NCBI RefSeq assembly: GCF_013912065.1
Contig: NZ_JACESA010000010.1
Span: 1-64,000, forward strand
Length of the DNA stretch: 64,000 bases
Source: Brevundimonas sp.
GTDB lineage: Bacteria > Pseudomonadota > Alphaproteobacteria > Caulobacterales > Caulobacteraceae
Direction: 5' to 3'
Every line of letters starts with the position of its first letter. Positions within the stretch are counted from its first letter, which is position 1. A program made the position numbers and the translations under genes. Under the pieces are notes generated by a model that had not been told where the DNA came from, did no database searches, and saw only the letters and a program-made list of their open reading frames with translations. Shown one piece after another: positions 1-64,000 of this stretch.

Positions 1-121
1 GTGGTGAAGACGTCCATGGCCCGTACGCCCAGATCCAGCCGCTCGCCTACCCGGCCCATTCACGCGGCCGGGTAGGCGAGCGGCTGGATCTGGGCGTACG
101 GGCCATGGACGTCTTCACCAC
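1..121. repeat. Perfect 56-bp inverted repeat (fold-back) at the window edge
   Basis: Bases 1-56 are the exact reverse complement of bases 66-121, separated by a 9-base loop (57-65). The right arm encodes normal FliI sequence in frame with the downstream gene ([13 protein letters not shown]), while the left arm is the same coding sequence on the other strand and breaks the gene. A fold-back of this kind at the very start of a sequence is typical of a library or assembly artefact at a contig end, so bases 1-56 should not be treated as genuine genome sequence. Confidence 0.85.
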
Positions 122-1007
122 CACCTGCCGGGGCCAGCGGCTGGGCATCTTCGCCGGTTCGGGCGTCGGCAAGTCGGTGCTGCTGTCGATGCTGGCGCGC
201 CAGGCGACCTGCGACGCGGTGGTGGTCGGACTGATCGGCGAACGGGGCCGGGAAGTGCGCGAGTTCGTCGAGGAGACCCTGGGCGAAGAGGGGCTGAAAC
301 GCGCCGTCGTCGTGGTCGCCACCTCGGACGAGCCGGCCCTGAAACGCCGCCAGTCCGCCTATATGACCATGGCCATCGCCGAGTTCCTGCGCGACCAGGA
401 CCTGGAGGTCCTGTGCCTGATGGACAGCGTCACCCGCTTCGCCATGGCCCAGCGCGAGATCGGCCTGGCGGCGGGCGAACCGCCGACGACCAAGGGCTAC
501 ACCCCCACCGTCTTCACCGAACTGCCCAAGCTGCTGGAGCGGGCCGGTCCGGGTCCGGTGCGGCCCGACGGCACCACGGCGGCCCCCATCACCGCCCTGT
601 TCACCGTCCTGGTGGACGGCGGCGACCATGACGAGCCGATCGCCGACGCCGTGCGCGGTATTCTGGACGGCCATATCGTCATGGACCGCAAGATCGCCGA
701 GCGCGGACGCTTCCCCGCCATCGACGTGCTGAAATCCGTCAGCCGCACCATGCCCGGCTGCCAGACCCCGCCCGAGCGCGAACTGAACAAGCGCGCCCGC
801 CAGTGCCTGTCGGCCTATGCGAATATGGAGGAGCTGATCAAGATCGGCGCCTATCGCACCGGGGCCGACCCCATCGTGGACCGCGCCATCGCGCTGAATC
901 CCGCGCTGGAAGATTTCCTGGGCCAGGACAAGGACGACGCCACGCGTCTTACCGATTCCTTTACCCGGCTAGAGCAGATTCTGAACCAAGGCATGATCAG
1001 GGAGTGA
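57..1007 (+). CDS. fliI: Flagellar export ATPase FliI (5' part missing)
   Basis: FliI is the cytoplasmic ATPase of the flagellar type III export apparatus; it docks substrates and helps unfold them. The readable frame begins right after the fold-back loop (about base 57-66) and continues through [14 protein letters not shown], the P-loop GSGVGKS (about base 160), a Walker B-like [16 protein letters not shown] and the catalytic-site stretch [11 protein letters not shown] typical of FliI/F1-beta ATPases. The C-terminal helical part is complete. About 316 codons are present against roughly 440 in the family, so the N-terminal beta-barrel domain is missing because the sequence is cut at the left. 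fliJ follows after 7 bases, so the two form an operon. Confidence 0.93.
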
Positions 1008-1014
1008 TGAAAAA

Positions 1015-1425
1015 ATGACCGCTTGGGCCCAATCCCTGATCCGCATCTCCAATTATGAAGTCGAGACGCTGCAGAAGCGCCTGGCCGAGATCAGCGCGCG
1101 TCGCGCCACCGCCGAGATGCGTCTCGCCGTCCTGGACGCCGAGGTCGAGATCGAACGTGAACGCGCCCGCATGGACGCCGACGCCGGCATGATGCTGGCC
1201 GCCTATCTGAACGGCTGGAAGGCCAGGAAGGCCGCCGCCGAGGGCGACCTGACCACGGTCGACGCCGAGGAAGCCGGCGCCCGCGACGCCCTGACCGGCG
1301 CCTTCGAAGAGCTGAAGAAGTTCGAACACGTCGCTGAAACCACCCGCCTGAACAAGCTGATCGCCGTCGCCAAGCGCGAAACCGCCGCCTTCGACGAGCT
1401 GGGCCTGCGGAAACGTGCGGTCTGA
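1015..1425 (+). CDS. fliJ: Flagellar export protein FliJ
   Basis: A 136-residue, almost entirely helical, charged protein, probably a coiled coil (for example SLIRISNYEVETLQKRLAE near the N terminus). FliJ acts as the stalk-like subunit inside the FliI hexamer and escorts chaperones to the export gate. Identification rests on length, the coiled-coil pattern and the position directly after fliI; FliJ sequences are poorly conserved. The ATG lies 7 bases after the fliI stop, with AGGGAG overlapping the end of fliI as ribosome binding site. A dispersed repeat element begins 12 bases after the stop and may end the transcript through its terminal hairpin. Confidence 0.85.
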   Translation: MTAWAQSLIRISNYEVETLQKRLAEISARRATAEMRLAVLDAEVEIERERARMDADAGMMLAAYLNGWKARKAAAEGDLTTVDAEEAGARDALTGAFEELKKFEHVAETTRLNKLIAVAKRETAAFDELGLRKRAV

Positions 1426-1437
1426 GCACGCCCTCAC

Positions 1438-1601
1438 CTCTCCCTCCCCCTGCGGGGGAGGGGCGTCGCGCAGCGACGGGGTGGGGGCGGCCAGGCGCCG
1501 TCGCGACGATTTGAGACGAGACAGGTCTGTGGGACGTCGCCCTGCCCGCCCCACCCGGCCTCGCCTTCGGCTCAGCCCCCCTCCCCCGCAGGGGGAGGGA
1601 G
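1438..1601 (+). repeat. Dispersed intergenic inverted-repeat element, copy A
   Basis: This is a roughly 165-base non-coding element. Each end is a C/G hairpin (CTCCCTCCCC next to GGGGAGGG), and the two ends are inverted relative to each other, so the whole element can also fold on itself. Just inside the left end is a small hairpin with arms CGTCGC and GCGACG. Similar copies lie at 17072-17230 (opposite orientation) and 60744-60891 (same orientation). The right end (GGGGGAGGGAGA) supplies the ribosome binding site of the xylanase gene, whose ATG is at 1608. Confidence 0.8.
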
Positions 1602-1607
1602 AATAGA

Positions 1608-2684
1608 ATGTCCATCTCTCGCCGCACCGTCCTCGCCTCGGGCATCGCGCTTCCGCTGACCGCGCCCCTGGCGGCCTGCGACCGCACCTCAGCCGAACCG
1701 ATCCCGCCGAACGTCCCCCCTTTAAAGTCCGTCGCGCCCAGCCCGTTCGGCACGGCGATCAAGGCCCTTCAGATCGACGATCCCGACTGGGTCGCCCTGG
1801 CCCGCGCCAACGTCGATCAACTGACGCCCGAGTGGGAAATGAAGATGGAATACATCCTGGCCGACGGCCTGGATCGTCCCCGCTTCGACCGCTCCGACCG
1901 GATCGCCGCCTTCGCCAAGGCCCAGGGCATGGCGATGCACGGCCACACCCTGATCTGGTACGCCCAGGGTAAAGAGGTGTTCGAGGGCTTGTCAGGCGTC
2001 GCCTTCGACCGCGCCTTCGACGGCTATATCGCCGCGGTCGCGGGCCGGTATCGCGGCAAGGTCCGCAGCTGGGACGTGGTCAACGAACCGATCCTGGACG
2101 ACGGTTCGGCCCTGCGCGACTGCCACTGGAGCGCCCGCTACGGCCAGGACGGCTACATCCTCCGCGCCTTCGAGAAGGCCCGGATCGCCGACCCAGACGC
2201 CGTTCTTTTCCTGAACGAATACAATCAGGAAAGCATACCGGCCAAGGGCGTCCAGTTCCTGAAACTGGTCGAACGGCTGCTGAAGGCCGGCTGTCCGCTC
2301 CAGGGGCTGGGGCTTCAGTCGCACCTGTGGATCGACATCCCCGAAGGCGTCATCGCCGCCTATATGCACGAGGTCGCCCAGTTCGGCCTGCCCATCCACG
2401 TCTCCGAACTGGACTGCACCCTGCGGACCGAGAACCGGCTGGACCTGCGTTCGCAGGCCGACCGGCTGGCGCGTCAGAGCGACCGGGTGACGGAACTGGC
2501 CTCGGCCTTCGCCGCCCTGCCCGAGCGCCAGCGTTTCGCCTTCACCGTCTGGGGCCTGCGCGACACCGACAGCTGGTATCGCCAGGGCGACAAGGACGAC
2601 GGCCGCGACAAACCCCTGGCCTTCGACAGTTTCGGCCGCCCGAACCCGATGGCTCAGGCCCTGGCGGCGGGGTTCAGGACCTAG
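1608..2684 (+). CDS. GH10 endo-1,4-beta-xylanase, lipoprotein
   Basis: A 358-residue glycoside hydrolase family 10 enzyme that cleaves internal beta-1,4 bonds of xylan. The N terminus has a twin-arginine-like SRRT followed by a hydrophobic stretch and a lipobox (PLAAC, Cys about residue 24), so it is probably exported and lipid-anchored. The acid/base Glu is in WDVVNEP (about residue 160) and the nucleophile Glu in IHVSELD (about residue 267). GHTLIWY near residue 110 is also typical of GH10. The start is fixed by the G-rich ribosome binding site formed by the right end of the preceding repeat. The gene is a single unit; with the GH3 enzyme at 30-32 kb it suggests use of plant polysaccharides. 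Confidence 0.92.
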   Translation: MSISRRTVLASGIALPLTAPLAACDRTSAEPIPPNVPPLKSVAPSPFGTAIKALQIDDPDWVALARANVDQLTPEWEMKMEYILADGLDRPRFDRSDRIAAFAKAQGMAMHGHTLIWYAQGKEVFEGLSGVAFDRAFDGYIAAVAGRYRGKVRSWDVVNEPILDDGSALRDCHWSARYGQDGYILRAFEKARIADPDAVLFLNEYNQESIPAKGVQFLKLVERLLKAGCPLQGLGLQSHLWIDIPEGVIAAYMHEVAQFGLPIHVSELDCTLRTENRLDLRSQADRLARQSDRVTELASAFAALPERQRFAFTVWGLRDTDSWYRQGDKDDGRDKPLAFDSFGRPNPMAQALAAGFRT

Positions 2685-2690
2685 TCGGTC

Positions 2691-2825
2691 TTAGTCGGCG
2701 TCCAGATCGTGCGGCTGCGTCAGCGACGCCGGGTCGCTGGCCGGGAAACTTTCGTCCAGGGCCTCGTCGAGCAGTTCCTCGACATGTTCAGGGTCGGGGT
2801 CGGGCTTCGAAGGATCGGTCGTCAT
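2691..2825 (-). CDS. Small acidic protein with a DESFPASDP motif
   Basis: A 44-residue, strongly acidic protein beginning MTTDPSKPDPDPEHVEELL and carrying LDEALDESFPASDPASL. I have seen the DESFPASDP pattern in small uncharacterised proteobacterial proteins; no function is known to me. A good ribosome binding site (GAGGAG, 6 bases before the ATG) supports it as a real gene. It is convergent with the xylanase gene (stops 6 bases apart) and lies just downstream of ctrA on the same strand, with the ctrA terminator between them. Confidence 0.7.
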   Translation of the reverse strand: MTTDPSKPDPDPEHVEELLDEALDESFPASDPASLTQPHDLDAD

Positions 2826-2882
2826 CGTCGTCTCCTCTCGCTGCGGATATTACACCCGAACGAGACGATCTGCGACCAAAGC

Positions 2883-2912
2883 AAAACGCCCGCCGTTTCC
2901 GGCGGGCGTTTC
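2883..2912 (-). terminator. Rho-independent terminator of ctrA
   Basis: A perfect hairpin with arms ACGCCCGCC and GGCGGGCGT around a 6-base loop lies 23 bases after the ctrA stop. In the ctrA direction it is followed by TTTT. Confidence 0.8.
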
Positions 2913-2934
2913 AGGTTCAGGTCTCGGAAACCCT

Positions 2935-3636
2935 TCAGGCGGCGACGCTGTTCGACGCCTCGGCCGGGTCGCGCAGCACATAGCCGCGGCCCCAGACGGT
3001 TTCGATATAGTGTTTGCCGTCGGCGGCGGTGGCCAGCTTCTTGCGCAGCTTGCAGATGAAGACGTCGATGATCTTCAGCTCGGGCTCGTCCATGCCGCCG
3101 TACAGGTGGTTCAGGAACATTTCCTTGGTCAGGGTGGTGCCCTTGCGAAGCGAGAGCAGCTCCAGCATCTGGTATTCCTTGCCCGTCAGGTGGACGCGGT
3201 GGCTGTTCACCTCGACCGTCTTGGCGTCCAGGTTCACGGCGATCTCGCCGGTGTGGATGATCGCCTGGGCGTGACCCTTGGAGCGACGGACCACGGCGTG
3301 GGTGCGCGCGATCAGCTCGTCCTTGTGGAAGGGCTTGGTCAGATAGTCGTCGGCGCCGCCGCCGAAGGTCTTCACCTTCGTCTCGATTTCGTGGGTGCCC
3401 GACAGGATCATGACCGGCGTGTTGATCTTGCCGACACGCAGCTGACGCAGGACCTCGAGACCGCTCATGTCGGGCAGGTTCAGATCAAGCAGAATGAGGT
3501 CGTAGTCATAGATCTTGCCCAGATCGATGCCTTCTTCACCCAGATCGGTCGTATAGACGTTGAAGCCTTCCGACTTGAGCATCAGTTCGATGCTCTGGGC
3601 AGTTGCGTGATCGTCTTCAATCAGCAGGACGCGCAT
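2935..3636 (-). CDS. ctrA: Cell-cycle response regulator CtrA
   Basis: CtrA is the OmpR-type master regulator of the alphaproteobacterial cell cycle. It controls flagellar, division and methylation genes and in Caulobacter silences the replication origin. The 233-residue protein has a receiver domain (acidic pocket E7-D8-D9, phosphoacceptor D51 in [14 protein letters not shown] lysine loop) and a winged-helix domain ([31 protein letters not shown]). It ends in Ala-Ala, the kind of tail used for ClpXP degradation. The start MRVLLIEDD matches the family's conserved start; an upstream in-frame extension is not family-like. A terminator follows. The upstream region has five GANTC sites and several TTAA elements, fitting CcrM/GcrA control and autoregulation. 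Confidence 0.97.
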
Positions 3637-3705
3637 TGATGCCCCTCCAGGCAAAAGCTTTGCGGTAACCACCCAGCCACACGGCAAGGTAACCTTGTTC
3701 GCAGG

Positions 3706-3819
3706 TTAAGACCGGAAAACCTTAAGAAGGGTTAATGCCCGGCGAATGAGTCGTTCCTAAGCTGATTTGCGAATCGGCGTCGAGAGTCTGGAGTCAATGA
3801 TTCGAAATTTATTAACCAT
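3706..3819. promoter_or_regulatory. ctrA regulatory region: GANTC cluster and CtrA-like TTAA elements
   Basis: The 358-base gap between ctrA and the divergent gene at 3995 holds five GANTC sites in 56 bases (3748, 3771, 3784, 3791, 3799), three TTAA tetrads close together (3706, 3722, 3732; the last two 6 bases apart) and a TTAACCAT octamer at 3812-3819. GANTC is the CcrM methylation site read by GcrA, and TTAA pairs or TTAACCAT are CtrA recognition elements in Caulobacter. I infer that ctrA has a methylation-sensitive promoter and a CtrA-bound one, as in Caulobacter. I see nothing else recognisable in the rest of the gap. Confidence 0.7.
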
Positions 3820-3994
3820 GATGCCTCTCGGACTCTCCGACCCCGTCGCTCCAGCCCGCCGACCGGCCTGATCACAACCTCAAGTCCACACTGGGCTCAC
3901 GTCCGCTTCTGACGTTGATTAGGACGATATTCCTATCACAGGCGCCGCGCCGATCTAGGCTGGGCGCATCGAAAAGTCGTGACGGGAGACGAGG

Positions 3995-4351
3995 ATGTTG
4001 GAGGACTACAGAGCGCCGGTCGCCGAAGAGGACCGGACCAAGGCGGGGCTGGCGGTGCATCTGGTGGCGGCGCGGACCGGCGCCCGGCCCGAGCGGATCA
4101 CCTCGCGGGGCCGGCTGGACCCGCTGAGCGCGCGGGCGCGCTGGCTGGCCATGTATCTGTCGCACATCGCCTTCGGCTGGACCCTGGAGCGGGTCGGCCA
4201 CGTGTTCGGCATGAACCGCACCACGGTCAGCGCGGCCTGCCGCTGGGTCGAGGACGAGCGTGACGGCCGCGCCGTCGACGAACTGCTGGACCAGTTGGAG
4301 GCCTGTATATCGGGTCTCTACGGCGCCCCGACCTGGGAGATGCCGCGATGA
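3995..4351 (+). CDS. Orphan DnaA domain IV-like DNA-binding protein
   Basis: A 118-residue protein whose centre resembles the C-terminal DNA-binding domain of DnaA: a helix with ARARWLAMYLSH, then a helix-turn-helix WTLERVGHVFGMNRTTVSAA followed by CRWVEDE. In DnaA the matching signature is FGGRDHTTVLHACR. There is no AAA+ ATPase domain, so it cannot be an initiator itself. The ATG follows GGGAGACGAGG. It is divergent from ctrA across the GANTC-rich region and overlaps the next gene by 4 bases (ATGA), so the two are co-transcribed. Similar short proteins are often annotated as replication initiator-like helix-turn-helix proteins; the function is not known to me. Confidence 0.75.
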   Translation: MLEDYRAPVAEEDRTKAGLAVHLVAARTGARPERITSRGRLDPLSARARWLAMYLSHIAFGWTLERVGHVFGMNRTTVSAACRWVEDERDGRAVDELLDQLEACISGLYGAPTWEMPR

Positions 4352-5058
4352 GCCGCGCCGTAGAACGCGCCCGCGACCTGATGGTCCGGTCCGGCGCCTG
4401 GCTGGCGGCCGAGCACGGGGTCTACGCCCTGCGTCTGGGCGCAGATCGGCGCGGCCGCATCAGCCTGACCCTGGCCGAGCCCGAGTTCCGCGCCCTGATC
4501 GACCGCCCGGGCCTGCGCCGTCGCCCCCAGGGCGGCTGGATCGCGCGCCCGGCGGGCGAGGACCGCCCGTCCCCTCCGCCCGGCCGCCCCGGCGTCATCG
4601 ACGGGTCGCGAGAGCTGATCGGCCCCGACGGCCGCATGGTCCGCCACGCCGCCAATCTGGGCGAAAGCCCGATTGCCTGGCTGGCGCGGCGCAAGGATGC
4701 GGCGGGCCGGCCCTGGCTGACCCCGGCCGAGGCCGCCGCCGGCGAACGGTTGCGGGCCGAGGTCGAACAGGCCGGCGCCGGACCGTCCCTGACCATGCGC
4801 TGGGACGCCCTGCCGCGCGCCGGGGGCGGATCGGGCGTCCGGGTCGAGCCCGGCGACCGCGCCTTGTCGGCCGGCCGTCGCGTCGAGGAGGCCCTGACCG
4901 CCGTTGGCCCGCGCCTGCGCCCGATGCTGATCCGGATCTGCATCCACGGCGACAGTCTGAAACTGGCGGAGACCGGCCTGGGTCTGCGCCGTCGCCAGGG
5001 CAAGACCATGCTGAAACAGGCGCTCCAGGCCCTGGCGGAGCATTACCGGATCGGATGA
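4348..5058 (+). CDS. DUF6456 domain protein
   Basis: A 236-residue protein of unknown function. The second half fits the DUF6456 pattern: SPIAWLARRKDAAGRPWL, AAGERLRAEVEQAG, then a C-terminal helix-rich stretch ending in GKTMLKQALQALAEHY. The first 80 residues are arginine- and glycine-rich. It is translationally coupled (ATGA overlap) to the DnaA domain IV-like gene, which suggests a shared role, perhaps in DNA binding or replication/transcription control; that role is inference. It is convergent with the membrane acyltransferase gene, with 4 bases between the stops. Confidence 0.75.
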   Translation: MSRAVERARDLMVRSGAWLAAEHGVYALRLGADRRGRISLTLAEPEFRALIDRPGLRRRPQGGWIARPAGEDRPSPPPGRPGVIDGSRELIGPDGRMVRHAANLGESPIAWLARRKDAAGRPWLTPAEAAAGERLRAEVEQAGAGPSLTMRWDALPRAGGGSGVRVEPGDRALSAGRRVEEALTAVGPRLRPMLIRICIHGDSLKLAETGLGLRRRQGKTMLKQALQALAEHYRIG

Positions 5059-5062
5059 ACGG

Positions 5063-6268
5063 TCAGAGGTATTTCATCCAGGCGTGGGGGCTGCGCCGCT
5101 TGACCCCGGCGAACCAGCGGCAGGCGAACCAGCAGGGGACGGCCACGACCGCCGCCAGCCCCCACAGCCAGGCGACGTTCGGCGCGCCGAAGCCGTCGCC
5201 CTGGTTGGCCCCGAACAGCGCCAGCCCGGCCAGGTTCAGCAGGTGCAGGCCGTACAGATGGATCAGATAGAAGAACAGGGGCGCGCCGCCGAACACGGCC
5301 AGCAGGCCCACCAGCCGCGACGGCGCCTTTTCCAGCCCCGCCAGCGTCAGGGCGCCGACGCCCAGGGTCAGCAGCAGGAAGTCGGCCGAGGGCGGGTATT
5401 TGGTCAGGTTCAGCACGCTCATCACCGTCCGCACCGGCTCGGCCTGAACCGTCCAGGGGGTGGGATCGCCATACAGGTTGATCGTCCGCAGCACGGCGAA
5501 CAGGATCAGAGCGCCCAGGCCGGTGGCGACCAGTCGCCGCAGCCGCGCCGTCTGTTCGCCGACGAACCACGGCCCGACAGCATAGCCCAAAGCCGCCACC
5601 CCGATCCACGGCAACAGCGGATAGGAGGTCCGCGCCTGTCCGCCGAACGGCAGGTCGATGAAGCCCCGGTCGTGCAGCACGGCCCATAGCGCATGTCCGG
5701 CCTGGCCCTCGGCCACCGTCACCGGGTCCAGCAGATTGTGACCCAGGACAATGACCAGACCCACGGCGATCAGGGCCGGACGGGGCAGATGCACCAGGGC
5801 CGCCAGGGCGATCATCGACAGGCCGATGGCCCAGATGACCTGCAGATAGATGATCTCGGGCGTGAACGAGAAGGTCCAGGCGAAATTGACCAGGGTCAGC
5901 TCCAGCGCCACCAGGAACAGGCCCCGTTTCAGCAGGAAGCCGGACGCGGCGGCCGCTCCGCCCTGGCCCTGTTTGTTCCCGTACAGCCAGGCCCCCAGGC
6001 CGGTCAGGGCCACGAAGACCGGGGCGCACAGATGGGCCGACAGCCGGGTGAAGAACAGGGCCGGCGACGTCGTCTCCACATTCATCGGGTCCGAGACCTG
6101 GGCGTGGATAAAGAAGAACTCCCGCGCATGATCGACCAGCATCAGCAGGATGACCAGACCGCGCAGGGCGTCGATCGAACGGATGCGTTCTCCGACTCGG
6201 GCCCCGCCCCTGACCTGGGCGGATGGAATGGCGGCGGAAGCGGGCATTGCAGTAGTTGACATCATCAG
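5063..6268 (-). CDS. DUF1624/heparan-alpha-glucosaminide acetyltransferase-like membrane protein
   Basis: A polytopic membrane protein of about 401 residues with around ten hydrophobic segments. The N-terminal signature RIRSIDALRGLVILLMLVDH with its conserved His in a membrane helix is that of the YeiB/DUF1624/HGSNAT-like acyltransferase superfamily, which moves acyl groups across the membrane onto sugars; the substrate here is unknown. An in-frame TTG at 6302-6304 would extend it, but that codon lies upstream of a TATAAT box (6290-6295), so I start at the ATG pair at 6266-6268/6263-6265. It is divergent from the TonB receptor and could be co-regulated with it. Confidence 0.8.
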   Translation of the reverse strand: MMMSTTAMPASAAIPSAQVRGGARVGERIRSIDALRGLVILLMLVDHAREFFFIHAQVSDPMNVETTSPALFFTRLSAHLCAPVFVALTGLGAWLYGNKQGQGGAAAASGFLLKRGLFLVALELTLVNFAWTFSFTPEIIYLQVIWAIGLSMIALAALVHLPRPALIAVGLVIVLGHNLLDPVTVAEGQAGHALWAVLHDRGFIDLPFGGQARTSYPLLPWIGVAALGYAVGPWFVGEQTARLRRLVATGLGALILFAVLRTINLYGDPTPWTVQAEPVRTVMSVLNLTKYPPSADFLLLTLGVGALTLAGLEKAPSRLVGLLAVFGGAPLFFYLIHLYGLHLLNLAGLALFGANQGDGFGAPNVAWLWGLAAVVAVPCWFACRWFAGVKRRSPHAWMKYL

Positions 6269-6289
6269 GCCGAAGCGGATAGCCGATAT

Positions 6290-6295
6290 ATTATA
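6290..6295 (-). promoter_or_regulatory. Probable -10 element (TATAAT) of the acyltransferase gene
   Basis: A consensus TATAAT on the minus strand lies about 22 bases before the chosen ATG, in a short AT-rich spot inside GC-rich DNA. No clear -35 was found. The same AT-rich spot probably also serves the divergent TonB receptor gene. Confidence 0.45.
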
Positions 6296-6315
6296 ACGTT
6301 TCAACGGAGTCTGAC

Positions 6316-8391
6316 TTGTCCCTCCTCTCGAGCTGCGCGAGCCTGTGCCTGCTGGCCGCCGCCAACGGCGAAGCCCCCCTCCCCGTCGAGACGGCCGACG
6401 CCCAGACGGTGGGCGAGATCGTCGTCCTGGGCCGCCGGGCTACGCCGCGCGACCTGACCCTGGGCGCCGGGCCGGTGACGGACCGGATGTCGCCGTCCAG
6501 CCGCTCGATCGAAAGCGACCTGCTGCAGGCCGTGGGCGCCACCCGCCTGTCCGACGCCCTCGAATTGGTCAGCAATGTCAGCCAGCAGAACAATCGCGGC
6601 GGCGTGATGGACAATTTCGCCGTTCGCGGCTTCCTGGGAACGCCCGATGGCGGCGCCGAATATTATGTCGACGGCTTCCTGGCCAACCGGGGCATGGCCC
6701 CGCCGCGCGATCCGGCCACGGCCGAGCGGATCGAGGTGCTGAAGGGACCGGCCGGCGCCCTGTTCGGCGACATCGACCCGGCGGGTCGGATCAACATCGT
6801 GTCCAAGACCCCGCGCTTCGCCCCCGACGCCGTCTTCACCGGCACGGTGGGCTCGTTCGGCCTGAGGCGCGGCGAGCTGGACGTGACCGGCCCGATCTCG
6901 GACAGTCTGGCCGGACGGCTGGTGCTGGCGGGCGAGACCAGCGAAGGCTGGCGCGACAATGTCGGCATGGACCGCACCTCGGTCGCCCCGTCGCTGACCT
7001 GGCGGCCCAACGACGCCCTGCGCCTGACCTATGTGGGCGAGTTCACCGTCTTCTCGACCCTGTTCGACCGGGGCATGCCGGCGGTGAACGGCGACGCCCT
7101 GGCCCTGCCGGAATCCAACTACTACGGCGAGCCGAGCGACGGCACGACCCGGTTCCGCAACGAGCGACACCAGATCACCGGCGAATACCGGATCAACGGC
7201 GACTGGAGCCTGAACGGCGGGATCGCCTGGCGCGGCGGCTCGCTGAAGGGCCTGTCCAGCGACCATTCGCGTCTGGTCGGCGAGACCCTGTGGCGCCAGC
7301 GCCGGGGCCGCGACTTCACTGTCGAGGATCTGTCGGCCCGTCTGGAGCTGAACGGCGTGGTCGCCACCGGTCTGGGCGTCCACAATCTGGGCTTCGGGGT
7401 GAAGGCCTATGAGCTGACCTATGGCGAGAAGTGGCTGCGGATCAATCCGAACGCCGCCAATCCCTATCCGATCGACCTGTTCGACCCGGTCTATGGCGCG
7501 GTTCCTTCACCGACACCCCTGCCCTTCACCGACAATCTGGAGACCCGCGAGGTCGTCACCGTCTACGCCCAGGACCTGTGGGAGGTGAACGACCGGCTCA
7601 GCCTGGTCGCCGGCCTGCGCTACGACGACTACAGCCAGACCATCCGCAACAACCGCACCGGCGCCGTCGGCGAGAACGAGGACAGTCCGGTCGATTACCG
7701 CCTCGCCGCCCGCTATCGCCTGACCGACGCCCTGACCGCCCACGCCAGCTATGGCCAGTCCTTCGTGCTGAACTCGGGCACGGGCCGGACCGGCGCCGGC
7801 TTCGCGCCGGAAGAGGGCAAGGGCTATGAGGTCGGCCTGTCCGGCGCCTGGGACGGCCTCGACCTGGCCGCCACCGTCTTCGACATCGAGAAGACCAATA
7901 TCCTGACCAGCGACCCCGTCGATCCCAACTATCTGGCGCCGGTCGGCAAACTGACCACGCGCGGGATCGAGCTGGACGGATCTCTGCGGGTCGACGAGGC
8001 CTGGCAGGTGGTCGCCAATTACGCCTGGACCGACGCCAAGGCCGACGACGCCGCCTTCGCCAGCGAGGACGTGCTGAACGTGCCCGAACATTCGGGCTCG
8101 CTGTTCGTCATCGGCCGCTTCCCGACCGCCCACGGCACGGACTGGTCGATGACGGCCGGGGCGGCCTATGTCGGGGACCGGGCGGGCACGCTGGCCGCCG
8201 ACGGCGTGCGCCTGCCGGCCTACTGGAAGGCCAAGGCGGCGGTCGAATACGGTCTGACGTCCCAGGTCACGGCGCGGGTCGAGGTCGACAACCTGTTCGA
8301 CGAACGCTACGCCGCCAGCTCCTACAGCGCCCTGTGGATCTTCCCCGGCGCCCCGCGCAGCGTCCGCGCCTCGCTGAGAGTGGCGCTCTAG
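6316..8391 (+). CDS. TonB-dependent siderophore receptor
   Basis: A 691-residue outer-membrane receptor that imports ferric siderophores using TonB energy. It has a short signal sequence (MSLLSSCASLCLLAA), a TonB-box-like stretch (VGEIVVLGRR), a plug domain with AVRGFLG, DGFLANRGM and ERIEVLKGPAGALFGDIDPA, and a beta-barrel ending in WIFPGAPRSVRASLRVAL. The plug pattern ALFGDIDPAGRINIVSK is that of the siderophore receptor subfamily (FhuA/FoxA type). The start codon is TTG with GGAG 6-7 bases upstream; no ATG fits the signal peptide. The last residue is Leu rather than the usual aromatic. It ends in an overlap with the stop codon of sufE on the other strand. Confidence 0.92.
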   Translation: MSLLSSCASLCLLAAANGEAPLPVETADAQTVGEIVVLGRRATPRDLTLGAGPVTDRMSPSSRSIESDLLQAVGATRLSDALELVSNVSQQNNRGGVMDNFAVRGFLGTPDGGAEYYVDGFLANRGMAPPRDPATAERIEVLKGPAGALFGDIDPAGRINIVSKTPRFAPDAVFTGTVGSFGLRRGELDVTGPISDSLAGRLVLAGETSEGWRDNVGMDRTSVAPSLTWRPNDALRLTYVGEFTVFSTLFDRGMPAVNGDALALPESNYYGEPSDGTTRFRNERHQITGEYRINGDWSLNGGIAWRGGSLKGLSSDHSRLVGETLWRQRRGRDFTVEDLSARLELNGVVATGLGVHNLGFGVKAYELTYGEKWLRINPNAANPYPIDLFDPVYGAVPSPTPLPFTDNLETREVVTVYAQDLWEVNDRLSLVAGLRYDDYSQTIRNNRTGAVGENEDSPVDYRLAARYRLTDALTAHASYGQSFVLNSGTGRTGAGFAPEEGKGYEVGLSGAWDGLDLAATVFDIEKTNILTSDPVDPNYLAPVGKLTTRGIELDGSLRVDEAWQVVANYAWTDAKADDAAFASEDVLNVPEHSGSLFVIGRFPTAHGTDWSMTAGAAYVGDRAGTLAADGVRLPAYWKAKAAVEYGLTSQVTARVEVDNLFDERYAASSYSALWIFPGAPRSVRASLRVAL

Positions 8392-8840
8392 CCGGCCGCC
8401 GCCGAGCTCGCTCCCAGCGCCGCCTCCCTGATCCGTCCCACCATGCTGTTCAGACCATTGGCGCGCTGGCGGGTCAGGGCCGAGGGCAGGCCCAGGCGGT
8501 CCAGCGCCGCCCGGGCGTCGAAGGCCAGGATCTCGGCGGGGACGCGGCCGGAGTAGAGTTTCAGCAGCAGGGCGATATTGCCCTTGGACAGGGCGCTGTC
8601 GCTGTCGGCGGCGAACCACAGCCGGCCATCGGCGGCCTGGGTCGCCAGCCAGACCTGGGCGGCGCAGCCGGGCACCTTGTTGGCCTCGATCCGGTCGGTC
8701 TCGTCCAGCGGGGCCAGACCCTTGCCCAGTTCGATCACATATTCGATCCGCTGCTCCCAGTCGCCCAACAGGTCGAAGTCCTCGGCCAGTTCGGCCAGGG
8801 TCTGGTCCAGGCTGTCGGTCGGAGGGGCGCGATCGGTCAT
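8388..8840 (-). CDS. sufE: Fe-S cluster assembly sulfur acceptor SufE
   Basis: SufE takes the persulfide sulfur from the SufS cysteine desulfurase and passes it to the SufBCD scaffold. The 150-residue protein has the family layout: LAEDFDLLGDWEQRIEYVIELGK, then EANKVPGCAAQVWL with the sulfur-accepting Cys at about residue 59, followed by the SKGNIALLLKLYSGR helix. The gene stands alone, away from a suf operon. Its stop codon overlaps that of the convergent TonB receptor. Confidence 0.93.
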   Translation of the reverse strand: MTDRAPPTDSLDQTLAELAEDFDLLGDWEQRIEYVIELGKGLAPLDETDRIEANKVPGCAAQVWLATQAADGRLWFAADSDSALSKGNIALLLKLYSGRVPAEILAFDARAALDRLGLPSALTRQRANGLNSMVGRIREAALGASSAAAG

Positions 8841-9001
8841 GGCCGCCAGATAGGCCGCCCCGCCGTTAACGACAACCGGCCGATTTGTCCCCGGCTATTC
8901 ATGGTGAACGGCGAGTTTGGATATCGCCTGGAACGGGAGCGCCCTCGCGCCGACTCATTGCCCGGTTTAGGCTCGAGGCAAGCAAACAACGGCGCAATCG
9001 C

Positions 9002-10720
9002 TTGTACGTCCAACCGCCACACCTCCGGCCGACCCTCCCCGCCACGGACGCCCCGCGTTCGTCGACGGCGGCGCCGTCGCTGCTGGCCCTGTGGCACGCC
9101 TGCTGGGCGGTGGCGGCCACCGTGACCGCCTTCGCGGCCCAGACCTTTGGCGACCTGGGCGGCGACGTCCTGGCGGCCCTGCTGATCATGGCCCTGCCCG
9201 GCATCGGCGGGGTGGCCCTGATGGCGCGGGATTCCGTCGGCCTGCGCTTCACCCTGATGGCGTCCTGGCTGCTGGCCTCGGTGGCGGCGGCGGGCCTGAC
9301 AGGCGGCGCGACCGGCGCGGTTCCCGGCCTGCTGATCATGCCCCTGGCGGCGGGGATCGCGCTGGATCATCCGCGCCTCGGCGACGGCCGCCTGACCCAG
9401 GTGGGGATCGCCGCCCTGGTCCTGCCGCTGATCTCGGGCCTGATCTCGTCGATGCTGAACGGCGCCGAGGCCCAGCCGCCGGTTCTGGCCGCGGTCTCGG
9501 GCTTGCTGGCCCTGGCGGCGACCGCCGCCGCCATCCGGCTGACCTGGGGCGAGCGCCAGCGCCGGCTGGCCTCCGCCGAGGCCGACAGCCGCCGGGTCGA
9601 CGCGGTGCTGAACGCCCAGCCGGGCCTGACCCTGCTGCTCGACCCGACCGGCCGCGCCGTCGCCGCCTGGGGCAGCCCGCCGCCGTCCCTGGCGGTCGGT
9701 CCCCTGTTCGACCAGGGACTGATCGCCGCCGTCCACGCCCCCGACCGCCCCGCCGTCGGCGCCGCCCTGCAACGGGCCGCGGCCGGTCAGACCGCCGAAA
9801 TCCTGTTCAGCCCCCGCGTCGCCCTGGACCGTCGCGTCGTCATGATCCTGCGCCGCTTCGACCATCTGGGCGACCGGCCCCGGCTGATCGCCCAGGCCTT
9901 CGACGGCACCGCCCAGTTCGCCCGCGAGCTGGGGCTGGAAACCGCCCGGGTCGAGGCCGAGGCCCAGAGCGCGGGCAAGACCCGTTTCCTGGCCAATATG
10001 AGCCACGAGCTGCGCACCCCGCTGAACGCCGTCATCGGCTTCGCCGACATCATGCGCGAGCGGCTGTTCGGGCCCATTCCCGACCGCTACGCCGGCTACG
10101 CCGACGCCATCCACCAGGCCGGCGGCCATCTGCTGGACCTGATCAACGACGTGCTGGACCTGTCCAAGATCGAGGCCGAACGCTACGAACTGGCCATCGA
10201 GACCGTGGACGCCCGCGACCCGGTCTCGGCCGCCGTGGCCCTGATCCGGGTCCAGGCCGACGACAAGGGGGTCGATCTGGCCCCGGTGCTGCCGTCCTCT
10301 CCCCTGACGGTCCAGGCGGACCCGCGCGCCCTGAAGCAGATGGCGCTGAACCTGCTGTCCAATGCGGTCAAGTTCACCCCGCCCGGCGGCTCCGTCACCC
10401 TGACCCTGGACGGGGTCGGCCCCTATCTGGAGCTGGTCGTGTCCGACACCGGGATCGGCATCGCGCCCGAGGACCTGCAGCGGATCGGCCGTCCGTTCGA
10501 ACAGGCCGGCGACGCCGACCAGAAGGCCCAGGGCACGGGCCTGGGCCTGTCGCTGGTCCGCTCCCTGACCGAACTGCACGGCGGCCGGATGAGCATCGAC
10601 AGCACCCTGGGCGAAGGCGCCGCCGTCATGGTGCGCCTGCCCGTCATCCCGGTCGTCACGCCCGAGGCTCCGTCAGAAGCGCCCGCGGACGCCGTGGAGC
10701 CGCAGCCCGTCGAGGCCTAA
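9002..10720 (+). CDS. divJ: DivJ-like membrane sensor histidine kinase
   Basis: A hybrid-less sensor kinase with about six N-terminal membrane helices, a PAS-like linker, a HisKA domain (NMSHELRTPLNAVIGFAD with the phospho-His) and an HATPase domain (LLSNAVKFTPPGG, VSDTGIGIAPED, GTGLGLSLVRSL). The stretch after the H-box (GPIPDRYAGYADAIHQAGGH, LLDLINDVLDLSKIEAER) is characteristic of the DivJ/PleC kinases that act on DivK and PleD. Membrane-helix number and length (about 570-610 residues) fit DivJ. In Caulobacter DivJ marks the stalked pole and phosphorylates DivK. The start is uncertain: TTG at 9002 is chosen, TTG at 8885 also keeps the frame open, and neither has a clear ribosome binding site. 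Confidence 0.8.
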   Translation: MYVQPPHLRPTLPATDAPRSSTAAPSLLALWHACWAVAATVTAFAAQTFGDLGGDVLAALLIMALPGIGGVALMARDSVGLRFTLMASWLLASVAAAGLTGGATGAVPGLLIMPLAAGIALDHPRLGDGRLTQVGIAALVLPLISGLISSMLNGAEAQPPVLAAVSGLLALAATAAAIRLTWGERQRRLASAEADSRRVDAVLNAQPGLTLLLDPTGRAVAAWGSPPPSLAVGPLFDQGLIAAVHAPDRPAVGAALQRAAAGQTAEILFSPRVALDRRVVMILRRFDHLGDRPRLIAQAFDGTAQFARELGLETARVEAEAQSAGKTRFLANMSHELRTPLNAVIGFADIMRERLFGPIPDRYAGYADAIHQAGGHLLDLINDVLDLSKIEAERYELAIETVDARDPVSAAVALIRVQADDKGVDLAPVLPSSPLTVQADPRALKQMALNLLSNAVKFTPPGGSVTLTLDGVGPYLELVVSDTGIGIAPEDLQRIGRPFEQAGDADQKAQGTGLGLSLVRSLTELHGGRMSIDSTLGEGAAVMVRLPVIPVVTPEAPSEAPADAVEPQPVEA

Positions 10721-11589
10721 ATCTGGCCCATCGACAGGAAGGCGCGGCCGGCGGCGAAGTCTCCGGTCTCGAAGGTCGAGCGCGCCACGCTGCCGTCGCG
10801 GAACAGGTATTCGACGACGAAGATCTCGCGCGGGTCCAGGGCCGACAGGGCGTCCGCCGCCGTCGCCGGGAAGACCCAGGCCTGACCGGCCGCGCGCCCC
10901 TTGACCAGCAACCCCTCGTCCGCCGCCGTCACGCCCGAGGCCCAGATCGAGCGGCGCTGCGCCGGGGGCGGCAGTTCGCGCGCCAGCCACGGCCGCGTCG
11001 CCACCGTGGCGTCGCGCAGGACGATCCGCACCCCGGTCGGCCGCGACCGGCCATGCCAGGACACCACCGCCGTCAGCTGATCCGGCCGCCCCATGCCGCC
11101 GACCACGCCGAACCGCACCGGCGAGGCGCCTGTCACGGTCGCCTGCATCAGCCGCCAGGTCGGGCGCGCATAGACGGCGCGATCGGCGCTCCAGCCCGCC
11201 CGCTCGCCGGGAAACTCCATCCGCGCCGTCCGCGACCAGCCGGCGAAGGCGTCGCGGACCCGGCCGCCGACCGTCCTCAGATCCTGGGAATCGCAGGCCG
11301 CCCCCGCCGCCCGCGACCGGGCGCGGCTCGCCGTCTCGGCCAGGTCCCGGTCATTGCCGCCCGCACGCAGGGCGGCGCCCCGCGCCTGCCAGGTCGCGGC
11401 GGTCAGGGCGGCGGTCAGTTGCGGCTCGAACAGGCCGCAACGGCTGTTCGCGGCCAGGACGAAACTGCGTTCGTAATAGCGCTCGGCCGGCGAGGCGGCG
11501 GCCGCGACCGGCGCCGCCAGGACCGGGGCGGCGATCAGCACGGCCGCGATCAGGGCTTGGGTTCGCCGGGGGGAAACGCCTATCCTCAT
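10717..11589 (-). CDS. Secreted protein of unknown function
   Basis: A 290-residue protein with a classic signal peptide (SPRRTQALIAAVLIAAPVLA, cleavage near the AAAAS stretch). The mature part is rich in Ala and Arg, has a few cysteines (RCGLFEPQ, AACDSQDL) and no motif I recognise. It is convergent with the DivJ-like gene, the stops overlapping. Start at 11587-11589 chosen because the signal peptide begins there; a GTG at 11605-11607 is a less likely alternative. Confidence 0.7.
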   Translation of the reverse strand: MRIGVSPRRTQALIAAVLIAAPVLAAPVAAAASPAERYYERSFVLAANSRCGLFEPQLTAALTAATWQARGAALRAGGNDRDLAETASRARSRAAGAACDSQDLRTVGGRVRDAFAGWSRTARMEFPGERAGWSADRAVYARPTWRLMQATVTGASPVRFGVVGGMGRPDQLTAVVSWHGRSRPTGVRIVLRDATVATRPWLARELPPPAQRRSIWASGVTAADEGLLVKGRAAGQAWVFPATAADALSALDPREIFVVEYLFRDGSVARSTFETGDFAAGRAFLSMGQI

Positions 11590-11645
11590 GCCCCGACCCT
11601 GGCACACGCCGCCTTTGGGTCTCGTTTCCGGACAGGGTTAGCGAA

Positions 11646-11975
11646 TTGCTTCTTTCCAGCGACCTGTGGGTCAGCGCCCTGATCCGCCGCGCCGAGATCG
11701 CCGGCGCCTACGCCACCGTGGTCAAGAAGGGCGACGACCGCGCCGGCTCGGTCATCGTCAAGGCCTATGACACGTCGAACCGCACGGCCAAACTCTACAC
11801 CGAAGCCTTCGGGACCGACGGCGAACGGCTGTGGATCCAGCCTGTGACCAGCGACAGCGAAGCCGAACTGGACGCCTACATCGCCCGCCAACGCGGCTAC
11901 GACCCCGACCTCTGGGTCGTCGAAATCGAAGACCGCCAGGGCCGGCATTTCATCACCGAGAAGGTGCAGGAGTAG
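11646..11975 (+). CDS. DUF1491 family protein
   Basis: A 109-residue protein matching the DUF1491 family of alphaproteobacteria: LLSSDLWVSALIRRAEIAG at the N terminus, VVKKGDDRAGSVIVKAYD, and the ending DPDLWVVEIEDRQGRHFI. Function unknown. The start is TTG, the only start codon that leaves the conserved N-terminal SDLWVSALIRR intact. It is divergent from the secreted-protein gene and is followed immediately by the remains of a phosphatase gene. Confidence 0.85.
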   Translation: MLLSSDLWVSALIRRAEIAGAYATVVKKGDDRAGSVIVKAYDTSNRTAKLYTEAFGTDGERLWIQPVTSDSEAELDAYIARQRGYDPDLWVVEIEDRQGRHFITEKVQE

Positions 11976-11984
11976 GGGGCGAGG

Positions 11985-12230
11985 GGTCGCGTCCTGGCCG
12001 CTCCTGATCCGCTGCAACGGCGGCGCCGACCGCAGCGGCCTCGCCTCGGCGCTCTACCTCGCCGCCATGGCGGGCCAGAGCCATCCGCTTCGAACCCAGC
12101 TCACCCCCTCTCTACGGCCACGGCCCTCTGCCCATCCTGCGGCGTCTCCTGACGTCGTCGTCGAGGGACGGGACACTGGCTGCGGCTTTCGGACGATTTA
12201 TGGAGGAATGGGGCAAGGCAGCTTGTGGCT
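11985..12230 (+). pseudogene. Remnant of a tyrosine/dual-specificity phosphatase gene
   Basis: Reading codons in frame with base 12001 gives WPLLIRCNGGADRSGLASAL, which matches the P-loop of cysteine phosphatases (consensus HCxxGxDRTG; here the His is replaced by Arg). At about base 12105 the frame must change by one to continue as a plausible C terminus (LYGHGPLPILRRLL, then AAAFGRFMEEW). No start codon or 5' half exists: upstream is the DUF1491 stop. So this is a 5'-truncated, frameshifted fragment. The decay and truncation mark the left side of an accessory stretch. Confidence 0.6.
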
Positions 12231-12332
12231 CAAAGCAGCAGTTTGGAATTTCTGCTGCTGGGCCCATCGGCCTTGATCAGAAAACGCCAAGTCCGTCGAT
12301 TGTTGGAAAATTAGGCCAGGGAGGCTGACAGA

Positions 12333-12614
12333 GTGCCGCCGCCTATCCCTCCCCAGACCGCGAGCTTGACCTTGAGCATCGCCCCCTGGGAAATCGAGCA
12401 TCACCACGGCGACCAATACCCCGCCGACCAGACCTTTGAACTTGTCACTCAGTGCTACCCCGCCGTCAGGGGCGCGACCAAAGGGCCGATCAGGTGTCAG
12501 GTGATCGATAGGGAATGGACGCCTGATGGAGAGGCGTGGACGGTTGAGGTCGAGGGTGATGCGACAGACATCATTTACGTCCGCATGGCGACCGGCGGCG
12601 GATTGGAAATCTGA
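12333..12614 (+). CDS. Hypothetical protein
   Basis: A 93-residue protein starting with GTG behind GGGAGG. It is acidic, has no membrane segment and no motif I recognise; a His cluster (EIEHHHGDQYP) lies near residue 24. It stands between the phosphatase remnant and the next unknown gene, in a region with lower GC and mixed codon usage, and could be a small cargo gene of the accessory stretch. Confidence 0.5.
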   Translation: MPPPIPPQTASLTLSIAPWEIEHHHGDQYPADQTFELVTQCYPAVRGATKGPIRCQVIDREWTPDGEAWTVEVEGDATDIIYVRMATGGGLEI

Positions 12615-12685
12615 AACATTAGGCCGGATTCCGTCGATTAACCTAAATCTCGCGGTGTATGGTCGGCGCGGAATAGGAGGCCGCA

Positions 12686-13231
12686 ATGGGTGAGGCGAAA
12701 CGCCGGGAAAAGGAAATGTCTGATCGCGTGAGGACGATCCTCGAAAAGTGGTCATTCGAGCCAACTCAAGCTGAGGTAGACGCTGTTCGAGAAATTGAGG
12801 CCATTTCGCCGGTTCGGGTTGAGAGGGTCGACAATCGGCAGTTGCTCCGGCAGGGAATGGAAGGCGGCGCGTGTCATGCCAACTGCGATTTCTATGAGGG
12901 AGCCGATCCAGAGCAACGATGGAAGCGGGTCACGGGTTGGATCAGCGATGATCTCAATGGCCTGTATATCCTCCACTCGATCGTTCAGCGTGGTGACGAA
13001 CGCATCTGCATCACTCCCCAAGACGATGACCGTCCCCTTCTCACCTTCCGACCTGATCCGGCGGTGGAACGAGTGCCGGACGACAAGCGGTATATCTGGA
13101 AGAGGAAGGGCGCCCCGGTAACGGTTGGCTTTCGGCGCGATCCAGCGAAGACGATCGCGGCGAACCGCCGTCTGATTGGCTTCCTCGACGCGGGCGAACC
13201 GCCAATGAGCGTGATGCGTGAGGGGCGCTGA
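12686..13231 (+). CDS. Hypothetical protein with MGEAKRRE start
   Basis: A 181-residue soluble protein with a strong ribosome binding site (AGGAGG, 5 bases before the ATG). The N terminus MGEAKRREKEM resembles the start of several small proteins found near mobile or accessory genes. Residues about 60-70 read GGACHANCDFYEGADP, a Cys-His-x-x-Cys group that might bind metal. No function is recognised. GC content is visibly lower than in neighbouring genes, suggesting acquisition. Confidence 0.6.
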   Translation: MGEAKRREKEMSDRVRTILEKWSFEPTQAEVDAVREIEAISPVRVERVDNRQLLRQGMEGGACHANCDFYEGADPEQRWKRVTGWISDDLNGLYILHSIVQRGDERICITPQDDDRPLLTFRPDPAVERVPDDKRYIWKRKGAPVTVGFRRDPAKTIAANRRLIGFLDAGEPPMSVMREGR

Positions 13232-13260
13232 TCGTTCAATCAGGTAGGGTTGTCCGCAAA

Positions 13261-13277
13261 TCTGACGATTTGTCAGA
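13261..13277 (+). other. Small hairpin after the 12686 gene
   Basis: Arms TCTGAC and GTCAGA around a 5-base loop, 30 bases after the stop of the preceding gene. No U-tract follows, so it is only a weak terminator candidate. Confidence 0.3.
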
Positions 13278-13298
13278 ATCTCAGAGAACAGTTACATG

Positions 13299-13331
13299 AA
13301 AAAACAGGCGGCCCCCTCAGAGGCCGCCTGT
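13299..13331 (-). terminator. Rho-independent terminator facing minus strand
   Basis: A perfect 10-bp stem (ACAGGCGGCC with GGCCGCCTGT) around an 8-base loop, followed in the minus direction by six U residues (13304-13299). No established minus-strand gene lies upstream of it, so it implies an unrecognised minus transcript coming from about 13340-13560. Confidence 0.7.
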
Positions 13332-13336
13332 CGCGG

Positions 13337-13438
13337 TTACGATATTCTAAGGCCGGGTTGCCAGCGTCCAGCTTCAAAGGCTGGAACTACTGGCAGAGCC
13401 CGACCAATCGGATTGGTCGTCAACGCGCTGCCTTTCAT
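13337..13438 (-). CDS. Possible 33-residue peptide
   Basis: A short reading frame on the minus strand (begins MKGSALTTNPIGRALPVV) ends 6 bases before the strong minus-strand terminator at 13299-13331. There is no clear ribosome binding site. It could be the source of the transcript that the terminator ends, or the transcript may be non-coding. Very uncertain. Confidence 0.2.
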   Translation of the reverse strand: MKGSALTTNPIGRALPVVPAFEAGRWQPGLRIS

Positions 13439-13508
13439 TCTGGGTCAGGCGCGCCAACGCCTGAGAGGTTACGAATCGAGGCCCTTGGCTCATGCCAGGG
13501 GCCTTTTC
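13340..13508 (+). ncRNA. Candidate structured small RNA
   Basis: Between two terminators that face outwards lie several consecutive hairpins: GCCAG/CTGGC enclosing CCAGC/GCTGG (about 13358-13396), ACCAA/TTGGT (about 13403-13418) and CAGGCG/CGCCTG (about 13446-13463), followed by an 11-bp terminator stem at 13479-13504. A plus-strand RNA of about 170 bases is compatible with this. I do not recognise it as 6S, tmRNA, RNase P, SRP RNA or a tRNA. No promoter was identified. The strand is uncertain because the same stems exist on both strands. Confidence 0.3.
13479..13508 (+). terminator. Rho-independent terminator, plus strand
   Basis: Stem AGGCCCTTGGC (13479-13489) with GCCAGGGGCCT (13494-13504), one G-U pair, a TCAT loop, then TTTT. 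No plus-strand gene ends here (the last stops at 13231), so it points to an unrecognised transcript. Confidence 0.65.
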
Positions 13509-13613
13509 GCATTAGGCCCGATTCGCCCAGCCGCCAAGGCCTCATTCAAGAAAAGAGGGAGTTAATACCCATCTATTTATGGATGATCCAAGCTTATAGT
13601 CTCGTCTGTATAG

Positions 13614-14343
13614 GTGGTCATGGCCGACCACACATTTCCCGTATCGGCGTGGTGGGTGTAACCTCGTAAATTGTGCGTCGAACGCACGTCGTATCTAAAG
13701 CAGGTTTACCTTCGGAATGTACGTCATCCTGACTTTTGTTCGTTAGCGTGGGATTTCGACGTATCGACCTAGCGCGGCTAACTTCGGACATACCCTCATT
13801 AAGCGCGGGAAAGCGTTCGCGCCGTATTCGGCTTTGATGTCGAGTATCGACACCCTCCGCGCGTTGGTCGCAAAGGTCGGTCTCTAGTGTGCTTTCCGCT
13901 GTATGGCCGACAAACCGGGTTTGCGCCGTTCGCGCACGCCGTGCGCTTGCGCTGTATCCGACCAATGCGAGCGTCGCTCGCAGTTCGCGGCGAACCGGGT
14001 TCGCGTGTGCCCCCAGGTTCAGAAGTAACTTCGGAGATGCGAACGCCGTTCGCGCCGGGAACGCCGTTCCGATCCTAAATAGGATCATGAAGCTCCTGAA
14101 CCATGAACCTGAACGCCGTTAAGACCGCCGACGACAAAGCGATCGATCCGATCCGCGCCGGGATGGTGATTTAGGAATGGCCGTCGTTGGCCTCCAGGCC
14201 TAGGGCGATCCATCTGGGCCCCGCATTCAGCCCGATCGACTTCGGACGGGTGTCCGCCTGACATTCGCGGGCGGTGGCGTTGCTCTCATGACTAAGTCTG
14301 AGAATGAAGCGTTCCTGGTAAGTAATAAGTCAATTAAAGACTT
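13614..14343. repeat. Non-coding block dense in short perfect palindromes
   Basis: About 730 bases without a convincing gene contain many perfect inverted repeats with 5-8-bp arms and tiny spacers. Examples: 13614-13631, 13673-13687, 13839-13851, 13911-13923, 13932-13946, 13966-13982, 13983-13995, 13991-14003, 14022-14032, 14039-14053, 14058-14070, 14071-14086, 14189-14200, 14327-14343. Between 13911 and 14086 they are nearly contiguous. The core ACGCCGT recurs at 13936, 14043, 14061 and 14113. The rest of the gap (13232-14660) has lower GC than its surroundings and an AT-rich patch at about 14320-14365. Confidence 0.6.
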
Positions 14344-14598
14344 GTCTAACTAGTAATATTTTGGAGCGGATTGGTGCCTAGATTACAGCGAAGAGCTCGT
14401 ATGATCTTACGTTAACAGCAGATATCAGCGCAGTGCGCACGGTATGTGTTCCATTCTCGCGGGTTCTCCAAGTTTCTCGATTTCCGCAATGGGTCGAATA
14501 CAGACCGCAGCAGCCATTACACGGAGCGTCTGTTTTGTGGCGCTCAGCGCATGACTGCTTCTGGCGCATCGCCGACATGCCCCATGCCCACACACAAA

Positions 14599-14626
14599 CG
14601 GCCCGGCGTCGTTTGACGCCGGGCCG
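14599..14626 (-). terminator. Terminator of the general stress protein gene
   Basis: A perfect 12-bp stem (CGGCCCGGCGTC with GACGCCGGGCCG) around a GTTT/AAAC loop, 35 bases after the stop of the minus-strand gene, followed in that direction by TTTGTGTG. Confidence 0.65.
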
Positions 14627-14660
14627 CTCTTCATCAGCATGGTTCAACCAGGCCTAAGCC

Positions 14661-15299
14661 CTAGCGATACCGCGCCCGTTCCAGCTCGATCTGCTCGCGG
14701 GAATAGGGCTGGGCGTCCGCGTCGAAGCGGGACCAGCCGGATTGGCGATAGGCCTCGCCGCGGGTCGTGGCGTCGTAGCCGCGGCTCTGGTTCAGGAGGG
14801 TCTGAATCCGGTCGGCCTCGTCGTCGTCGGCCTTGACGCTGACCAAGGTTCCGCCGCGACGGACGCCTTCGGAATAGACGTTCGCCTCTTCGTCGCTGTG
14901 GCCCGCTTCCTTCAGCGCGCCCAGCAGACCGCCGGTCGCGCCGCCGGCGGCTGCACCGGCTGCGGCGCCGACGGCGGTGGAGGCCAGCCAGCCGGCGGCG
15001 ACCACGGGACCCAGGCCGGGGATGGCCAGCATGCCCAGGCCGGCGAGAACGCCCGCGCCCGCGCCCAGCAGGCCGCCGGTCGCCGCGCCCTTGCCCGCGC
15101 CGTCAGCGACGTCGTTTTCGCCGTCGCCGTTACGGTCGCCCAGAGGGCCTTCCCCGTGGCCGTTGGTTCCGGAATGCCAGTTGTCGGCGTTGTTCGAGAC
15201 AAGGCTGATCTTGTCGTGAGAGACGCCGGCGGCTTCGAGTTTCGAAACGGCGTCTAGGGCTTCGGTGTGGCTGTCGAACAGCCGGGTGACGGTCGCCAT
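14661..15299 (-). CDS. General stress protein (YflT/GSP17M-like) with glycine-zipper core
   Basis: A 212-residue protein. The N terminus (MATVTRLFDSHTEALDAVSK, then LEAAGVSHDKISLVSNN) is the ferredoxin-like fold of the general stress protein 17M family. The middle is a long Gly/Ala-rich glycine-zipper stretch (GAAAGAAAGGATGGLLGALK) that may insert in membranes. The C terminus is charged. Such proteins are induced by salt or starvation in other bacteria; the molecular role is unknown. The ribosome binding site AAGGAG is well placed. The next upstream gene on the same strand is a small lipoprotein 43 bases away. Confidence 0.75.
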   Translation of the reverse strand: MATVTRLFDSHTEALDAVSKLEAAGVSHDKISLVSNNADNWHSGTNGHGEGPLGDRNGDGENDVADGAGKGAATGGLLGAGAGVLAGLGMLAIPGLGPVVAAGWLASTAVGAAAGAAAGGATGGLLGALKEAGHSDEEANVYSEGVRRGGTLVSVKADDDEADRIQTLLNQSRGYDATTRGEAYRQSGWSRFDADAQPYSREQIELERARYR

Positions 15300-15342
15300 G
15301 ATGGGGCTCCTTGAACGAGGTAGGAAAAGCTGAAGGGGGCGG

Positions 15343-15690
15343 TTATTGGGGCGTCACGACGCCCTTGTAGTCGACGGACACTGTGGTCGGCTCACCGCCC
15401 GCGCGGGTGGCCTGGCCCATCCAGATGCCCTGTTCGTTCTGGGTCAGCGGACCCGAGACGACATAGCCCTGTTTCTCGATGGCCTCGCGCGCCTGGCCTT
15501 CGGTAAAGGAGTTGGCGCCGGGCGTCAGGGCGGTGTCGCCCGTCGTGTCCTGGGTGTCGACGGCGGGATTCATCGGGGATTCAGCCGACGAAACAGCCGG
15601 GCCTTCGACCGGCGCCTCATTGGTTTCGTTGTTCCCGCAGGCGGTGAGAAGGACGGCGGTCGCCGAGAGGGCGAGTGCGGCTTTCAACAT
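15343..15690 (-). CDS. Small lipoprotein with PepSY-like C terminus
   Basis: A 115-residue lipoprotein: signal peptide with lipobox LLTAC (Cys about residue 18), a disordered Ser/Pro/Asp-rich linker, and a C-terminal domain (TEGQAREAIEKQGYVVSG, then GIWMGQATRAGG, VSVDYKGVV) resembling the PepSY fold. Probably anchored in the envelope; partner unknown. The ribosome binding site AAAGGA precedes the ATG. It probably shares a transcript with the stress protein gene downstream. Confidence 0.7.
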   Translation of the reverse strand: MLKAALALSATAVLLTACGNNETNEAPVEGPAVSSAESPMNPAVDTQDTTGDTALTPGANSFTEGQAREAIEKQGYVVSGPLTQNEQGIWMGQATRAGGEPTTVSVDYKGVVTPQ

Positions 15691-15800
15691 GGAGCATTCC
15701 TTTCGAGGTTACCTGATCGAAAGGAGCCGCAAGGCCGGATTGTTCCAAACGCCAAAGCTCGTCATTGCGCGGTCGCCAGACGCCGCGCCGGAGCTCCCCC

Positions 15801-16211
15801 TTACCCCCTCCGCGCGTCGAATTCCGCCCGCGCCGTCTCGATCCGGTCGATGTTCTTTTCCGCCCAGGTCCAGACGCCGCAGAAGGCTTCGGCCAGGGTG
15901 ACGCCCAGGTCGGTCAGGCGGTATTCGACCTTGGGCGGAATGACCGGATGGACGGTGCGGATCACCAGGCCGTCGCGCTCCATCTGGCGCAGGGTCTGGG
16001 TCAGCATCTTCTGGCTGATGCCGCCGACCCGTTCGCCGATGCGGGTGAAACGGGTCTCGCCGTGTTCGGCCAGGACCTCGAGGATCAGCATGGTCCACTT
16101 GTCCGCGACCCGGCCGATCACCTCGTTGACCAGGGCCTCGACGCGGGGATCGGCGACCTCGCCGGTCTCGGGATGTGAAATTCTTGCGGGGGGAACAGCC
16201 GTCATTTCCAT
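15801..16211 (-). CDS. HxlR-family transcriptional regulator
   Basis: A 136-residue winged-helix regulator. The core reads VNEVIGRVADKWTMLILEVL, then RFTRIGERVGGISQKMLTQT, LRQMERDGLVIRTVHPVIPP, KVEYRLTDLG, which is the HxlR/MarR-type pattern. Unlike HypR/YodB-like redox members it has no N-terminal sensor Cys; its single Cys is near residue 111. It is divergent from an SDR oxidoreductase gene with a dyad between them, the usual arrangement of an HxlR repressor and its target. Start could also be the ATG 9 bases inside. Confidence 0.9.
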   Translation of the reverse strand: MEMTAVPPARISHPETGEVADPRVEALVNEVIGRVADKWTMLILEVLAEHGETRFTRIGERVGGISQKMLTQTLRQMERDGLVIRTVHPVIPPKVEYRLTDLGVTLAEAFCGVWTWAEKNIDRIETARAEFDARRG

Positions 16212-16226
16212 TTCTTTCTGTCGGGT

Positions 16227-16253
16227 AAGTATGGCGGTTCGAAGTGCCTACTT
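16227..16253. promoter_or_regulatory. Candidate HxlR operator
   Basis: AAGTA (16227-16231) and TACTT (16249-16253) form an inverted repeat with 17 bases between; inside it AAGT-N4-ACTT (16242-16253) forms a second dyad. It lies in the 105-base gap between the regulator and the SDR gene. Binding by the adjacent regulator is inference. Confidence 0.45.
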
Positions 16254-16316
16254 TCCAATGGAGAGTGACCGTCATACCTGATCTCCAGCCTCAACGCATC
16301 CCCGAAGGAGATCGAC

Positions 16317-17063
16317 ATGAACATCACCGGCAACACCATTCTGATCACCGGCGGCGGCACCGGCATCGGCCGCGCCCTGGCCGAGGCCCTGCACGCCCGC
16401 GGCAATCAGGTCGTCATCGCCGGCCGCCGCGAGTCCGTCCTCAGGGAGACCGCCGCCGCCAATCCGGGCATGGCCTGGGCGACGCTGGACGTCGAGGATC
16501 CCGCCGCCATCCCCGCCTTCGCCGCCCAGGTGACGCGGGACCATCCCGCCCTGAACGCGGTCATTCTGAACGCCGGAATCATGAAGAGCGAGGATCTGAA
16601 GGCCGAGCCGTTCGACCTGGCGACGGTCGAGGCGACCATCGCCACCAATCTGCTGGGGCCGATCCGGCTGACGGCCGCCCTGCTGCCGCACCTGCGGGCC
16701 CAGCCCCGGGCGACGATCATGACCGTGACCTCGGGCCTGGCCTTCATCCCCCTGGCGGCGACCCCGACCTATAACGCGACCAAGGCCGGGCTGCACTCCT
16801 GGACCGAGTCCCTGCGTCACCAGCTGCGCGACACGGCGATCGAGGTGCTGGAACTGGCGCCCCCCGCCGTGGCCACCGACCTGATGCCGGGTCATGCGGA
16901 GAACCCCAACTCCATGCCCCTGGCCGACTATACGGCCGAGGTGGTCGGCCTGATCGAACGGGGCGAGACGCCGCGCGGCGAGATCCTGGTCGAACGGGTC
17001 AAGCCGCTGCGCTTCGCCGAGGTCAACGGCTACGAGGCCGTGTTCGAAATGCTGAACGGCTGA
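16317..17063 (+). CDS. SDR-family oxidoreductase
   Basis: A 248-residue short-chain dehydrogenase/reductase. It has the NAD(P)-binding TGGGTGIG, the NAG stretch (LNAGIM), the catalytic Ser (MTVTSGLAF) and Tyr-x-x-x-Lys (YNATK). The overall pattern is DltE/SDR-like; the substrate is unknown. A strong ribosome binding site (AAGGAG) precedes the ATG. Divergence from an HxlR regulator suggests induction by a reactive electrophile or xenobiotic. It is followed by dispersed repeat copy B, whose terminal hairpin may end transcription. Confidence 0.9.
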   Translation: MNITGNTILITGGGTGIGRALAEALHARGNQVVIAGRRESVLRETAAANPGMAWATLDVEDPAAIPAFAAQVTRDHPALNAVILNAGIMKSEDLKAEPFDLATVEATIATNLLGPIRLTAALLPHLRAQPRATIMTVTSGLAFIPLAATPTYNATKAGLHSWTESLRHQLRDTAIEVLELAPPAVATDLMPGHAENPNSMPLADYTAEVVGLIERGETPRGEILVERVKPLRFAEVNGYEAVFEMLNG

Positions 17064-17071
17064 GGCCAGCC

Positions 17072-17230
17072 CTCTCCCTCCCCCGCGGGGGAGGGGGGCG
17101 AAGGCGGAGCCGAAGCCAGGTGGGAAGGGCCAGGCGACGTCCCACAGACTTCCACGGATCGGTGCGCCCTCGCCTTGCCGGCCCCACCCCGTCGCTGCGC
17201 GACGCCCCTCCCCCGCAGGGGGAGGGAGAG
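17072..17230 (-). repeat. Dispersed intergenic inverted-repeat element, copy B
   Basis: Same element as 1438-1601 and 60744-60891 but in the opposite orientation: terminal hairpins (CTCCCTCCCC next to GGGGAGGG), the internal GTCGCTGCGCGAC hairpin near its right side, and the shared GACGTCCCACAGAC segment with copy A. It fills the gap between the convergent SDR and aspartyl protease genes, where its hairpins could terminate both. Confidence 0.8.
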
Positions 17231-17237
17231 CGTCCAT

Positions 17238-18185
17238 TCACCGCCCCACGGTGATCTCCATCGGCCGCGCGGTGAACAGCCGGGGGCCGCCTAGGTCCAG
17301 CACCACCCGCCGGTCCTCGAAGGCCGCCATGCCGATCAGGGCGGCGGGGAAGCCGGGCACGGCGACATCCTCATAAACGGCCACCGTGGCCTGGCGATAC
17401 AGTTCGTCGCCGATGGTCAGGGTGCGGACGACCACCGTCTCGGCCTGGACCACCCCGCCCAGCACCAGGCTCTGACCCCGGGTCCGGGGGCGTCCGTCCA
17501 GCAGGCCGGCCGCCTGGGCCGTCTCGCGCGTGAGCGCCAGAACGGCCGATGCGCCGGTGTCGATCACGGCCTGGACCGTGGCCCCCTCGACCGAGATCGT
17601 CGCCTGCAGGGCCTTGCCCGCCCGGGTCACCTCGACCGGCGCCAGATCGGCGGCCGGGGTCCAGCCGTCGCGGGACAGGAACCGCAGCCGACGCTCGGTC
17701 GTGTCCAGCTCCAGCACCAGTTCGCGCAGCACGTCCTGCCCCAGGATCAGCGGCGCGCCCAGCCCCCGGTCGTCGGCCAGCGGCCCCAGGTCCAGGATCG
17801 CCGCCCTCAGGCCGGTCAGGCTCAGCCCGCCGATCCCGACGTTCAGCGCCGTCCCCCGCCCCACCTGCGCCCCGCCGCCGACGCCATAGGCGACCATCGG
17901 GATGGTGAAGACGTCCCTCAGGGCCAGGCGTTCGACCAGCGACCGGTCGATCACCGAATACTGGGCCCCGGAATCGACCAGGGCCCGCACCGGCGTCCCG
18001 TCCACCGTGATCTCGACCGTCGGGGTCACGGCGCGGGGCTCGGCATAGGGTCGCCAGCCGGACGAACCCGCCGCCGAAAACCCGACCTCCGGCCCCTTCC
18101 ACAGCACATGGTCGCGCAGCCACCAGGCCCCGCCCACGCCGCCGGCGACCAGGCCCAGCCGGATCAGAAGATCGCGTCGTCTCAT
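17238..18185 (-). CDS. Retropepsin-like aspartyl protease, double domain
   Basis: A 315-residue protein starting MRRRDLLIRLGLVAGG, a twin-arginine-like/hydrophobic export signal. It has two aspartyl protease half-domains, each with an active-site triplet: ALVDSGAQYSVID (about residue 70) and AVIDTGASAVLAL (about residue 195), and hydrophobic-Gly flap-like repeats. Two half-domains in one chain would form the pseudo-dimeric active site of pepsin-like enzymes. Similar proteins in Caulobacterales are annotated as retroviral aspartyl proteases; the substrate is unknown. An alternative start is 12 bases upstream. Confidence 0.8.
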   Translation of the reverse strand: MRRRDLLIRLGLVAGGVGGAWWLRDHVLWKGPEVGFSAAGSSGWRPYAEPRAVTPTVEITVDGTPVRALVDSGAQYSVIDRSLVERLALRDVFTIPMVAYGVGGGAQVGRGTALNVGIGGLSLTGLRAAILDLGPLADDRGLGAPLILGQDVLRELVLELDTTERRLRFLSRDGWTPAADLAPVEVTRAGKALQATISVEGATVQAVIDTGASAVLALTRETAQAAGLLDGRPRTRGQSLVLGGVVQAETVVVRTLTIGDELYRQATVAVYEDVAVPGFPAALIGMAAFEDRRVVLDLGGPRLFTARPMEITVGR

Positions 18186-18454
18186 GGCCCATGACATGGA
18201 CCGTCGCCGCGCCGGGCGCCAGCGGGGGATTGGTCGCAGGTCTTCCCAGGGTTCGTCACCCTCGGCCACGGACAAGCCCTGGGATGACGGGATTGAAAAC
18301 GGGGACAAAAGGCAGAAAATTGTCACTCCCTCGCGCATTTCACCCGCCGCACGCCGCACCGACGCTCAACCCGCCGCCTAGCCGACAATTTCTTCCCGCC
18401 AAGCCCCAGAAACCGGGTGACGCCGCCGCTCCGTCTGGCTACCACCTGAGCACC

Positions 18455-19846
18455 ATGAGCACTCCCAGCGCCCGTTACGTCTCGACCCGGGGTCAGGCCC
18501 CCGAAACCGATTTCGCCGACGCCCTGCTGCGCGGCATCGCCCCTGACGGCGGCCTCTATATGCCGACCGTCTGGCCCCGTCTGTCGCCGGACGCCTGGGC
18601 GCCGAAAACCCTGGGAAGCGCCGACTACAAGTCCATCGCGCTCCAGGCCATGGCGCCCTTCATCGGCGACGCCCTGCCCGCCGGCGCCCTGGACCGGGCG
18701 CTGGACCGGCTGACCGCCGGCTTCGACCATCCGGCCGTGACGCCTCTGGTCGAGCTGGAGCCCGGCCTGTTCGTGCTGGAGCTGTTCCACGGCCCGACCG
18801 CCGCCTTCAAGGATCTGGCGATGCAGCTGGTCGCCGCCCTGACGGACGAGGCCCTGGCCGCCTCGGGCGAGCGGCTGACCATACTGACCGCCACCTCGGG
18901 CGACACCGGGGCGGCGGCGGTGCGGGCCTTCGCCGGCGCTAGGTCGGTCGATCTGGTCGTGCTGCACCCTCTGGACCGGGTCTCGCCGGTGCAGCGCCGC
19001 CAGATGACGACGGTCGAAGCCGACAATGTGCTGAACCTGGCCGTGCGCGGCGATTTCGACGACTGCCAGCGTCTGGTGAAGGGGCTGCTGGCCCAGGAAT
19101 CCCTGCGCGAACGCGGCCGTCTGTCGTCGGTCAATTCGATCAACTGGGCGCGGCTGGCGGGGCAGATCCCCTATTATGTCTCGGCCGTGGCCCAGCTGGG
19201 CCAGGCGGCGACCTTCGTCGTTCCAACCGGCAATTTCGGCGACGCCTTCGCCGGCATCGCCGCGACGCGGATGGGGCTTCCCGCGACCGGTTTCGTCGCG
19301 GCGGTGAACCAGAACGACGCCCTGGCCCGCGCCATCAACGACGGTATCTATTCGCGCCGCGCGGCGGTCGAGAGCGGCAGCGTCTCGATGGACGTCCAGG
19401 CGCCGTCGAACTTCGAACGCCTGGTGTTCGAGGCGACCGGCCGCGACGGCGACGCGACCCGGACGGTGTTCGAAACCTTCGCCCGCGACGGCGCCGTGGC
19501 CTTCGACCCCGCGCTTCTGGCCGCCCTGCGCGACCAGGTCTCGGCCGTCTCCATCGACGAGACCGAGACCCGGGCCGAGATCGCCCGCGCCCATGAGACC
19601 TGGGGCCGCGTCGTCTGCCCCCATACGGCTGTTGCGCTGGCCGCCGCCCGCCGCCAGGACCGCTCGAACGGTCCGGTCGTCGCCCTGTCCACCGCCCACC
19701 CGTCCAAGTTCGGCGCCTTCGTCTCCGACGTCCTCGGCTTCGAGCCCGACCCGGCCCCCGTCATCGCCGCCCTTGGCGACCGGCCGGAACGGATGACGGT
19801 GGTCGAGAACGATTTGGCGGCCGTGCTCGATCTGCTGATCCGTTAG
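18455..19846 (+). CDS. thrC: Threonine synthase
   Basis: ThrC converts O-phosphohomoserine to threonine with PLP. The 463-residue protein has the fold-type II pattern: YVSTRGQAPETDFADALLRG at the N terminus, the PLP lysine in FHGPTAAFKDLAMQ (about K119), LTATSGDTGAAAVRAF for phosphate binding, SVNSINWARLAGQIPYY, and VPTGNFGDAFAG. The frame stays open upstream to 18191, but the conserved N terminus begins at the ATG at 18455. It is separated by 2 kb from the hom-thrB operon, so it is probably controlled separately; no leader peptide is visible here. Confidence 0.96.
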   Translation: MSTPSARYVSTRGQAPETDFADALLRGIAPDGGLYMPTVWPRLSPDAWAPKTLGSADYKSIALQAMAPFIGDALPAGALDRALDRLTAGFDHPAVTPLVELEPGLFVLELFHGPTAAFKDLAMQLVAALTDEALAASGERLTILTATSGDTGAAAVRAFAGARSVDLVVLHPLDRVSPVQRRQMTTVEADNVLNLAVRGDFDDCQRLVKGLLAQESLRERGRLSSVNSINWARLAGQIPYYVSAVAQLGQAATFVVPTGNFGDAFAGIAATRMGLPATGFVAAVNQNDALARAINDGIYSRRAAVESGSVSMDVQAPSNFERLVFEATGRDGDATRTVFETFARDGAVAFDPALLAALRDQVSAVSIDETETRAEIARAHETWGRVVCPHTAVALAAARRQDRSNGPVVALSTAHPSKFGAFVSDVLGFEPDPAPVIAALGDRPERMTVVENDLAAVLDLLIR

Positions 19847-20481
19847 GACCCGTTCGACACCGCGACGGTTAAGCGCGACAGACCGTAGTTGATGCCGCAT
19901 TTCACATCATACTGGCGCGCCAGCGACAGGATGGGACGCCAGTCCCAGCTATTGAAGTCGCCCCTGTCGGCGCGCGCCAGCAGATCGCTCGACGCGGCCT
20001 CGCGGCCCTGCCAGATCGCCGTATAGATCAAGCCGAACTCACGACCGCCCAGTATGCTGTCTTCCAGCGAACGCCGCGTCGACTGGGCCAGGGTCGATCC
20101 GGCCGAGAACCAGTTGGCGGCGCCGTTGGGAGACGCCACTCCGCCGATAGCGCCAAGTCCCAGTCCGACGATGTCGAGACTGCTCCGTGTCGCGTTGCGG
20201 TCGATGGACACGGCGGTCAGATAGCGGTCACAGCGAAGATCGGATTCCGCGACCAGCGCGTACATAAGCTGCTTAGCCCTCGGCTCCTTCCACCCGGTCC
20301 ACTTCGCGTCCATCGCGACTTCGGCGGTCCTGGTCTGTTCAGACGTGACGACATCAACCCCGAGTGGATGTCCGGAGCCCCCGACGCCCAGAGGCGCGCC
20401 GGGTTTCATCTGGAGCGTCGAGCATCCGCCGGTCAGCAGAATGCAGGCCAGCACCGCCAACTTGGCTGTTTGTATCGTCAT
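19843..20481 (-). CDS. Lipoprotein of unknown function
   Basis: A 212-residue protein with a lipoprotein signal peptide (KLAVLACILLTGGCS, Cys about residue 20). A Gly-rich stretch (IVGLGLGAIGGVASP) sits in the middle. Two later cysteines (LRCDRY, VKCGINYG) may pair. No family recognised. GGGGAGG precedes the ATG. Its stop overlaps the end of thrC on the other strand. GC is lower than in thrC. Confidence 0.7.
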   Translation of the reverse strand: MTIQTAKLAVLACILLTGGCSTLQMKPGAPLGVGGSGHPLGVDVVTSEQTRTAEVAMDAKWTGWKEPRAKQLMYALVAESDLRCDRYLTAVSIDRNATRSSLDIVGLGLGAIGGVASPNGAANWFSAGSTLAQSTRRSLEDSILGGREFGLIYTAIWQGREAASSDLLARADRGDFNSWDWRPILSLARQYDVKCGINYGLSRLTVAVSNGS

Positions 20482-20554
20482 CGTCGCCTCCCCAGGCCAA
20501 TTTCGGGGAGACTGCGTCAACAATCAGACGTTGTCAAACCGCCGGTATGCGAAC

Positions 20555-20869
20555 CTAACGACGACCGCCGCGCGTAAGCATGCCCATCAGCAACAGGCCG
20601 ACGCCCGCCACCGACAGGGTCGTGACCAGCGGGCGTTTGCGCGCCTCGCCGGCGACCGAGCGAGCGCGGTCGCGATAGTCGGCGGGGGCCTTTTCGACCA
20701 TGCGATCGACGGCATCCATCGCCTTGCCGAAGGTCTCCAGCGACCGCCCCTTGGCGTCGTTGAAGGCGCCTTCGACCTGCATCTTCTGGTCGCCGACCAG
20801 CTTGCCGAAACCCTTTTGCGTCTTGCCGGTCGCCTGTGCGCCGGCGGCGTCGATCCGTTCGTCGGTCAT
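20555..20869 (-). CDS. CsbD-like stress protein with C-terminal membrane anchor
   Basis: A 104-residue protein. The first half (TGKTQKGFGKLVGDQKMQVE) matches the CsbD pattern, a small stress-response family. The second half adds a helix (EKAPADYRDRARSVAGEA) and a C-terminal hydrophobic segment (LSVAGVGLLLMGMLTRGG) like ElaB/YqjD-type membrane anchors. The combination suggests a membrane-tethered stress protein. Start chosen at the ATG behind GAGGAAGAGAG. Confidence 0.75.
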   Translation of the reverse strand: MTDERIDAAGAQATGKTQKGFGKLVGDQKMQVEGAFNDAKGRSLETFGKAMDAVDRMVEKAPADYRDRARSVAGEARKRPLVTTLSVAGVGLLLMGMLTRGGRR

Positions 20870-21025
20870 GATCTCTCTTCCTCGGGGAGTGCGGCCGTGA
20901 CGGCCGCGTGACATGGAAAATCCCCGGAACCGGCTTCTGTTCCAGCGACACGGGAGCGCAGGCGGTTCGACGTCAGGGTTGGGGCTGGGGCCTAATCGCA
21001 GTCGACCAGTTTCGGACGTCTGTTT

Positions 21026-21334
21026 TCATTTTTTCGGGCGTTTTCGGGTTGATCGATAAGTCTCGCGCGCCGCTACGATAGGTAGTGCGCCGATAAAACA
21101 GCCGACCATGCCACAGACCGTGAAAATGGCGACGTCCGTCAACAGGAAGGCGAGAGTCATTTCATTCGTATGCCTCCAATCGACCAGAAGAGCGAAGTCG
21201 GCAAGAACAGCAATAAGGAGGCTAGACAAGGCCAATCGCCAGTAGGAGCGACCTTTCAAAGCGATGAAAATTAGCGCGGCTACGAATCCGACGACCACGG
21301 AGAGAACAAACGCCACGTAGTAGGTGAAATCCAT
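21026..21334 (-). CDS. Small integral membrane protein
   Basis: A 102-residue protein with three or four hydrophobic segments (YYVAFVLSVVVGFVAALIF, LALSSLLIAVLADFALLV, FLLTDVAIFTVCGMVGCFIG) and a positively charged C terminus (RSTRKRPKK). TAAGGA lies upstream of the ATG. No family recognised. Base composition is less GC-rich than in the neighbours. Confidence 0.55.
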   Translation of the reverse strand: MDFTYYVAFVLSVVVGFVAALIFIALKGRSYWRLALSSLLIAVLADFALLVDWRHTNEMTLAFLLTDVAIFTVCGMVGCFIGALPIVAARETYRSTRKRPKK

Positions 21335-21403
21335 CGCTGTCGTTCCTTACGTGGGAACGCAACATTAAGCGACCGAAGGTCCCCACCCAAACGAACTCGT
21401 GAA

Positions 21404-21562
21404 CCTCTCCTCCCCGTCGCGCAGCGATGGGGAGGTGGCGCGGCGCCTCTTCGGCGTCGTGACGGAGGGGGTCTTCGCCCCAGACGCGGCGCCAGCTTCA
21501 AGAACCCCTCCACCGCTTCGCGGTCCCCCTCCCCATTCGCCAAGCGGCGAACGGGGAGGAGA
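21404..21562 (+). repeat. Second type of dispersed inverted-repeat element
   Basis: The ends are CCTCCCC...GGGGAGG hairpins, each enclosing a smaller inverted repeat (GTCGCGCAGCGA on the left; CGCC/GGCG on the right). Layout is like the elements at 1438 and 60744, but the internal sequence is different (GCGGCGCCTCTTCGGCG, ACCGCTTCGCGGT). Only one copy lies in this window. It is the main content of the 430-base gap between the membrane protein gene and thrB. The rest of that gap has only a 7-bp hairpin at 21721-21742. Confidence 0.65.
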
Positions 21563-21720
21563 CGAGCCGTTTCTCCTCCTAATTCCGCAAGCGAAACCCG
21601 CGCCTTTTCAACGCCCTGATATCGCGAAAAGACGACCAACCCGGCGCCCGTCAAAACCGTGCGACACTGTCGTCCGGTCTTTGACAATCGAACCCCGGCG
21701 AATTGCACTCTTTTGCATAT

Positions 21721-21742
21721 TGCACCGATTTTCGACGGTGCA
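21721..21742 (-). terminator. Possible terminator hairpin after thrB
   Basis: TGCACCG (21721-21727) pairs with CGGTGCA (21736-21742) around an 8-base AT-rich loop, 22 bases beyond the thrB stop. In the thrB direction it is followed by ATATGCAAAAG, not a U-tract, so it is a weak candidate. Confidence 0.3.
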
Positions 21743-21764
21743 GTTCAATTTCCCGAGCCGGTCT

Positions 21765-22721
21765 TCAGACCGTCTCCGCCGCTCGCCAGTGGTCCATCCG
21801 ACGCAGGAAGACGGCCGGATCCTTGGGCGTCACCAGGTTGGACGGGTCGTGGAAGATCCGGTCGTGCAGGCGCGTCACCGTGAACCGCAAGGCCGCCGCC
21901 TCGCCGAGGCGCGGCAGGGCCGCGCGTTCGGCGTCGCTCAGCGGCCGCACCGCTTCGTAGCCACGCTGGAAGGCGGCCAGGGCCTCGGGCATGGGCCGAC
22001 CCTCGGCGTCGAAGCCCCAGGCCGACAGGGCGACGGCCAGGTCGTAGGCGAAGGCGCCGGTGCAGCCGAAATAGAAGTCGATCACCCCCGAGACCGCGCC
22101 CCCTTCGAACAGGATGTTGTCTGGGAAATAGTCGGCGTGGATCGACCCGGCCGGAAGATCATCCGTAAACGGATCATCTAGCCGCGCCAGAGCCGCCTCG
22201 ACCTGGTCCAGCAGCACCCGGTCCTCGCCCGAGGCGCCGGCCGCGCACCGGTCGGCCAGCCGCCGCCACAGGACCGGCCCGACCGGGTTCTCACGCCGCC
22301 CGCCGAAGCTCTGGGCCGTCTGGTGCAGCCGCGCCAGCACGGCCCCCGCCGCCGCCTGATCCGCCTCCGACGGGCTCCGCAGCCAGGCGCCGGTCTTCCA
22401 TTCGATCACCGCCGCCGCCCGGCCGTTCAACCGCCCCAGCCAGCCGCCCGAGCGGTCCTCGATCGGGGTCGGACAGGGAAAGCCCCGCCCCGCCAGATGG
22501 GCCGTCAGCCCCAGGCAGAACGGCAGGGAGGCCTCGTCCGTCCGGCCCTCGAACAGGGTCAGGACGAACCGCTTCCGGATTTCCCCGGCCTGCGTCTCCA
22601 GCCGATAGTTGGTGTTCTCCACCCCCTCGGCGATGGCGGTCAGCTCGACCACCTCGCCCAGGTCGTAGCCGGCCAGGAACCCTCTGGCCTCGTCCAGGGA
22701 AACGGGAGTGAAGACGGCCAT
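21765..22721 (-). CDS. thrB: Homoserine kinase (aminoglycoside phosphotransferase fold)
   Basis: This enzyme phosphorylates homoserine for ThrC. The 318-residue protein is the type II homoserine kinase common in alphaproteobacteria: VYSLDEARGF-like N terminus (TPVSLDEARGFLAGYDLG), GVENTNYRLET nucleotide loop, FVLTLFEGR, and the kinase catalytic loop IHADYFPDNILF followed by VSGVIDFYFGCTG (Mg-binding Asp). It begins 3 bases after the stop of the fused aspartokinase-homoserine dehydrogenase gene, so it belongs to the operon controlled by the threonine leader. Confidence 0.93.
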   Translation of the reverse strand: MAVFTPVSLDEARGFLAGYDLGEVVELTAIAEGVENTNYRLETQAGEIRKRFVLTLFEGRTDEASLPFCLGLTAHLAGRGFPCPTPIEDRSGGWLGRLNGRAAAVIEWKTGAWLRSPSEADQAAAGAVLARLHQTAQSFGGRRENPVGPVLWRRLADRCAAGASGEDRVLLDQVEAALARLDDPFTDDLPAGSIHADYFPDNILFEGGAVSGVIDFYFGCTGAFAYDLAVALSAWGFDAEGRPMPEALAAFQRGYEAVRPLSDAERAALPRLGEAAALRFTVTRLHDRIFHDPSNLVTPKDPAVFLRRMDHWRAAETV

Positions 22722-22724
22722 GGC

Positions 22725-24476
22725 CTAGTTGAGCCCGGCGTCGGCGCGACGGGCGCGGACGATCTCGGCCAGGTCGGCCATGATGCTTTCCGTCGTCGCC
22801 CAGCGGCCGGCGCCTCGGCCCCGGCAGCGCCACACCCGGCCGTCGGCGCCGTAGACCTTCAGGGCGTTGCCCTCGCCGCGCAGGCTGGAGAACAGCGGGT
22901 CGCCGTGGTCGGCCGTCAACTTGACCGACGGGGTCAGCACCCCGTCCTTCAGATGGGCGGCGCCGATCTGGCGCACCCCGCCTCCGGCGGGGGTAGCGGG
23001 CGTCAGATGATCGCGCGGCGCCTCGCCGTCGGGCGAGCGGCCGAAGGCCTCGTGACACAGCAGCCGCACCTTGGCGGCGGCGTCCAGCCCCTCCAGGTCG
23101 GCCGACGGATCCTCTTCGGCGAAGCCCGCGGCGCGGGCGTCGGCCAGGGCCTCGGCGAAGGCCGCGCCGTCGCCCAGCCGTTCCAGCATGAAGTTGACCG
23201 TGCCGTTCAGAACCGCCTCGAACCCGACCACCTCGCCGGCGGCGCGGGCCGCGCGCACCGTCTCGACCATGGGCGCCCCGCCGCCGACCGAGGCCGACCA
23301 GAAGAGGCGGCGGCCCTTGGCTTTCGCCAGGTCCTGTAGCCCGCCGGGATCGCGGCTGACCGCCTGTTTGTTGGCGCTGGCCACGTCGCAGCCGGCCTCA
23401 AGGGCGGCGCGGATCACCGCATGGCCCGCCTCGCCCTCCGACAGCGCCTCCAGCACGATATCGGGCTTCCTGGCCCAGAGGTCGGCGGCGTCGGCGGTGA
23501 ACAGTTCGCGCGGACAGGCCACGTCCCGCGCCTTCTTCGGATCGCGCACCAGCACCCCGACGACGTCATAGCGCGGGTCGCTGAGCAGCCGGCCAAGCAC
23601 CCCGCCGCCGACGACGCCGCAGCCGGCGACCGCCACCTTCAGCGGCGGCAGGGCGGGCGCCGGTCCCGGCGGGGCCGATTTGTCGCCGATGACCGTGCCG
23701 TCGGCCCGGTCCAGCGCCGCGACCTCGATCTCCACGCCCCGGCTCTCGCCCAGGTCGATGGCGTCGTGCTGGACCAGGGCTCCGCCCAGCTTGCGCGCCA
23801 CGTCCCAGGACGCCCGGCGATAGCGCAGGGCCGGCGCCGTCTTGTCGTTCGGATCATGGTCGTACAGGCCGTCGACATCCTTCACCAGCCGCACCCGGCT
23901 CAGCCCCAGTTCGGCCGCCAGGAAGACCGCCGTCAGGTCCGATCCGCCCCGGCCCAGCAGGGCCACCCGGCCGTCGGGCCGCACGGCGCCGAAGCCCGGA
24001 ACCACCACCACCTCGTGCCGGTCCAGCGCCTGCTTCAGGTGGTCGGGGCGCAGGCCGCAGGGCCGCGAATGCTCGGGCTCGCCCTCGGCGACGATGCCCA
24101 GTTCGCGCACCGACAGGGCGCAGGCGTCCAGGCCGATCCGGTCGCAGGCGATGGCCACCAGGGCCGCCGACTTCTCCTCGCCCAGGGCCACATAGCCGGG
24201 CAGCAGATCGTTGGAATGGGCCAGGCCCAGGCCCCGCGCCTCGCCCAGCAGCCGGTCGGTCGCCCCGCCGAAGGCCGAGACCACCGCCACCACCTTTCGC
24301 CCCGCCCGCACATGGCCATAGACGGCCGAGGCCACCAGGGGCGCCTCGGCCGGGCTGCGCAGGATGGACGAGCCGAACTTCAGCACCACCACCTCGGCGG
24401 CGGCCTGTGCGGCGGCGGGCCGACTGCTGGGGTCGGGGTTCTCGGATTTTTCTACGACGGCGAGGGAGGCGGACAT
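22725..24476 (-). CDS. Fused aspartokinase-like / homoserine dehydrogenase without ACT domains
   Basis: A 583-residue two-domain protein. Residues about 28-265 are an amino-acid kinase: VLKFGSSILRSP, then LLGRGGSDLTAVFLAAELG and VKDVDGLYDHDP, all as in aspartokinases. Residues about 275-583 are homoserine dehydrogenase: VAVAGCGVVGGGVLGRLL (NAD binding), SANKQAVSR, LNGTVNFMLERL and ADLEGLDAAAKVRLL. It could run the first and third steps from aspartate to homoserine. Unlike ThrA of enterobacteria (about 820 residues) it has no ACT domains between or after the catalytic domains, so threonine feedback through ACT is absent. Transcription control by the upstream leader and attenuator would fill that gap. 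thrB follows after 3 bases. Confidence 0.9.
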   Translation of the reverse strand: MSASLAVVEKSENPDPSSRPAAAQAAAEVVVLKFGSSILRSPAEAPLVASAVYGHVRAGRKVVAVVSAFGGATDRLLGEARGLGLAHSNDLLPGYVALGEEKSAALVAIACDRIGLDACALSVRELGIVAEGEPEHSRPCGLRPDHLKQALDRHEVVVVPGFGAVRPDGRVALLGRGGSDLTAVFLAAELGLSRVRLVKDVDGLYDHDPNDKTAPALRYRRASWDVARKLGGALVQHDAIDLGESRGVEIEVAALDRADGTVIGDKSAPPGPAPALPPLKVAVAGCGVVGGGVLGRLLSDPRYDVVGVLVRDPKKARDVACPRELFTADAADLWARKPDIVLEALSEGEAGHAVIRAALEAGCDVASANKQAVSRDPGGLQDLAKAKGRRLFWSASVGGGAPMVETVRAARAAGEVVGFEAVLNGTVNFMLERLGDGAAFAEALADARAAGFAEEDPSADLEGLDAAAKVRLLCHEAFGRSPDGEAPRDHLTPATPAGGGVRQIGAAHLKDGVLTPSVKLTADHGDPLFSSLRGEGNALKVYGADGRVWRCRGRGAGRWATTESIMADLAEIVRARRADAGLN

Positions 24477-24524
24477 CGGGGTTTCTCGGGATCTGGTGGA
24501 TTGGAGCGTGGGGTGAAAAAGAAA

Positions 24525-24552
24525 AACCCCGCCAGGCGGACCGGGCGGGGTT
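24525..24552 (-). terminator. Attenuator terminator of the hom-thrB operon
   Basis: Stem CCCCGCC (24550-24544) with GGCGGGG (24533-24527), extended by AA/TT, then TTTTTCTTTTT in the minus direction. It lies between the threonine leader peptide and the ATG of the aspartokinase-homoserine dehydrogenase gene. Its 5' arm includes CCCGCCC (24549-24543), which can pair instead with GGGCGGG at 24599-24593 inside the leader reading frame, a ready-made antiterminator. Confidence 0.85.
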
Positions 24553-24582
24553 CGGGTTCTGCGGTTGCCGGGGTTCGGCGCG

Positions 24583-24642
24583 CTAAACTCGTCCCGCCCG
24601 TGAGGGCATGGTGGTGGTGGTGGTTCCGCCGGTGGTAATCAT
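24583..24642 (-). CDS. thrL: Threonine leader peptide (attenuation)
   Basis: A 19-codon reading frame, MITTGGTTTTTMPSRAGRV, with seven Thr codons (all ACC), including five in a row, and one Ile codon. It sits 107 bases before the operon's first enzyme gene and is followed by the terminator at 24525-24552. This is the classical layout of a threonine attenuator: when Thr-tRNA is scarce the ribosome stalls at codons 3-11, leaving GGGCGGG (24599-24593) free to form the antiterminator; when it reads to the stop it covers that segment and the terminator forms. No strong ribosome binding site is visible. The gene symbol is by analogy of role; the sequence is unrelated to enterobacterial ThrL. Confidence 0.85.
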   Translation of the reverse strand: MITTGGTTTTTMPSRAGRV

Positions 24643-24760
24643 GCCGAAGCCCGTCGCGGCGAGGCCTGCGACGGTCGAAAGTTCGGCGATGAGCGAGCGC
24701 TGTTGCACAGGGCGGGTCCGGCTGAAATCTGAGCCTAGGGTGATCGGACCGCCCCCGGAC

Positions 24761-24766
24761 TGTCAA
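24761..24766 (-). promoter_or_regulatory. TTGACA -35 element before the threonine leader
   Basis: A perfect TTGACA on the minus strand lies about 120 bases before the leader ATG. The region 17 bases further on (TCACCC, then CCTAGG) is a poor -10, so the promoter is likely but not fixed. Confidence 0.4.
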
Positions 24767-24895
24767 GTCGCATTGGATGATTTTTTCACGACAGTCGCTT
24801 TTAAGGTCGATTCACGCCCGGCGTTTACAGGGGTCAGCGCCATAAGGGTCGAATTTTTCGCTTGACCGGCGCCGTGGGTTTGATCAACGTAAAGT

Positions 24896-25012
24896 CACTC
24901 ATCAAGACCAGCCGAGGGATTAGGCCCTTTGACGCTGGGGCAACCATCGGGTCTTACCGCCCGAAACGGTGCCAACTCCTGCGGGGTCCTTCGGGGTCGC
25001 GAGAGATGAGTG
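24896..25012 (+). ncRNA. SAM-I-like (S-box) riboswitch
   Basis: The 5' leader of metX carries the conserved S-box core in order: P1 arms CACTCATC (24896-24903) and GATGAGTG (25005-25012), the AAGA after the 5' arm, GAGGGATTAGGCCCT, then TGACGCTGGGGCAACC, and ACGGTGCCAACTCC before the 3' P1 arm. These match the SAM-binding aptamer of Gram-positive S-boxes (consensus GAGGGA, GGCAACC, ACGGUGCUAA). SAM binding stabilises P1. The switch precedes methionine biosynthesis genes, as expected. Many alphaproteobacteria use the unrelated SAM-II at this position. Confidence 0.9.
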
Positions 25013-25085
25013 GAGCATCGACGAGGCGACGCTCCACGACTCTGTCACCGCATCGAGCCTTGTTGAGGGCGAGACGATGCGGAAG
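25008..25085 (+). promoter_or_regulatory. Riboswitch expression platform with alternative hairpins
   Basis: GAGTGGAGC (25008-25016), which includes part of the P1 3' arm, can pair with GCTCCACGACTC (25031-25042, one bulge). A second hairpin pairs CCGCATCG (25048-25055) with CGATGCGG (25075-25082), just before and partly within the GGAAG ribosome binding site of metX (ATG at 25093). GCATCG occurs twice (25015 and 25050), so CGATGC has two possible partners. There is no U-tract, so translation control by ribosome-site masking seems more likely than termination. This is inference from pairing only. Confidence 0.5.
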
Positions 25086-25092
25086 ACGATTG

Positions 25093-26160
25093 ATGACCCT
25101 GGCTGAAACATCCCTGCTTGAAGAGCCCTTCTGTCGGCCCGCGCCGACCGATGCGCCAATCGTGCGTGAGCCGACCCGCGAACGCGGCGGCGCCCGCGAC
25201 GTGGTCGTCCCCCTGCCCGCCGACTTCCGCCTGGCCTCGGGCGAGCGGCTGAACCAGCCCAACATCGTCGGCCGCATCCACGGCCGGGCCGGCGCCCCCG
25301 TGGTCGTGGTCGCCGGCGGCATCTCGGCCGGCCGTTTCGTCCACCGCACCGAAACCAACGGCCTGGGCTGGTGGTCAGGCGCCGTCTCCGTGCGCGGCCC
25401 GATCGACCTGTCGCGCCTCCAGGTCCTGGCCGTCGACTTCGCGCCCAACGCCGAAGCGGCCGCCGCCTTCTCCGACGCCCCCGTCACCATCACCACCCAC
25501 GACCAGGCCCGTCTGCTGGCCCTGGTGCTGAACCATCTGAAGATCGAGCGGGTCGCCGCTTTCGTCGGCTGTTCCTACGGCGGCATGATCGCCCTGGCCT
25601 TCGGCGAGCTCTATCCCGACTGGGCCGAGCAACTGATCGTGGTCTCGGCCGCCCACCGCGCCCATCCCCAGGCCACCGCCTGGCGCGGCATCCAGCGCCG
25701 CATCCTGCAGTTCGCCGTCGCCGCCGGCCGCCCGGAAGAAGGCGTCGCCCTGGCCCGCGAACTGGCCATGACCACCTATCGCACGGCCGAGGAATTCAAC
25801 GACCGCTTCGAGACGACCGCCCCCCGGTCGGTCGGCGGCGCCTATCCGGTGTGCGACTATCTGACGGCGCGGGGCCAGGCCTACCGGACCCACACCACCC
25901 CGGCCCGCTGGCTGTCGATGTCCGACTCGCTGGACCGCCACAGCGTGACGCCCGAGGCGATCTCCACGCCGGTCAGCCTGATCGGTTTCACCTCGGACCG
26001 GCTGGTGCCGATCGACGACATGCGCGAACTGGCCGCGCGCCTGCCGACCCTGTGGCGCTTCGTCGAAGCCCCCTCCCTGTATGGCCACGACGCCTTTCTG
26101 AAGGAGGACGCCTTCGTCGGCGACATCCTCCGCTCCGCTTTCAAGGACATCAAACCATGA
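25093..26160 (+). CDS. metX: Homoserine O-acyltransferase, MetX family
   Basis: An alpha/beta-hydrolase-fold enzyme that acylates homoserine at the entry to methionine synthesis. In its 355 residues the nucleophile elbow is GCSYGGM, with the Asp in FTSDRLVP and the His in YGHDAFLKE. The elbow differs from the GGSMGGM of typical acetyltransferases, and the downstream gene is a MetB-like enzyme that uses O-succinylhomoserine, so the acyl donor may be succinyl-CoA; that is inference. The ATG at 25093 follows the SAM riboswitch and GGAAG; an open frame further upstream runs through the riboswitch and is not coding. It overlaps the next gene by 4 bases. Confidence 0.9.
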   Translation: MTLAETSLLEEPFCRPAPTDAPIVREPTRERGGARDVVVPLPADFRLASGERLNQPNIVGRIHGRAGAPVVVVAGGISAGRFVHRTETNGLGWWSGAVSVRGPIDLSRLQVLAVDFAPNAEAAAAFSDAPVTITTHDQARLLALVLNHLKIERVAAFVGCSYGGMIALAFGELYPDWAEQLIVVSAAHRAHPQATAWRGIQRRILQFAVAAGRPEEGVALARELAMTTYRTAEEFNDRFETTAPRSVGGAYPVCDYLTARGQAYRTHTTPARWLSMSDSLDRHSVTPEAISTPVSLIGFTSDRLVPIDDMRELAARLPTLWRFVEAPSLYGHDAFLKEDAFVGDILRSAFKDIKP

Positions 26161-27353
26161 CCCGCCGCCCCCCCTCTTTGCGTCAGGCTGACCCGCACAC
26201 CATCGCCGCCCGCACGGGCGTGGACACGGACACGGCCCACGGCGCAGTCATGCCGCCCCTGTATCTGTCGTCGAACTATTCGTTCGCCGGTTTCGAGCAG
26301 AAGCGGAAATACGATTACAGCCGCTCGGGCAATCCGACCCGCGACGTCCTGGCCGAGACCCTGGCGGAACTGGAGGGCGGCGCCGGCTGCGTAATCACCG
26401 CCACCGGCATGGCCGCGGTCGACCTGCCCCTGGCCCTGCTGGAGCCCGGCGACCTGCTGATCGCCCCGCACGACTGTTACGGCGGCACCTGCCGCCTGCT
26501 GAACGCCCGCGCGAAGAAGGGTCATTTCGAGCTGCTGCTGGTCGATCAGGGCGATCCCGTCGCGCTGGAGCAGGCCCTGGCCCTCAAGCCCAAACTGGTC
26601 CTGGTCGAGACCCCGTCCAATCCGCTGCTGCGCCTGGTCGACGTCGCCGACATCTGCACCCGCGCCCATGCGGCCGGGGCCAAGGTGGTGTGCGACAACA
26701 CCTTCCTGTCGCCGGCCCTGCAGAACCCGATCAAGCTGGGCGCCGACTTCGTGGTCCATTCGACGACCAAGTTCATCAACGGCCATTCCGACGTGGTCGG
26801 CGGCGCCGTGGTCTCGGCCGACGCGGAGGATCATCAGACCCTCGCCTGGTGGGCCAACTGCACCGGCGTGACCGGCTCGCCGTTCGACGCCTATCTGACC
26901 CTGCGCGGCGTGCGCACCCTGTTCGCGCGGATCGAGCGCCAGCAGGCCACGGCCGGCCGGATCGCCGAACTGCTGAACGCCCACCCGGCGGTCAAGGTCG
27001 TCCATTATCCGGGCCTGAAGTCCCACCCCAACCACGACCTGGTCGAGCGCCAGCAGGCCGGCCCCGGCGCCATGCTGAGCTTCGAACTGGAAGGCGGCAC
27101 AGACGCCGTGCGCGACCTGGTCGAGACGCTGGAGATCTTCACCCTGGCGGAATCCCTGGGCGGGGTCGAAAGCCTGATCGCCCATCCCGCCACCATGACC
27201 CACGCCGCCATGACGCCAGAACAGCGCGCCACCGCCGGCATCGGCGACGGCCTTGTCCGGCTGTCGGTGGGGCTGGAACATGTCGAGGATCTGATCGCCG
27301 ACCTGTTCCCGGCGCTGGACGCCGTGGCCCCGGCGACGGCCGTGGCCGCCTGA
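26157..27353 (+). CDS. metB: Cystathionine gamma-synthase (MetB-like)
   Basis: A PLP enzyme of the Cys/Met metabolism family that joins acyl-homoserine and cysteine to cystathionine. The 398-residue protein follows E. coli MetB closely: YDYSRSGNPTRDVL, LEGGAGCVITATGMAA, APHDCYGGTCRL, DNTFLSPALQNPI, the PLP lysine in HSTTKFINGHSDVV, WWANCTGVTGSPFDAYL, and FTLAESLGGVESLI. The ATG overlaps the metX stop (ATGA), so translation is coupled and the riboswitch controls both. A MetZ-type direct sulfhydrylase cannot be excluded by sequence alone, but similarity to MetB is much the closer. Confidence 0.9.
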   Translation: MTRRPPSLRQADPHTIAARTGVDTDTAHGAVMPPLYLSSNYSFAGFEQKRKYDYSRSGNPTRDVLAETLAELEGGAGCVITATGMAAVDLPLALLEPGDLLIAPHDCYGGTCRLLNARAKKGHFELLLVDQGDPVALEQALALKPKLVLVETPSNPLLRLVDVADICTRAHAAGAKVVCDNTFLSPALQNPIKLGADFVVHSTTKFINGHSDVVGGAVVSADAEDHQTLAWWANCTGVTGSPFDAYLTLRGVRTLFARIERQQATAGRIAELLNAHPAVKVVHYPGLKSHPNHDLVERQQAGPGAMLSFELEGGTDAVRDLVETLEIFTLAESLGGVESLIAHPATMTHAAMTPEQRATAGIGDGLVRLSVGLEHVEDLIADLFPALDAVAPATAVAA

Positions 27354-27417
27354 CCGACCACGCGATTTTTCGCTTGCAGGAGGGACCGATCCGGGGCAAA
27401 TGCGCCGCCCCGGCCGC

Positions 27418-27492
27418 GGTCCCTTCGTCTATCGGTTAGGACGTCAGGTTTTCAACCTGAAAAGAGGGGTTCGACTCCCCTAGGGACTGCCA
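27418..27492 (+). tRNA. tRNA-Glu (UUC)
   Basis: A complete cloverleaf: acceptor GGTCCCT with AGGGACT (G1-U72), D-arm around CGGTTAGGAC, anticodon stem CAGG/CCTG with loop TTTTCAA giving anticodon UUC, T-arm AGGGGTTCGACTCCCCT, discriminator G and encoded CCA (27490-27492). It follows metB by 64 bases. Confidence 0.95.
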
Positions 27493-27527
27493 CCGGCGGA
27501 TCGTCGAGCAATCGCTCCGATCCCGGA

Positions 27528-27643
27528 TTAACCAAATCCTAACTATTTGGACCAGATCGGGGCAGATAAGCCATTCGATTCACGGACTTTTTTCGGACGC
27601 ATACAGGAACTATCCACAGCGGTTGTGGTTAACCCACTGTTAC
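27528..27643 (+). promoter_or_regulatory. Candidate CtrA-controlled promoter region
   Basis: Two near-consensus CtrA boxes (TTAA-N7-TTAA): TTAA-CCAAATC-CTAA (27528-27542) and TTAA-CCCACTG-TTAC (27629-27643), each with one mismatch. Between them are a GANTC site (27578-27582) and CTATCCACA (27610-27618), one base from the DnaA box TTATCCACA. They lie in the 194-base gap before the small gene at 27687. Control of that gene by CtrA/DnaA is inference. Confidence 0.45.
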
Positions 27644-27686
27644 TCCGGTGCAGAAGCGCCCTCCCTTTCCTGCTCTCGAGTGGTTC

Positions 27687-27953
27687 ATGTTCATCGCCAT
27701 CGCCCGTCCGGCGGTGGAGCCCCAAGGCCCCGACGCCGTCGCCGTCCCCGGCTCTCCCGCCATCACCGAACTGTCGCCCCGCGCGCTTCATGCGCGCCTT
27801 CTTGAAAACGCCGCGCTCAGACGATTGCGCGGGCTGGAACGGCGGCGCGCCGACCGGCCCGACGACGCCGACTACTGGCTGCACGCCGCCCCCATCGCCG
27901 TTCGCAAGGCCAGCGCCCTGCGCGAGGACAAGAGTTTCCTCAGCCTGCCCTAA
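27687..27953 (+). CDS. Hypothetical protein
   Basis: An 88-residue protein (MFIAIARPAVEPQGPDAVAV at the start) with an Arg- and Leu-rich helix (HARLLENAALRRLRGLERRR) and the ending SALREDKSFLSLP. No family recognised. An in-frame GTG 39 bases upstream would lengthen it. The cell-cycle-type boxes upstream make it a candidate cell-cycle-regulated gene. It converges on the glycosyltransferase-like gene; the stops overlap by 4 bases. Confidence 0.5.
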   Translation: MFIAIARPAVEPQGPDAVAVPGSPAITELSPRALHARLLENAALRRLRGLERRRADRPDDADYWLHAAPIAVRKASALREDKSFLSLP

Positions 27954-28894
27954 CGCAGCTCGGGCGTCCGGCGCCGCAGCGACGCCTTCAGCTTGTCCAG
28001 CCTCTGGGCCGTCGACTTGGGCCGCACCCGCTTGCGGTGCTCCAGCCCCCCGCCCCACAGGGCGTGGACCGGCGTGTCGAGATGCGGATGGCGGTCGTGC
28101 TGGTGAACGATGGGGCTGAAGCCGCCGTCAGGATTGATCACCTTGCCGTCGTCGAAGGCCAGGGTCTGGCCCGGCGTCAGACCCAGGGTCGCCACCCGGC
28201 CGTAGTTGGGCTGAATCCGCGCGGCGATCAGCCCCTGATGGATCGCCAGATTGAAGGCCGCCTGGTCGGCGCCGAAGGCCCCGCCGATCTCGGACCGGGG
28301 CGTCGCCGCCAGCGACAGGATCAGCCGCGACAGCCGCGTCGCCTCGGCGCGCGGCCCCATGATCGTGCCCACGCACAGACAGGCCCGATCGGCCAGAGAC
28401 GCCGCGATCCCGTCGCCGAATAGGGCGCGCAGATATTTCATGTTGAAGGCGTGATCGCCCAGCGGCGCCTCGGCCTCGATGAAGGCTTCCAGACGATCGG
28501 GCGCCGGCGAGAACGGGTCGGCCTGGAAGATGATGTCGCGCACGTCGCAGGCCAGGGCCGCGCCGGGGCGCTCGCCCAGCAGGCCGGCGAAGGCCACGAA
28601 CCTCTGCATCACCGGATGGGGCGCCCAGCCGCGCCAGACCGGAGCGTCGACGGCGGCCACGTCGTGCCGGACCAGGAAGGCGCGCAGGTCCGGGTCCGCA
28701 TCGACGACCAGGGCGACCGGCCCGTCGAACACCGCCCGCAACGACAGGACGAAAGGGGCGATGTCGGCGGCGTCATAGCCGGTGGCATAGCCGACCACCG
28801 CGTCGCCGTCGGGCAACGGTTCGATCCGGCTTTGGACGTCGATCGCCTCGGCCAGCCAGTCCAGATAGTCCGACCGAACCGCCCCCTGTCTCAT
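27950..28894 (-). CDS. Putative glycosyltransferase-like protein
   Basis: A 314-residue protein. VVGYATGYDAADIAPFVLSL near residue 33 and DVRDIIFQADPF near residue 118 (an Asp-rich loop like the DxD of GT-A enzymes), then GDHAFNMKYL and FGADQAAFNLAIHQG, resemble capsule or LPS glycosyltransferase-like proteins that act on sugar nucleotides. The C terminus is basic (LEHRKRVRPKS). The family is not certain. It starts 4 bases beyond carA's stop on the same strand, so it may be... read the other way: carA lies upstream and this gene is downstream in a possible operon. Confidence 0.5.
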   Translation of the reverse strand: MRQGAVRSDYLDWLAEAIDVQSRIEPLPDGDAVVGYATGYDAADIAPFVLSLRAVFDGPVALVVDADPDLRAFLVRHDVAAVDAPVWRGWAPHPVMQRFVAFAGLLGERPGAALACDVRDIIFQADPFSPAPDRLEAFIEAEAPLGDHAFNMKYLRALFGDGIAASLADRACLCVGTIMGPRAEATRLSRLILSLAATPRSEIGGAFGADQAAFNLAIHQGLIAARIQPNYGRVATLGLTPGQTLAFDDGKVINPDGGFSPIVHQHDRHPHLDTPVHALWGGGLEHRKRVRPKSTAQRLDKLKASLRRRTPELR

Positions 28895-28898
28895 GGCC

Positions 28899-30059
28899 TC
28901 AGCGGTCGCCCATCAGTTCGGCAAACCGGTCGAACAGATACAGGCTGTCCGTCGGGCCGGGCGAGGCCTCCGGGTGGTGCTGGACGCTGAAGATCGGCTT
29001 GTCCTTGACCGCGATGCCGCAGTTGGTGCCGTCGAACAGGCTGACATGGGTCTCGGTCACGGCGTCCGGCAGGCTGTCGCGGTCGACGGTGAAGCCGTGG
29101 TTCATCGACACGATCTCGACCTTGCCGGTGGTCAGGTCCTTGACCGGATGGTTGGCGCCGTGGTGGCCCTGATCCATCTTCACGGTCTTGGCGCCCAGGG
29201 CCAGGGCCAGCATCTGGTGGCCCAGGCAGATGCCCATCAGCGGCTTGCCGCTGGCGACCAGTTTCTGGATCTCCGGCACGGCGTATTCGCCGGTCGCGGC
29301 CGGATCGCCCGGACCGTTCGACAGGACCACGCCGTCGGGATTGCGGGCCAGAACCTCTTCCGCCGTCGTCGTCGCCGGGACCACGGTGATCCTGGCGCCG
29401 GTCGAGGCCAGGGCCCGCAGGATGTTGCGCTTCACCCCATAGTCGATGACGACCACGTCCTTGCGGCCTTCAGTCTTCGGATGACCTTCCGGCCATTCCC
29501 ACAGGCCCTCATCCCATTCGAACGCCTGAAGCGTCGAGGCGGGCTTGGCCAGGTCCAGGCCGACCAGACCTGTCCAGGCACGCGCCTGGGCGACCAGGGC
29601 GTCGAGGTCGAAATTGCCATCGGGATCATGGGCGATGACCGCGTGGGGGGCGCCCTTGTCGCGGATGATTTTGGTCAGGGCGCGGGTGTCCACCCCCGCC
29701 AGACCGACCACGCCGCGCCGCTTCATCCATTCGTCGAAGCTCGCGTCCGACCGCCAGTTGGCCGGATCGGTCGGGACGTCGCGGAAGATGGCGCCGCGCG
29801 CCGAGGTGTCCGAACCGCCGCCGATCTGTTCGATGTCTTCGACGTTCGTGCCGGTGTTGCCGACATGCGGGAAGGTGAAGGCCAGGATCTGGCTCATGTA
29901 GGACGGGTCGGTCAGGATTTCCTGATAGCCGGTCATGGCGGTGTTGAAGACCACCTCGCCCAGGGCCGAACCAACAGCGCCGACGCCGATCCCCTGCAGG
30001 ACCGTGCCGTCGGCGAGCGCGAGGACGCCAGTGGCGCCCGGAAGAATCTTCGTCGTCAT
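28899..30059 (-). CDS. carA: Carbamoyl-phosphate synthase small subunit
   Basis: CarA supplies ammonia from glutamine to CarB for arginine and pyrimidine synthesis. The 386-residue protein has the N-terminal CPSase domain ([16 protein letters not shown], then [20 protein letters not shown]) and a class I glutamine amidotransferase domain: nucleophile Cys in [15 protein letters not shown], and the His-Glu pair in [31 protein letters not shown] is present. The ribosome binding site TAGGAG precedes the ATG. carB is not in the window. Confidence 0.97.
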
Positions 30060-30174
30060 GGGCGCTCTCCTACACGCGAATCCTGCCCAAACCGAGGCCC
30101 CGAGACCGCAAGACTGAACAAACGGCGGGGTCGTTAAGCCCTGCCGCCTGTCCCGTCAACTTGCCGCCGACTGG

Positions 30175-30202
30175 GCGCCCGTCAGCGCCCGTCAGCGCCC
30201 GT
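30175..30202. repeat. Short tandem repeat across the beta-glucosidase stop codon
   Basis: The decamer GTCAGCGCCC is present at 30181-30190 and 30191-30200, preceded by a partial unit (GCGCCC, 30175-30180). The stop codon of the minus-strand GH3 gene (30192-30194) lies in the second unit, so slippage would move or duplicate the stop. Confidence 0.6.
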
Positions 30203-32522
30203 CGGACACGGACGCGGGTCCGATCAGCTGGAAGGTGGCGGTCACGCCGCCCTGGGCGTGGGGCGCCAGCCAGATGTCGAACAGGCCCGGCTCGATCCGA
30301 TAGGTCTCGTCGGCGCCGATGAAGCCCAACTGGCGCGCCGTCAGGGTGAAACGCACGACCTCGCTCTGGCCCGGACGCAGGCTGACCCGCTTGAAGTCCT
30401 TCAGCAACCGTCCCGGCTGGGTCAGGCTGGCGACCCGGTCGTGGATATAGAGCTGCACCAGTTCCTCGGCGGCGTGCGCCCCGTCGTTCTTGACGGTCAC
30501 GGCGACGTCGAGACTTCCGGTCCACTGGAGTTGATCGCTCTCCATCTGGATTGGTCCATAGGTGATCGCCCCATAGGTCAGACCATGGCCGAACGGATAG
30601 AGGGCCGTATTGGTCGTCTCGCGATAGCGGGACTTGTATTCCTCGGTGTCCAGGCCGGGGGTCGCCGGACGGCCGGTGGTCTTGCGGTCATAGGAATAGG
30701 GCTGCTGGCCCGACTTGTGCGGGAAGCTGACCGGCAGACGGCCCGAGGGGCCGTGGTCGCCGAAGATCACGTCGGCGACGGCATTGCCCATCTGCTCGCC
30801 CAGGAACCAGGTGACGACGATAGCCTGGGCGTTCTTCACATTGCCTTCCAGCGCCAGGGCCCGGCCGTTGCGCAGCAGGATGACCATCGGCTTGTTCAGC
30901 GCGGCCATGGCGTCGACCAGAGCCATCTGCGGCGCCGGCACCACGATCTCGGTGCGCGACTGGGCCTCGCCGGACATCTTCTGGCTCTCGCCGATGGCCA
31001 GCACGATCACGTCGGCGGCCTGGGCCGTGCGGATCGCCTCGGCTATGCCGCCGTTCAGCGGCGTCTCGACGCCCGAACCGCGCGCGACGGTCAGCCGTTG
31101 CGGATCGGTCATGGCGGCGCGGAAGCCGGCCTCCAGCGAGACCCGGCGTTCCGGCGCGCCCCAGATGGTCCAGGGCCCCCAGACGTTCTCGACGTCGTCG
31201 GCGAACGGGCCGATCAAGGCGATCTTCTGGCCCTTGTTCAGCGGCAGAAGGTTGTTGTCGTTCTTCAGCAGGACCACCGACCTGCGGCCCGCCTCACGCG
31301 ACAGTTCGATATGTTCGCGCGACCCGACCACGGCCTTTTCACGCGCGACGTCCGTGCCGCGATAGGGATCGTCGAACAGACCCAGGGCCGCCTTGGTGTG
31401 CAGCAGGCGGCGCACGGCCTCGTCCAGCCGCGCCATCGACACCTCGCCGCTGCGCACCAAGTCCGGCAGGTGATCAAGATAGAGGCCCGACACCATCGAC
31501 ACGTCCACCCCGGCGTTGAAGGCCAGGCGGGCGGCGTCGCGGCCGTCCTCGGCAAAGCCGTGGGCGACCAGTTCCTGTTCGGAGGTGTAGTCGGAGACCA
31601 CGAAGCCCTCGAAGCCCCATTCGCCGCGCAGGATGTCGGTCAGCAGCTTGCGGCTGCCCGAGGCGGGCACGCCGTTGACGTCATTGAAGGCGCTCATGAT
31701 CGACAGGGCGCCGGCGTCCACCGCGGACTTGAACGGCGGCAGGAAGACGCCGCGCAGCGTCTGTTCGCTCATGTCGGTGGTGTTGTATTCGACCCCGCCG
31801 ATGGCGGCGGAATAGCCGGCCATGTGTTTGGCGGTGGCCAGGACGGCGTCGCGGTCGTCCAGTCCCTTGTCGCCCTGGAAGCCACGCACCCGCGCGGCGG
31901 CCAGCAGATTGTTCAGCAGCACATCCTCGCCGGCGCCCTCGACATTGCGGCCCCAGCGCTGATCCCGCGCCACGTCCACCATGGGGGCGTAGGTCTGGTG
32001 CACGGCCGAGGCGGCCGTCTCGATCGCGGCGGCGCGGGCGGTGCGGCGCGCCAGTTCGGTGTCGAAGGCCGCGGCCTCGGCCAGGGGCACGGGGAAGATG
32101 GTCGACAGGCCGTGGATCACGTCCGCCGCGAACAGCAGCGGGATCTTCAGCCGGCTCTCCTCCATCGCCACCTGCTGGATGCGGCGGCCGGTCTCGGCGC
32201 CGATGCCGTTGAACAGGGAGCCGACCTTGCCGTCGCGGATCATGGCGGTGACGCGCGCGGGATCCCCGGTGCCGTCCAGCGGATTGACCGCCGTCGGCAT
32301 CCAGCGGAACGGATCGGCCAGCAGGTTCAACTGCCCCGCCTTCTCCTCGATCGTCATCGCCGCGATCAGATCCTCGATCCGCTGGCGGTGGCGTTGCACG
32401 GTGCGGGAGATTTCGGCGGAAGCAGGCATGGGGAAGACTCCGGCGCCCATCAGGGCCAGAAGCCCCAGGCCAGACAAGAAGTTTCGACGGGAAGCCGAAG
32501 GCTTTATAGGTCGCGTCTTAAT
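30192..32522 (-). CDS. bglX: GH3 beta-glucosidase (BglX-like), Tat-exported
   Basis: A glycoside hydrolase family 3 enzyme, about 776 residues, that removes terminal glucose (or xylose) from beta-linked oligosaccharides in the periplasm. The N-terminal TIM barrel has IEDLIAAMTIEEKAGQLN, AKHMAGYSA and the nucleophile Asp in FEGFVVSDYTSEQEL; the second domain has NKGQKIALIGPFADD and the C-terminal fibronectin-like domain ELVQLYIHDRVAS. The first usual start codon (TTG at 32475-32477) would cut the signal peptide. Fifteen codons further upstream an ATT (32520-32522) follows AAGGAG at ideal spacing and restores a twin-arginine signal (PSASRRNFLSGLGLLAL). No ATG, GTG or CTG lies between the in-frame stop and that TTG, so I place the start at ATT. 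Confidence 0.9.
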   Translation of the reverse strand: MKTRPIKPSASRRNFLSGLGLLALMGAGVFPMPASAEISRTVQRHRQRIEDLIAAMTIEEKAGQLNLLADPFRWMPTAVNPLDGTGDPARVTAMIRDGKVGSLFNGIGAETGRRIQQVAMEESRLKIPLLFAADVIHGLSTIFPVPLAEAAAFDTELARRTARAAAIETAASAVHQTYAPMVDVARDQRWGRNVEGAGEDVLLNNLLAAARVRGFQGDKGLDDRDAVLATAKHMAGYSAAIGGVEYNTTDMSEQTLRGVFLPPFKSAVDAGALSIMSAFNDVNGVPASGSRKLLTDILRGEWGFEGFVVSDYTSEQELVAHGFAEDGRDAARLAFNAGVDVSMVSGLYLDHLPDLVRSGEVSMARLDEAVRRLLHTKAALGLFDDPYRGTDVAREKAVVGSREHIELSREAGRRSVVLLKNDNNLLPLNKGQKIALIGPFADDVENVWGPWTIWGAPERRVSLEAGFRAAMTDPQRLTVARGSGVETPLNGGIAEAIRTAQAADVIVLAIGESQKMSGEAQSRTEIVVPAPQMALVDAMAALNKPMVILLRNGRALALEGNVKNAQAIVVTWFLGEQMGNAVADVIFGDHGPSGRLPVSFPHKSGQQPYSYDRKTTGRPATPGLDTEEYKSRYRETTNTALYPFGHGLTYGAITYGPIQMESDQLQWTGSLDVAVTVKNDGAHAAEELVQLYIHDRVASLTQPGRLLKDFKRVSLRPGQSEVVRFTLTARQLGFIGADETYRIEPGLFDIWLAPHAQGGVTATFQLIGPASVSDGR

Positions 32523-32662
32523 GGGGCGCTCCTTCGGGGAAGATCAGGCGGCAAGGACCGGTCTGCGAGGATCGTGGCCTAACCTCTGGCGGCGGGCGCC
32601 GTCCAGACCCGCGCCGGATGTAAATGATGTAAATGCGCCTCAACCCAGCGCGATCATCGGCG

Positions 32663-33466
32663 TCAGCCCAGGGCGATGTCCAGGAACATCATGCCGACCA
32701 GGCCGATCATCAGCCCGATCATCGAACTGTCGCCCTTGGATTGTTCGCGGGTCTCGGGGATGATCTCAGCGGTGACGACATAGATCATGGCTCCGGCCGC
32801 CAGACCCAGGCCCCACGGCAGGGCGCCGGGCAGCAGGCCCACGACGCTGGCGCCGATCAGCCCTCCGACCGGCTCGACCAGGCCCGAGGCCAGGGCCCCC
32901 AGGAAGGCTGCGCCCCGCCCATAGCCCAGCGACGCCATGGCGGCCGAGACCGCCAGACCCTCGGGCATGTTCTGGATGCCGATGCCCAAGGCCGTCGCCA
33001 GCCCCTGATTCATGTCGCCGCCGCCGAAACTGACGCCGACGGCCGCGCCCTCGGGGAAGTTGTGCAGGGTGATGGCGATGATGAACAGCCAGATGCGCCG
33101 GGCCAGATGTTTCGACTGGGCCGGGCCTATGGCCAGCATGTCGACGGGTGCGAACCGGTTCAGCAGGCCGATCACCGTGGCCCCGATCAGCACCGCCGCC
33201 GCCATGGTCCCCGCCGCCCCGGCCTGGGACGATCCGCCGGCCTGAAGCACGTCCACGCCGGGAATGATCAGGGAGAAGAAGGAGGCCGCCAGCATGACCC
33301 CGGCGGCGAAACCCAGCAGCACGCTCTGGGTATTTTGGCTCGGCTTCTTCAGGAACAGCATCGGCACGGCGCCGACCGCCGTCATCATGCCCGCCGCCAG
33401 ACTGCCCAGGGCGCCGGCCGCGATCGGGGAGAGGGATTCCATCATACCGCTGCTGTGAGGCTCCAT
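32663..33466 (-). CDS. ZIP-family metal transporter
   Basis: A divalent metal (zinc/iron/manganese) transporter of the GufA/ZupT branch in the inner membrane; about 267 residues and eight membrane helices. The metal-binding motifs in helices IV and V are visible: [17 protein letters not shown] and [15 protein letters not shown]. The start is either the ATG at 33464-33466 or the ATG pair at 33440-33445; longer upstream extensions run into proB and are rejected. It is divergent from proB with about 43 bases between starts. Confidence 0.88.
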
Positions 33467-33509
33467 ACGGCAAGAGACAAGCCCGAACAGCCGCGTTAGA
33501 GAAACCTTC

Positions 33510-34667
33510 ATGTCCCAGGCCGCCGCCCTTCCCCCGCGCCCGGACGCCGCCTCCGCCCTGGATTCGGCGCGGCGCATCGTCGTCAAGATCGGCTCGTCGC
33601 TGCTGATCGACGCCGCGACGCGCCAGCCGACGCGCGACTGGCTGGCGGCCATGGCGCGAGACCTGGCCGGCCTGCGCGGCGAGGGGCGAGAGGTCATCGT
33701 CGTCTCGTCCGGCTCCATCGCCCTGGGGCGGGGCCGTCTGCCGGGGCTGGGATCACGGCTGGAGGACAAGCAGGCGGCCGCATCGGTGGGCCAGTCGCTG
33801 CTGATGGCCGCCTGGTCCGCCGCCCTGGCGCCGCACGACCTGGTCGTGGGCCAGGTGCTGCTGACCCGCGACGACACCGAAAGGCGCCGACGCTGGCTGA
33901 ACGGCCGCGCCACGGTCGAGGCCCTGCTGGCGCACGGCGTCATTCCGGTGGTCAACGAGAACGACACGGTCGCGACCGAAGAGATCCGCTATGGCGACAA
34001 CGACCGGCTGGCGGCGCGCACGGCCCAACTGGCGCGGGCCGATCTGCTGGTCCTGCTGTCCGACGTGGACGGCCTCTACACCGCCGATCCGCGCCGCGAT
34101 CCGACCGCCGCCCACCTGCCGCTGATCGAGAGCCTGACGCCGGACATCCTGGCCATGGGGGGCGGCGCCAACGCCCAGGCCGGGGTCGGCACGGGCGGGA
34201 TGGCGACCAAGCTGGCGGCGGCCCAGATCGCCCGTTCGGCCGGATGCGCCACCCTGATCGCCTCGGGCCAGACCCTGTCGCCGCTGGCGGCCGTCCGCGC
34301 CGGCGCCCGCGCCACCCTGATCACCGCCCCCGACGGGCCGATGGCCGCCTACAAGCAATGGATCGCCGGCAGTCTGTCGCCGGCCGGGGAACTGCGGCTG
34401 GACGCCGGGGCGGTGACGGCGCTGAAGGCCGGCAAGTCGCTGCTGCCGGCCGGGGTGACCGCCGTATCCGGCGACTTCGAAAAGGGCGACTGCGTGCGCC
34501 TGACCGATCCGGACGGCGCTTCGGTCGGGGTAGGCCTGGCCGCCTACGCCGCCGACGAGGCCGCCCGTATCCGGGGCCGCCGCAGCGACGAGATCGAGGC
34601 CCTGCTGGGCTATCGCGGCGCCTCGGTCCTGATCCACCGCGACGACATGGTTCTGGACGACCGATGA
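33510..34667 (+). CDS. proB: Glutamate 5-kinase
   Basis: ProB phosphorylates glutamate in the first step of proline synthesis. The 385-residue protein has the amino-acid kinase domain ([69 protein letters not shown]) and a C-terminal PUA domain ([34 protein letters not shown]). The next gene starts inside its stop (ATGA), so proB and proA are translationally coupled. Confidence 0.97.
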
Positions 34668-35941
34668 CCGATCTTGAGACCCGAATGCTCGACACCCAGA
34701 TGCTGGAACGAGGCCGCCGCGCCCGCACCGCCGCCGCCGATCTGCGCGACGCCCCGGCCGCCGCCCGCACCCGCGCGCTGGAAATCCTGTCCAAAAAACT
34801 GACCGCCGCAGAACCCGCCATACTGGCCGCCAACGCCCGCGACGTGGCGGCCGCCCGCGCCAACGGCATGACCGAGGCCCTGATCGACCGGCTGTCGCTG
34901 ACGCCCGCCCGCGTCGCCGGCATGGCGGACGCCGTGGCCACCATCGCCGCCGTGGCCGACCCCCTGGGCGTCGAGACCGAGCGCTGGACCCCCGCCAACG
35001 GCCTGGACATCGCCCGCGTCCGCACCCCCATCGGGGTCTTGGGCGTGATCTACGAGAGCCGGCCAAACGTCACCGCCGACGCCGCCGCCCTGTGCATCCG
35101 ATCCGGCAATGCGGCGATCCTGCGCTGCGGTTCGGACTGTCTGCAGTCGTCCCTGGCCATCGCCGGCCTGATCGCCGAGGCGCTGGAGGAGGCCGGCCTG
35201 CCGGCCGACGCGGTGCAGTTGGTCGATACGCCCGACCGGGCCGCCGTGGGCCTGATGCTGTCCGGCCTGGACGGCGCCATCGACGTCATCATCCCGCGCG
35301 GCGGCAAGAGCCTAGTCGCCCGTGTCCAGGCCGAGGCGAAGACGGCGGTGCTCAGCCACCTGGAAGGGTTGAACCACACCTATCTGCATGCGGGGGCCGA
35401 TCTGGAGGTCGCCCGCGCCGTGGTGCTGAACGCCAAGATGCGGCGCGTCTCCGTCTGCGGCGCGACCGAGACCCTGCTGGTCGATCGGGCGGCGGCCGAA
35501 CGCCTGCTGCCCGCCGTCGCCGCCGACCTGATCGCCGCCGGCTGCGAACTGCGCGGCGACGCCGAGGCGCGAGGCCTGGTCCCGCAGATGAAGCCCGCCG
35601 ACGAGACCGACTGGGTGACCGAATATCTGGCGCCCATCTTGGCGGTGCGGATCGTCGATGATCTGGACGGCGCGACCGCCCACATCGCCCGCTACGGCTC
35701 GGGCCACACTGAGGCGATCATCACGACGGACGCCCAGGCCGCCGAACGGTTCGCGGCGCGGGTCGACAGCGCCATCGTCCTGATCAACGCCTCGACCCAG
35801 TTCGCCGACGGCGGCGAGTTCGGCTTCGGCGGCGAGATCGGCATCTCCACCGCCCGCCTGCACGCCCGCGGCCCGGTCGGTGCGGAACAGCTGACCACCT
35901 ACAAGTACGTGGTGCGCGGCAAAGGCCAGACCCGGCCCTGA
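34664..35941 (+). CDS. proA: Gamma-glutamyl phosphate reductase
   Basis: ProA reduces gamma-glutamyl phosphate to the semialdehyde, the second step of proline synthesis. The 425-residue aldehyde-dehydrogenase-fold protein has [46 protein letters not shown], the catalytic Cys in [13 protein letters not shown], and [19 protein letters not shown]. The ATG at 34664 overlaps the proB stop; an upstream in-frame extension within proB is not coding. A 47-base gap with a perfect palindrome separates it from the toxin-antitoxin pair. Confidence 0.97.
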
Positions 35942-35962
35942 GCCCCGGACAGCTTGCCCGCG

Positions 35963-35979
35963 GTAAGGAAATTCCTTAC
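35963..35979. promoter_or_regulatory. Palindromic operator of the toxin-antitoxin operon
   Basis: A perfect 17-base palindrome, GTAAGGAA-A-TTCCTTAC, ends 9 bases before the antitoxin ATG. AbrB/MazE antitoxins usually bind such sites to repress their own operon; that role is inferred from position. Confidence 0.7.
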
Positions 35980-35988
35980 TCTAACGCC

Positions 35989-36204
35989 ATGATCAAGAGC
36001 CGCCTGACATCCAAGGCCCAGACCACCATCCCGCAGGCCGTGCGCGCCGCCTTGAATCTGCAGGACGGCGACGAAATCCAGTATGACCTGGACGGCGACC
36101 GGGTGATCCTGAGCAAGGCGTGGCGCGCGCCGGCCGACGATCCGTTCGGCGCCTTCGACGAGTGGGACAGTGACGCGGACCGCAAGGCCTATGCCAAGCT
36201 TTAA
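35989..36204 (+). CDS. AbrB/MazE-type antitoxin
   Basis: A 71-residue protein with a SpoVT/AbrB swapped-hairpin DNA-binding domain: SRLTSKAQTTIPQAVRAALN followed by LQDGDEIQYDLDGDRVIL. The acidic C-terminal tail (DDPFGAFDEWDSDADRKAY) would wrap and neutralise the toxin. The toxin gene begins inside its last codons (14-base overlap), the standard layout. The palindrome just upstream is the likely autorepression site. Confidence 0.88.
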   Translation: MIKSRLTSKAQTTIPQAVRAALNLQDGDEIQYDLDGDRVILSKAWRAPADDPFGAFDEWDSDADRKAYAKL

Positions 36205-36526
36205 GCGCGGCGACGTCGTTCGCGTCCCCTTCCCCTACACCCACCGCAACACCCGCCAGCACCGCCCCGCCTTGGTCGTCTCCAACGGCCCGCTGGGCGA
36301 TGCGGACCGGCTGTTGTGGGTCGTGATGATCACCAGCGCCGACAATCGCCGATGGGCGGACGATGTGCCGCTGGACAACGATTACGCCGCCGCCGGCCTG
36401 CCAGCGCCGTCGCTGATTCGACCCGCCAAGATCGCCACCATAGACGCGGCCGTGGCCACGCGGCTGGGCCACATCGACGCCGAGCGGCTGGCGCGGACGA
36501 TACAAGCGGTGCGCGCCAAACTCTGA
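36191..36526 (+). CDS. PemK/MazF-type endoribonuclease toxin
   Basis: A 111-residue protein of the PemK/MazF family, which cleaves mRNA at short sequences. FKRGDVVRVPFPYTHRNTRQ, HRPALVVSN, VVMITSADN and LIRPAKIATIDAAVATRLG follow the family pattern (GDVV..PFP, RPALV, P.K..T). The ATG at 36191 is within the antitoxin gene, ensuring coupled translation. A hairpin with arms GGCCT/AGGCC (36543-36572) follows the operon. Confidence 0.88.
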   Translation: MPSFKRGDVVRVPFPYTHRNTRQHRPALVVSNGPLGDADRLLWVVMITSADNRRWADDVPLDNDYAAAGLPAPSLIRPAKIATIDAAVATRLGHIDAERLARTIQAVRAKL

Positions 36527-36573
36527 CCGACGGCGACGAGCGGGCCTCAAGCAGCGCGAAGCGCGATAGGCCT

Positions 36574-36614
36574 AAAAACTATGCCTATGCTCTGCCCTGG
36601 GGCAGGGCATAGGC
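36574..36614 (-). terminator. Terminator overlapping the end of the glucose dehydrogenase gene
   Basis: GCCTATGC (36583-36590) pairs with GCATAGGC (36607-36614), with CTGCCC/GGGCAG extending the stem inwards. In the minus direction it is followed by ATAG and TTTTT (36578-36574). The stem includes the last codons and the stop (36585-36587) of the gene. Confidence 0.75.
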
Positions 36615-39017
36615 GATCACATAGTCGCCCCTGGGGGTTTCCATGAAGTGGTGGCCCCCGGCGGTGATGACCAGATACTGGCGGCCGTCCTGTTCATAGA
36701 CCATCGGATTGGCCTGTCCGCCGGCCGGCAGGACGTCGGACCAGATGGTCTCGCCGGTCTCTATGTCGATGGCGCGGATCAGGTCGTCGGTGGCGGCGGC
36801 GATGAAGATCAGGCCGCCGGCCGTGACCACCGACCCGCCATTGTTCGGCGTGCCGATCTCCAGCGGCAGGTGCGAGGGAATGCCCCAGGGCCCGTTCTTG
36901 CGCGCCGTGCCGAACGGACGGTCCCACAGGGTCTGGCCGGTGCGCATGTCGATCGCGGTGATGCCGCCGTACGGGGGCTCCTTGCACAACAGGCCCGTCC
37001 ACTTCACCCGCCAGCCGGCGTTGACGTCGATGGCGTAGGGCACGCCGATCTGCGGATCCCCGGCGCCCTCGCCCTTGGACAGACTGCCGCCGCGCACCGT
37101 CGCCTGTTCCTTCTGGGTGAGGTAGCGGGGGTCGTCGCGTGGGAACCAGCCCTTCTCGTTCGCCTCCTTGCGGGGCACCAGCCGGTTGTAGTTGGGCATG
37201 TCGTTATAGTTGGCGACGATCACGCCCCGCACCGGATCGACCGCCACCCCGCCCCAGTCCGAACCGCCGTTATAGCCGGGATAGTTGATGTAGTGGTTGG
37301 TCGACGGCGGGGTGTAGTAGCCCTGGTAATCGGCCTTCTTGAAGTTGATGCGGCACATCATCTGGTCGATGGGCGACATGCCCCACATGTCGCGTTCTTC
37401 CAGGTTGGGCTTACGCAGGGTGGCGAACAGCGAATAGGGCTGGGTCGGCGACCGCTCGCCCTGTTCCGTGCCGCCGGTGGTGGGGGCGGGCCGTTCCTCC
37501 ACGCCGTGCAGCAGTTGGCCAGTGGCGCGGTTGAATACATACATGTCGCCCTGTTTGGTGGGCAGCAACAGGGCCGGGACAACGCCACCCGCCGTCGGAT
37601 AGTCGATCAGGGTCGCCTGGGATCCCAGGTCGAAGTCCCAGACGTCGTTGTGGACCGTCTGGAAATGCCAGCGCGGCTTTCCGGTGGTGACGTCCAGGGC
37701 GACGATGGCCGTGGAATAGATCTTTTCCCGGGGCCGGCGCAGGCTGGACCAGTAGTCGGCCGACGAATTGCCCATCGGCAGATAGACCAGGCCCAGGGCG
37801 TCGTCGCCCGTGGCGGTCGTCCACATATTGGGGGTTCCCAGCGTATAGGTCTGGCCGTCCGGCGGCAGGCCGTCGCGGTCGGGCCGCACCATGTCCCAGG
37901 CGAAGCTCAGTTCGCCGGTCTCGACATCGAAGCCCTGGATCACGCCCGAGGCGTTCCAGCGCTTCTGCCCGTCCAGCACCTGGTGACCGGTCACGATCAC
38001 GCCGCGCACGATGACCGGGGGCGAGGTGATGGACACCATGCCGGGATAGGGGTCGCCCATGCCGCGCTTGATGTCGACGACGCCGTCCTGACCGAAGCCG
38101 GAGCAGGGTCGGCCCGTCTGGGCGTCCACGGCGACGATCCGCCCGTCCAGCGTGCCTTCGATGATCTTCGTCGCGCAGGGCTGTGCCGGATCGGCATTGG
38201 CCCGCGCATGATAGGTCACGCCCCGGCAGGCCGCCGTATAGGGGATGTTCTCGTCGGCGACCTGCGGGTCATAGGCCCATTTCAGCTCGCCGTTTCGGGC
38301 GTCCAGCGCGAACAGCTTGTTGCGGGCCGAGCATAGATAGACGGTGTCGCCGATCTTCAGCGGCGTGGTCTCGGCGCCCCAGCGTTCCTCGGGCAGGTCG
38401 CCGGTGCGGAAGGTCCAGGCCCGCTCCAGCCGACCGACATTGTCCTTGTTGATCTGGGTCAGGGGCGAATAGCGCTGGGCGCTGTCGGTGCCGCCCCAGG
38501 CGGGCCAGTCGGCGCCGGTCTTCAGCAGGGCGGGGTCGTTATAGGCGCCGCGTACGCCGGGAACGACCCGGTCCACCTGGGCCTGATTGGCCTGGGCCAC
38601 GACAAATCCGAACACGAGGGTCAGGACCGCCAGCCCCGCCGCGCCGGCGCCCGCCATCTTGCCGCCGCCTCGCGCCTTCAGCACCGGTAGGGTGGCGATG
38701 ACCAGGAACATCAGCACCAGGGGGCCGACCAGGCGCGGGACAAGGGCCCAACCGTCCAGGCCCTTTTCCCACAGGGCCCAGATCAAGGTGAAGAGAAAGG
38801 CCGCGCCATAGATCCAGGCGCCTCTGATGTCGCGGAACATCAGCAAAATCCCTGACGCGATCAGAGCCAGACCGACGATCAGATAATACCAGGAGCCGCC
38901 GAGGACCGCGAGCTGAACGCCCCCGACCGTGAGTATCAACCCGATGACGGCGATCACGAGGCCGAGAAGCAGCGTCAGCCACCCTCCCAGACCGGTTGGC
39001 GTTGTCCATGTCGGCAT
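36585..39017 (-). CDS. gcd: Membrane-bound PQQ-dependent glucose dehydrogenase
   Basis: This quinoprotein oxidises glucose (or a related polyol) in the periplasm and passes electrons to ubiquinone. In 810 residues, five N-terminal membrane helices (about residues 10-145) are followed by an eight-bladed PQQ propeller. Family features: DWPAWGGTDSAQRYSPLTQI, LNARNGELKWAYDPQ-like docking motifs (LFALDARNGELKWAYDP), VIVTGHQVLDGQ, FDLGSQATLIDYP, and WGIPSHLPLEIGTPNNGGSV near the C terminus. GGGGGC lies before the ATG. A terminator overlaps the gene's end. Quinate/shikimate-type relatives are possible, but length and motifs fit glucose dehydrogenase best. PQQ synthesis genes are not in the window. 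Confidence 0.9.
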   Translation of the reverse strand: MPTWTTPTGLGGWLTLLLGLVIAVIGLILTVGGVQLAVLGGSWYYLIVGLALIASGILLMFRDIRGAWIYGAAFLFTLIWALWEKGLDGWALVPRLVGPLVLMFLVIATLPVLKARGGGKMAGAGAAGLAVLTLVFGFVVAQANQAQVDRVVPGVRGAYNDPALLKTGADWPAWGGTDSAQRYSPLTQINKDNVGRLERAWTFRTGDLPEERWGAETTPLKIGDTVYLCSARNKLFALDARNGELKWAYDPQVADENIPYTAACRGVTYHARANADPAQPCATKIIEGTLDGRIVAVDAQTGRPCSGFGQDGVVDIKRGMGDPYPGMVSITSPPVIVRGVIVTGHQVLDGQKRWNASGVIQGFDVETGELSFAWDMVRPDRDGLPPDGQTYTLGTPNMWTTATGDDALGLVYLPMGNSSADYWSSLRRPREKIYSTAIVALDVTTGKPRWHFQTVHNDVWDFDLGSQATLIDYPTAGGVVPALLLPTKQGDMYVFNRATGQLLHGVEERPAPTTGGTEQGERSPTQPYSLFATLRKPNLEERDMWGMSPIDQMMCRINFKKADYQGYYTPPSTNHYINYPGYNGGSDWGGVAVDPVRGVIVANYNDMPNYNRLVPRKEANEKGWFPRDDPRYLTQKEQATVRGGSLSKGEGAGDPQIGVPYAIDVNAGWRVKWTGLLCKEPPYGGITAIDMRTGQTLWDRPFGTARKNGPWGIPSHLPLEIGTPNNGGSVVTAGGLIFIAAATDDLIRAIDIETGETIWSDVLPAGGQANPMVYEQDGRQYLVITAGGHHFMETPRGDYVIAYALPQGRA

Positions 39018-39127
39018 GGAAGCCCCCTTTGCTGGTGTGATTGAAGGGCAATGCCTCGACCCGGCAGGGGTTCCAAATGTCGCAGCAGGGAACCAATCAG
39101 CGATGCGCAGTTCGCCGTCATATCCGC

Positions 39128-39163
39128 AATGAAATTATTTCATTCAATCATAATCAGGATTAT
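39128..39163. promoter_or_regulatory. Two adjacent palindromes upstream of gltD
   Basis: AATGAAA-TTA-TTTCATT (39128-39144) and ATAATC-AG-GATTAT (39150-39163) lie in an AT-rich 217-base gap between gcd and gltD, about 70-110 bases before the gltD start. They look like binding sites for a dimeric regulator. Further copies of a TTTGCG/CGCAAA core (39165, 39197, 39207, 39227) follow. Which protein binds is unknown. Confidence 0.45.
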
Positions 39164-39234
39164 TTTTGCGTTTTTGCCAAGGTATTGCAGCCTCACGCAA
39201 ACGGTAATTGCGCAAGTCATGCCATTTGCGGCAT

Positions 39235-40671
39235 ATGCCCGTTATGCATAAGACCCTGAAGCAAGGCGGGACTTTCGTCGTCGAACCACGCCGCCTCTCG
39301 AAGGCCTCCGCCGAACTGCGCGCCCGCGGTTTCGGCGAGATCACGATTCCACCCTCGACCGAGACGGCCGAGAAACAGGCGTCGCGCTGCACCGACTGCG
39401 GCGTGCCCTTCTGTCAGAACGCCTGTCCGCTGCACAACAACATCCCCGACTGGCTGAGGCTGTCGGCTGAGAACGAGCCGCGCGAGGCGTGGCGCGTGGC
39501 CTCCCTGACCTCGACCATGCCCGAAATCTGCGGCCGCATCTGCCCGCAGGACCGGCTGTGCGAAGGGGCCTGCACCCTGAACCAGTCCGGCTGGGACGCC
39601 GTTACCATCGGCTCGGTCGAGGCCTGGCTGGGCGATCAGGCCTTCGCGAACGGCTGGGTCGATCCGATCCGGCCCCAGGCCGAGCGCGGCGAGAGCGTGG
39701 GCGTCGTCGGCGCCGGCCCGGCCGGCCTGGCCGCCGCCGACCGGCTGCGCACCGAAGGCTATCAGGTCACCGTCTATGACCGGCACGACCGGGCCGGCGG
39801 CCTGCTGATCTACGGCATTCCCGGCTTCAAGCTGGAGAAGCACGTCGTCCAGCGCCGCGTGGATCGTTTAGCCGAGGGCGGCGTCCAGTTCGTCCTGGGC
39901 TGCGAGGTCGGCAAGGATGTGACCCTGACCGAATTGCGCGACCGCCACGACGTGGTCCTGCTGGCCATGGGGGTCTATCAGCCGCGCATCCTGTCGGCGC
40001 CCGGCCGTGGGCCGGATTCGACCGTCGCGGCCCTGTCCTATCTGACGCACCAGAACCGCCGCGACCTGGGCGACGCCGAAGAGGACGGCTGGCACGAGGC
40101 GCGCGGCAAGCGGGTCGTCGTCATCGGCGGCGGCGACACGGCCATGGACTGCGTCCGCACCGCCGTGCGCCAGGGGGCGGCCTCCGTCACCTGCCTGTAT
40201 CGCCGCGACCGCGAGAACATGCCCGGCTCGGCCCGTGAAGTGGTCAACGCCGAGGAAGAGGGCGTGGTCTTCGAATGGCTGGGGGCGCCCAAGGCCCTGC
40301 TGTCGCAAGGCGACGTCGTCACCGGCGTTCGCGCCGCGCGGATGCAACTGACCGAGGCGGCCCCTGGCGAGCGGCGCGACATCGTGCCCGTTCCCGGCGC
40401 CGACTTCGACATCCCGGCCGACATCGTCATCGAGGCCCTGGGCTTCTCGCCCGAACCCTTCGCGGCGCACGAGCCCGATCTGCGTCTGCGCGACGACGGC
40501 ACGATCAAGGTCGGCTCCGTCAGTTTCGCCACCAGCCTGCCCGGCGTCTTCGCCGCCGGCGACGCGGTGCGCGGCGCCTCGCTGGTCGTCTGGGCCGTCC
40601 GCGAAGGCCAGGACGCCGCCGCCGAGATCGACCGTTACCTGAAGACCCGCACCGAGGAGGTCGCGGCATGA
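39235..40671 (+). CDS. gltD: Glutamate synthase small subunit
   Basis: GltD oxidises NADPH and feeds electrons through FAD and Fe-S clusters to GltB. The protein of about 478 residues has two N-terminal cysteine groups for Fe-S clusters (RCTDCGVPFCQNACPLHNN and EICGRICPQDRLCEGAC), the FAD site VGVVGAGPAGLAAADRL and the NADPH site VVVIGGGDTAMDCVRTA, ending with GVFAAGDAVRGASLVVWAV. The start is not certain (ATG at 39235 or 39244) and there is no clear ribosome binding site. It precedes gltB with a 4-base overlap, the reverse of the gltB-gltD order of enterobacteria. Confidence 0.94.
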   Translation: MPVMHKTLKQGGTFVVEPRRLSKASAELRARGFGEITIPPSTETAEKQASRCTDCGVPFCQNACPLHNNIPDWLRLSAENEPREAWRVASLTSTMPEICGRICPQDRLCEGACTLNQSGWDAVTIGSVEAWLGDQAFANGWVDPIRPQAERGESVGVVGAGPAGLAAADRLRTEGYQVTVYDRHDRAGGLLIYGIPGFKLEKHVVQRRVDRLAEGGVQFVLGCEVGKDVTLTELRDRHDVVLLAMGVYQPRILSAPGRGPDSTVAALSYLTHQNRRDLGDAEEDGWHEARGKRVVVIGGGDTAMDCVRTAVRQGAASVTCLYRRDRENMPGSAREVVNAEEEGVVFEWLGAPKALLSQGDVVTGVRAARMQLTEAAPGERRDIVPVPGADFDIPADIVIEALGFSPEPFAAHEPDLRLRDDGTIKVGSVSFATSLPGVFAAGDAVRGASLVVWAVREGQDAAAEIDRYLKTRTEEVAA

Positions 40672-43600
40672 CCGAGTGGCTGAACAAGTACGAAGAGACC
40701 CGCGCCCGCCTGGAAGCCGGCCACGCCTATGATCGCAGCTCCGAGCGCGACGCCTGCGGCGTGGGCCTGGTCTGCTCCATCGACGGCAGCCCGCGCCGCG
40801 ACGTGGTCGAATATGCGATCCGCAGCCTGAAGGCCGTGGCCCACCGTGGCGCGGTCGATCCCGACGGCCTGTCGGGCGACGGCGCCGGCATCATGGCCGA
40901 ACTGCCCCAGGGCTTCTTCGCCGACCAGGTGGCCTCGATCGGTCAGTCCCTGCGTCCCGGCCCGATCTGCGTCGGCCAGGTCTTCCTGCCGCGCACCGAC
41001 CTGGGCGCCCAGGACCGCGCCCGCGCCATCGTCGAGACCGAGGCCCTGCGCGGCGGTTTCTGGATCTACGGCTGGCGCCAGACCCCCATCGACCTGTCTG
41101 TCGTGGGAACCAAGGCCGGCGCCACCCGGCCCGAGATCGAACAGATCATGCTGGCCCCGCCGCTGGACGACGCCGGTCAACCGCTGGACGGCGAGGCGCT
41201 GGAGCGCGAGCTGTATCTGTGCCGCCGCCGGATCGAGAAGACGGTCAAGACCGAGAACCTGGCCGCCGTCTATATCTGCACCCTGTCCGCACGCTCCATC
41301 GCCTACAAGGGCATGGTGCGGGCCGAACTGCTGGGGAACCTGTACCCCGACCTGGAGGATCCGCGCTTCGTCTCGGCCTACGCCGTCTTCCACCAGCGCT
41401 ATTCGACCAACACCTTCCCCGAATGGAAGCTGGCCCAGCCCTTCCGCATGATGGCCCACAACGGCGAGATCAACACGCTGAAGGGCAATCTGAACTGGAT
41501 GAAGTCGCACGAGATCCGCATGGCCGCCCAGGCCTTCGGCGACCGCGACCGCGAGGTGAAGCCTGTCGTCCAGCCGGGCGGGTCGGACTCGGCCGCCCTG
41601 GACAATGTCATGGAGGTGCTGGTCCACGCCGGGCGCCCCGCGCCGATGGCCAAGGCCCTGCTGATCCCCGAGGCCTGGGCCAAGGACGATGTGGTCATGC
41701 CCGCCGAACACCGGGCCTTCTATGCTTACTGCAACGCCGTCATGGAGCCGTGGGACGGCCCGGCCGCCATCTGCGCCGCCGACGGTCGCTGGATCGTGGC
41801 GGGCAAGGACCGCAACGGCCTGCGTCCCCTGCGCGCGGTCGAGACGGTCGACGGCCTGCTGATGGCCGGGTCGGAAGCGGGCCTGGTGCCTATCCCCGAA
41901 AGCCGGGTGAAGCGCCGGCTGCACATCGGCCCCGGCAAGCTGATCGCCGTCGATATGAAGCACGGCCGTCTGTACGACGAGCACGAGGCCATCGACGCCC
42001 TGGCCGCCGCCCACCCCTATACCGAGTGGCTGGACAATATGGTCGATCTGGAGCCGATCATCGGCCCCGGCCCGGAGCCCCGCTCGGCCTCGGGCGAGGA
42101 CCTGACCCGCCGCCAGATCGCGGCCGGCTACAGCCGCGAGGATCTGGACCTGCTGCTGGACGCCCTGGTGCGTGACGGCAAGGAGGCGGTCGGCTCGATG
42201 GGCGACGACGCCCCGCCCGCCGTCCTGTCGGCCCTGCCCCGCCCGCTGTCGCACTATTTCCGTCAGAACTTCAGCCAAGTGACCAATCCGCCGATCGACC
42301 CCCTGCGCGAAGCGGGGGCGATGAGCCTGAAGACCCGGTTCAAGAACCTGGGCAATATCCTGGCCGAGGAAGAGGCCCAGACAGACGTCTTCGTGCTGGA
42401 CAGCCCGGTCCTGACCAACGGCATGTACGACCGGATGGTCGCCACCGTCGGCGCCGGTTCGACCGTGATCATCGACTGCAGCTACGACGCGCCCGGCGAG
42501 GGGTCGCGGCCCGGCGCCGGTCTACGCGCGGCTCTGGATCGGATCATGGACGAGGCCGAGGCCGCCGCCCGCGACGGCGCGGCCCTGATCGTCCTGACCG
42601 ACCAGGAAGGCTCGGCCACCCGTCTGGCCGCCCCGATGATCCTGGCCACGGCCGGGGTTCACGGCCGGCTGACCAGCGCGGGCCTGCGCACCTATTGCTC
42701 GATCGTCGTGCGCACGGCCGAGACTCTCGACCCGCACGGGTTCGCCGTCCTGGTCGGTGTGGGCGCCACCACCGTCAACGCCTGGCTGGCCCAGGACCTG
42801 TTCCAGGAGCGTCTGGACCGGGGCCTGTATCCCGGCCTGACGCTGCGTGACGCCTGCCTGAACTACAAGCACGGGATCGAGGCGGGCCTGCTCAAGACCC
42901 TGGCCCGCAAGGGGATCAGCGTCATCTCCGCCTATCGCGGCGGCTGCGAGTTCGAGGTGCTGGGCCTGTCGCGCGCCCTGACGGCCGAGTTTTTCCCCGG
43001 CGCCCCGTCGCGCATTTCGGGCATCGGCCTGGCCGGTCTGGAGCAGGCGGCGATGAAGCGGCACAAGGTCGCCTGGGGCGAGGCCCTGCCCTCGCCCGCC
43101 ATCGGCGGCTTTTTCAAGATCCGCTCGGGCGGCGAGGCCCACGCGCACGAGGCCAAGACCATCCACCTGCTGCAGGACGCCTGCAACCGGGGCGACTATC
43201 GCCGGTTCAAGCAGTTCTCCGAGGCAGTCCGCGCCCAGGCCGATCTGTCCCTGCGCGACCTGCTGGACTTCCGCGAGGGCGTCGCCATCCCGGTCGATCA
43301 GGTCGAGAGCGTGTCGGACATCCGTCGCCGCTTCCTGACCCAGGCCATGTCCCTGGGCGCCCTGGGCCCGGAGGCGCACGAGACGCTTAACATCGCCATG
43401 AACCGCATCGGCGCTCGCTCGGTCTCGGGCGAGGGCGGCGAGGACCCGGAGCGCTATCACCCGCGCGCCAACGGCGACGACGCCAACTCGGCGGTCAAGC
43501 AAGTCGCCTCGGGTCGGTTCGGCGTCACGGCCGAATATCTGAACCAGTGCCGCGAAATCGAGATCAAGGTGGCCCAGGGCGCGAAGCCCGGCGAAGGCGG

Positions 43601-45179
43601 GCAACTGCCCGGCTTCAAGGTGACCGAGTTCATCGCCCGGATGCGCCATGCCGTGCCCGGCACCACCCTGATCAGCCCGCCGCCGCACCACGACATCTAT
43701 TCGATCGAGGACCTGGCCCAGCTGATCTATGATCTGAAGGCCATCAACCCCGACGCCAAGGTGACGGTGAAACTGGTGTCCGCCTCGGGCATCGGCGCCA
43801 TTGCGTCAGGTGTCGCCAAGGCGAACGCCGACGCCATCCTGATCGCCGGTCATAACGGCGGCACCGGCGCTTCGCCTCAAACCTCGATCAAGCATGCCGG
43901 CCTGCCGTGGGAAATCGGCCTGGCCGAGGCCCACCAGGTGCTGACGCTGAACAATCTGCGCGGCTCGGTGACCCTGCGCACTGACGGCGGGGTCCGCACC
44001 GGCCGCGACGTGGTCATCGCCGCCATGCTGGGGGCCGAGGAATACGGCGTCGGCACCGCCGCCCTGATCGCCATGGGCTGTCTGATGGTGCGCCAGTGCC
44101 ATTCGAACACCTGCCCCGTCGGCGTTTGTTCCCAGGACGACCGGCTGCGCGAGAAGTTCACCGGCACCCCGGACAAGGTGGTCAACCTGTTCACCTTCAT
44201 TGCCGAAGAGACGCGCGAAATCCTGGCCTCGATCGGCGCCCGGACGATGGACGAGATCATCGGCCGCACCGACCTGCTGCGTCAGGTGCGGCGCGGCGGC
44301 TCGCACCTGGACGACCTGGACCTGAACCCCCTGCTGGTTCAGGTGGACGAGGGTGCGGCCGGCAAATGGGCCGACAAGACCCGCAAGCCCATCGCCGACA
44401 GCCTGGACGCCCGGGTGTTGAAGGACGCGGTGCGGTTCCTGGATCGCGGCCAGACGCTGGAACTGTCCTATCCGCTGAACAACACACAGCGGACCGTCGG
44501 CGCCGCCGTATCCTCCGCCATCGTGCGACGCTTCGGGGCCCAGGGTCCGGCCGGGCGGCTGAAGCTGCGGCTGGAAGGGATCGCGGGCCAGAGCTTCGGC
44601 GCCTTCGCCGCCAAGGGGCTGGAGCTGCACCTGACCGGCGAGGCCAACGACTATGTCGGCAAGGGTCTGTCGGGCGCGGAAATCTCGATCCGCACGCCCG
44701 AATGGCGCGAGGACCAGCTGATCTGCGGCAACACCACCCTGTACGGCGCCACCTCGGGCCGGCTGTTCGTCGCCGGCGCGGCGGGCGAACGGTTCGCGGT
44801 GCGCAACTCGGGCGCGGAAGCGGTGGTCGAGGGCCTGGGCGCCCACGGCTGCGAATATATGACCGGCGGCCGGGTCGTGGTGCTGGGCTCGGTCGGCTGG
44901 AACCTGGCGGCGGGCATGAGCGGCGGCGAGCTGTTCGTGCTGGACCAGCCCGGCTTCGCCCAACGGGCCCTGAACGGCGACCTGGCCGGGATCGCCCCGC
45001 TCGACGTGGCGGCCGCCGAACGGCTGCGCGACCTGGTCGAGGCGCATCTGGCGGCGACCGGTTCGCCCCTGGCGCGCCGGCTGTTGGGCGACTGGGACAA
45101 CACGCTTGACCGTTTCGTTCGCATCACGCCGCTCACGGACATTGTCAGGACGGAGGAACGGCTTAAGACTTCTGCCTGA
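40668..45179 (+). CDS. gltB: Glutamate synthase large subunit
   Basis: GltB transfers the glutamine amide to 2-oxoglutarate, giving two glutamates; it is the main route of ammonium assimilation together with glutamine synthetase. The 1503-residue protein has the class II amidotransferase domain (probable mature N-terminal Cys at about residue 30 in RDACGVGLVC; HQRYSTNTFPEW; MAHNGEINTLKGN), the FMN synthase domain (HDIYSIEDLAQLIYDLK, ILIAGHNGGTGASP), the 3Fe-4S cysteines in CHSNTCPVGVC, and the glycine-rich C-terminal helix (GGRVVVLGSVGWNLAAGMSG). It is translationally coupled to gltD, and amtB follows after 47 bases. Confidence 0.97.
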   Translation: MTEWLNKYEETRARLEAGHAYDRSSERDACGVGLVCSIDGSPRRDVVEYAIRSLKAVAHRGAVDPDGLSGDGAGIMAELPQGFFADQVASIGQSLRPGPICVGQVFLPRTDLGAQDRARAIVETEALRGGFWIYGWRQTPIDLSVVGTKAGATRPEIEQIMLAPPLDDAGQPLDGEALERELYLCRRRIEKTVKTENLAAVYICTLSARSIAYKGMVRAELLGNLYPDLEDPRFVSAYAVFHQRYSTNTFPEWKLAQPFRMMAHNGEINTLKGNLNWMKSHEIRMAAQAFGDRDREVKPVVQPGGSDSAALDNVMEVLVHAGRPAPMAKALLIPEAWAKDDVVMPAEHRAFYAYCNAVMEPWDGPAAICAADGRWIVAGKDRNGLRPLRAVETVDGLLMAGSEAGLVPIPESRVKRRLHIGPGKLIAVDMKHGRLYDEHEAIDALAAAHPYTEWLDNMVDLEPIIGPGPEPRSASGEDLTRRQIAAGYSREDLDLLLDALVRDGKEAVGSMGDDAPPAVLSALPRPLSHYFRQNFSQVTNPPIDPLREAGAMSLKTRFKNLGNILAEEEAQTDVFVLDSPVLTNGMYDRMVATVGAGSTVIIDCSYDAPGEGSRPGAGLRAALDRIMDEAEAAARDGAALIVLTDQEGSATRLAAPMILATAGVHGRLTSAGLRTYCSIVVRTAETLDPHGFAVLVGVGATTVNAWLAQDLFQERLDRGLYPGLTLRDACLNYKHGIEAGLLKTLARKGISVISAYRGGCEFEVLGLSRALTAEFFPGAPSRISGIGLAGLEQAAMKRHKVAWGEALPSPAIGGFFKIRSGGEAHAHEAKTIHLLQDACNRGDYRRFKQFSEAVRAQADLSLRDLLDFREGVAIPVDQVESVSDIRRRFLTQAMSLGALGPEAHETLNIAMNRIGARSVSGEGGEDPERYHPRANGDDANSAVKQVASGRFGVTAEYLNQCREIEIKVAQGAKPGEGGQLPGFKVTEFIARMRHAVPGTTLISPPPHHDIYSIEDLAQLIYDLKAINPDAKVTVKLVSASGIGAIASGVAKANADAILIAGHNGGTGASPQTSIKHAGLPWEIGLAEAHQVLTLNNLRGSVTLRTDGGVRTGRDVVIAAMLGAEEYGVGTAALIAMGCLMVRQCHSNTCPVGVCSQDDRLREKFTGTPDKVVNLFTFIAEETREILASIGARTMDEIIGRTDLLRQVRRGGSHLDDLDLNPLLVQVDEGAAGKWADKTRKPIADSLDARVLKDAVRFLDRGQTLELSYPLNNTQRTVGAAVSSAIVRRFGAQGPAGRLKLRLEGIAGQSFGAFAAKGLELHLTGEANDYVGKGLSGAEISIRTPEWREDQLICGNTTLYGATSGRLFVAGAAGERFAVRNSGAEAVVEGLGAHGCEYMTGGRVVVLGSVGWNLAAGMSGGELFVLDQPGFAQRALNGDLAGIAPLDVAAAERLRDLVEAHLAATGSPLARRLLGDWDNTLDRFVRITPLTDIVRTEERLKTSA

Positions 45180-45226
45180 GACCTAGGCCTGAGCCGTTCC
45201 TTCCTCTCCTCCCCGAGACGCCTGAA

Positions 45227-46537
45227 ATGACCCGAACCGCCGCCCTTTTCGCAGTCGCCGTCGCCGGGGCGGCGTCGCTCGCCTCCCCGGCCTTCGCCGC
45301 GCCCCTGCTGGCGCATCAGGCGCCCCTGGTCATCGACAATGCGGCGACGGCCTGGATCCTGACCTCCACCGCCCTGGTGCTGCTGATGACCCTGCCGGGT
45401 CTGGCCCTGTTCTACGGCGGCATGGTGCGTAAGAAGAACATCATCAGCGTCATCGCCCAGTCGGCGGCGGCCTTCGCCATCGTCTCGGTCCTGTGGTTCC
45501 TGGTCGGCTATTCCCTGTCGTTCGGCGCCGGCCCGGATGCGGTCAACGGCCTGGTCGGCGGGGTCCAGGCGGCCTTCCTGAACGGGGTGACGATGGAGAC
45601 GGCGCACAGTCTGCTGCCGGGCCTGCCGGAACTGCTGTTCGTCAGTTTCCAGATGACCTTCGCCATCATCACCCCGGCCCTGATCGCCGGCGCCTTCGCC
45701 GAGCGGATGAAGTTCTCGGCCAGCCTGCTGTTCTTCGCCCTGTGGCACCTGATCGTCTATGCGCCCATCTGCCACCAGGTCTGGGGCGGCGGATACCTGG
45801 GAAGCCTGGGCGTGCTCGACTTCGCGGGCGGGGCGGTGGTTCACGTCAACGCAGGCGTCGCCGGTTTGGTCTGCGCCCTGGTTCTGGGGCCGCGCCACGG
45901 CTTCGGACGCGACAATATGGCCCCCGCCAATCTGGTCTACAGCGCCATCGGCACCGGCCTGCTGCTGGTCGGCTGGATCGGCTTCAACGCCGGGTCGGCC
46001 GGCGCGGCCGACGCCCTGGCCGCCACCGCCGCCTTCAACACCATACTGGCCGCCGCGGCCGCCGCCCTGGGCTGGATGGCGGTCGAGTGGTTCGACCGCA
46101 AGCGTCCGACCCTGCTGGGCCTGTTGTCCGGCGTCGTCGGCGGCCTGGTCGCCATCACCCCGGCCGCCGGCTTCGTCGATCCCAAGGGCGCCTTCTTCAT
46201 CGGCCTGATCGCCGGTCCCGCCTGCTACGCGGGCGCCGTCTGGCTGAAGCACGCGCTGAAATACGACGACAGCCTGGACGCCTTCGGGGTGCACGGGATC
46301 GGCGGGATCGTCGGCGCCCTGCTGACCGGCCTGTTCGCCACCACCAGCGTCAACGCCCTGTCCGAAGGCGCGACCGTGTGGAAACAGGCCATCGGCCTGG
46401 GCGGCGCCATCGCCTGGAGCGCGGTCGGCACCTTCGCCGTCCTGATGATCTGCAAGTTCACCACCGGCCTGCGCGTCACCAAGGACGAAGAGGTCGAGGG
46501 GCTGGACTATACCCAGCACGGCGAAGCCATCCACTGA
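45227..46537 (+). CDS. amtB: Ammonium transporter AmtB
   Basis: An inner-membrane ammonium channel, 436 residues, with a cleavable signal peptide (AVAVAGAASLASPAFAAP) and eleven membrane helices. Family motifs: LPGLALFYGGMVRKKN, the gating and twin-His positions in LWHLIVYAPICHQVWGGGYL and VHGIGGIVGALLTGLF, and DFAGGAVVHVNAGVAGLVCAL-like helix V. It follows gltB after 47 bases, so uptake and assimilation of ammonium are probably co-expressed. The usual partner glnK is not beside it. Confidence 0.95.
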   Translation: MTRTAALFAVAVAGAASLASPAFAAPLLAHQAPLVIDNAATAWILTSTALVLLMTLPGLALFYGGMVRKKNIISVIAQSAAAFAIVSVLWFLVGYSLSFGAGPDAVNGLVGGVQAAFLNGVTMETAHSLLPGLPELLFVSFQMTFAIITPALIAGAFAERMKFSASLLFFALWHLIVYAPICHQVWGGGYLGSLGVLDFAGGAVVHVNAGVAGLVCALVLGPRHGFGRDNMAPANLVYSAIGTGLLLVGWIGFNAGSAGAADALAATAAFNTILAAAAAALGWMAVEWFDRKRPTLLGLLSGVVGGLVAITPAAGFVDPKGAFFIGLIAGPACYAGAVWLKHALKYDDSLDAFGVHGIGGIVGALLTGLFATTSVNALSEGATVWKQAIGLGGAIAWSAVGTFAVLMICKFTTGLRVTKDEEVEGLDYTQHGEAIH

Positions 46538-46559
46538 GCGCCCCACAGCGTCGGGGGCC

Positions 46560-46589
46560 GGGGCGGTTGATCCCGTCCCCGTCCGCCCC
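46560..46589 (+). terminator. Possible terminator hairpin after amtB
   Basis: GGGGCGG (46560-46566) pairs with CCGCCCC (46583-46589), 22 bases after the amtB stop. No U-tract follows, so this may only slow polymerase. Confidence 0.35.
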
Positions 46590-46660
46590 CATCTTCATCT
46601 GTGACCGGGAGCCTTGCCGATTGCGGGAGGCCCACGGTCGGTCGCTTTTCGAGGACCCAG

Positions 46661-47083
46661 ATGACGACGACCCGCACCATCCTGTTCGACAGCCCGTTTC
46701 TGCTGGGCTTCGACCACACCCGCGCCCTGATCGACCGCGCCGCCAAGGCCGCGGCCGAGAGCTATCCCCCGTACAATGTCGAACAGATCGGCGACGCCGG
46801 GGTGCGCATCAGTCTGGCGGTGGCGGGGTTCGCCCCCGAAGAGCTGGCGATCACCCTGGAAGGCCGCCAGCTGACCATAGGCGGAAAGCGCGACGACGCC
46901 GGAAAGGGCGAACAGGCCTTCCTCCATCGCGGGATCGCGGCGCGCGGCTTCGTGCGCAGCTTCGTCCTGGCGGACGGGCTTGAGGTTCAGGGCGCGCGGC
47001 TGGAGCACGGCCTCTTGCACGTCGATCTGCTGCGTCCCGAGGCCGAGCGCCAGGTGCGACGTATTCCCATCACAGCCGGCTGA
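46661..47083 (+). CDS. Small heat-shock protein, Hsp20 family
   Basis: A 140-residue IbpA-like chaperone that holds unfolded proteins. The alpha-crystallin domain runs from YPPYNVEQIGDAGVRISLAV through FAPEELAITLEGRQLTIGGK and FLHRGIAARGFVRSFVLADG to the C-terminal Ile-x-Ile-type tail (RIPITAG). DSPFLLGFDHTRALIDRAAK is the N-terminal part shared with IbpA. The ATG behind GAGGACCCAG is chosen; an upstream in-frame ATG lacks such a site. It is followed by a DUF1150 gene, its usual alphaproteobacterial partner. Confidence 0.92.
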   Translation: MTTTRTILFDSPFLLGFDHTRALIDRAAKAAAESYPPYNVEQIGDAGVRISLAVAGFAPEELAITLEGRQLTIGGKRDDAGKGEQAFLHRGIAARGFVRSFVLADGLEVQGARLEHGLLHVDLLRPEAERQVRRIPITAG

Positions 47084-47145
47084 AAAGCGCGGCTGTTCGA
47101 ACCGCCCGGCGATCCGGGCGTTGTCAAACCAAAGGAGGCGGTCCT

Positions 47146-47397
47146 ATGACGCCGTTGATGATGACCAAGGAAGATTTCGCCGGCCTGGGCGCGCCCGACC
47201 TCGTCTATGTGCGCGAGGTCAAGGCGTCCGATCTGCTGGAAGAGGCGGTCGAGATGAAGGATATCGCCTTCGACCCCGATCAGTCGCTGTACGCGGTCCA
47301 CAGCGCCGACGGCGAACGTCTGGCCGTGATGCTGGATCGCGACACCGCCTTCGCCGCCGCCGTGGCGCACGAGCTGGAGCCGGTTTCGGTTCACTGA
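47146..47397 (+). CDS. DUF1150 family protein
   Basis: An 83-residue protein of the DUF1150 family, usually encoded next to Hsp20 genes in alphaproteobacteria. It contains LGAPDLVYVREVKASDLL and the ending YAVHSADGERLAVMLDRDTA. The role is not established; co-occurrence suggests a link to heat shock. The ribosome binding site AAAGGAGG is strong. It forms an operon with the Hsp20 gene (62-base gap). Confidence 0.88.
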   Translation: MTPLMMTKEDFAGLGAPDLVYVREVKASDLLEEAVEMKDIAFDPDQSLYAVHSADGERLAVMLDRDTAFAAAVAHELEPVSVH

Positions 47398-47439
47398 TTC
47401 AGGGCGGCTTGGTTCGCCGCCGGGATCAACCGGTATGGA

Positions 47440-47907
47440 TCAGGCCGCCGGGGCCGGGGTCTTGTCCTTGACGAACAGCGCCTTGATCGCGTCCACCGCC
47501 CCGGCCTGACGCAACTGGTCGCGCAGTTCCGGCGATCGCAGAGCCCGCGACACCGCAGCCAGCGCCCGCAGATGTTCGGCGCCGTCCTTGGGCGGGGCGA
47601 ATAGGGCGAACAGCAGATCGACCGGACGGTCGTCCACCGCATCATAGGCCACAGGCGTATCCAGCCGAACGAAGACGGCCGTGACCCGGTCGATTTCCTT
47701 CAACCGGGCATGGGGAACGGCGACCCCGGACCCCAGGCCTGTCGATCCCAGGGCCTCGCGCTCCAGCAGGGCCTCGAAGATCCGGCCCTGGTCGATGCCC
47801 AGCGCTTGGGACGCGGCCTCGGCGACAGCATGAAGCGCCTGACGCTTGGACGACGCGCCGCCGCGCAGAACCACGCCGTCGGGGGCGAGCAAATCCGCGA
47901 TATCCAT
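47440..47907 (-). CDS. ptsN: Nitrogen-related PTS enzyme IIA (PtsN)
   Basis: PtsN is the final phosphate acceptor of the nitrogen phosphotransfer system; it regulates potassium uptake and stress responses rather than sugar transport. The 155-residue protein has the EIIA mannitol-type fold with the phosphorylated His at about residue 66 in GVAVPHARL, preceded by LLEREALGSTGLGSG and followed by PVDLLFALFAPPKDGAEHLR. It lies downstream of hpf and rpoN on the same strand, the conserved proteobacterial order. Confidence 0.94.
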   Translation of the reverse strand: MDIADLLAPDGVVLRGGASSKRQALHAVAEAASQALGIDQGRIFEALLEREALGSTGLGSGVAVPHARLKEIDRVTAVFVRLDTPVAYDAVDDRPVDLLFALFAPPKDGAEHLRALAAVSRALRSPELRDQLRQAGAVDAIKALFVKDKTPAPAA

Positions 47908-47993
47908 AGGCAACCCAACTCCAGACAAGCGACTGGCGGCCGCGGGCGCCCGTTTAGAGGCTCCCGCGGCAAAGTCAAACTGAGCCGTGGTCT

Positions 47994-48632
47994 TTAGTGA
48001 CCGTTCGTCTTGCGTGTCCGCTCCGGGTCGATCCAGCCGACATTGCCGTCTGGACGGCGATAGACGACCGCCAGACCGCCGTGCGCGGCGTTGCGGAACA
48101 GCACGACAGGATAGCCGGTCATGTCGAGTTCCAGGACCGCCCGTCCGACCGTGATGGTGCGGATTTCATGCTCGGTTTCGGCGATGACCATGCCCACGGG
48201 CGGGGGGCCGTCGTTGTCGCTCGCATCGCCGAAGACGTCGTCCTCAACGCTGTCGGGATCCCGCAGCACGATGCTGCGAGCGACTTCGCGGGCGGCGTTT
48301 TCGGTCTTTTCGGGCGACAGGCCCTTGGGCCCTATGTGGTGATCCTTGAGCCGACGCTTGTAGCGGCGGACGCGGGTTTCGAGGCGGTCCAGCGCTTCGG
48401 TGAAGGCCGAATGGGCGTCGCCGCCGAACCCGGTCGTCACCAGCGTCTGACCCGACGCGAGGCGGACCCAACAGTCCACCTTGAAGTTGTGGCCGTCCTT
48501 GGACACCACGACCTCGGCGTCGTCACCGCCGCGGGCGAAGTATTTTCCGACCCCGTCTTCGAGTTCCTGGGAGATGCGCGAGCCTAACGCTTCGCCGACA
48601 TCCACTTGCTTGCCGCTGACTTGGACTTGCAT
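47994..48632 (-). CDS. hpf: Ribosome hibernation promoting factor, long form
   Basis: Long HPF binds the 30S subunit and dimerises 70S ribosomes into inactive 100S particles in stationary phase. The 212-residue protein has the N-terminal S30AE domain (MQVQVSGKQVDVGEALGSRI, then DRLETRVRRYKRRLKDHH) and the C-terminal dimerisation domain (LELDMTGYPVVLFRNAAHGG, LAVVYRRPDGNVGWIDP). Start at the ATG at 48632, where the S30AE fold begins, behind GGGAGCG. It is between rpoN and ptsN. Confidence 0.94.
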   Translation of the reverse strand: MQVQVSGKQVDVGEALGSRISQELEDGVGKYFARGGDDAEVVVSKDGHNFKVDCWVRLASGQTLVTTGFGGDAHSAFTEALDRLETRVRRYKRRLKDHHIGPKGLSPEKTENAAREVARSIVLRDPDSVEDDVFGDASDNDGPPPVGMVIAETEHEIRTITVGRAVLELDMTGYPVVLFRNAAHGGLAVVYRRPDGNVGWIDPERTRKTNGH

Positions 48633-48696
48633 GCGGATAGAACGCTCCCACTCGCTTTTGGTGTCAATCAGGATCACCGATTTGTGGTCAAGCTGT

Positions 48697-50199
48697 TCAG
48701 GCGGTGCGCATCATCCGGCGACGTTCGACGGACGACGGAATCCTCAAGGCTTCCCGATACTTGGCCACGGTTCGACGGGCGATGTCTATGCCGGCTTCCT
48801 TCAGGATTTCGACGATCCGGTCGTCGGACAAAACGTCCCCCCCCAGGCCCTCGCCGTCGATCATGGTTTTTATCCGATGACGGACCGCCTCGGCGGAATG
48901 AGTCGAGGCGCCGTCGACCGACTGGATGGAGGCGGTGAAGAAGAATTTCAGCTCGAACACTCCGCGCGGAGTCGAGACATATTTGTTGGAGGTGACGCGG
49001 CTGACGGTCGATTCATGCATGCCGATGGCGTCGGCCACCGTCTTCAGATTCAACGGCCGCAGGAATTCGACGCCGAAAGCGAGGAAGGCGTCCTGCTGGC
49101 GCACGATCTCGGATGAGACTTTCAGAATGGTCTTGGCGCGCTGATCCAGCGACTTGACCAGCCAGCTGGCCTGGGCGGCGCATTCGGCGACGAAGGTCTT
49201 TTCGGTCTCGGACCGGGCGCCGGCCTGGACCAGACCGTGATAACGCTTGTCCACCAGCAGACGCGGCAGGGTGTCGGCGTTCAGCTCGACGCGCCAGCCG
49301 CCGGCCGGATCGGGCCGGACATGGACGTCGGGGACCACGGTCTGGGCCGGTTCGCCGCCGAAGCCGGCGCCGGGGCGGGGCGTCAGGCCTTTCAGCTCCG
49401 CGATCATCTCGGCCAGATCCTCGCCGTCGACGCCGCAGACTTTCTTCAGGCCCGCAAGATCGCGGCGGGCCAGCAGGTCCAGATTGTCGAGCAGGGCGGC
49501 CATGGCCGGGTCGAACCGGTTGCGGTCGATCAGTTGCAGCTTCAGGCATTCCGGGACCGAACGCGCCATGATCCCGGTCGGCTCGAACCCATGACAGACG
49601 GCGACGACGGCTTCGATCCGCTCCAGGGTGACGCCCATCCGGTCGGCGAACTCGGCCATTTCGCCGCGCAGATAGCCGCCCTCGTCGGTGGCGTCGATCA
49701 GGGTCAGGGCGATGCCATGATCGGCGGGCGAGAAGCCGGCCGAGGAGGCCTGGGCCTGCAGATGTTCCCACAGGGTCAGCTCATGGGCGTCGGGGCGTTC
49801 GCCCTCGCCTTCGAACACCGACCCGCCCTTGCCGGCGCTGGACCAGTCGGAAAGGCCGGGCTGGGCCTCGTCGGTCATGCGGTCGCTGGTGCGTTCTCCG
49901 GGTGCGGCGTCGCCATAGACGTCGTCGGAGCCGGCGTCCATGGACGCCACGGAATCCTGGCCCACGCCGTCGCCGAAGGACATCTCGCCGTCGGGCGCCG
50001 CCTGGGCGACTGTCTCGGGCGCATCCGGGCCCTCGCCTTCGGGCTCGTCACGCTGCAGCAGCGGATTGCGTTCCAGCTCGGCCTCGACGAAGTCCTCGAG
50101 CTCGAGGTTCGACAATTGCAGCAGCTTGATCGCCTGCTGCAGCTGGGGCGTGATGACCAGCCCCTGCCCCTGCCTGACCTCTAACCTTTGCCCGATCAC
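48697..50199 (-). CDS. rpoN: RNA polymerase sigma-54 factor
   Basis: Sigma-54 recognises GG-N10-GC promoters activated by AAA+ enhancer-binding proteins; in Caulobacter it drives late flagellar and stalk genes. The 500-residue protein has the Gln/Leu-rich region I (GLVITPQLQQAIKLLQLSNL), an acidic region II, a core-binding and helix-turn-helix region (TVADAIGMHESTVSRVTSNK, then PRGVFELKFFF) and the RpoN box in DIARRTVAKYREALRIPSS. The start codon is GTG (50197-50199), giving the family's usual MIGQRLEVRQGQ. It follows lptB by 114 bases. Confidence 0.96.
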   Translation of the reverse strand: MIGQRLEVRQGQGLVITPQLQQAIKLLQLSNLELEDFVEAELERNPLLQRDEPEGEGPDAPETVAQAAPDGEMSFGDGVGQDSVASMDAGSDDVYGDAAPGERTSDRMTDEAQPGLSDWSSAGKGGSVFEGEGERPDAHELTLWEHLQAQASSAGFSPADHGIALTLIDATDEGGYLRGEMAEFADRMGVTLERIEAVVAVCHGFEPTGIMARSVPECLKLQLIDRNRFDPAMAALLDNLDLLARRDLAGLKKVCGVDGEDLAEMIAELKGLTPRPGAGFGGEPAQTVVPDVHVRPDPAGGWRVELNADTLPRLLVDKRYHGLVQAGARSETEKTFVAECAAQASWLVKSLDQRAKTILKVSSEIVRQQDAFLAFGVEFLRPLNLKTVADAIGMHESTVSRVTSNKYVSTPRGVFELKFFFTASIQSVDGASTHSAEAVRHRIKTMIDGEGLGGDVLSDDRIVEILKEAGIDIARRTVAKYREALRIPSSVERRRMMRTA

Positions 50200-50313
50200 G
50201 TTCGAAAATCCTGTCGCCGCGCCGAGTGGCCCGGAACTTGCTGGGGACAGAATGTCGCTGCATTGGTTAACGCCCGACGAACGGCCGCGCGCGAGCGCGG
50301 AGCCGGGCGGGCG

Positions 50314-51108
50314 TCAGGCGTAGTTTTCGCCCAGATAGACCCGGCGAACCTCAGGATCGGCCACCGCTTCGTCGGCCGTGCCTTCGAACAGGACCGCGCC
50401 GCCCGAGATGATCGAGACCCGGTCGGTGATGTCCAGGGTCTCGCGGACATTGTGATCCGTGATCAGCACCCCGATGCCCTCGTCGGCCAGATAGCGGATG
50501 ACCGAACGGATGTCGGCGATGGCCAGGGGGTCGATGCCGGCGAAGGGTTCGTCCAGCAGGATGAAGGAGGGTCGGCCCGCCAGGGCGCGCGCGATCTCGA
50601 CCCGTCGCCGCTCGCCGCCCGACAGGCCGGTGGCGGGGGCGTGACGCAGATGATCGATGTGCAGTTCGTTCAGCAACCGCACGGTTTCGGTCTCTATCTG
50701 GGCGCGGGGATAGTTGAGTTCGACCACCGCCCTGATGTTCTGCTCGACCGTCATGCCGCGGAAGATCGAGGCCTCCTGGGCCAGATAGCCCAGGCCCATG
50801 CGGCTGCGCTGGTACATGGGTTGGCCGGTGATGTCCTCGCCGTCCAGCCAGATCGAGCCGGAATCGGGCGGGATCAGGCCGGTGATCATGTAGAAACAGG
50901 TGGTCTTGCCGGCGCCGTTCGGCCCCAGCAGCCCCGCCACCTCGCCGCGCTGGACGGTCAGGGAGACGTCGCGCACCACCTGCCGCTGACCGAAGGACCG
51001 GGCGATATTGCGCACCCGCAGACCCTTTTCGGACGCCGAGACGTCCGGTTCCGGCGTCGCCGCCGACCGGTCGTCCAGGTTCAGGGCGGAGAGTTCCTTA
51101 CGCGCCAA
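50314..51108 (-). CDS. lptB: LPS export ABC ATPase LptB
   Basis: LptB powers extraction of lipopolysaccharide from the inner membrane through LptFG and on to LptC and LptA. In 264 residues: Walker A GLLGPNGAGKTTCFYM, Q-loop LGYLAQEASIF, ABC signature GLSGGERRRVEIARAL, Walker B FILLDEPFAGIDPLA and switch His in VLITDHNVRETL. An N-terminal extension of about 28 residues is unusual but common in related alphaproteobacteria. It follows lptA after 35 bases. Confidence 0.96.
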   Translation of the reverse strand: MARKELSALNLDDRSAATPEPDVSASEKGLRVRNIARSFGQRQVVRDVSLTVQRGEVAGLLGPNGAGKTTCFYMITGLIPPDSGSIWLDGEDITGQPMYQRSRMGLGYLAQEASIFRGMTVEQNIRAVVELNYPRAQIETETVRLLNELHIDHLRHAPATGLSGGERRRVEIARALAGRPSFILLDEPFAGIDPLAIADIRSVIRYLADEGIGVLITDHNVRETLDITDRVSIISGGAVLFEGTADEAVADPEVRRVYLGENYA

Positions 51109-51143
51109 ATGCTTGAAATCCGTTCTGACAGGCCTGAGCGGCC

Positions 51144-51677
51144 TCAGTTCGTCCCGTTGGGATAGAAGACGCCCTGGATGCGGCTGCCGGCGCCCTCGCC
51201 GCGCGGGGCGCCGGACATGGTCGCCGCGTCGGTGTTGACGTTATAGGTCAGTCGCCCGCCGGTCAGGACGTTCTTGCCCTGATTGAGAATGACGTTTCCG
51301 GTCACGACCAGTTCGCCGGTCGAGATCGTATAGACGGCGCGGTCGCCCCGCATCGACTGGGTCGGGGTGACGAAATAGACGGTCCCCGTAGCCTCGATCC
51401 GGCTGAAGTCGCCCTGGGCGTCGCGGAAGGCGGTGATCGCCTCTGCCCGCAGACGATTCTGTCCCTGGGTGATTTCCGCCCGCCCCCGAAGACTGATCCG
51501 GTCGGATGTCTGTTCGCCGTCGTCGGCGCCGAAGGCGATCGGCTGGCGGGAGGTTCCATTGGCGCTCTGAGCGTCGCCCACGGCCGGTAGAGCCAGTACG
51601 GTCAGGGCCGCCAGCGCCGCCGCGGCCTTGGAGCCGAAAGCCCTGGCGCCGAGAAGTTTCGATGTCATCGCCGTCAT
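51144..51677 (-). CDS. lptA: LPS transport periplasmic protein LptA
   Basis: LptA forms the periplasmic bridge that carries LPS to the outer membrane. The 177-residue protein has a signal peptide (KAAAALAALTVLALPAVGDA) and the OstA beta-jelly-roll repeat pattern (LRGRAEITQGQNRLRAEAIT, then SRIEATGTVYFVTP, GELVVTGNVILNQGKNVLTG). It overlaps lptC by 4 bases (ATGA) and precedes lptB, the conserved lptC-lptA-lptB order. Confidence 0.93.
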   Translation of the reverse strand: MTAMTSKLLGARAFGSKAAAALAALTVLALPAVGDAQSANGTSRQPIAFGADDGEQTSDRISLRGRAEITQGQNRLRAEAITAFRDAQGDFSRIEATGTVYFVTPTQSMRGDRAVYTISTGELVVTGNVILNQGKNVLTGGRLTYNVNTDAATMSGAPRGEGAGSRIQGVFYPNGTN

Positions 51678-52333
51678 TCGCCTGATCCCGAGGGATTGAT
51701 CGTCCCGCTTATCTTGGTGTCGCCAGAGCCCTTGAACACCACGCGCTCGCCCTGATCATAGATCGCATAGGACGAAGCGTTGATGGTTCCAATAGGGCCG
51801 GCTCCCTGAACGCCCTTTGAACCGGTGACGATTCCGGTGTTCGTATCGACCACCGCCTCGGGCGTCGTCAGGACAAAGCCTGATCCGCCGTCGGAAATCC
51901 GCACGTTCGGACCGATGGTCACGGTGCGGGCCTGTTCGTCATAGGTCCCGCCGTCGGCGGTCATTTCCGTGACCTTGCGCCCCCCCAGATTCAGCTTCAG
52001 CGCCGGGCCAACCAGGCGGAAACGGCCGGTGGCGGGGTCACGGACGGCGCCTTGGGCGCCGACGGTGAAGGCGCGTCCCTGCGCGTCCTGGCCGTGGAAC
52101 AGCGGCTTGTCGAGCCGGACCTCCTGACCCTGGCTGGCGTTGCGCTCCACGCCCGACATCACGGTGCGGAATACGGTCCAGGTCAGGACGCCGCCCGCCA
52201 GCACCAGAATGATGATCGGCAGGACGCGGCGATACAGTTTCACGCGACGAGACCGCGCGCGCCAGCGGGCGCCGGCCAGGGCCACCCGAGCCTCGTCCGC
52301 CTCGATGCGGGTCTGTTCGCCGGGTTCGGTCAA
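51674..52333 (-). CDS. lptC: LPS export protein LptC
   Basis: LptC is the single-pass inner-membrane protein that receives LPS from LptBFG and hands it to LptA. The 219-residue protein has a basic N terminus and one membrane segment (RVLPIIILVLAGGVLTWTVF), followed by a jelly-roll periplasmic part (ALKLNLGGRKVTEMTADGGT, RVVFKGSGDTKISG). It starts 7 bases after the exonuclease gene and overlaps lptA, so the set is one operon. Confidence 0.92.
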   Translation of the reverse strand: MTEPGEQTRIEADEARVALAGARWRARSRRVKLYRRVLPIIILVLAGGVLTWTVFRTVMSGVERNASQGQEVRLDKPLFHGQDAQGRAFTVGAQGAVRDPATGRFRLVGPALKLNLGGRKVTEMTADGGTYDEQARTVTIGPNVRISDGGSGFVLTTPEAVVDTNTGIVTGSKGVQGAGPIGTINASSYAIYDQGERVVFKGSGDTKISGTINPSGSGE

Positions 52334-52340
52334 GCGCGCC

Positions 52341-52955
52341 TCAGCTGTGGGCGAAGATGTCGATCTCGTCCCAGCCGGCGAGATCGAGCGCCGAACGGGT
52401 CGGCAGGAAGTCGAAACACCGGGCCGCCAGCTCGGCGCGGCCCTCGCGCGCCAGCATCAGGTCCAGCCTGGCCTTGGCGGCGTGCAGATAGAGGACGTCC
52501 GAGGCGGCGTAGTCCAGCTGGGCCTGGGTCAGTTCGGCCGCGCCCCAGTCGGACGACTGCTGCGCCTTGGACAGATCGACCCCGACCGTCTCGCGCACCA
52601 CGTCCTTCAGCCCGTGGCGGTCGGTATAGGTGCGGGCCAGTTTGGAGGCGATCTTGGTGCAATAGACCGGCCGCGTCTCGACCCCGAGGTGCAACAGGAA
52701 CATGCCGATGTCGAACCGGCCGAAATGGAAGATCTTTGTCACCGCCGGATCGGTCAGAAGTCGCTTCAGATTGGGGCAGTCGTAGGCGGGACGGTTCAGC
52801 CGCACGACATGGGCGTTCCCGTCGCCCGACGACAGTTGGACGACGCACAAGGGGTCGCGGCGGAAGCGCAGGCCCATGGTCTCGGAATCGATGGCGACGT
52901 CCGACCCCAGGTCCAGGTCGTCGGGCAGGTCGCCCTCGTGCAGGTAAACAGTCAT
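52341..52955 (-). CDS. rnd: RNase D-like 3'-5' exonuclease
   Basis: A DEDDy-type exonuclease of about 204 residues, acting on structured RNA 3' ends. Motifs: Exo I VAIDSETMGL, Exo II HFGRFDIGMFLLHLG, Exo III LDYAASDVLYLHAA with the Tyr of the DEDDy class, and SSDWGAAELTQAQ. It lacks the C-terminal HRDC domains of full-length RNase D (about 375 residues), matching the short form common in alphaproteobacteria. It is the first gene of the lptC-lptA-lptB operon. Confidence 0.9.
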   Translation of the reverse strand: MTVYLHEGDLPDDLDLGSDVAIDSETMGLRFRRDPLCVVQLSSGDGNAHVVRLNRPAYDCPNLKRLLTDPAVTKIFHFGRFDIGMFLLHLGVETRPVYCTKIASKLARTYTDRHGLKDVVRETVGVDLSKAQQSSDWGAAELTQAQLDYAASDVLYLHAAKARLDLMLAREGRAELAARCFDFLPTRSALDLAGWDEIDIFAHS

Positions 52956-53064
52956 GGGCAGGTTCTTACACGCGCAGGGCAAAGGTCGAAAGCGGCCTCA
53001 CGCAGGAAGGCGCCGCGCGTTGTCCGGCCTCAAGCAGCAGAGCGCCGCGCGCGATGCGGCAGGC

Positions 53065-53106
53065 TAAAAAAGCAAACGGCGCCGTGTCCGAAAACACGAC
53101 GCCGTT
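53065..53106 (-). terminator. Terminator of tRNA-Leu
   Basis: AACGGCG (53075-53081) pairs with CGCCGTT (53100-53106), and CGTGT/ACACG continues the stem inwards. In the minus direction it is followed by TGCTTTTTT. It lies 8 bases after the CCA of tRNA-Leu. Confidence 0.8.
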
Positions 53107-53113
53107 CATAATA

Positions 53114-53200
<87 letters not shown>

Positions 53201-53407
53201 CCCGTCGGTAGCGCCTTGCGGCGTTTCCATCGGGAAGGCGCGGACCTCTAAGGGAGCGTCCGGGCGGGGTCAACAGAGATTTTTCGTCGGCGGTCGGTTT
53301 TATTTCCCAAGCGGGACAACGGGCCCGGACGGGTGGCCATTTCACGGGCCGACGGGTATGGTCGGACCGTATTTCCGCGCCTTCTCCTCCCCTTGATCGG
53401 TGCGTCC

Positions 53408-53764
53408 ATGATCCTGATCGTCCTTCGCGGCGGCGCCCTGCTGGCGCTGCTGGTCCTGTTCGTCGCCATGCTCGGCCCCTTTCAGGGCGCCGAGGAAGGC
53501 TTTGGTCTGAGCGACAAGCCGGCGCACGCCATCGGCTTCTTCATCATTACGGTCTGTCTGGCCCTGATCGCACCAAGCCTGGGCGTGTGGCGCGCGGCCG
53601 CGCTGGCCCTGGCGCTCGGGACCGGGGTCGAACTGGTCCAGGGAATGACGGGCCGTTCGGCCAATCCGTTCGACCTGGCCGCGGACTGTGTCGGGATCGG
53701 CCTGGCGTCCCTGGCGCGGGTGACCGCCGAGCGGTGGAGACCGGATCTGTTTCTCGCCCGTTAA
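53408..53764 (+). CDS. VanZ-like membrane protein
   Basis: A protein of about 118 residues with four hydrophobic segments. SDKPAHAIGFFIITVCLALI and GVELVQGMTGRSANPFDLAAD match the VanZ-like pattern (D-K-x-x-H at the second helix, E-x-x-Q and N-x-x-D at the fourth). The biochemical role is not known; in Gram-positive glycopeptide clusters VanZ gives low-level teicoplanin resistance. A GTG at 53333 would add 25 residues. The WecG-type glycosyltransferase gene follows after 47 bases, linking it to surface polysaccharide genes. Confidence 0.75.
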   Translation: MILIVLRGGALLALLVLFVAMLGPFQGAEEGFGLSDKPAHAIGFFIITVCLALIAPSLGVWRAAALALALGTGVELVQGMTGRSANPFDLAADCVGIGLASLARVTAERWRPDLFLAR

Positions 53765-53811
53765 GCCTGTTCGCTTACCCCGCTTTGAGAGCGCCCTCCT
53801 ATTTTGAGGAA

Positions 53812-54723
53812 ATGGCGCAACAGCCCCTCTCTTCCGACAGCTCCGAGCGTCGCACGACGCCGCGGACGGCCTATCGCAAGCGCCGGCGGCGGCGCGAACG
53901 TGTCCACATGTTCGGGCAGCTGGTCGATCTGGTTAAGCCGGAAGAGGTGTTGCACCACGTTCAGGACGCCGTGGCCGAGGGGCGGAAAACCCTTGTCGCC
54001 AACCATAATCTGCACAGTCTCTATCTGATCCAGAAACATCCGGAGATGCTCGCCTTCTATGAAAAGGCCGAGATGATCGAGGTCGATTCGACGCCGATGA
54101 TCTGGTTCTCGCGCGCCCTGGGCCTGCACAGCCGGGGCTTTCACCGCTGCACCTATCTGGACTGGCGCGATCATTTCTGGAGCGTCGCCGACCGCAAGGG
54201 CTGGCGCGTCATGTCCGTCGGCGGCGAGCCCGGCGTGGGCGAAGAGGCCGCCCGCCGCCTGGGCGAACGCTATCCCAGGGCCGAGATCCGCACCCGCCAC
54301 GGCTTCTTCGACGCCCGCGCGGGGTCGGCCGACAACGCCGAGATCGTCGCCGAAATCCAGGCCTTCCAACCGCACATCCTGTTCGTCGGCATGGGCATGC
54401 CGCGCCAGGAGCTGTGGACCTTGGCCGTCCTGGACGCCCTGCCCGACTGCGTGATCTTCTCGGTCGGCGCCGCCTTCGACTACGAGGCCGGAACCCAGAC
54501 GCCGGCCCCGCGCTGGATGGGCCGCGCCGGGGTCGAATGGGCCTATCGCCTGGTGCAGGATCCGCGTCGACTGTTTCGCCGGTATTGCATCGAGCCCTGG
54601 ACCCTGGCGCCCCTGGCCATTCGCGACCTGCGGGCGGCCCGTCGTCGCATGATCGGCAAGAAGGCCCGACGGGTCGAGGATTTCGGGGCCCCACCGGTCT
54701 CCGACCTCCCCCGAAAGACTTGA
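53812..54723 (+). CDS. WecG/TagA/CpsF-family glycosyltransferase
   Basis: A 303-residue GT26 enzyme that adds a sugar to a lipid-linked intermediate in exopolysaccharide or holdfast-type synthesis. Motifs: VANHNLHSLYLIQKHPEM, EVDSTPMIWFSRALG (usually DGxG/xxxx at this place), VMSVGGEPGVGEEAARRLGE, HGFFDA, and FVGMGMPRQELWTL. A very basic N terminus (RKRRRRRERV) precedes the domain. GAGGA lies before the ATG. The polysaccharide export lipoprotein at 57.3 kb may serve the same polymer. Confidence 0.88.
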   Translation: MAQQPLSSDSSERRTTPRTAYRKRRRRRERVHMFGQLVDLVKPEEVLHHVQDAVAEGRKTLVANHNLHSLYLIQKHPEMLAFYEKAEMIEVDSTPMIWFSRALGLHSRGFHRCTYLDWRDHFWSVADRKGWRVMSVGGEPGVGEEAARRLGERYPRAEIRTRHGFFDARAGSADNAEIVAEIQAFQPHILFVGMGMPRQELWTLAVLDALPDCVIFSVGAAFDYEAGTQTPAPRWMGRAGVEWAYRLVQDPRRLFRRYCIEPWTLAPLAIRDLRAARRRMIGKKARRVEDFGAPPVSDLPRKT

Positions 54724-54745
54724 TCAGGGCCGGATGGCTCCCCCT

Positions 54746-55900
54746 CTAGGACGGGGCGGCGATCCGCGACCGGCGACGCGGTTGAGCCTCGGCGGGTCCG
54801 GTGACCAGAGGATTTTCCACGGTCGGACGCGCGACTGGGGCGGGCGACGCGGCGGTCGGGCTGGAGGCCGCCGTCGCAGCTGAACGCTGGTCGGCCGGAG
54901 GCTGAACCACCGGCGTCGACGGCAAGGGCGACAACGGCGCGACGGTGACCAGCACGGGCGGAGGCGCGGGCGGGAGCAGCAGGGCGGGATCGTCCAGTTC
55001 CAGCGGCTCCAGCGGCGTGGCGACCAGCGCCATCTTCTCCACCACCGGCTCCACGTCGGCGTGACGACCGGTGAAGGCGGGCGGCAGGCCCCAGGCGCCG
55101 CCCCAACGGTAGAAGATATGGGTTCCGATCTGGCGCATCTTGACCAGCCGTTCGGCCCAATAGGGGGCGACCCAGTCGGTGTGATAATGGGTGGCCATGC
55201 CGACGCTGGAGGCGACGAAGCCGTTCAGCGCCCCGGTCGCGGTCAGACGGGCGCGAGCCCAGCCATCGACCGAGGGCTTGCGAGCCATGGCCCCGTCGCA
55301 GGAGAAGCTGAACTGACAGCCGGTCTTGCGCTCTGAGCCCTGGAAGATGACGCCGCAGACGGTCTTCGGATAGGCCGGATGCCGCATCCGGTTGATCACC
55401 ACCTGAGCGACCGCCGCCTGACCCGCGGCCGTTTCGCCGGCGGCCTCGTAATAGACCGCCGCCGTCAGGCAATCGAGCGCGCGGGCGTAATCCTCAAGCC
55501 TGTCGGCGGGCATGATGAAGGGTTTGGCCGGCAGGATCGGCAGGCCGGAGAATGGAATAGCCGCGTTGAGGACCCGCGCCTCGTCGGGGGTGATCGGGCG
55601 GATCTCGTCGGGGGCCAGGGTGGTGTCCAGCATCTGCTGCATCCCGGCCTGCGCCGGCTGGACGAGACCTGTCGCCTGGACCCTCTGAGGCGCCCCGCGT
55701 GCGGCGCCGAGCCGAGGTCCGATCAACAACACGCCCGCGACCGCCATGATCGCAAGCACCGAACCGGCCACGCCGAGCATCTGAACCCGTCCAAACCGGC
55801 GGCGCGGGCGAAAGATCGCTTGGGGCCCCGCGAAGGGCCGGGGCGACGGCTGGGGTGACTGCCGGGGCGACGGCTGGGGCGTGTCGCGGTCTACGGTCAT
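54746..55900 (-). CDS. Cell-wall hydrolase, SleB/Hydrolase_2 family
   Basis: A 384-residue membrane-anchored protein. A proline-rich cytoplasmic N terminus (QPSPRQSPQPSPRP) is followed by one membrane segment (MLGVAGSVLAIMAVAGVLL) and a SleB-like domain: CLTAAVYYEAAGETAAGQAA, QVVINRMRHPAYPKTVCGV, FQGSERKTGCQFSFSCDG and GMATHYHTDWVAPYW. In spore formers SleB is a lytic transglycosylase; in alphaproteobacteria these act on peptidoglycan during growth or division. A long Pro/Ala-rich tail follows. GGAGCAAGA precedes the ATG; the family-like part does not support a longer start. Confidence 0.87.
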   Translation of the reverse strand: MTVDRDTPQPSPRQSPQPSPRPFAGPQAIFRPRRRFGRVQMLGVAGSVLAIMAVAGVLLIGPRLGAARGAPQRVQATGLVQPAQAGMQQMLDTTLAPDEIRPITPDEARVLNAAIPFSGLPILPAKPFIMPADRLEDYARALDCLTAAVYYEAAGETAAGQAAVAQVVINRMRHPAYPKTVCGVIFQGSERKTGCQFSFSCDGAMARKPSVDGWARARLTATGALNGFVASSVGMATHYHTDWVAPYWAERLVKMRQIGTHIFYRWGGAWGLPPAFTGRHADVEPVVEKMALVATPLEPLELDDPALLLPPAPPPVLVTVAPLSPLPSTPVVQPPADQRSAATAASSPTAASPAPVARPTVENPLVTGPAEAQPRRRSRIAAPS

Positions 55901-56077
55901 TCTTGCTCCAGCAGAAAGGCAGGCCAAGCGGGTGCTTGCCGACACCACACAGCAAGTGCGGCGCCGCAATGGCGACGTCGCCTCAAGTTGAACTACGCCA
56001 CGTCGCACTGCGTCATTCGACCCAGAGCGTGGCGTTCAATTATCAGAAAAGAGGTCGAAAATCTTCCCGAAATGGGA

Positions 56078-57052
56078 CTAGGCCGCCATGCGGACCCATT
56101 CGAACGTCTTGCCGGGGGCCTGCCGCTCACGCCAGCGATAGCTGACCTGGTCCCACCGCACGATCCGGCCGGTCAGATTGTCCAGAACATAGTCGCCCCG
56201 GTCTGTCGCCACCAGAAGAACGGCGTGGACTTCGCCCCAGCGTGTCTCGACGATGGCGATGGACAGGGCGCCGACCGGATAGCCGGCGCGGACCAGGGCG
56301 CGACGCTTGGCCAGGACGAAATCCTCGCAGTCGCCCCGCGCGCGGTCGCCCTGAGGCACGGTCCAGTAGTCGCCGACGCCATAGACGCGCGCGTCCGACC
56401 CGCTGCGGATCTGACGATTGACGTTGCGGTTGATGTCGGCGATCGCCTTCCAGTCGGTGTCAGAAACGGTAATGACGGGCGCGGCCTTGATCGGGTCCGA
56501 CATTCGGGGCCGCGGCAGATCGCGTATGCGCGCGGAAACATTGCGGCCGAAATCCTCGGCGGACGGCGCGGTCTGGTCGCCGGTTGCGCCGGTCTGGACG
56601 GCGATCACATCGACGGCCGGCGCGGCGACATCCTCCATGGCGACGGCGGCGCCGTCACGCAGGGGATCCGGAACCGCGCTGAGGGCGGCGGCGCGCTGGG
56701 GGAAAACGCGGCTCCAGTCGAAGCCGTTCGACGCCATGGTCGCCGCCGGACGGCTGGCGGCGACCGGCCGGGGTCGTCCGAAAACGTCGGCCCAGTACAG
56801 CGAATTGGCGCGGGCGCGGATTTCGGCGAAATTGGCTTGCTCGCCGGGGGCGACACAGTCGCGCGGCGAGCGTTCGCAAAAATCGAGAAAGCCGCTGGGC
56901 GGGGCCGCCGTTGCTCCGGTCGGCATGCGCGCCGGACCGGAGGCCGGACCGGAGGATTGCGCGCCGGCGAAGGCGGCGCTTGAGCCGGCGACCGCGACGA
57001 TGAAGACGACGGCGCCGAGCACGCCGTTGCGGCGAGGCGATACAATCGACAT
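56078..57052 (-). CDS. Bacterial transglutaminase-like cysteine peptidase (BTLCP)
   Basis: A 324-residue exported protein: signal peptide (GVLGAVVFIVAVAGSSAAFA), a linker and a C-terminal papain-like domain of the BTLCP family (as in LapG). The catalytic triad is visible: Cys in GDCEDFVLAKR, His in GEVHAVLLV, Asp in YVLDNLTGRI. LapG cleaves adhesins in the periplasm to release biofilms; no LapD or adhesin gene is beside it, so the substrate is unknown. WADVFGRPRP and VNRQIRSGSDARVYGVGDYW are family features. An ATG 18 bases upstream is an alternative start. Confidence 0.87.
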   Translation of the reverse strand: MSIVSPRRNGVLGAVVFIVAVAGSSAAFAGAQSSGPASGPARMPTGATAAPPSGFLDFCERSPRDCVAPGEQANFAEIRARANSLYWADVFGRPRPVAASRPAATMASNGFDWSRVFPQRAAALSAVPDPLRDGAAVAMEDVAAPAVDVIAVQTGATGDQTAPSAEDFGRNVSARIRDLPRPRMSDPIKAAPVITVSDTDWKAIADINRNVNRQIRSGSDARVYGVGDYWTVPQGDRARGDCEDFVLAKRRALVRAGYPVGALSIAIVETRWGEVHAVLLVATDRGDYVLDNLTGRIVRWDQVSYRWRERQAPGKTFEWVRMAA

Positions 57053-57255
57053 GGGCGATCCCTGTTCCATGGGATCATCCTGCCTGAGCCGTATCAATAC
57101 GAACCTTAGAAGTACGGTTTAAAGCCGCTTTAGAAGAGTGGTTTAGGCGGCGTTAAGCGCATTTTCGCCACTGGCGCGATCTTTGCTGCGGCGCCGCATA
57201 CATCGTCTTGGAAACACGGCCCGCCTTGGGCTATGTTGAAAGAAGAGCGAGGGAA

Positions 57256-57852
57256 ATGATCATGCTGAATTTGTTGCGCGCAGGCCTGCTGGCCCTGACA
57301 CTGACGTTTGGCGTCGCCGCTTGCGGAACGAACCCCCTGACCGCGTCGGGTCTGGTCGACGACACGATTGACGCCGCCGCGGTTCGCACCGTCCCGGAAT
57401 ATCGCCTCGGCGCCGCCGATAAGGTGCGCGTGAACGTCTTCGGCGAAGAAGCCCTGACCGGCGAGTTCATCGTCGGCGGCAGCGGCCGCATCTCCATGCC
57501 GCTGATCGGCGAAGTCCAGGCCGCCGGCCTGACCATCTCCGAGTTCCAGACCGAAATCGCCGAAGCGCTGAAAAAGGGTTTCATCAACGAGCCGCGCGTT
57601 TCCGCCGAAGTTCTGAACTACCGCCCCTTCTACATCCTGGGCGAGGTCAACAAGCCGGGTGAATACCCCTACACCAACAATCTGACCGTCCTGAACGCCG
57701 TGGCCACCGCAGAGGGCTTCAGCTATCGGGCCAATACCCGCCAGGTCTTCATCAAGCGGGCCGACGGAACCAGCGAACAGGCTTATCCCCTGACCACCGC
57801 CACCCAGGTGGCGCCCGGCGACACCATTCGCATCGGCGAACGCTTCTTCTGA
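57256..57852 (+). CDS. Polysaccharide export lipoprotein (Wza-like, short)
   Basis: A 198-residue lipoprotein with lipobox GVAAC (Cys about residue 23). The polysaccharide biosynthesis/export domain (YRLGAADKVRVNVFGEEALT, then GRISMPLIGEVQAAGLTISE) is followed by one SLBB domain (YILGEVNKPGEYPYTNNLTV). It is half the length of Wza, like the short exporters of Caulobacterales. It probably forms the periplasmic/outer-membrane channel for an exopolysaccharide. GAGGGA precedes the two candidate starts (57256 and 57262). The phosphatase gene follows after 45 bases. Confidence 0.88.
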   Translation: MIMLNLLRAGLLALTLTFGVAACGTNPLTASGLVDDTIDAAAVRTVPEYRLGAADKVRVNVFGEEALTGEFIVGGSGRISMPLIGEVQAAGLTISEFQTEIAEALKKGFINEPRVSAEVLNYRPFYILGEVNKPGEYPYTNNLTVLNAVATAEGFSYRANTRQVFIKRADGTSEQAYPLTTATQVAPGDTIRIGERFF

Positions 57853-57897
57853 ACTTGAACGCTTGCCAAGCGTCGTATCAGTGCTGATTTAGAGGGG

Positions 57898-58707
57898 ATG
57901 TTCGCCAAACTGTTCAACCGCCGTCCCGTGGCCCGTCTTCGCCGCAGGACCTCGACGCCCGAGGATACGGCGGCTTGGGCGGTGGGCGACATCCATGGCC
58001 GGCTGGACCTGCTGTCGCCGCTGGTCGACGCCATGATCGCGGACCTGGAAGCCACGACCGCGCGTCGCAAGATCCTGGTGTTCCTGGGCGACTACATCGA
58101 CCGGGGACCGGATTCGAAGGGCGTGATCGACCTGCTGGCGGGTCTGCGGAGCCGGGGCATGTTCGAGCTCCACTTCCTGCGCGGCAATCACGAGGATCGG
58201 ATGGAAGCTTTTCTGACCGATCCCCAGCTGGGACCCGGCTGGTGCGACTACGGCGGCCGCGAGGCGCTTCAGTCGTATGGCGTCGCTCCGCCGTTCGACA
58301 AGACCGACGCCGACGGCTGGGCCGCCGCCTGCGCCACGCTGAACGCCGCCGTCGACGACCGCCAGCGCGCCTTCCTCGCCGCCCAGGAATACAGTTTCTC
58401 GCTGGGCGATTATTTCTTCGCCCATGCCGGCGCCCAGCCGGGCGTTCCGCTGGACCGGCAGGATCCCCAACAGCTGATGTGGGTGCGCCAGGCCTTCCTG
58501 CACCATCCCGACCCCTTCGAGCGGGTCGTCATCCACGGCCACACCCCGGCCGAAGCCGTCCATGCCGACGATCGGCGCATCGGCCTGGACACCGGCGCCT
58601 ATGCAACGGGGGTGCTGACCGCCCTGCGGCTGGAGGGCGAAGACCGCCAGCTGATGCAGACGGCGGTCGTCGGCAGCCAGGTCACCCTTAGCCGCCGCCC
58701 GCTCTGA
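57898..58707 (+). CDS. Metallophosphoesterase (PPP-type protein phosphatase-like)
   Basis: A 269-residue enzyme with the calcineurin-like metal site: GDIHGRLDLL, FLGDYIDRGPDSKGV and LRGNHEDRM, plus later His residues in FFAHAGAQPG and VVIHGHTPAEAV. This is the bacterial serine/threonine phosphatase/ApaH-like pattern. The substrate is unknown; position after an exopolysaccharide exporter suggests regulation of that pathway. AGAGGGG directly precedes the ATG. Confidence 0.88.
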   Translation: MFAKLFNRRPVARLRRRTSTPEDTAAWAVGDIHGRLDLLSPLVDAMIADLEATTARRKILVFLGDYIDRGPDSKGVIDLLAGLRSRGMFELHFLRGNHEDRMEAFLTDPQLGPGWCDYGGREALQSYGVAPPFDKTDADGWAAACATLNAAVDDRQRAFLAAQEYSFSLGDYFFAHAGAQPGVPLDRQDPQQLMWVRQAFLHHPDPFERVVIHGHTPAEAVHADDRRIGLDTGAYATGVLTALRLEGEDRQLMQTAVVGSQVTLSRRPL

Positions 58708-58710
58708 GGC

Positions 58711-59100
58711 CTACATCCCCTCGATCAGGTGGATCAGATTGCCGTCGGGGTCCTTGAACCATGCCAGCTTGACCGGTCCGGCCTCGTGGATGTCGCCGTT
58801 CAGGCTGAGGCCGGGCAAGTCATAGTGTTCGAACACGACGCCTCGCGCCCTCAGCGCCTGGACCGTCTCCAACAGGTCGCCCTGCATGGCGAAGGTGACG
58901 GCGTTGGCCTTGTTGGTCCCGGCGTATTCGGACGCATAGACGGTCAGCCGCGTCGCGCCGGTGCGGAAGCTCAGCACCCCGTCCATGTCCGGACCGCCGT
59001 CGCCTTCCACCGTCAGGCCCAAGGTGTCCCGATAGAAGCTTCGGGCGCGGTCGATGTCGCTGACGGCGACGATGGCGGATGAATCCCGGTCCTTCAGCAT
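58711..59100 (-). CDS. VOC-family (glyoxalase/dioxygenase-fold) protein
   Basis: A 129-residue single-domain protein: SAIVAVSDIDRARSFYRDTL at the N terminus, LSFRTGATRLTVYASEYAGT, and the C-terminal PVKLAWFKDPDGNLIHLIEG with the metal-binding Glu. Such proteins include glyoxalases, fosfomycin-resistance enzymes and unknown lyases; the activity here cannot be told. A strong ribosome binding site (AAGGAG) precedes the ATG. It is convergent with the phosphatase gene. Confidence 0.85.
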   Translation of the reverse strand: MLKDRDSSAIVAVSDIDRARSFYRDTLGLTVEGDGGPDMDGVLSFRTGATRLTVYASEYAGTNKANAVTFAMQGDLLETVQALRARGVVFEHYDLPGLSLNGDIHEAGPVKLAWFKDPDGNLIHLIEGM

Positions 59101-59160
59101 GGTCGCTCTCCTTCTGCTGAAGGCGGAGCGGAGGGAACGGCGATAAGGTTCCGGCCGTCG

Positions 59161-59463
59161 TCAGATCGGCATGGCCATGATTTCCTTGTAGGCGGAAATC
59201 ACCTGGTCCCGGACGGAGATCACGGTCTCCAACGAAGCTTCGGCCGAACTCAGGGCGGTGACGACGTCGATCAGATTGCCCTGGCCCTGAATCGAGCTGG
59301 ACATCTGGGTCTCGGCCGCGCGCGACTGCTGCGTCATGTCGGTCATGGCGTTCTTGACCAGGTCGGCGAAGCCGTTGTCGCCGGCGGCCGGCGGCTGGGC
59401 CGCGACCGGCATGGCGCCGCCCTGGATGGCGGCATAGGCCTTGGCGGCCATCATCGGGTTCAT
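59161..59463 (-). CDS. fliE: Flagellar hook-basal body protein FliE
   Basis: FliE joins the MS ring to the proximal rod and is the first rod protein exported. The 100-residue protein has the typical C terminus SSIQGQGNLIDVVTALSSAE followed by ASLETVISVRDQVISAYKEI and MAMPI. It is the last gene of the flgB-flgC-fliE operon, 10 bases after flgC. Confidence 0.93.
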   Translation of the reverse strand: MNPMMAAKAYAAIQGGAMPVAAQPPAAGDNGFADLVKNAMTDMTQQSRAAETQMSSSIQGQGNLIDVVTALSSAEASLETVISVRDQVISAYKEIMAMPI

Positions 59464-59473
59464 GGCCTAGCCC

Positions 59474-59893
59474 TCAGCGTTTGATGATGTCGAGTGTGCG
59501 GCTGTCCATCGACCGCGCCGTCTCGATGACGTTCAGATTGGCTTCGTAGGCGCGTTGGGCCTCACGCATGTCCATGGCCTCGACCAGGGTGTCGACGTTC
59601 GGCCGCATTACATAGCCCTCGGCGTTCGCCGCCGGATGGGACGGGTCGTAGTCCATCTTGAACTCGCTGTCGTCCGGCCGCACCTCGGCTAAGGCGACGC
59701 CGGTGGCGCCATCGACCTCGCGCGCCTGAAAGACCGGCACCTGACGGCGATAGGGCTCGCCGCCCGGCGTGCGCGCGGTGGACTGGGCGTTGGCGATGTT
59801 CTCGGCGATGACGCGCATCCGCGACTGCTGGGCCTTTAGGGCCGAGGCGGCGACGGCCATGGCGCTGTTCGAGGGCGGAACGGGGTCGGGCAT
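59474..59893 (-). CDS. flgC: Flagellar basal-body rod protein FlgC
   Basis: FlgC is a proximal rod subunit. The 139-residue protein has the rod-protein N terminus (ALKAQQSRMRVIAENIANAQ with the conserved N of the SxxNIAN motif), RRQVPVFQAREVDG, YDPSHPAANAEGYVMRPNVD and the C-terminal helix EAMDMREAQRAYEANLNVIE. It follows flgB after 13 bases. Confidence 0.95.
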   Translation of the reverse strand: MPDPVPPSNSAMAVAASALKAQQSRMRVIAENIANAQSTARTPGGEPYRRQVPVFQAREVDGATGVALAEVRPDDSEFKMDYDPSHPAANAEGYVMRPNVDTLVEAMDMREAQRAYEANLNVIETARSMDSRTLDIIKR

Positions 59894-59906
59894 GAATCAG
59901 TCCTTC

Positions 59907-60314
59907 TCAGCCTGCGCCGGGCTTCTTGGCGGCCATGCGGATCATGGACATGGATTTCTGGTAGAAGCCGATGGCGGCGTCATAGGCCATGCGGCTCTCG
60001 GCCATCTTCAGCATCTGCTCCTCGACCACCACCGAGTTGCCGTCGAGCGTGGTCTCGGAATCGGGCGACTTGGACGCATCGAACCGCGGCGGGCTGACGG
60101 CCGGGGCGATATGGGCGACGTTGGTGCGGACCATCTGCAGCCCCCCGCCCCTGCGCAGGGCGGCGGCGAAGTCGGTCGGCTGTTTCAGATCGCGGCCGAC
60201 GAAGCCCGGGGTGTCGGCGTTGGCCACGTTCTCGGCGATGACGCGCTGACGCTCGTCCAGCCAGCCCAGCCGGCCCTTGATCTGCCCCAGCAGCGGAATG
60301 TCGGCGACGCCCAT
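59907..60314 (-). CDS. flgB: Flagellar basal-body rod protein FlgB
   Basis: FlgB is a proximal rod subunit. The 135-residue protein starts MGVADIPLLGQIKGRLGWLD and has ERQRVIAENVANADTPGFVG near the N terminus and VEEQMLKMAESRMAYDAAIG at the C terminus. GGGAG precedes the ATG; a longer frame upstream is not rod-like. First gene of flgB-flgC-fliE, divergent from fliO across a region with CtrA-type boxes. Confidence 0.94.
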   Translation of the reverse strand: MGVADIPLLGQIKGRLGWLDERQRVIAENVANADTPGFVGRDLKQPTDFAAALRRGGGLQMVRTNVAHIAPAVSPPRFDASKSPDSETTLDGNSVVVEEQMLKMAESRMAYDAAIGFYQKSMSMIRMAAKKPGAG

Positions 60315-60366
60315 GGCGGTCTCCCGTGCGACGCGGATGCGCCGATGGGCAGAAAATGCCGGCTCC

Positions 60367-60419
60367 ATGGTTAACAGGCCGTTATCTAAACCGGTCGTTA
60401 ACCGTGGTGGTTAAGACTC
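60367..60419. promoter_or_regulatory. CtrA-type boxes between flgB and fliO
   Basis: The divergent promoter region holds TTAACCAT on the minus strand (60367-60374), a near-consensus box TAAA-N7-TTAA (60387-60401), a further TTAA (60411-60414) and a GANTC site (60415-60419). CtrA activates early flagellar genes in Caulobacter, so both operons are probably CtrA targets. Binding is inferred from the motif only. Confidence 0.6.
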
Positions 60420-60455
60420 CAGGCAACAGCGCCGACAGCGCGGGGCCTCAAGCGT

Positions 60456-60731
60456 ATGAATTTCCTCGATCTCGCCCGCGCCGTCTTCGGCCTGGCCTTC
60501 ACCCTCGGCCTGATCGGTCTCGCCGCCTATGCGGCGCGTCGCTATGCGCCACAACTGATGGCCAAGCTGAACGCCCAGCGCGGCGAACGACGGATGCAGG
60601 TGGTGGAGACCCTGGTGCTGGACCCCGCCCGTCGCCTGGTCCTGGTGCGGATCGACGAGGAGGAACGGCTGATCCTGCTGGGCGAAGGGCGCGAACTGAT
60701 CGAGCCGCGCCAGCCGGAGATCTTCAAGTGA
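60456..60731 (+). CDS. fliO: Flagellar biosynthesis protein FliO
   Basis: FliO helps assemble the FliP ring of the export gate. The 91-residue protein has one membrane segment (AVFGLAFTLGLIGLAAYAAR) and a C-terminal soluble part (RMQVVETLVLDPARRLVLVR then IDEEERLILLGEG) typical of FliO. It precedes fliP; a dispersed repeat has come to lie between them, separating two genes that are adjacent in most genomes. Confidence 0.88.
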   Translation: MNFLDLARAVFGLAFTLGLIGLAAYAARRYAPQLMAKLNAQRGERRMQVVETLVLDPARRLVLVRIDEEERLILLGEGRELIEPRQPEIFK

Positions 60732-60743
60732 GGGGTTCAAGGA

Positions 60744-60891
60744 TTCTCCCTCCCCCTCCGGGGGAGGGGCGTCGCGAAGCGACGGGGCGGGGGCGGCAAG
60801 GCGAGGCCGCAGGGACTGTCGATGGATCGCCCTGCCCGGCCCACCCGGCTCCGCTGCGCTCCGCCCCCCTCCCCCACAGGGGGAGGGAGAA
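60744..60891 (+). repeat. Dispersed intergenic inverted-repeat element, copy C
   Basis: Same element and orientation as 1438-1601: left end CTCCCTCCCC...GGGGAGGGG, the internal CGTCGC-GAA-GCGACG hairpin, and right end CCCCTCCCCC...GGGGGAGGGAGAAG. It occupies nearly all of the gap between fliO and fliP, and its right end is the ribosome binding site of fliP (GTG at 60893). Confidence 0.8.
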
Positions 60892-60892
60892 G

Positions 60893-61693
60893 GTGTTTGC
60901 GGTTCCCGCCGCGTCCGAGCTGAAACGCGCGGCCCTGCTGTCGCTGTTCACCACCCTGGTCTGCCTGGCCTGGCCTTTAGCCGCCTTCGCTCAGGACGCG
61001 GCAAGCAGCGGATCGGCGCTGAACATCGACCTGGGCACCGGCGCCGGCCTGACCCAGCGGGTGGTGCAGCTGATCGGTCTGATGACCGTCCTGTCGCTGG
61101 CGCCGTCGATCGTCATCATGACCACCAGCTTCGTGCGGATCGTCGTGGTCCTGTCGCTGCTGCGCACCGCCCTGGGCATGCAGCAGTCGCCGCCGAACGC
61201 CGTCCTGGTGTCCCTGGCCCTGTTCCTGAGCGCCATCGTCATGGCCCCGACCTGGCAGGACGCCTATGATTCGGGCGTCCGTCCGCTGCTGGATGAGCAG
61301 ATGGAATTGCCCCAGGCGTTCGACGCGGCGGCGGAACCTGTGAAAACCTTCATGCTGGCCCAGGTGGACCGTTCGGACCTGGCTCTGTTCACCCGATTGA
61401 GCCGTGTCGAGGCCCCGACCAACATGCAGGACCTGCCCCTGCGCGTGGTCACGCCGGCCTTCATGATCAGCGAGCTGAAGAAGGCGTTCGAAATCGGATT
61501 TCTCCTTTTCGTTCCGTTCCTTGTGATCGACCTGGTGGTCGCCAGCGTGCTGATGTCCATGGGTATGATGATGCTTCCTCCGGTGGTGGTGTCCCTGCCG
61601 TTCAAGCTGATCTTCTTCGTGCTGGTCGACGGTTGGCGGCTGGTCGCCGGAAGCCTGGTCGAGAGCTTCCAGCGGGCGTCCGGAACCGGATAA
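60893..61693 (+). CDS. fliP: Flagellar type III export gate protein FliP
   Basis: FliP forms the ring-shaped core of the export channel with FliQ and FliR. The 266-residue protein has a signal peptide (LLSLFTTLVCLAWPLAAFA) and the family motifs VQLIGLMTVLSLAPSIVIMT, SFVRIVVVLSLLRTALGMQQ, PPNAVLVSLALFLS and VVTPAFMISELKKAFEIGFL. The start is GTG at 60893, placed directly after the repeat's purine-rich end; a frame open further upstream runs through the repeat and is not coding. Confidence 0.94.
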   Translation: MFAVPAASELKRAALLSLFTTLVCLAWPLAAFAQDAASSGSALNIDLGTGAGLTQRVVQLIGLMTVLSLAPSIVIMTTSFVRIVVVLSLLRTALGMQQSPPNAVLVSLALFLSAIVMAPTWQDAYDSGVRPLLDEQMELPQAFDAAAEPVKTFMLAQVDRSDLALFTRLSRVEAPTNMQDLPLRVVTPAFMISELKKAFEIGFLLFVPFLVIDLVVASVLMSMGMMMLPPVVVSLPFKLIFFVLVDGWRLVAGSLVESFQRASGTG

Positions 61694-61806
61694 TCCCCGC
61701 CCCATAAGGCTTTGCGCCTTTTACACGCTTGCAATACCGGACGAAATCCGTGTTGATCCCTCAGTCCTCGCCATGAATCAGGCGACTAACACTGGAAACG
61801 CTTCTT

Positions 61807-62085
61807 ATGACCACTCAAGCCGAACTGATCGCCGCCGTCGCCAAGGACGCCGGTGTCTCGCAGGCCGACGCCGGCAAGGTGCTGACGGCGATCGTCGAAA
61901 ACATCCACGCCAGCCTGAAGGCCGGCGGCGACGTGCGCATCTCGAACCTGGGCGTCTTCGACACCGCCGCCCGCGCCGAGCGTGAAGGCCGCAACCCGGC
62001 CACAGGCGCGACCATCAAGATCGCCGCCTCCAAGGCCGTCCGCTTCCGCGTGTCCAAGCCCCTTAAGGACGCCGTCAACGGCTAA
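61807..62085 (+). CDS. HU-family DNA-binding protein
   Basis: A 92-residue histone-like protein that bends and compacts DNA. The pattern is that of HU/IHF: TTQAELIAAVAKDAGVSQAD, VRISNLGVFDTAARAEREGR with the arm motif NPATGATIKIAASKAVRF, ending LKDAVNG. It is a single gene between fliP and the convergent TPR gene. The ribosome binding site is weak (GGAAACG). Confidence 0.93.
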   Translation: MTTQAELIAAVAKDAGVSQADAGKVLTAIVENIHASLKAGGDVRISNLGVFDTAARAEREGRNPATGATIKIAASKAVRFRVSKPLKDAVNG

Positions 62086-62092
62086 GGTTTCT

Positions 62093-62110
62093 CGGTCCCC
62101 ACGGGGACCG
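62093..62110. terminator. Hairpin between the HU gene and the TPR gene
   Basis: A perfect 8-bp stem, CGGTCCCC with GGGGACCG, around a 2-base loop, 8 bases after the HU stop. No U-tract on either side; it may act on both convergent transcripts. Confidence 0.4.
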
Positions 62111-62120
62111 ATCAGCCGAT

Positions 62121-64000
62121 TTAACGGGCGGGGGTCGCGGGGCGATTCTCGCCCGTTTCACTTCTGAAGTCCTGTTTGGCCGCATTGACCCAGCCGACGA
62201 AGGTGTCAGCGGTGGACGCGAGACCGGCGAAATCCCCCGCCCCCGCCACGCCCGACAGATTGTCGTCGAGCGCCACGCGGATCGCATTGGCCGAACGCGC
62301 CTTGGCGATGAAGGGCGTGTACTGGCCGTGCAGACGGTCCAATGCGCCCCGGTTTCCGCTCAGCGAATAGCCGACGCCGGCGCGGATCAGCCAGCTTTCC
62401 TCGACCGGCGTCAGCGGGGTCGTCGCCTGCTTGTAGCGGTCGCCCAGGCGGGCCTCGTAGAGCGGCGCCGCCTCCGCCCATTTCTGCTGTTTCCAGAAGA
62501 TGTCGCCGCGCACCTCGCGGGCCGGGTCGGACTGGTCGCGATCCAGCACCTCCAGCGCATGATCATAACGGCCCAGGTCCATCAGGGCGCGGGCCTCCAG
62601 CGCGCGACGCTCGCTGTTCATGGCGTTGGGCAACAGGGTGGTGCGCGAGCCCCACAGGGCCTGAAGCGCCTTCTCCGGCTGGCGGTCCATCAGATAGACG
62701 GTGGCCAGATTGGTGGCGACCTGGGCCTTGGCCACGCCGCCCAACCGCTCGTCCACCTGATGCTTCAGCAGTTCGGCGGCCTGGTCCAGCAGATCGACGT
62801 CGATCAGGCGACGCGACAGGCGGCGAACCATCTCGTCGCCGTCGGCCCCGATCGGGGTCAGTTCGCGGAAATCATAGAACAGCGCCAGGGCCTGGACCGG
62901 CTGTAGGCCGTCGGCGGCGCCTTCCAGAAACAGGGCGCGGAAGGCGTTGGACTGATCGGCCTGGATCTCGGCGGCCCCCGGCACGCCCGCCATCCGCTTG
63001 CCGGCGCCGCGCAGGGCGTCCAGAGCCTCGCGGTAGCGACCCTGCTGCAGATAGAGGTCGGCCAGTTTGCGGATCACCGCCAGTTCGGTGGCGTCGCCGC
63101 GCCAACGCCATTTGAGCTGTTCCAGCTGCTGCGCCGCCTGGTCGGGCGTCAGGACGCCCTTGTCGAGCTCCAGGCTGATGGCGCCCAGTTTGGCGGGGGT
63201 GGCGATCCCGTCCAGCGGGGCGCGGGCCACGGCCTTGTAGACCTTCAGCGCGCGGTCCTTGTCGCCGGTCAGGTCAAACAGGCGGGCCTGGACCACCCGC
63301 GCCGTCAGCTGGTCGGCGGCCGAGGCGTTCTGGCTGAAGACATAGGCCAGCAGCTGGCGGGCGGCGGGCAGGTCGTTGGTCTCGATCGCCGCCAGGGCAT
63401 GGGCGGCGCCGAACCGGGCGCGCCATTCCTTGGGGAAGTCGTCGATGACCGAGGCGCCGGCCGCGAAGGCCCTGCGTGCGCCCGCCCAGTCGCCCAGCTG
63501 CGCGGCCAGGTAGCCCTGCCAGACCTTCGTGGCCGGATCGTTCGACAGCGAGGCCCCGGCGAAATCGACCTGGGCCTCCTCCAGCCGACCGACGCCGACG
63601 CGGGCGGCGCCGCGCAGGCCCCGCACCTCGGGCTCGCCCTGCATGTTGGGGGCCTTGGCGATCAGGGCGTCCAGCACGCCGATCGCCTCATAGTTCAGCC
63701 CCGATCCCACCAGGAAACGGGCCAGGGCCATCCGGGCCGCGATCGGCGCGCGGGGATTGTCGGTTCCGGCTATGGTCTCTTCGGCCGCGGCGTCCTGCAG
63801 ACGGCGATAGCGGGCCGAGAAGCCGTCCTCGCCCACGGCGCCCCAGTCCTCCAGGATCAGGGCCGGATGGGCCGCACGCCTCGGTGCGTCGCCTCCCGCG
63901 CCGGCGGTCTCCAGCGTCGCCGACGGCGGCGACAGGGTCAGGCCGTCCGGACGGCTGAGGGTGACCAGGTCGCCCGCCGCCTCGATCTTCAGGTCGTCGG
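62121..64000 (-). CDS. Large TPR-repeat protein (5' end beyond the window)
   Basis: At least 626 codons; the frame is open to the last base of the window, so the N terminus is missing. It is made almost wholly of helix pairs of TPR/SEL1 character (for example GLNYEAIGVLDALIAKAPNM, VQLAQFDLTG-like units, LYLQQGRYREALDALRGAGK, LMDLGRYDHALEVLDRDQSD, WAEAAPLYEARLG). There is no membrane segment in the visible part. The role is unknown; neighbours are flagellar genes, but it is on the opposite strand. Confidence 0.8.
   Translation of the reverse strand, partial: DDLKIEAAGDLVTLSRPDGLTLSPPSATLETAGAGGDAPRRAAHPALILEDWGAVGEDGFSARYRRLQDAAAEETIAGTDNPRAPIAARMALARFLVGSGLNYEAIGVLDALIAKAPNMQGEPEVRGLRGAARVGVGRLEEAQVDFAGASLSNDPATKVWQGYLAAQLGDWAGARRAFAAGASVIDDFPKEWRARFGAAHALAAIETNDLPAARQLLAYVFSQNASAADQLTARVVQARLFDLTGDKDRALKVYKAVARAPLDGIATPAKLGAISLELDKGVLTPDQAAQQLEQLKWRWRGDATELAVIRKLADLYLQQGRYREALDALRGAGKRMAGVPGAAEIQADQSNAFRALFLEGAADGLQPVQALALFYDFRELTPIGADGDEMVRRLSRRLIDVDLLDQAAELLKHQVDERLGGVAKAQVATNLATVYLMDRQPEKALQALWGSRTTLLPNAMNSERRALEARALMDLGRYDHALEVLDRDQSDPAREVRGDIFWKQQKWAEAAPLYEARLGDRYKQATTPLTPVEESWLIRAGVGYSLSGNRGALDRLHGQYTPFIAKARSANAIRVALDDNLSGVAGAGDFAGLASTADTFVGWVNAAKQDFRSETGENRPATPAR

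Follow-up and report, generated by a model that had tools for sequence, protein, structure and literature searches.

The hom-thrB operon of Brevundimonas is very probably controlled by a ribosome-mediated transcription attenuator that would respond to charged tRNA-Thr. The DNA analysed here, referred to as the window, is a stretch of 64 kb within a 3.5-Mb genome, and its hom gene has its closest relatives in Brevundimonas. Read along the minus strand, TTGACA (24766-24761) is followed by an in-frame GTG (24708), an ATG (24642), a run of threonine codons, a TAG stop codon (24585-24583), a terminator and hom. The features are as follows.

24761..24766, minus strand: TTGACA, candidate -35 element of the leader promoter, with a conserved TTGAC-to-start spacing in 62 of 66 regions
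24583..24708, minus strand: probable full leader frame, 41 codons from an inferred GTG start, VQQRSLIAELSTVAGLAATGFGMITTGGTTTTTMPSRAGRV
24583..24642, minus strand: leader frame as proposed earlier, 19 codons from an ATG start, MITTGGTTTTTMPSRAGRV, with seven ACC codons
24610..24636, minus strand: control codons, two ACC, GGC, GGA, five ACC
24596..24607, minus strand: small hairpin GCCC/GGGC, formed by arm 1 and part of arm 2, in the fold of 24608-24508
24593..24600, minus strand: arm 2, CGGGCGGG, within the last leader codons, pairs with arm 3
24542..24549, minus strand: arm 3, CCCGCCCG, common to antiterminator and terminator
24525..24552, minus strand: terminator stem-loop, 9-bp stem of arms 3 and 4
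24516..24526, minus strand: T-rich tail of the terminator, the first two T also closing the stem
22725..24476, minus strand: hom, fused aspartokinase-homoserine dehydrogenase, 583 aa, start ATG 24476, with Pfam AA_kinase and homoserine dehydrogenase domains
21765..22721, minus strand: thrB, homoserine kinase of the thrB_alt type (NCBIfam thrB_alt 309.6 bits, cut-off 255.9)

The arrangement suggests a model in which RNA polymerase would start slightly 3' of the TTGACA at 24766 and make the leader RNA, with a ribosome following on the short frame. When threonine is ample, the ribosome would reach the stop codon and cover arm 2, leaving arm 3 to pair with arm 4, and transcription would stop before hom. 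On threonine shortage it would stall on the ACC run and cover arm 1, leaving arm 2 free to pair with arm 3; no terminator would then form and hom-thrB would be transcribed. The frame, its threonine run, the two alternative stems and the terminator are established by sequence and comparison, as are their conservation and the switch seen on masked folding. From these we infer the promoter, the start codon, the act of termination and the dependence on threonine.

On the other side of the leader from hom lies the divergent gene metX. As metX is divergent and has its own SAM riboswitch, the terminator sits between hom and any promoter serving hom from upstream. The riboswitch (RF00162, 79.2 bits, 24896-25012, plus strand) precedes metX and a cystathionine gamma-synthase-like gene, and is likewise present in five of the eight Brevundimonas relatives scanned.

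Leader start, alternative stems and predicted switching

A sequence-only reading of this DNA had proposed a 19-codon frame with seven ACC codons, five of them consecutive. Reading the sequence from ATG 24642 to TAG 24583 confirms this composition, with ACC at codons 3, 4 and 7-11. The ATG itself does not hold as the start, since it is not conserved in relatives (GTC in L022, GCC in L073) and the conserved frame runs in frame up to GTG 24708. Translation thus probably begins at GTG 24708, giving a leader of 41 codons of which nine specify threonine, as compared with seven of 19 when counted from the ATG. A script found no in-frame ATG within 30 codons 5' of the threonine-dense stretch in eight of 66 leaders; three of these (L012, L015, L056) have an ATG just inside that stretch, leaving five clear cases that lack one.

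The spacing from the candidate promoter element points to the same start. A start-like codon lies in the leader frame 53-60 nt 3' of TTGAC in 62 of the 66 distinct regions (53 GTG, 6 TTG, 2 ATG and 1 CTG; none in L014, L046, L057 and L060), while the other two frames have one at this distance in 0/66 and 3/66. The spacing varies by single bases, which indicates that the match is not simply the product of a shared frame. A consensus scan returned no sigma-70-type promoter for the leader, and no Shine-Dalgarno-like sequence is visible by eye before GTG 24708. Leaderless leader frames occur in Alphaproteobacteria, as described for trpL of S. meliloti in the available text of PMC10117765.

The stretch between the GTG and the ATG shows no amino-acid constraint: among 16 distinct sequences, 11 of 54 possible synonymous differences and 29 of 130 possible nonsynonymous ones are seen. 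This is expected of the N-terminal part if the act of translation alone matters, and is compatible also with an untranslated stretch. Over the leader stretch (24583-24708, minus strand), frame +2 is stop-free in 22 of 22 close relatives as well, so that the absence of stops counts for little on its own here.

The same earlier reading had paired GGGCGGG (24599-24593) with CCCGCCC (24549-24543), and had noted, beyond the leader frame, a terminator whose tail is T-rich, followed by the aspartokinase-homoserine dehydrogenase gene. All three are borne out. The match between arm 2 and arm 3 extends to 8 bp (24600-24593 with 24549-24542). The terminator spans 24552-24525 with a 9-bp stem, AACCCCGCC (24552-24544) paired with GGCGGGGTT (24533-24525), and its tail reaches 24516. 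Pfam identifies the gene behind it, and thrB then follows.

Both stems are well preserved in an alignment of 58 rows, comprising the window and 57 relatives, where 94.2% of 464 cells are paired for the antiterminator and 94.6% of cells for the terminator. Of the compensatory changes looked for within Brevundimonas, one is seen in the terminator, a single pair of which differs on both sides (CG in 28 and AU in 24 of the 58 rows), and none in the antiterminator, where no pair (0 in 58 rows) has changed on both sides. Applied to the same alignment, RNAalifold recovers both the terminator and the small GCCC/GGGC hairpin, and pairs arm 2 over a short length with CGCGC past the stop codon. Its preference for CGCGC (columns 34-38 with 49-53) over arm 3 as the partner of arm 2 counts against the proposed antiterminator; the covariation term is nearly nil, at -0.5 of -15.1 kcal/mol. 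In the absence of a ribosome, arm 2 would be taken up by the small hairpin, which the relatives' alignment also contains (pair columns 26-33 and 27-32).

The effect of the ribosome was modelled by masked folding, which treats the completed RNA at equilibrium, while real attenuation is kinetic. Arm 2 had been proposed to be free when the ribosome stalls at the threonine codons and covered when it stands at the stop codon. In the window a ribosome standing at the stop codon gives a terminator probability of 0.98; stalls at the seven threonine codons give, in order, 0.05, 0.05, 0.92, 0.93, 0.03, 0.01 and 0.09. The proposal therefore stands for the stop codon and for five of the seven threonine codons (0.01-0.09), but not for the two ACC codons at 24624-24619, where a stall leaves the terminator formed (0.92-0.93). 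Under a strict definition, the terminator probability has to fall to 0.3 or less at some threonine codon and to reach 0.9 or more at the stop; 48 of 66 Brevundimonas leaders pass and 18 fail. In controls, 123/660 synonymous-codon re-draws and 57/660 shuffled tails pass.

Conservation and distribution

Ninety-three loci were gathered (L002-L094, some genomes appearing in both searches), and 73 of them were kept, for which identity to hom is 60% or more and the upstream DNA measures 300 nt or more; these give 66 distinct regions. Left out were four loci with no upstream DNA (L026, L039, L061, L076), 14 that are less than 60% identical (L081-L094), and L054 and L063, both also below 60%; L054 has a threonine-dense frame at 335 nt with no terminator, and L063 has none. 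A threonine-dense frame, defined as at least five threonine codons in 12, precedes hom at 73 of 73 loci, and each of the 66 distinct regions yielded a terminator. The sequence-only reading had named a threonine-rich short frame before hom in relatives as its own test, and the prediction holds throughout this set. One locus, of Brevundimonas type, comes from a metagenome-assembled genome titled Bordetella (L025), a label that is probably wrong.

The window's genus is represented by 27 genomes; hom is strongly matched (E < 1e-200) in 16 of them, and the other 11 lack such a match. The combination of threonine-dense frame and terminator is absent from the loci of five of those 11 (L096-L100) and from L095, the second dehydrogenase of a sixth genome; these loci (L095-L100) are 45-58% identical. 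The four such Brevundimonas dehydrogenases that were scanned (L226, L227, L228, L248) have no aspartokinase domain, and no threonine leader was found before these genes.

Beyond these relatives, a leader of this kind had been expected in other Caulobacterales. Among 40 further loci of the order, chosen by hom score, a threonine-rich frame and terminator precede a fused hom in 12 of 17 loci of another family, f4 (L119, L121-L131), and three more f4 loci with the leader (L088, L091, L092) bring the count to 15 of the 20 f4 genomes examined, out of a larger f4 set. The same pair of features was found in none of the other loci of the order: 0/7 in f5, 0/5 in f3, 0/4 in g3 and g4, which are two other genera of the window's family, 0/1 in g7 and 0/6 in the window's genus. 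A few of these loci (among them L115, L120 and L133) have a frame with four threonine codons in 10 with no terminator before the gene. The leader is not general in the order.

In all 15 f4 leaders the end of the frame forms a duplex with the 5' arm of the terminator, at -13.5 to -24.7 kcal/mol, values that stand with no shuffle control, and eight of the 15 pass the strict masked-folding test while seven fail. By eye, one pair between arms 2 and 3 is G-C in L088, A-U in L091, L122, L126 and L127 and G-U in nine, and L130 pairs in another register. In the class as a whole a dehydrogenase match occurs in 104 of 142 genomes, and a threonine-dense frame with a terminator in none of the 89 hom upstream regions sampled. 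The latter comprise 30 loci and 59 further stretches, including one of 482 nt (L211) and one of 347 nt that is probably too short for the gene start (L145).

Codon content and alternative readings

The leaders are strongly biased in their choice of threonine codon. ACC makes up 357 of the 404 threonine codons in the control stretches of the 66 leaders, as against 60 of 109 in six genes of the window (p = 2e-13, with related leaders counted as independent); for the window's own leader, the comparison of 7/7 with the same six genes gives p = 0.02. Over the 16 codons that precede the last six, the 66 leaders (1056 codons) contain 38.3% Thr, 9.8% Ile and 9.4% Met, and the 15 f4 leaders (240 codons) contain 35.4% Thr, 10.4% Ile and 8.8% Met, relative to a background in hom and thrB of 3.2% Thr, 2.2% Ile and 0.8% Met. 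As isoleucine and methionine codons are enriched too, the signal may be broader than threonine alone. A multivalent switch is conceivable, in which Thr, Ile and Met codons jointly report the end products of the homoserine branch, and the enrichment in both the Brevundimonas and the f4 control stretches speaks for it. We nonetheless consider it the less probable reading, as Ile appears once and Met twice in the window's short frame, one Met being the ATG once taken as the start, and such codons may be neutral, low-structure fillers.

It is unlikely that the terminated short transcript or its peptide acts in trans, beside or instead of attenuation. There is precedent in an alphaproteobacterium, where the available texts on rnTrpL and peTrpL of Sinorhizobium meliloti describe such roles (PMC10117765, PMC7298713), and the strong terminator makes a discrete RNA of ~200 nt likely. 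The N-terminal part of the leader peptide is free of amino-acid constraint, which argues against a trans role, and a trans role alone would leave the threonine codons and both stems unexplained.

We regard it as very improbable that the leader and terminator answer another signal, such as a protein or a metabolite-binding RNA, with the threonine run incidental. Several mechanisms make use of a terminator that has an alternative fold, and the nearby SAM riboswitch on the opposite strand would lend this some support, but no Rfam family reaches its cut-off on the leader strand and the threonine run recurs at 73 of 73 loci and in 15 of the 20 f4 genomes examined.

The rarity of the arrangement was gauged within the 64-kb window by searching stop-ended frames on both strands (n = 2209) for at least five threonine codons in 12 near the frame end and a terminator within 110 nt after it. 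Fifteen frames have the first feature, and the only one with both is the hom leader, with seven threonine codons. In ten first-order Markov windows the two features never coincided, and a single frame reached seven or more threonine codons. A chance meeting of a GC-rich stretch of ACC repeats with an unrelated terminator can effectively be dismissed, for while ACC repeats and GC-rich stems arise easily at this base composition, such a reading is refuted by conservation at 73 of 73 loci and is opposed by the counts of one in 2209 window frames and none in 89 class-wide regions.

Enzyme history and known attenuators

The hom enzymes behind the leader are unusual. ACT domains are the usual route of end-product inhibition in such enzymes, and Pfam detects none in the hom of the window or in L018, L060 and L091. 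An ACT domain was detected in eight of eight class homs scanned and in L229 and L230; several of the ACT scans took in no more than the matched stretch. The genome also carries, at another site, a separate aspartokinase (L224) that does have ACT domains. Loss of the ACT domains as a full explanation of the leader is ruled out by eight ACT-less homs that have no leader (L226, L227, L228, L231, L082, L094, L054 and L248); such loss may permit a leader but does not require one. In a tree of 42 fused enzymes the leader falls in two clades, Brevundimonas (11 rows, from 66) and f4 (15 rows), for which two changes are needed, and a single clade of leader-bearing enzymes is not rejected (p 0.103).

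The thr attenuator design is best known from E. coli, to which Brevundimonas is related only distantly. The gammaproteobacterial thr leader has alternative stems, a terminator and then an aspartokinase-homoserine dehydrogenase gene, as here. The genes behind the leader are of different types, as the Brevundimonas hom has no ACT domains and its thrB is of the alternative type, and the E. coli counterparts differ in both respects. The Rfam family RF00506 (Thr_leader) is defined by its position before an aspartokinase-homoserine dehydrogenase gene, a position which the Brevundimonas leader shares. Within the leader, every Rfam family stays below its cut-off on this strand; Thr_leader itself scores 14.3 bits over 24522-24650 on the leader's strand (E 3.5, cut-off 55) and is the fourth by E-value of five chance-level matches, with three other families better. 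It likewise does not reach the cut-off in any of 15 relatives scanned, and its best score in 12 f4 loci, 31.7 bits in L127 (E 0.0099, top of that scan by E-value), is below the same cut-off of 55. According to the available text of PMC1183508, the E. coli thr leader contains eight ACC codons, and the two leaders are thus alike as short threonine-rich frames built on ACC. An origin of the Brevundimonas leader independent of the gammaproteobacterial thr leaders is plausible.

Attenuator candidates in Alphaproteobacteria offer further comparisons. SEP5 of Sinorhizobium meliloti is a short frame with a threonine cluster in the 5' UTR of an aspartate-pathway gene, and the available text of PMC10117765 suggests it as a possible leader peptide and states that it is conserved only in Sinorhizobium. 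It is unlike the present leader in having six Thr and three Lys codons and in preceding an aspartate dehydrogenase gene rather than hom (PMC10117765). The S. meliloti rnTrpL is also an alphaproteobacterial attenuator with a leader peptide, but it concerns tryptophan and is a leaderless mRNA with its AUG at the transcript start (PMC10117765), whereas the Brevundimonas leader probably starts at a GTG. In Rhodobacterales, uORFC-8-2 is an attenuator candidate with tandem cognate codons, which differs in concerning cysteine and cysS (available text of PMC8632094). In the openly licensed literature we came upon no account of a thr attenuator ahead of a Caulobacterales hom gene, a scope that leaves aside most subscription papers and the attenuator surveys of Vitreschak et al. 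2004 and Lopatovskaya et al. 2010; the same attenuator is not described in the available portions of PMC2965389, PMC3766115, PMC8632094, PMC1262725, PMC1273637, PMC4833913 and PMC10117765.

Our results would place a classical threonine attenuator in two families of Caulobacterales, its kind being known and its lineage one for which no earlier description was found. In the window the methionine branch and the threonine branch begin at divergent genes, under what would be two different RNA switches. The link between the leader and an unusual ACT-less enzyme raises the question of whether transcriptional attenuation replaces allosteric feedback. As a tentative proposal, to which we give considerably less than even weight, attenuation may have taken the place of feedback inhibition in the ACT-less fused enzymes of Brevundimonas and f4, with control passing to a translated leader that senses threonine, and perhaps isoleucine and methionine. 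The leader would then have arisen in two enzyme lineages, converging on the E. coli thr leader even in the preference for ACC. More widely, the distribution opens the question of whether leaders of one design, ACC preference included, evolve again and again.
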